13,365 nucleotides of DNA from Euryarchaeota archaeon TMED132 (lineage in GTDB: Archaea > Thermoplasmatota > Poseidoniia > Poseidoniales > Poseidoniaceae): assembly GCA_002172355.2 (NCBI GenBank), contig NHGH02000040.1, positions 45,156 through 58,520 on the forward strand. Direction: 5' to 3'. How positions within the stretch are numbered: position 1 is the first letter of the stretch; each line of letters starts with the position of its first letter. A program made the position numbers and the translations under genes. Positions 1 through 13,365 of the stretch are shown here, one piece after another. A model generated the notes under the pieces. The model ran no database searches. It was given only the letters and a program-made list of their open reading frames with translations, and was not told the origin of the DNA.

Positions 1-225
1 GACAAGCCCGGAGTACTTTCAATGGCTAATGCAGGGCGCAATACTGGAGGCTCTCAATTCTTCCTTACCACTGTAGCAACCCCTTGGTTAAATGGCAATC
101 ACGCCGTATTTGGAGCAGTATCAGAAGGTATGGACGTTGTAAAGGCAATAGAAGGCTGCCAAAAGATGCCAGGGGATAGACCATCTACTCCGCAACAAAT
201 CATCAGATGTTCTGTGGTTAATTGA
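1..225 (+). CDS. Cyclophilin-type peptidyl-prolyl cis-trans isomerase, 3' part
   Basis: This is the C-terminal 74 residues of a cyclophilin, which catalyses cis-trans isomerisation of Xaa-Pro bonds during protein folding. The frame is open from the first base, so the true start lies upstream of the window; the ATG at 22 is internal. The visible part holds the family core MANAG-x-NT-x-GSQFF followed by [10 protein letters not shown]. Against human cyclophilin A this aligns without gaps from M100 to H126: residue F21 here matches F113, W29 matches the cyclosporin-contacting W121, and H34 matches H126. The catalytic arginine of the family (R55) would be in the missing part. No signal peptide can be judged. 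It ends 80 bp before the fumarase fusion gene, from which an AT-rich, promoter-like spacer separates it, so the two are probably not one transcript. Confidence 0.93.
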
Positions 226-296
226 TATTATTTATTAATTAATTATTATAAATGGGCCAGCCATATAATCGATATTATTTAATAATTAATTATTAT
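224..296. repeat. Two 26-bp AT-rich direct repeats with palindromic cores
   Basis: Copies lie at 224-249 and 271-296, start-to-start 47 bp, with a single mismatch (twelfth base, T versus A). Each begins GATATTATTTA and ends TAATTAATTATTAT. Copy 2 contains a perfect 16-bp palindrome at 280-295 (half-site TAATAATT); copy 1 has the same palindrome with one mismatched pair at 233-248. The first base of copy 1 overlaps the cyclophilin stop codon, and copy 2 ends 9 bases before the fumarase ATG. Such paired inverted repeats are the usual operator form for ribbon-helix-helix dimers, and the gene just downstream starts with such a domain. The AT-richness also allows a plain promoter reading, so binding is inferred. 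Confidence 0.6.
274..285 (+). promoter_or_regulatory. Candidate TATA element of the fumarase fusion gene
   Basis: A TATTATTTAATA run is centred about 27 bases before the ATG at 306, the distance expected between an archaeal TATA box and the transcription start. This would give a leaderless or nearly leaderless mRNA, consistent with the lack of a Shine-Dalgarno site before 306. The element lies inside repeat copy 2, so a protein bound there would block TBP. The whole spacer is AT-rich, so the exact box is uncertain. Confidence 0.35.
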
Positions 297-305
297 CCCT
301 TAACT

Positions 306-1901
306 ATGTCAAAGCATAGAGCAGGCGATAGGCGAATAATCAGCATCAGCATTCCAGAAGAGATTGCACTTAGATTAGACAAGAAAGTCGGCAAGGGTAA
401 ACAAGGACGCAGTGCCACAATCAGTCGAATGATTGAGGAATCTCTAAGCCCAACTATTCCAACCTCATCTAAGAAGGAATCACCCGCAAGTTCTCTTGAT
501 TCATTGTCTGGACAAATCCGTGTTGAGTCCGATACAATGGGTGAACTAGAAGTCCCAGCAGACCGATATTATGGTTGTCAAACCGCACGCTCTTTGATTA
601 ATTTCGATATTGGAGAGGATAGAATGCCTCGAGGAGTAATTCGGGCGTTTGGAGTTTTAAAACAGGCAGCAGCAAAGACAAATGTTGCATTAAAGCAATT
701 AGATCCAGAAGTCGGCGACTTGATTATTGCAGCATCTCAAGAAGTAATCCGAGGAGACTTAGATGACCATTTTCCACTTAGAATATGGCAGACTGGTAGC
801 GGCACTCAATCTAATATGAACACCAATGAAGTAATTGCCAATCGTGGAATTGAGATTGCTGGTGGAGTACTTGGTTCAAAGTCTCCAGTACATCCTAATG
901 ACCATGTCAATAGAGCACAGTCGTCTAACGACACATTTCCTACCGCCATGCATATCGCCGGTGCTGAAGCGTTAACTCATGAACTGCTGCCAAGTCTACG
1001 TGAGTTACGTAATGCACTATCTGCTAAGTCCAATGAATGGTCTGATATTGTTAAAATCGGCAGAACTCATCTTATGGATGCAGTACCACTCACTCTTGGG
1101 CAAGAAGCATCAGGTTGGGTTGCTCAATTAGACGCCGACCTAAGAAGAATTGATTTTTCTCTTGATGATTTATTCGAACTCGCATTGGGCGGCACAGCAG
1201 TAGGAACCGGACTTAACACACACCCGTTGTTTGCTCAAATGGTTGCAGATGAAATAGCAAACATCACTGGATTGACATTTATCAGTGCAGAGAATAAATT
1301 CGCCCAATTAGCTGCTCATGATGCAGTAGTAGCTGTAAGTGGCGCTCTAAACACACTAGCAGTAAGTTTAATGAAAATCGCCAATGATATACGTTGGTTA
1401 GGCTCAGGCCCCCGCTGTGGATTAGGAGAATTAGCGCTACCGGCAAATGAACCAGGCTCCTCAATAATGCCAGGAAAAGTCAACCCAACACAAGCAGAAG
1501 CGATGACAATGGTTTGTTGTCAAGTAATGGGCAATCATACTGCTATTACGGTAGGAGGTTCACAAGGAAACTTCGAATTGAATGTCTACAAACCAATGAT
1601 GATTCATAATCTTCTTCACTCAATCAAATTGCTTACCGATGCATGTCGTTCAATGCGAGAGAATTGCGTTGAAGGCCTTGAACCGGTGAAGGAAAACATC
1701 GCTTCTCATCTAGAGAATTCACTGATGCTAGTTACTGCATTGAACAACCAAATCGGGTATGATAAAGCAGCCAAAATCGCAAAGAATGCCCATGAAAAAG
1801 GATTGACTCTAAGAGAATCAGCCCTTGAATTGAAGTATTTGACCAATGAAGAATTTGACGAGTGGGTTAGACCAGAACAAATGATTGGCCCTTCAAAATA
1901 A
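306..1901 (+). CDS. fumC: Class II fumarate hydratase with N-terminal ribbon-helix-helix domain
   Basis: Interconverts fumarate and (S)-malate in the TCA cycle; class II enzymes are cytoplasmic, iron-free homotetramers. The protein is 531 residues from the ATG at 306, which is preferred over the ATG at 252 because the intervening codons encode a low-complexity Y/I/N run that is really the repeat DNA. Residues 9-48 look like a ribbon-helix-helix domain: a beta strand RIISISI, helix [13 protein letters not shown], then helix [14 protein letters not shown] Ser/Pro/Lys linker (49-70) follows, then a complete fumarase from about residue 71. Seen there are [10 protein letters not shown] (163-172), SSNDTFP (206-212), GRTHL with the catalytic-site histidine H255, and the signature [11 protein letters not shown] (384-394). 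The G after MP favours fumarase over aspartase. The enzyme part alone (about 460 residues) is normal family length; the DNA-binding extension is not. The stop codon abuts the stop of the convergent DP2 gene. Confidence 0.93.
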
Positions 1902-4900
1902 TCAGAGGAAGTCTGAGAGCGACATCTGCTTAGCCCGGTCATTCATGAATAGAGAATCGGTACTATTGGACAACCATTCGACATTCTGCCTTGTGTATAC
2001 ATCCACTCCGTATTTTTCCATTACGTGTTGAGTCACCTTGATGTATTTTCTAACCGCACCTTCTGAAACAGTCAATGCTAGATTACCCGAGCATAAATCA
2101 CCTTCAGACTTTGATACGCCAACCGAACTGAGTCCTTTGCCAGAAGCTTTCTTTGGTTGAATACATTTACCAGATAGCGGCATTCTTCGATATGAATGGC
2201 CACATTTTAGACATCGAACCTTTTGCCTTGCAAAAGCATTCAGATTCCCTCTTAAATCAGGCAAGAAGTGAGACCTAATTACACTTGAAGCGACTCTTCT
2301 AACATCAACGCCTCTCAGTCGCAAGCCCAATTCTAACTGCCCCTCCATCTTATCGACCATAGTGTCTAATGTTTTGTAAGCAGATAGTGCAGGGCCGGTT
2401 GAAATTGAATGACAATCATGAGTATATCCATAACCTCTAACAGCCGCGACACTCCCCAATCTTCTCTCGACAAAGTCCATTCTATCTGAACAGGTTTTAG
2501 GATGAGGTTGATTCAATGTCATTTCATAGAAGTCTCTTTCATAGAACCATCCAGAGTCAACATTCAGCGCCTCTTTATCGACTTCTGTTGGATTTAATCT
2601 GGTCGTTAAAACAAGAGGAGCATCCATCTGGCCACCACGATTAGCAGGCAAAATATTTCTGCTGAAGTTCAACAAACCATCCATCAACATCATGATTGCA
2701 TCTTCATCACCATCACAATTTCTTCTTTTTGAGGCATGGAATAGTGGGTGGGCATATCCACCAGAGCAATCGGTCCAGCCGATGATTCTCGACAAAACTC
2801 CACCTGACGTGTGAGGTGCTAATGCGCATATTAGGTGCCCGATGAGGTCATTTGGAGATGCCACATTATAGTAAGGTTCCATACCATAAAACCTGACCAG
2901 TAATTCATCTATGAACTGGGCGGTTCTAACAAAATAATCAGCAGCATTTTTGGCGACAATAAAATCTTGAGGAAACAATTCAAGCATTTGCTCATCACTT
3001 GTCAACTCATTTCCTTCAAAGTCATGAGTATATCCAAGATTGACCAATGTTTTCCAAGACACTTCTACTTCTTTTGGTGTAAAATGAGTCACAGGTACGT
3101 CACTCATATCAAATCTAATAGTTCCATCTCTAAACACAGGTAAATCGTACTTAGCACGTAAAATTCCCTTTTCCAGTGGCTCAGGAGTTTGGTCTTTACT
3201 GGCGATTTTCTTCATGCACTTTATCGTCTTTGGAAGACGATCAATTCCTAGTCTAATTCTAGCATCTTCAAGAGCAGACTCGATTGGAACAGTCATTAAT
3301 TCGCCCCTTCTCCTTCGATTTTGAGCTAGTTCGGTGTTAAACTCAGTTCTACCCCCACAAACTTCTCCAGGAAGACCTTCTCCATACCTGTCTTTTTTAC
3401 GGTGATGGCAGGTGATAAATGGAGACTTTTTCTGACACTTTGTACAAGTTCTAGAGCCTAGTTGAGTACGAATATCTTTCTTTTGAGATGCTACACTCAT
3501 CAATCTCTGATTTCCTCCATTCAATTCGATTGGGAAAAGAATGTGGGCCATAGGATTCATAATTCTTGGAGCGGACTTTTCAGGTCGCCCCATTCTACTA
3601 CCGACTCTTATCGGCGCAGAATGCTCCCATCTTAATGATGAAATTTTTCGTATCTGGGCAATAATACCATCAACTGAATAATCATCTTCATGAATTTGTG
3701 CTGCAAGATACTTTTCCTTATCTTTAGGGCCTTGGTCAGGGATACTCTCAGCAGCCTCTTTACCGATTTTATCGGTTTCAGCGATATTCAATCCCTTTTG
3801 CCTAGCATCGGTCTCGGCAGCGATTCTATTGGTAGCCCGAACTTTTTCTAACTCGCTTTTACGGTGATTTTCTTCATCAAGAACCAACTTTGCCTCGCGA
3901 AGTTGTTCTATTTTGAGATTGAACATTTCGTCAGAATTGGCTATTTTTATTATTTTATTACCATCTAATGAGAACCCAAAGGCTTCCAATACAGCGGGCC
4001 AGCCAGAGGTGATGACAAGGTCATCGCCATCATGATGATGAGCCAGACCTAGAATTAATGCTGAGCCCTTAGCAAGTCCATGCTGTAGTAAAGTCCATGC
4101 TTCATCAATAACATCAGAAAAGATTGGCGCTACTAATTCATTGCCAATTCCGGGACAATTTTCTAACATTTCTTTGGTAATATTTTCCGATGGAATTTCA
4201 TCCATCACTTTACTTGACCAATTTTTGGCACCATCGACAATCCGCAATTGTTTTGCTTCAGGAAGCGGTAATGCTTGTAACGTACCATCGTATTTTTTAA
4301 TGGACTGATTGCTAGTTCCAAACTCTTCAATTTTTGAATTCTCGATAATTTTCAACAGCGAAGGAACCCATTCTATTGGCAGGTCTAAAAACCAAGGATT
4401 ATGCGGCGGCGGAAGAGAGGTGTTGAACCGTTGAGATACCTGCTTTGCTTGAGACCAATTTGGAGTCAACTTAGTCAAGAATCTATGCCATTTACGCCTA
4501 CTTTGAAATTGAATCTCATTATTTTCGATATTTGTTTTATCGGCACCCGGTATTCCAGCGGGACAATCTGTTTTTTCAATATTCATAATATCGCAGAACT
4601 CTGTAACTGCCTCCTTCGAGTTTATTTCTTCAATCAAGTCACTAGCCCACCAATCAAAACCATAACCAGCAGGGACCAATGTTTTGTTATTTTCCATGAA
4701 CTCTCCATAACCAATAACCAATTCTCCATTATCCCATACACACCTAACATCTGAAGCGATAGTAGAGAAACTTTTGATGTCATCAAGCCTTAGAAAACGC
4801 CCATCTTCTAGAATTACCCACGGTCCTTCAGAATCATCGCATGGAGTGATAGCACAAGCTTTTCCTGGGCGTTCGATTTTCATTTGAGTGCCAATTGTAA

Positions 4901-6023
4901 TGAAATCGTCCATCGCCGACATACAGGCTGGATTTACAGAAGCAGCGGCAAGTCCTGAAGGGCGGCTTCGTCCATATCTTAGTCGAAAACCTCCTGCTGC
5001 TTGTGGGCTTCCAAATACTGGTCTTCCTGCGATAATATCGTTCATAAATTTTGTAATGGGCTTAACCTTTCTAGATTTGAAAGGATTCTTTTCCGACTCG
5101 GTTTCCTTTTCCTTACCTTTATTGGCGAACTTTGAGATAAAATCCCATCCTGCAACCTCTAGTCGCTCAGTATGTTTCTGAATTTTTGGTGCTTTCAGGC
5201 ATAAACCTTCACCGATGACAAGTAATACTCCTCCTCTAATTCGTGCTTCGTCAATGTTTCTGACGCGGCCATATCCTGCACATTCGATTCTTTCAGTCGA
5301 CTCACCATTAACCATGACTGGGCAAGCGCGAACAATTTCTTCGATTTCTGTTGGTGATGGCCTATATTGCAGGTTTCCCCGATAAAGCCCAAACTCTTCT
5401 TTCACACGTTCAACTTCAGGGTCTGTAGGTTGATACCTTCCAACATTTAACTCGCGTCTTATCATATCAGCGATTAGTACTGCTAATGCTTGAGCAGTAC
5501 CGCCAGCAGCACGAATGGGTCCAGCGAAATGCACGGATACGAATTGTGAGCCGTCAATATTATTCAACAGCCTTACTTCACTTATTCCTTCCAAAGGTGC
5601 GACTAGTACAGCTTCGGTAAGTATCGCCAACCCTACACGAAGGCCAGCATCAATCGCTGTAACCAAATCAAAGCCTTGTTCTCTAAATCCCTTTGCTACC
5701 GATTGCCCCATCATGATCGATGTGGTTTCTCTATCATGGATTTCCAACATATCTCGAATATCATCTGCTACTTTGTAGTCTCCAAGATACTCGACAAGTA
5801 ATTTTTCAGTCCTACTTGCTAAATCAGAGGCCCTAGGAATTTCAACAAATGGTTGGTGGTCGAGGTTTAATGAACGAGCCTTTTCTGCAACTCTATATGC
5901 GTCATCAGCCCTCTCATCCATCCAATTTTGGTAATTTTCCATTTCACGCTCTAACCGAGGGATATCCAGCCCAATGAGCGGATTATGAGCGCTCAAACCA
6001 GGTGAACCATTATCAGATGACAT
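1902..6023 (-). CDS. polC: DNA polymerase II (PolD) large subunit DP2
   Basis: Catalytic polymerase subunit of the archaeal replicative polymerase PolD, which works with the exonuclease subunit DP1 (not in this window). The product is 1373 residues from the ATG at 6023, which has a weak AGGGG site about 10 bases upstream; an in-frame GTG at 6047 would add 8 residues. Homology begins near residue 24 (LEREMENYQNW). Recognisable blocks: GPIRAAGGTAQA (168-179), RVGSRMGRPEK (806-816), a CxxC zinc knuckle at C860/C863, the catalytic NCDGDEDA with D1104 and D1106, and a C-terminal zinc module opening with C1271/C1274. The last eight residues QMSLSDFL match a PCNA-interacting (PIP) motif. A charged, probably helical stretch at about 700-765 precedes the conserved RMGRPEK block. 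No intein is present, although DP2 genes often carry one. The gene is convergent with fumarase with zero spacing and divergent from pyrE. Confidence 0.97.
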   Translation of the reverse strand: MSSDNGSPGLSAHNPLIGLDIPRLEREMENYQNWMDERADDAYRVAEKARSLNLDHQPFVEIPRASDLASRTEKLLVEYLGDYKVADDIRDMLEIHDRETTSIMMGQSVAKGFREQGFDLVTAIDAGLRVGLAILTEAVLVAPLEGISEVRLLNNIDGSQFVSVHFAGPIRAAGGTAQALAVLIADMIRRELNVGRYQPTDPEVERVKEEFGLYRGNLQYRPSPTEIEEIVRACPVMVNGESTERIECAGYGRVRNIDEARIRGGVLLVIGEGLCLKAPKIQKHTERLEVAGWDFISKFANKGKEKETESEKNPFKSRKVKPITKFMNDIIAGRPVFGSPQAAGGFRLRYGRSRPSGLAAASVNPACMSAMDDFITIGTQMKIERPGKACAITPCDDSEGPWVILEDGRFLRLDDIKSFSTIASDVRCVWDNGELVIGYGEFMENNKTLVPAGYGFDWWASDLIEEINSKEAVTEFCDIMNIEKTDCPAGIPGADKTNIENNEIQFQSRRKWHRFLTKLTPNWSQAKQVSQRFNTSLPPPHNPWFLDLPIEWVPSLLKIIENSKIEEFGTSNQSIKKYDGTLQALPLPEAKQLRIVDGAKNWSSKVMDEIPSENITKEMLENCPGIGNELVAPIFSDVIDEAWTLLQHGLAKGSALILGLAHHHDGDDLVITSGWPAVLEAFGFSLDGNKIIKIANSDEMFNLKIEQLREAKLVLDEENHRKSELEKVRATNRIAAETDARQKGLNIAETDKIGKEAAESIPDQGPKDKEKYLAAQIHEDDYSVDGIIAQIRKISSLRWEHSAPIRVGSRMGRPEKSAPRIMNPMAHILFPIELNGGNQRLMSVASQKKDIRTQLGSRTCTKCQKKSPFITCHHRKKDRYGEGLPGEVCGGRTEFNTELAQNRRRRGELMTVPIESALEDARIRLGIDRLPKTIKCMKKIASKDQTPEPLEKGILRAKYDLPVFRDGTIRFDMSDVPVTHFTPKEVEVSWKTLVNLGYTHDFEGNELTSDEQMLELFPQDFIVAKNAADYFVRTAQFIDELLVRFYGMEPYYNVASPNDLIGHLICALAPHTSGGVLSRIIGWTDCSGGYAHPLFHASKRRNCDGDEDAIMMLMDGLLNFSRNILPANRGGQMDAPLVLTTRLNPTEVDKEALNVDSGWFYERDFYEMTLNQPHPKTCSDRMDFVERRLGSVAAVRGYGYTHDCHSISTGPALSAYKTLDTMVDKMEGQLELGLRLRGVDVRRVASSVIRSHFLPDLRGNLNAFARQKVRCLKCGHSYRRMPLSGKCIQPKKASGKGLSSVGVSKSEGDLCSGNLALTVSEGAVRKYIKVTQHVMEKYGVDVYTRQNVEWLSNSTDSLFMNDRAKQMSLSDFL

Positions 6024-6110
6024 ACCAATAAAACCCCTGCTTAACACTCGTTTATCAAGAGCGCCCTATCTTATCGCTCGGTTTACACAACAAAGAGTTA
6101 TTGTTCAAAA

Positions 6111-6125
6111 AATTTACAATAATTA
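6111..6125 (+). promoter_or_regulatory. Candidate promoter of pyrE in the divergent spacer
   Basis: The 139-bp spacer between DP2 and pyrE must hold promoters for both directions. On the plus strand an A-run followed by TTTACAATAATT resembles a BRE/TATA pair about 40 bases before the pyrE ATG, giving a short leader. No clear Shine-Dalgarno site precedes pyrE. On the minus strand only a weak TTGATAAA near 6050-6057 is seen for DP2. No hairpin or repeat stands out here. Confidence 0.3.
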
Positions 6126-6162
6126 AGGAAAGTTCATTTCATTAGAGCCCAACCATCAGCCA

Positions 6163-6759
6163 ATGAGCGTACATTCTTCTATGCGTGAGCATCCTAATTG
6201 GCCACGTCTTGTATCCTTGGTAAAGGATTTGGCATTTATTGATGGAGGTAGTGACGACGCTTTCACACTAGCCAGCGGGCGCAATTCACGTTGGTTCTTT
6301 GATACCAAGCCAGTAATGATGCATCCCGAAGCCAGCCATCTTTTGGGAGAATTATTCAATCTACGTATGGATGATATGGGGGCGGATTATGTAGGCGGTT
6401 TAGAGTTAGGAGCAGTTCCTCTTACAGCCATTGCAATAGCGACTTCAGACAAGGACTCACCCCGTCGCGGATTCATGGTGCGCAAAGAACCGAAAGGACG
6501 AGGCGGAAGAAAGACAAATAATCCTCCGGGGATAGAAGGAACTGCTCTTGGCAGCGGTGGTTCAATAGTAATCGTAGAGGATGTTACCACTACTGGAGGC
6601 TCAGCGATTAAGGCTGTAGAAAGAATCCATAATGATACATCTTGTAAAGTGATAGCGGTAATAAGTATAGTTGACAGAGAAGAGGGTGCGGCCGAAGCAT
6701 TTGAAAATGCTGGGATTCACTTTGAAAGCATCATGACACGCAGCGACGTTGCTAATTGA
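6163..6759 (+). CDS. pyrE: Orotate phosphoribosyltransferase
   Basis: Transfers the phosphoribosyl group of PRPP to orotate, giving orotidine 5'-monophosphate, the fifth step of UMP synthesis; a cytosolic type I phosphoribosyltransferase that works as a dimer. The 198 residues are of usual length. Seen in order: an orotate-site segment FTLASGRNSRWFFDTKP (34-50), GGLELGAVPL (78-87), the flexible catalytic loop region RGFMVRKEPKGRG (102-114), and the PRPP loop IVIVEDVTTTGGS (135-147), whose acidic pair E139-D140 and TTTGG are typical of PyrE. A second in-frame ATG at 6181 is possible and would remove only six residues before the conserved part. The gene is separated by 12 bp from the downstream methyltransferase and probably co-transcribed with it. 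No pyrF is adjacent. Confidence 0.93.
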   Translation: MSVHSSMREHPNWPRLVSLVKDLAFIDGGSDDAFTLASGRNSRWFFDTKPVMMHPEASHLLGELFNLRMDDMGADYVGGLELGAVPLTAIAIATSDKDSPRRGFMVRKEPKGRGGRKTNNPPGIEGTALGSGGSIVIVEDVTTTGGSAIKAVERIHNDTSCKVIAVISIVDREEGAAEAFENAGIHFESIMTRSDVAN

Positions 6760-6771
6760 TGAGGACTAAAA

Positions 6772-8061
6772 ATGGAAGATATAATGCGCCCATTGGATGC
6801 AAAATCCGATGGTCTAGTTGAATCGATGAAAGACCCAACCTCTGCTGAAGGAATGATATTTTTCCATGCAGATGAAGGCAAGCCGCTTGCAACACCTTGG
6901 CAAGTAGCGATTTCTAGGGCGATTCTACTTAATCAAAAATCACTTCCAGAAGGCCACATTTTGGATTGTGCATGTGGAAGCGGGATACAAATCGCCGCAT
7001 ATTCTGCAATTTTCAAAAGACCAGCCTTAGGAATTGAACTCAATCCACACCGAGCAAGAGCCAGCGCCGTTAATTTTAGGAATATTTTCAAATTAAGGGG
7101 CGGAGATACAGCAAATATTCTCCAAAAGAGTCTATTTTTGGCAGCTGATGGTAGAGACGGCTCAGGCGCTATTGAGAAACTGGCAAATGCAAATAATGAA
7201 CAAGCAAAGATCGCTCTTCTTCATCTCGACCCCGCAAGGCCCCGAAATAGCCGTTCGCATTCTCTCGATGAAATGAAACCGCGATTAGATGAGATATTTG
7301 ATGGCTGGAAAGACCACCTTGTACAGACAAAAGAGGGCCCATGCATACTGCTTGACCTTTCACCAAGACTTTCACATAACCAGCGACTAGAAGTTGAGAA
7401 CATAGTAGAGACTTATTGGCCAGAAATCACCAAAACTTGGACTTGGACATCGCGTGGAAAAGGCCGCGTCGATAGGCTTGCGTTATGGATCGGAGGCATA
7501 GCCAATAAACACATATCGAGGCGCTTTGTTCGTATTTCTCCTGACTTGAAACAGGAACCTTTCATTATCGAAGGAGGACTAACTCTAGATTTAGGCGAAG
7601 ATATTCCAGAATCTAGTCACAGAATGCCTAAGAGAGGAGAATATGTTACGATTTTAGATTCCGCCTTAGTCGAATGCGGTTTAGCAAAATATTGGCTTGC
7701 AGAGCAAATTGATGGTGAAAAAACCTACTGGGTAGAGTCCACTGGCAGAAGGCCACAAATACACCACGAACAGAAATTAAACTTGGAGGATAATTCAGAA
7801 AAAACATTGGTACAAGCATCAGGACGAATTGTGGAAATTTTCCATCAACAATTGACTCCGGAAACGGTTGATGGCTTTGTAGAACAAGCCATCGCCAACG
7901 ATATTAAGAAAATCACAATTAGAACTCCACTTGAACCATCCTTACACCCTAAAATCCAAGGCTCTTTTGACCGCCAATTGGCTCGCCGTAGCGGTAAAAG
8001 GGACGGATTTATTATTCAACACCCCAATTCAGAAATGAGCATGCTTTGTGTTATTGAATGA
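6772..8061 (+). CDS. Class I SAM-dependent methyltransferase, THUMP-like family
   Basis: A 429-residue protein with a Rossmann-type methyltransferase core. Motif I is LDCACGSG (64-71), followed by the acidic end of the second strand in GIELNP (E89). HLDPARP (151-157) occupies the usual motif IV position where nucleic-acid methyltransferases carry D-P-P-x. A later LLDLSPRLSHNQR segment and a C-terminal region of some 200 residues resemble bacterial THUMP-like-domain methyltransferases (the PG_1098-type family), whose substrate is not firmly known; RNA is the likeliest. An N-terminal helical part (about 1-55) precedes the core, as in that family. The start is supported by TGAGGA at 6760-6765, six bases before the ATG. 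The gene lies 12 bp behind pyrE and probably shares its promoter. The fold call is firm, the family call moderate, and an RNA substrate is inference. Confidence 0.8.
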   Translation: MEDIMRPLDAKSDGLVESMKDPTSAEGMIFFHADEGKPLATPWQVAISRAILLNQKSLPEGHILDCACGSGIQIAAYSAIFKRPALGIELNPHRARASAVNFRNIFKLRGGDTANILQKSLFLAADGRDGSGAIEKLANANNEQAKIALLHLDPARPRNSRSHSLDEMKPRLDEIFDGWKDHLVQTKEGPCILLDLSPRLSHNQRLEVENIVETYWPEITKTWTWTSRGKGRVDRLALWIGGIANKHISRRFVRISPDLKQEPFIIEGGLTLDLGEDIPESSHRMPKRGEYVTILDSALVECGLAKYWLAEQIDGEKTYWVESTGRRPQIHHEQKLNLEDNSEKTLVQASGRIVEIFHQQLTPETVDGFVEQAIANDIKKITIRTPLEPSLHPKIQGSFDRQLARRSGKRDGFIIQHPNSEMSMLCVIE

Positions 8062-8136
8062 GTAAAAAACAAGCCAATTTAACCTATTTTTATCATTATT
8101 TGCTTCATTCATTATTGTTTGCAGCATCGCGGTATT

Positions 8137-8193
8137 GATATATGGGAGGTTGGTCGGAAACCTGCTCCACACTCTGTGTAAGCAAGATGGTGA
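8137..8193 (+). promoter_or_regulatory. Promoter and leader of the rps13 operon
   Basis: The 138-bp gap after the methyltransferase is AT-rich at first (a T-rich CTATTTTTATC near 8085-8095 could end the upstream transcript), then less so. GATATATG near 8137-8144 is a candidate TATA box. Downstream are a small hairpin with a 5-bp stem (AGGTT / AACCT, 7-base loop, about 8147-8163) and a second short one (ACAC / GTGT, 8169-8179). GGTGA at 8189-8193 is a clear Shine-Dalgarno site six bases before the rps13 ATG. The 5+7+5 arm resembles a tRNA T-arm in size only; the loop GGTCGGA does not fit. Confidence 0.4.
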
Positions 8194-8199
8194 AACAAT

Positions 8200-8667
8200 A
8201 TGGCACAACCTAAAGACCAAGAACTTGGCGAAGATTTCTCATATATTCTGCGTATGGCAGATACCGATATGGACGGGCTAAAAACGCTAGCTACCGCCCT
8301 TACAGCAGTAAAAGGAATCGGCGCTAGAACCGCAGTTCAAATTTGTAAGAACACAGGATTCAATGCCTTTTCCCTCGCCGGACACTTGTCTGTTGAAGAC
8401 CAAGAAACACTCCGCCTAGCCATTGAAGGCTACAATGAGACGGTCCCTCTGTGGATGTTGAACCGTCAAAGAGACCTGGAGACCGGTGAAGAGATTCATT
8501 TGACAGGCCAACAAGTCACTCTAACTCTCAAAGACGACATCGATCGTCTTCGTACAATGAAATGTTACCGTGGTGTTAGACACGCAACTGGTAACAAAGT
8601 CCGTGGACAGCGTGGGCGTTCAAATGGCCGTGGTGGCCTAACACTAGGTGTTAACCGAAAGAACTGA
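8200..8667 (+). CDS. rps13: Small ribosomal subunit protein uS13
   Basis: Component of the 30S head that contacts the 50S subunit and P-site tRNA. The 155 residues match archaeal/eukaryotic length, longer than bacterial S13. EDFSYILRMADTDMDG near the N-terminus is the archaeal form; VKGIGARTAVQIC is the helix-hairpin segment; the C-terminal YRGVRHATGNKVRGQRGRSN followed by GRGG is the highly conserved basic rRNA-binding tail. The start is fixed by GGTGA six bases upstream. First gene of a four-gene operon, 9 bp from rps4. Confidence 0.97.
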   Translation: MAQPKDQELGEDFSYILRMADTDMDGLKTLATALTAVKGIGARTAVQICKNTGFNAFSLAGHLSVEDQETLRLAIEGYNETVPLWMLNRQRDLETGEEIHLTGQQVTLTLKDDIDRLRTMKCYRGVRHATGNKVRGQRGRSNGRGGLTLGVNRKN

Positions 8668-8676
8668 GGGATTTAG

Positions 8677-9330
8677 ATGGGCGAGCCAAAGTTTTCAAGA
8701 CCAAAATTCGATACACCTTCCCACCCGTGGAAGGCATCTAGAATAGAAGAAGAGCATGGAATACAAGCTCAGCATGGACTAAAGAACATGCGTGAGATTT
8801 GGAAGGCTAAGTCACAACTTCGCAGATACCGTCGTCAAGCAATGCGTTTGATCGGTGCTGCTGACACAGGCCAAGGTCACGGTAAGAGAGAGATGGAAGG
8901 ACTACTTGCATCTCTTAACAACAAAGGACTAATCGCATCCGATGCTATTCTTGACGATATTCTTTCTCTTGGAACAGAAGACATTCTAAACAGAAGACTT
9001 CAAGCCCAAGTTTACTACAAAGGACTCGCTACAACAATGAAGCAAGCAAGACAACTTGTAAATCATGGATTAATTTGCGTCGGTGAACAAAAAGTCACTA
9101 TCCCTTCTTACCCGGTATCTCGTGATGAAGAAGAATTGATCAAGTATCACCCAAGTAGTGATTTAAATAATCCAGAACACCCAATTCGTAAAGCGATCGA
9201 AGGCCGAAGAGAAATGGCTGAATATGCTTCTGAAGAAGTAGACCCTGAGGCAACTCCTGAGTTCGCTGAAGAAGTCAAGAACGCTGCCGAAGAAGCACCA
9301 TCGGTCGAAACAGACGGAGGTGACCAATGA
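8677..9330 (+). CDS. rps4: Small ribosomal subunit protein uS4
   Basis: Primary 16S rRNA-binding protein of the 30S body. The order is archaeal: an N-terminal basic domain with the [21 protein letters not shown] segment, then an S4 RNA-binding domain from about residue 103 ([20 protein letters not shown], then [19 protein letters not shown]). At 217 residues it is longer than the roughly 170-190 common for archaeal S4. The excess is a strongly acidic tail (about 182-217) rich in Glu, Ala and Asp. GAGGGA at 8666-8671, overlapping the rps13 stop, serves as the Shine-Dalgarno site. Its TGA stop overlaps the rps11 start. Confidence 0.96.
9316..9323 (+). promoter_or_regulatory. Strong Shine-Dalgarno site that decides the rps11 start
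   Basis: GGAGGTGA is a full-length match to the 3' end of archaeal 16S rRNA. Two adjacent in-frame ATGs follow, at 9327 and 9330. Spacing is 3 bases to the first and 6 to the second, and the second matches the spacing at the other genes of this operon (5-7), so it is preferred. Confidence 0.75.
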
Positions 9331-9713
9331 TGTCACGACGTGCAATTGTAAACATCTTTAGTTCATACAATAATATCTTGATGACAGCGACTGATTTGAC
9401 AGGAGCTGAAACAATTACTACCTGCTCAGGAGGGCAAGTAGTCAAGTCTTCAAAAGATAGTGGAGGCCAATTCGCAGCTACTAGAGCAGCAGAAAAGATG
9501 GCTGACTCACTCAAAGATAAAGAATTCACACAACTAATTGTCAAGTACCGTGCCCCTGGTGGCAATCTATCCAACAATACTGGACCAGGTGCCCAAGCAG
9601 CAATACGTGCACTAACACGTGCTGGTATGACAATTACTAGAATTGAAGATGTAACCCCTATAGCACACGACGGAACCAAGAAGAAAGGCGGACGTCGTGG
9701 ACGTAGAGTTTGA
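9330..9713 (+). CDS. rps11: Small ribosomal subunit protein uS11
   Basis: 30S platform protein near the mRNA exit (E-site) region. The 127 residues include FSSYNNILMTATDLTGAET, a Gly-rich SGGQVVK, YRAPGGN, GPGAQAAIRALTRAGM, and the universally conserved C-terminal end DGTKKKGGRRGRRV. The NN-T-I-x-V stretch usual after the Tyr reads NNILM here, a small departure. An ATG three bases earlier (9327) is also in frame; the strong Shine-Dalgarno site favours 9330. The start overlaps the rps4 stop, implying coupled translation. It lies 15 bp before rpo3. Confidence 0.96.
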   Translation: MSRRAIVNIFSSYNNILMTATDLTGAETITTCSGGQVVKSSKDSGGQFAATRAAEKMADSLKDKEFTQLIVKYRAPGGNLSNNTGPGAQAAIRALTRAGMTITRIEDVTPIAHDGTKKKGGRRGRRV

Positions 9714-9728
9714 TTAGGAGGAGATATA

Positions 9729-10658
9729 ATGAAAGCACAAGTAGTAGATGGCTGGCCTCGTGGAAATGCAATAAGAATATTATTGACAGATACCGATGCT
9801 TCACAAGTAAATGCAATTAGAAGAGCTTTAATTTCAGATGTCCCTAAGTTGGCAATTTCAAGAGTAAATTTCACTCAAGGAATTGTAGAGCAAGACGATC
9901 AAATTATCGAATCGGTCAACGTTCTACCCGATGAAGTACTTGCCCACAGATTGGCTATGATCCCTATTCCTACATTTACAGATGACAACATTTCCTTTGT
10001 TGAAGATTGTGAAGAATGTATGTACAAACCTGAATCAGAAAAGGGTTGCCAGCAATGTCAAATTATTTACAGTTTGAATGTACAAGGCCCTGCTAAGGAT
10101 TCCGAAGAAGAATTCGTAACAGTTTATGCAAGTGACCTAACAACAGTTTCTGACCAAAAGTACGATATTCTGGAAGAGCATAAGAGAATACCATTGACTA
10201 TACTTTCAAAGGGCCAGTACTTGGAACTATATGCGCTTGCTCGCTTAGGAAGAGGGACTTCACACCAAAAGTGGTCACCAGTATCAGGTGTAGGATTTAA
10301 ACCTCTTCAAAAAGCGATTCTTAACAAGCCAAAGAAAGCCGACGTTTTCTTTAAACTTGGGTTAAAGACAACAGGTGGTAAAGATATGAATGCAAAACTA
10401 TTCGGCTCCAACAAGACAGTTGATGATATCAACGATGCTATCGACCTTGAGAAGGCATTACATCAAGTTGGCCCCGGCACAGGTAGAGATGTAGATTTTG
10501 ATGATGCAATTACCATGGAATCTGTAGAAGGCTCCTATGTATTCTCTTTCGAAACCGATGGAAGTTATGACCCTAAAACCGCTTTCAACTTAGCAATGAA
10601 GGAATTATCAGCTCGTTTCGATAATATTACTGCAGATATTGAAAAAGCATTTGCTTGA
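9729..10658 (+). CDS. rpoD: DNA-directed RNA polymerase subunit D (Rpo3)
   Basis: Alpha/Rpb3-like assembly platform subunit that pairs with Rpo11 to nucleate the archaeal RNA polymerase. The dimerisation segment TDASQVNAIRRALISDVPK (22-40) and LPDEVLAHRLAMIP (66-79) are clear, as is the later LGRGTSHQKWSPV. Four cysteines, C94, C97, C107 and C110 in a CxxC-x9-CxxC arrangement, occupy the place of the Rpb3 zinc loop. They are the only cysteines in the protein, so the ferredoxin-like iron-sulfur domain known from some archaeal D subunits is not functional or not present; that region (about 190-270) is a cysteine-free insertion. At 309 residues it is longer than the usual 260-270. GGAGG at 9717-9721 lies seven bases before the ATG. 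Last gene of the operon here. Confidence 0.96.
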   Translation: MKAQVVDGWPRGNAIRILLTDTDASQVNAIRRALISDVPKLAISRVNFTQGIVEQDDQIIESVNVLPDEVLAHRLAMIPIPTFTDDNISFVEDCEECMYKPESEKGCQQCQIIYSLNVQGPAKDSEEEFVTVYASDLTTVSDQKYDILEEHKRIPLTILSKGQYLELYALARLGRGTSHQKWSPVSGVGFKPLQKAILNKPKKADVFFKLGLKTTGGKDMNAKLFGSNKTVDDINDAIDLEKALHQVGPGTGRDVDFDDAITMESVEGSYVFSFETDGSYDPKTAFNLAMKELSARFDNITADIEKAFA

Positions 10659-10675
10659 TTCAATAACTACTAACG

Positions 10676-10689
10676 CAACCTTTTGGTTG
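10676..10689 (+). terminator. Short hairpin after rpo3, possible terminator
   Basis: CAACC and GGTTG form a 5-bp stem with a TTTT loop, 17 bases after the rpo3 stop. The following bases are T-rich (ATTTC, later TTTTATTTT), as at archaeal termination sites, but there is no tight U-tract directly behind the stem. It could end the ribosomal operon transcript. Confidence 0.3.
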
Positions 10690-10717
10690 ATTTCAATAGT
10701 ATTAGTTGCTAATTTTA

Positions 10718-10737
10718 TTTTAGTATATATACTAAAA
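10718..10737. promoter_or_regulatory. Perfect 20-bp palindrome around a TATA-like core
   Basis: The half-site TTTTAGTATA is followed by its exact reverse complement. The centre, TATATATA at 10724-10731, is a good TATA box, 66 bases before the ATG of the TPR gene, implying a leader of about 40 nt. Symmetry extending six bases beyond the TATA core on each side is more than a TATA box needs and suggests a dimeric regulator site; alternatively it is a cruciform or hairpin at the end of the rpo3 transcript. Confidence 0.5.
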
Positions 10738-10796
10738 GTTACTTTATTTAGAAAATAGGCGTTGGATTTAAATGTCATTACTTTTGGAATCAAAAC

Positions 10797-12554
10797 ATGA
10801 ATTTAGCCCCTAATGATTATGACTTCGGTGACGCATCGAATTATTTCTTTGCAACAACCATCACTTGTGACAATGAAGAAGCACGAAAAATGTATGCACT
10901 TGCCTTTGGGCACATGTTGAATTATAACCATGAAGAAGCGATTGCATGTTTTAGTAAATGTGCTGAATTGGACCCAACCTGTGCTATGGCATATTGGGGA
11001 ATTGCTTATTGTGTATCATCCAATTATAATTGGAGTCCAGGACTAGGTTCAGGACACGATTACATTCAAACAGCAATAACTCTGAAAGACGGTTGTTCTG
11101 AATTGGAAAAAGATCTAATCGATGCATTGGCACAACGACACTCTGCAGAAGCACGTGACGCAGCAGACCCAACAGTCCTCAACATGGGTAATAGCCCAGA
11201 ACTAAATGTCGCATTTGCAGAAGCCATGGCGCCTCTTTACGAAAAATATCGAGGAAATCTTGATGTCACCGCAGTATATGTTGAAGCTCTTATGAATTTG
11301 AAGGCTTGGCAACTATGGGATAAGAATACAGCCACAGGAGAAATAACTCCTGCAGATGATAATACATTGCTACTAGTCAAGGTTATGGAAGAGGCATTTG
11401 AGTCAGTTGAAGGTGCAAAAGAGCACATTGCACTATGTCACTTATACTGTCACGCTTTAGAATTATCACCATTCCCAGAACGCGCATTACCAGCAGCAGA
11501 TATTCTAAGAACCGCAATGCCAGGATTAGGGCACTTGGTCCACATGCCATCTCACATCGATGCTTGGGTAGGACAATGGAAAGAAGCAGTAGATTGTAAC
11601 ATTGCAGCTGTAAAGGCAGATGACCGTTATGTTGAATTAACCGGAAATGAATCCCAGTTTTACAAATTCTACCGTATGCACAATCATCACTTCGTAGTTT
11701 GGTGTGCTATGTTTGAAGGGCAATATGAAATCGCTTTGAAATATGCTAGAAAGGCCGTAGCAACATTGCCAGCAGGTGATGAGAACCATGGAGTAAACTT
11801 CATGCTAGCCGGTATAATCCCAATGGGGGCAATTTTCCTAGAATCATATGTCACTATGCCTTGGCACGTTATGATTAGATTTGGTAAGTGGGACGAGATA
11901 ATTGCTGAACCAATGTACACCGACAAGGATGTATTCCCAGCTACTATCGCTACACAACACTATGCCAGAGGAGTCGCATATGCTTCCAAGGGAATGGTCC
12001 CTGAAGCAGAAGCAGAACAGGCTTTATTCAATCAAGCACTAGAAAATCCAGCCCTTGCAGGTCGCGTATTACATAATAATTTGATGTATCAAGACCCAAG
12101 TGAAGGCCCATGTATCCTTCTTGTTAACGCTGCTGTATTAGACGGTGAAATTGAATATAGAAAGCAATTTTTAGCCAAAGCCAGAGGAGAAGCCTCAGAT
12201 TTCTCCGCTGCCTTTGACCACCTACGCCGTGGTGTAGATCTTTCACTAAATCTAGCATATAACGAACCCTGGGGTCAAATGCAACCAGTACGACACATCC
12301 TTGGAGCATTGCTTCACGAACAAGGCGAAATCGAAGAAGCCGAAGCAGTCTACCGTGCAGATATCAAACTGTGGAAAGATAACATGTGGGGCCTACTTGG
12401 TCTGAAACTTTGTCTTGAAGCTCGCGGAGATGCGCCAGAGGAACTTGCTGAAGTTACAGCATTATTCAATGAGAGAAGTTCTCGTGCAGATATTGTTCCA
12501 GCAAAGACTTGTTTCTGTGCACAAGACAGCGTCGAAAAGAGCTGCTGTGACTGA
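10797..12554 (+). CDS. Tetratricopeptide-repeat protein, 'HMPSHI' family, function unknown
   Basis: A 585-residue, mainly helical protein with no signal peptide or membrane segment. An N-terminal TPR unit (about 29-72) has the family pattern NHEEAIACFSKCAELDP then CAMAYWGIA. The central block holds CHLYCHALE (214-222), then GHLVHMPSHIDAWVGQW (245-261), then YRMHNHHF (292-299). These are recognisable from a widespread bacterial TPR family whose activity is not established. The clustered H215, H219, E222, H246, H249, H253 and H296-H298 could form a metal site; this is inference. Further TPR-like helices fill 390-550. The C-terminus ends with a cysteine cluster, CFC (572-574) and CC (583-584). 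No Shine-Dalgarno site is evident; the ATG is the first in frame after the palindromic promoter. An out-of-frame ATG at 10771 opens only 12 codons. It follows the ribosomal operon but has its own promoter-like spacer. Confidence 0.88.
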   Translation: MNLAPNDYDFGDASNYFFATTITCDNEEARKMYALAFGHMLNYNHEEAIACFSKCAELDPTCAMAYWGIAYCVSSNYNWSPGLGSGHDYIQTAITLKDGCSELEKDLIDALAQRHSAEARDAADPTVLNMGNSPELNVAFAEAMAPLYEKYRGNLDVTAVYVEALMNLKAWQLWDKNTATGEITPADDNTLLLVKVMEEAFESVEGAKEHIALCHLYCHALELSPFPERALPAADILRTAMPGLGHLVHMPSHIDAWVGQWKEAVDCNIAAVKADDRYVELTGNESQFYKFYRMHNHHFVVWCAMFEGQYEIALKYARKAVATLPAGDENHGVNFMLAGIIPMGAIFLESYVTMPWHVMIRFGKWDEIIAEPMYTDKDVFPATIATQHYARGVAYASKGMVPEAEAEQALFNQALENPALAGRVLHNNLMYQDPSEGPCILLVNAAVLDGEIEYRKQFLAKARGEASDFSAAFDHLRRGVDLSLNLAYNEPWGQMQPVRHILGALLHEQGEIEEAEAVYRADIKLWKDNMWGLLGLKLCLEARGDAPEELAEVTALFNERSSRADIVPAKTCFCAQDSVEKSCCD

Positions 12555-12570
12555 TTAACAAGTCAATAAC

Positions 12571-12584
12571 AGCAATATATTGCT
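12571..12584. promoter_or_regulatory. Perfect 14-bp palindrome after the TPR gene
   Basis: AGCAATA and TATTGCT are exact inverted halves, followed by TTTAG. Lying 17 bases past the TPR stop codon, it may act as a terminator hairpin, or its AATATATT centre may be a TATA-like element for the next gene, 72 bases on. A further AT run, GTAAATTAAA at 12625-12634, sits about 27 bases before that ATG and is the better promoter candidate. Confidence 0.35.
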
Positions 12585-12656
12585 TTAGTCGAGCATATGG
12601 GCGTCGAATGATAACGACTTGAAAGTAAATTAAACCGCCTACTTCATGGTCATAAC

Positions 12657-12995
12657 ATGAAAGCGCCATCAGTTATTCGGATGTGGATTACCAACAAAAA
12701 TAACAGGGAAATTACGGCCGCTATGAGTGAATCTATGGTGACCTTTCTTTCAATTGCAATTGAAAACGGTTGCATTGGTTCAACATTTGCTGAAGATGAC
12801 GAACGCATCATTGTTTACACTAAATGGTCAGACGAGGTTACATTGGAGCAGTTTCGTTCGTCGAAAGAATATCACACTCAAGAAGGAAACATCATTCAAT
12901 CATTTATTGCCGCAGGTTTCGAAATCCCTGGCGATATATTGTTTAATTCAACTGCAAAAATTTTGTTCAGTAACAGATCGGAATCAGCCCAATAA
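12657..12995 (+). CDS. Small ABM-like (dimeric alpha/beta barrel) protein
   Basis: A 112-residue soluble protein. The layout of a beta strand (VIRMWIT), a helix (REITAAMSESMVTFLSIAIEN), GCIGSTFAEDDERIIVYTKWSD, and EQFRSSKEYH then a last strand (AKILFS) resembles antibiotic-biosynthesis-monooxygenase (ABM) domains. In these the tryptophan-bearing strand and the following 'A-x-R-S-S-x-x-F/H' helix are typical. Members include quinol monooxygenases and heme-degrading enzymes, but many have no known substrate, and no assignment is made here. The first ATG is used; a later one at 12723 would cut into the first helix. With an AT-rich box 27 bases upstream and no Shine-Dalgarno site, a leaderless transcript is likely. 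Fold call moderate, function unknown. Confidence 0.65.
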   Translation: MKAPSVIRMWITNKNNREITAAMSESMVTFLSIAIENGCIGSTFAEDDERIIVYTKWSDEVTLEQFRSSKEYHTQEGNIIQSFIAAGFEIPGDILFNSTAKILFSNRSESAQ

Positions 12996-13050
12996 ATGGG
13001 TACCCTTTGCTTGGACGGGTGAGCAGTGGGTCCACCTTACGATTACCAAG

Positions 13051-13057
13051 TATAATA
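13051..13057 (+). promoter_or_regulatory. TATA box of the lipoprotein gene (leaderless)
   Basis: TATAATA is centred about 26 bases before the ATG at 13080, so transcription would begin at or next to the start codon. No Shine-Dalgarno site lies between them. The 84-bp spacer before the gene also holds GGGTACCC (13000-13007) and a TGGAC/GTCCA inverted repeat with a long loop, of unknown meaning. Confidence 0.5.
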
Positions 13058-13079
13058 TTACTAATCTCTTAGCAAATGT

Positions 13080-13365
13080 ATGGGCAGAGATTGGTTTATG
13101 CTAAGTCTGATTGTTATTTTTTCCTTTTCAACATCGGGTTGTATCAGTGAGAAGGAAGAATATCACTACTCAATTGACGACCCTGAAGTGGGTACTAACT
13201 CTGATGGAACCTCTGATATCTTATTTACAATCACCCTTGAAGACAATGGTGGAATAGACATGGATTTTTCAGAACTTGTCATAATAATTAAACAGGATTC
13301 AGTATCACACAATTGTGCTACAACCGGCACGACAGGGAACTGTACAGTTGTACAAACTTCAGGAG
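13080..13365 (+). CDS. Putative secreted lipoprotein, 5' part
   Basis: The frame is open to the end of the window, so only the first 95 residues are seen. The start encodes a short N-terminus with R3, a hydrophobic segment MLSLIVIFSFS (7-17) and a lipobox-like TSGC ending at C21, the pattern of a Sec signal peptide with lipid-modified cysteine. The mature part is acidic and Ser/Thr/Asp-rich, then has strand-like segments (ILFTITLED, ELVIIIKQD) and two cysteines in HNCATTGTTGNCTV that may form a disulfide. This suggests a beta-sandwich surface domain facing the outside. No family is recognised. An in-frame ATG at 13098 would leave a signal peptide without a charged N-terminus, so 13080 is preferred, which the TATA spacing also supports. 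Confidence 0.7.
   Translation, partial: MGRDWFMLSLIVIFSFSTSGCISEKEEYHYSIDDPEVGTNSDGTSDILFTITLEDNGGIDMDFSELVIIIKQDSVSHNCATTGTTGNCTVVQTSG

Follow-up and report, generated by a model that had tools for sequence, protein, structure and literature searches.

A class II fumarase with a fused ribbon-helix-helix domain in Poseidoniales, and a near gene-specific upstream element that comes and goes with the domain

That an enzyme can repress its own gene by means of a fused ribbon-helix-helix (RHH) domain is already known from PutA, in which, according to the published description (PMC5293562), the RHH domain acts as an autogenous repressor and proline switches the protein between a DNA-bound repressor and a membrane-associated enzyme. 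In the present study, we describe a protein in which an RHH domain precedes a class II fumarase and which is encoded in the window, i.e., the whole 13,365-nucleotide stretch of DNA that was analysed, from a genome of the order Poseidoniales. This archaeal order is uncultivated and occurs widely in the ocean. The class II fumarase is a tetramer with active sites built from several subunits, and RHH proteins bind DNA as dimers, the RHH strand being formed only in the dimer. No described fumarase of the RHH-fused kind was found in the papers searched, and the literature searched yielded no paper on fumarase together with ribbon-helix-helix or on Poseidoniales together with fumarase. The parts are already named in existing annotation, where one relative is entered as a class II fumarate hydratase (Candidatus Poseidonia) and two partial pieces as ribbon-helix-helix domain-containing proteins.

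The fusion, as translated from the window, consists of 531 amino acids in a single open frame from the ATG at 306 to the stop at 1901. The first-pass annotation of this DNA had read an uninterrupted frame from this ATG as an RHH domain, a Ser/Pro/Lys linker, and a class II fumarase, and this reading is borne out by the open frame, Pfam, and TIGR00979 and, with respect to the linker, by the translation. The frame remains open up to an in-frame ATG at 252, from which a version of 549 amino acids would result. Because a 99%-identical relative (L040) is without Met at the position of ATG 252 and the Met equivalent to ATG 306 is retained across the fused loci, the start of the fusion is likely at 306. 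A cyclophilin-type gene is located within 3 kb upstream of the fumarase in 76 of 81 loci, being in some of them just about 50% identical or at least 2 kb away, so that the fused and unfused genes appear to lie in a common gene neighbourhood. Elsewhere in the window, a 429-residue protein (6772–8061), methyltransferase-like by eye, and a 112-residue protein (12657–12995) had no Pfam match at E ≤ 0.001, and a 585-residue TPR-repeat protein with a cysteine-containing C-terminal tail (10797–12554) is encoded downstream of genes for ribosomal proteins and RNA polymerase subunits.

Table 1. Coordinates of the features discussed (window positions, except for the last row) and the basis of each.
Feature	Position	Strand	Basis
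RHH-fumarase fusion gene	306..1901	+	Open frame; start backed by relatives
RHH domain, residues 9–48	330..449	+	Pfam RHH_1 on 12–45; 18 invariant columns; dN/dS 0.05
Ser/Pro/Lys-rich linker, residues 49–70	450..515	+	dN/dS 0.30; mean pairwise identity 16%
Class II fumarase part, residues 71–531	516..1898	+	TIGR00979 763.9 bits; solved class II fumarases
Proximal element copy, candidate operator over the expected TATA position	271..296	+	Pattern 274–295; palindrome 279–296
Distal element copy	227..249	+	Pattern 227–248, 1 mismatch; palindrome 232–249
Cyclophilin-type peptidyl-prolyl isomerase gene, 3' end	1..225	+	Pfam Pro_isomerase 76.4 bits
DNA polymerase II large subunit DP2 gene, convergent	1902..6047	-	Pfam PolC_DP2 domains
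GTRCGAACKGTGAAGAAGTWC element, unfused congeners	e.g., L023–L027, L029–L033; G015:C1:128532–128552		5' of plain fumarase

Residues 72–528 scored 763.9 bits for the TIGR00979 fumC_II equivalog, over its cut-off of 664.75 bits, and residues 70–530 aligned unbroken to a solved class II fumarase. The segments TGSGTQ, HPND, and GSSxMPxKxN, which we take to be the class II signature and active-site segments, are present in the translation, invariant in 29 aligned sequences, and aligned identically in the best solved match. An RHH match within residues 1–60, the search for which had been proposed in the first-pass annotation, was also found. Residues 12–45 match Pfam RHH_1 (PF01402), with a score of 17.7 bits for the whole protein, which is below the cut-off of 20.5 bits, scores of 20.9 and 22.1 bits, slightly over it, for N-terminal pieces of the fusion, and a score of 21.0 bits in the own-genome search. 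Relatives scanned singly scored 18.7 to 26.2 bits, and when the domains of three relatives were rescanned, one was over the curated cut-off and two were under it. In an alignment of 30 N-terminal domains, which were those of the window and of 29 of the 44 fused loci, all 30 matched RHH_1 at E ≤ 0.1 (best, 7.5e-6), and 18 columns were invariant, including R9, R10, S15, P17, E18, and the turn G34-R35-S36-A37, with S13 being nearly so. S13 and S15 are presumably the polar positions of the strand that face DNA in RHH proteins. The fusion was the sole RHH_1 match at E ≤ 0.001 in the own genome, which is 75% complete. A single-chain model of the RHH domain had helices at residues 18–28 and 35–47 and no strand (pLDDT 69.6), and a structure search with it gave no significant match; the profile of the RHH alignment had one match only among solved structures, at chance level (E 0.36). 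The full-length model had a pLDDT of 78.6, with blocks of residues 1–50 averaging just 37–58 and with low confidence at residues 49–61 of the fast-evolving linker. Three loci of one genus (L064, L065, and L168) have a diverged RHH domain, with KHN at its start and RSAWIVQAI in helix 2, and carry the upstream element described below only in part; it is possible that domain and site changed jointly in them.

Selection was evaluated by Nei-Gojobori counts for 14 informative pairs out of 43 sequences, pairs being kept only when the fumarase pS was between 0.15 and 0.62. Expressed as the ratio of corrected means, dN/dS came to 0.05 in the RHH part and 0.03 in the fumarase part, with 0.30 in the linker between them. 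By this measure, the RHH part is under purifying selection and, hence, a selected domain rather than a leftover. The domain might have been selected for assembly, joining tetramers or partners into larger complexes with DNA binding gone. RHH domains dimerise, and that of PutA mediates dimerisation in the published account (PMC5293562); a linker as long and variable as the one observed would also suit such a function. However, S13, S15, and the turn GRSA are kept, and there is an upstream element linked to the domain, by which a role limited to assembly is made quite improbable.

Among the 389 sampled genomes of the phylum, 91 matched an RHH-domain profile at E ≤ 0.01, of which 78 belong to two families of the order Poseidoniales, presumably Poseidoniaceae and Thalassarchaeaceae, and the remaining 13 matched it only at 4.9e-6 or weaker. 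The domain was also seen on many metagenome contigs. The fusion was not found outside Poseidoniales in the searches made, and a set of 66 genomes from beyond the order, picked by number (one of the same class, 65 from the rest of the phylum), included 24 with a fumarase match of more than 280 bits, none of these matches starting before residue 56. In a search across the order, 313 of its 318 genomes had some match. The best 80 of at least 525 related loci comprised 44 fused and 36 unfused fumarases, and the unfused ones were present, among the matches listed, in the window's own genus and several other genera.

To place the two kinds of gene, a tree was built from 107 fumarase domains without the RHH part, i.e., 50 fused and 47 unfused ones of the order and 10 outgroups. 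Left out before were L082–L121, L152, and L153, by number, as re-fetched or overlapping records (copies presumed), together with loci without the gene-finding motif, 9 duplicates, and 2 short rows; as a result of the requirement for the motif, 10 of the 24 outgroup fumarases stayed. In this tree, a quick one without bootstrap and with some long branches, the order forms one clade (support 99), and the fused state requires 7 changes, 6 of which are forced by well-supported branches. Together with the unfused state of the outgroups, these changes fit a single gain of the fusion at the base of the order, followed by about six losses. Relatives in which the fumarase starts only near residue 71, which the first-pass annotation had held to speak against a genuine fusion, do therefore exist, in 36 of the 80 loci and even in the own genus, but as they are read on the tree as repeated losses, they do not mark the fusion as an artefact. 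An artefact, be it a wrong start, an assembly error, or a chance extension, could still be suspected because the frame is open to ATG 252 and some bins have two fumarase genes. This suspicion is hardly credible against the presence of the domain in 78 of the 389 phylum genomes, all in the two families of the order, and on metagenome contigs, and against the purifying selection on it; a wrong start or a chance extension is ruled out by the relatives and the selection. The bins with two fumarase genes include G255 (L121 and L179), G292 (L156 and L180), and G024 (L109 and L200). In G255, one is fused and one is unfused, and since the unfused copy is identical to that of L029, a mixed bin or transfer is possible.

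The RHH domain was also sought apart from this enzyme. In word-based region searches with two diverged RHH domains, which reach only proteins sharing exact words and having a similar length, so that distant fusions may escape, 33 of 108 and 85 of 89 candidates matched, all with Lyase_1; the same RHH on other enzymes was found in none of these 33 and 85 matches. A search with a typed 50-residue RHH consensus gave 50 short proteins, of which the three with a source name were partial Poseidonia entries. The other 47 were presumed to be pieces of this gene on short contigs, L200 being a contig end of such a kind. On this presumption, stand-alone copies of the domain were rejected. When the 600 nt 5' of unfused genes were scanned for motifs left over from the RHH domain, there were three matches, in the two loci L170 and L175, and these looked like chance.

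The fused gene of the window is preceded by an AT-rich, partly palindromic element of 22 bp that ends 10 nt 5' of ATG 306 and has a distal copy 47 bp further upstream; a second copy is present also in L002, L003, and L040. Across the window's clade (10 fused genes, counting that of the window), the 22 consecutive positions from −35 to −14, which read GATATTATTTAATAATTAATTA, are invariant. The commonest base reaches a mean frequency of 0.96 between −38 and −11, compared with 0.53 between −60 and −39 and 0.63 between −10 and −1. The palindrome was clear in this clade and few others in a test over 50 fused genes. At up to 3 mismatches, the pattern ATTATTTAATAATTAATTATTA matched the 1.5-Mb own genome just twice, at 227–248 and 274–295 of the window, and its reversed control matched once. 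The pattern was found in all 13 fused congeners, where each of the 16 matches is directly 5' of the fused gene, and was absent from 19 of the 21 unfused congeners; in the remaining two, G294 and G280, the matches had 3 mismatches and were not on the contig with the fumarase. The reversed control had 5 matches across the 34 congeners.

In many other fused lineages, only a core of the element is left, with symmetry no higher than that of shuffles. Searching the near upstream region of the fused genes for TTTATTAA/TTTAATAA gave, in 50 of 50, a best match that agreed at 7 or 8 of 8 positions and started at −26 to −32. TTTA[TA]TAA or TTTATTAT was present within −48 to −8 in 47 of 50 fused genes, whereas it was present in none of 47 unfused genes, the upstream region of which is altogether different; the fused loci L057, L074, and L160 have near variants of the core. 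Core and domain agreed in 4.9 of five independent fused/unfused pairs on well-supported branches (mean over random pairings), where, with just five pairs, a sign test cannot fall below 0.0625. In 28 genomes of other lineages, the pattern TTTATTAATAASTAATTA (up to 2 mismatches) gave 21 matches, 18 of which were located no more than 230 nt 5' of an RHH-fumarase start, including three in G098, one site on both strands in G061, and one before a contig-end fragment in G024. It was at the gene in 15 of the 23 fused genomes and missing there in 8, and none of the 5 unfused genomes had any match; the three matches away from the fumarase were in G049 (once) and G112 (twice). Because the reversed control also gave 21 matches, mostly in the AT-rich genomes G390, G206, and G306, it is the placement and not the count that speaks for the element. 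The upstream region in G098 (L201) has three element copies with repeated flanks and a run of N 5' of one fused gene, which could be either real repeats or assembly trouble.

The element could be merely an unusual ancestral promoter, with the RHH domain binding DNA elsewhere or non-specifically, as a nucleoid tether or in a DNA-damage role, which some fumarases have. The core sits at the place expected for the TATA box of a leaderless transcript, starting within the same seven positions in every fused gene, and the unfused genes have changed the upstream region wholly and have their own conserved element. This element, GTRCGAACKGTGAAGAAGTWC, was directly 5' of the plain fumarase in all 12 unfused congeners searched and absent in all 3 fused genomes, with 4 more 3-mismatch matches elsewhere and 11 reversed-control matches; the existence of a gene-specific element in unfused congeners means that such an element alone is no proof of RHH binding. 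If the RHH domain had been lost by deletions also removing the promoter, the two would have been lost jointly without a functional tie. On the other side, the core was present at −34 to −18 in none of 59 other genes of the own genome and none of 52 genes of the sister family, the starts in this sample being the first ATG of each frame and hence noisy, and elsewhere in the loci it occurred 37 times in 632,660 positions (45 fused loci) and 7 times in 482,478 positions (36 unfused loci). Judged by these low counts, the core is not a common promoter word, and a generic-promoter reading of the element was rejected as unsupported by other promoters or by the core counts in the loci. Moreover, the conserved block in the window's clade exceeds a TATA box and is palindromic, and the element is near-unique in the genome. 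We regard the ancestral-promoter explanation as unlikely. The two forms of GTRCGAACKGTGAAGAAGTWC keep a short stem by eye, CTG/CAG versus CGG/CCG. A perfect inverted repeat, TTCTCTC-GTA-GAGAGAA, was seen 5' of the unfused fumarase in L045, L047, L048, L052, and L055 and is perhaps the site of another regulator.

Taken together, the fusion is conserved, and a near gene-specific element comes and goes with its RHH domain. We consider it rather probable that the fusion is both a class II fumarase and a site-specific DNA-binding protein that acts on its own promoter by autogenous repression of the PutA type. Autogenous control is argued from three points, namely that element and domain have repeatedly changed together, that the conserved block is palindromic, and that the domain is of the RHH kind. 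In the proposed mechanism, the four N-terminal RHH domains of the fumarase tetramer would pair into two RHH dimers, which would occupy the AT-rich element at about −37 to −11. If a leaderless start is assumed, the element overlaps the place expected for the TATA box; no paper on leaderless transcripts, Thermoplasmata, and the TATA box together was found in the literature searched. The binding could then block TBP, TFB, and RNA polymerase and thereby keep the amount of fumarase constant. The fusion might instead activate its own promoter or have another gene as its main target, for which the three matches of the weaker pattern away from the fumarase could be sites. However, the location of the element between about −37 and −11, across the expected TATA box, suits blocking better than activating, and the strong pattern has no further site in the own genome; we consider activation or another main target very improbable.

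The first-pass annotation had also suggested a metabolite-responsive DNA-binding enzyme. The architecture on which this idea was based has been confirmed, and its DNA-binding part is strengthened by the element that travels with the fusion. With respect to the metabolite, we offer only as a doubtful but possible extension of autogenous repression that the fumarase senses its substrates and thereby switches its gene, with the occupancy of the active sites by fumarate or malate shifting the spacing of the RHH dimers so that the element is released or gripped. With exactly two RHH dimers, one tetramer would suffice for a single operator that takes two dimers. Such a switch, if true, would be a single-gene metabolic feedback loop in widespread marine archaea. 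The roughly six apparent losses of the RHH domain, together with the differing upstream sequence of the unfused genes, provide natural matched pairs for the gain, loss, and replacement of autoregulation, and the protein and the short element are suited to a simple binding assay.

Among known systems, trifunctional PutA (e.g., of Escherichia coli) is the closest in design, having an N-terminal RHH domain on a metabolic enzyme and being an autogenous transcriptional repressor in the published description (PMC5293562). The fusion differs in that it is an unrelated class II fumarase with a hypothetical switch, whereas PutA is a proline dehydrogenase and P5C dehydrogenase that moves to the membrane; the Pfam scan of the fusion gave Lyase_1, FumaraseC_C, and RHH_1 only, and without the two dehydrogenase domains it is not a PutA. 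For a PutA-like binding site at the own promoter, the dedicated upstream element linked to the domain is a candidate. The way of working would be alike only if autogenous repression is right; in that case, an unrelated enzyme would work as PutA does, and the same design would have arisen separately for a core step of the citric-acid cycle. Compared with FumC/fumC_II proteins, the fusion shares the enzyme part, being aligned to solved fumarases from about residue 70, but none of the 60 solved sequences listed matches before residue 53, which leaves the RHH part uncovered, and the plain fumarases of sister lineages do not have this part. As to NikR/CopG-type archaeal regulators, the fused-domain profile picks up two proteins in other genomes of the phylum (L196 and L197) that carry RHH_1 and NikR_C; in these, however, the partner of the RHH domain is a metal-binding sensor domain, and in the fusion, it is an enzyme.
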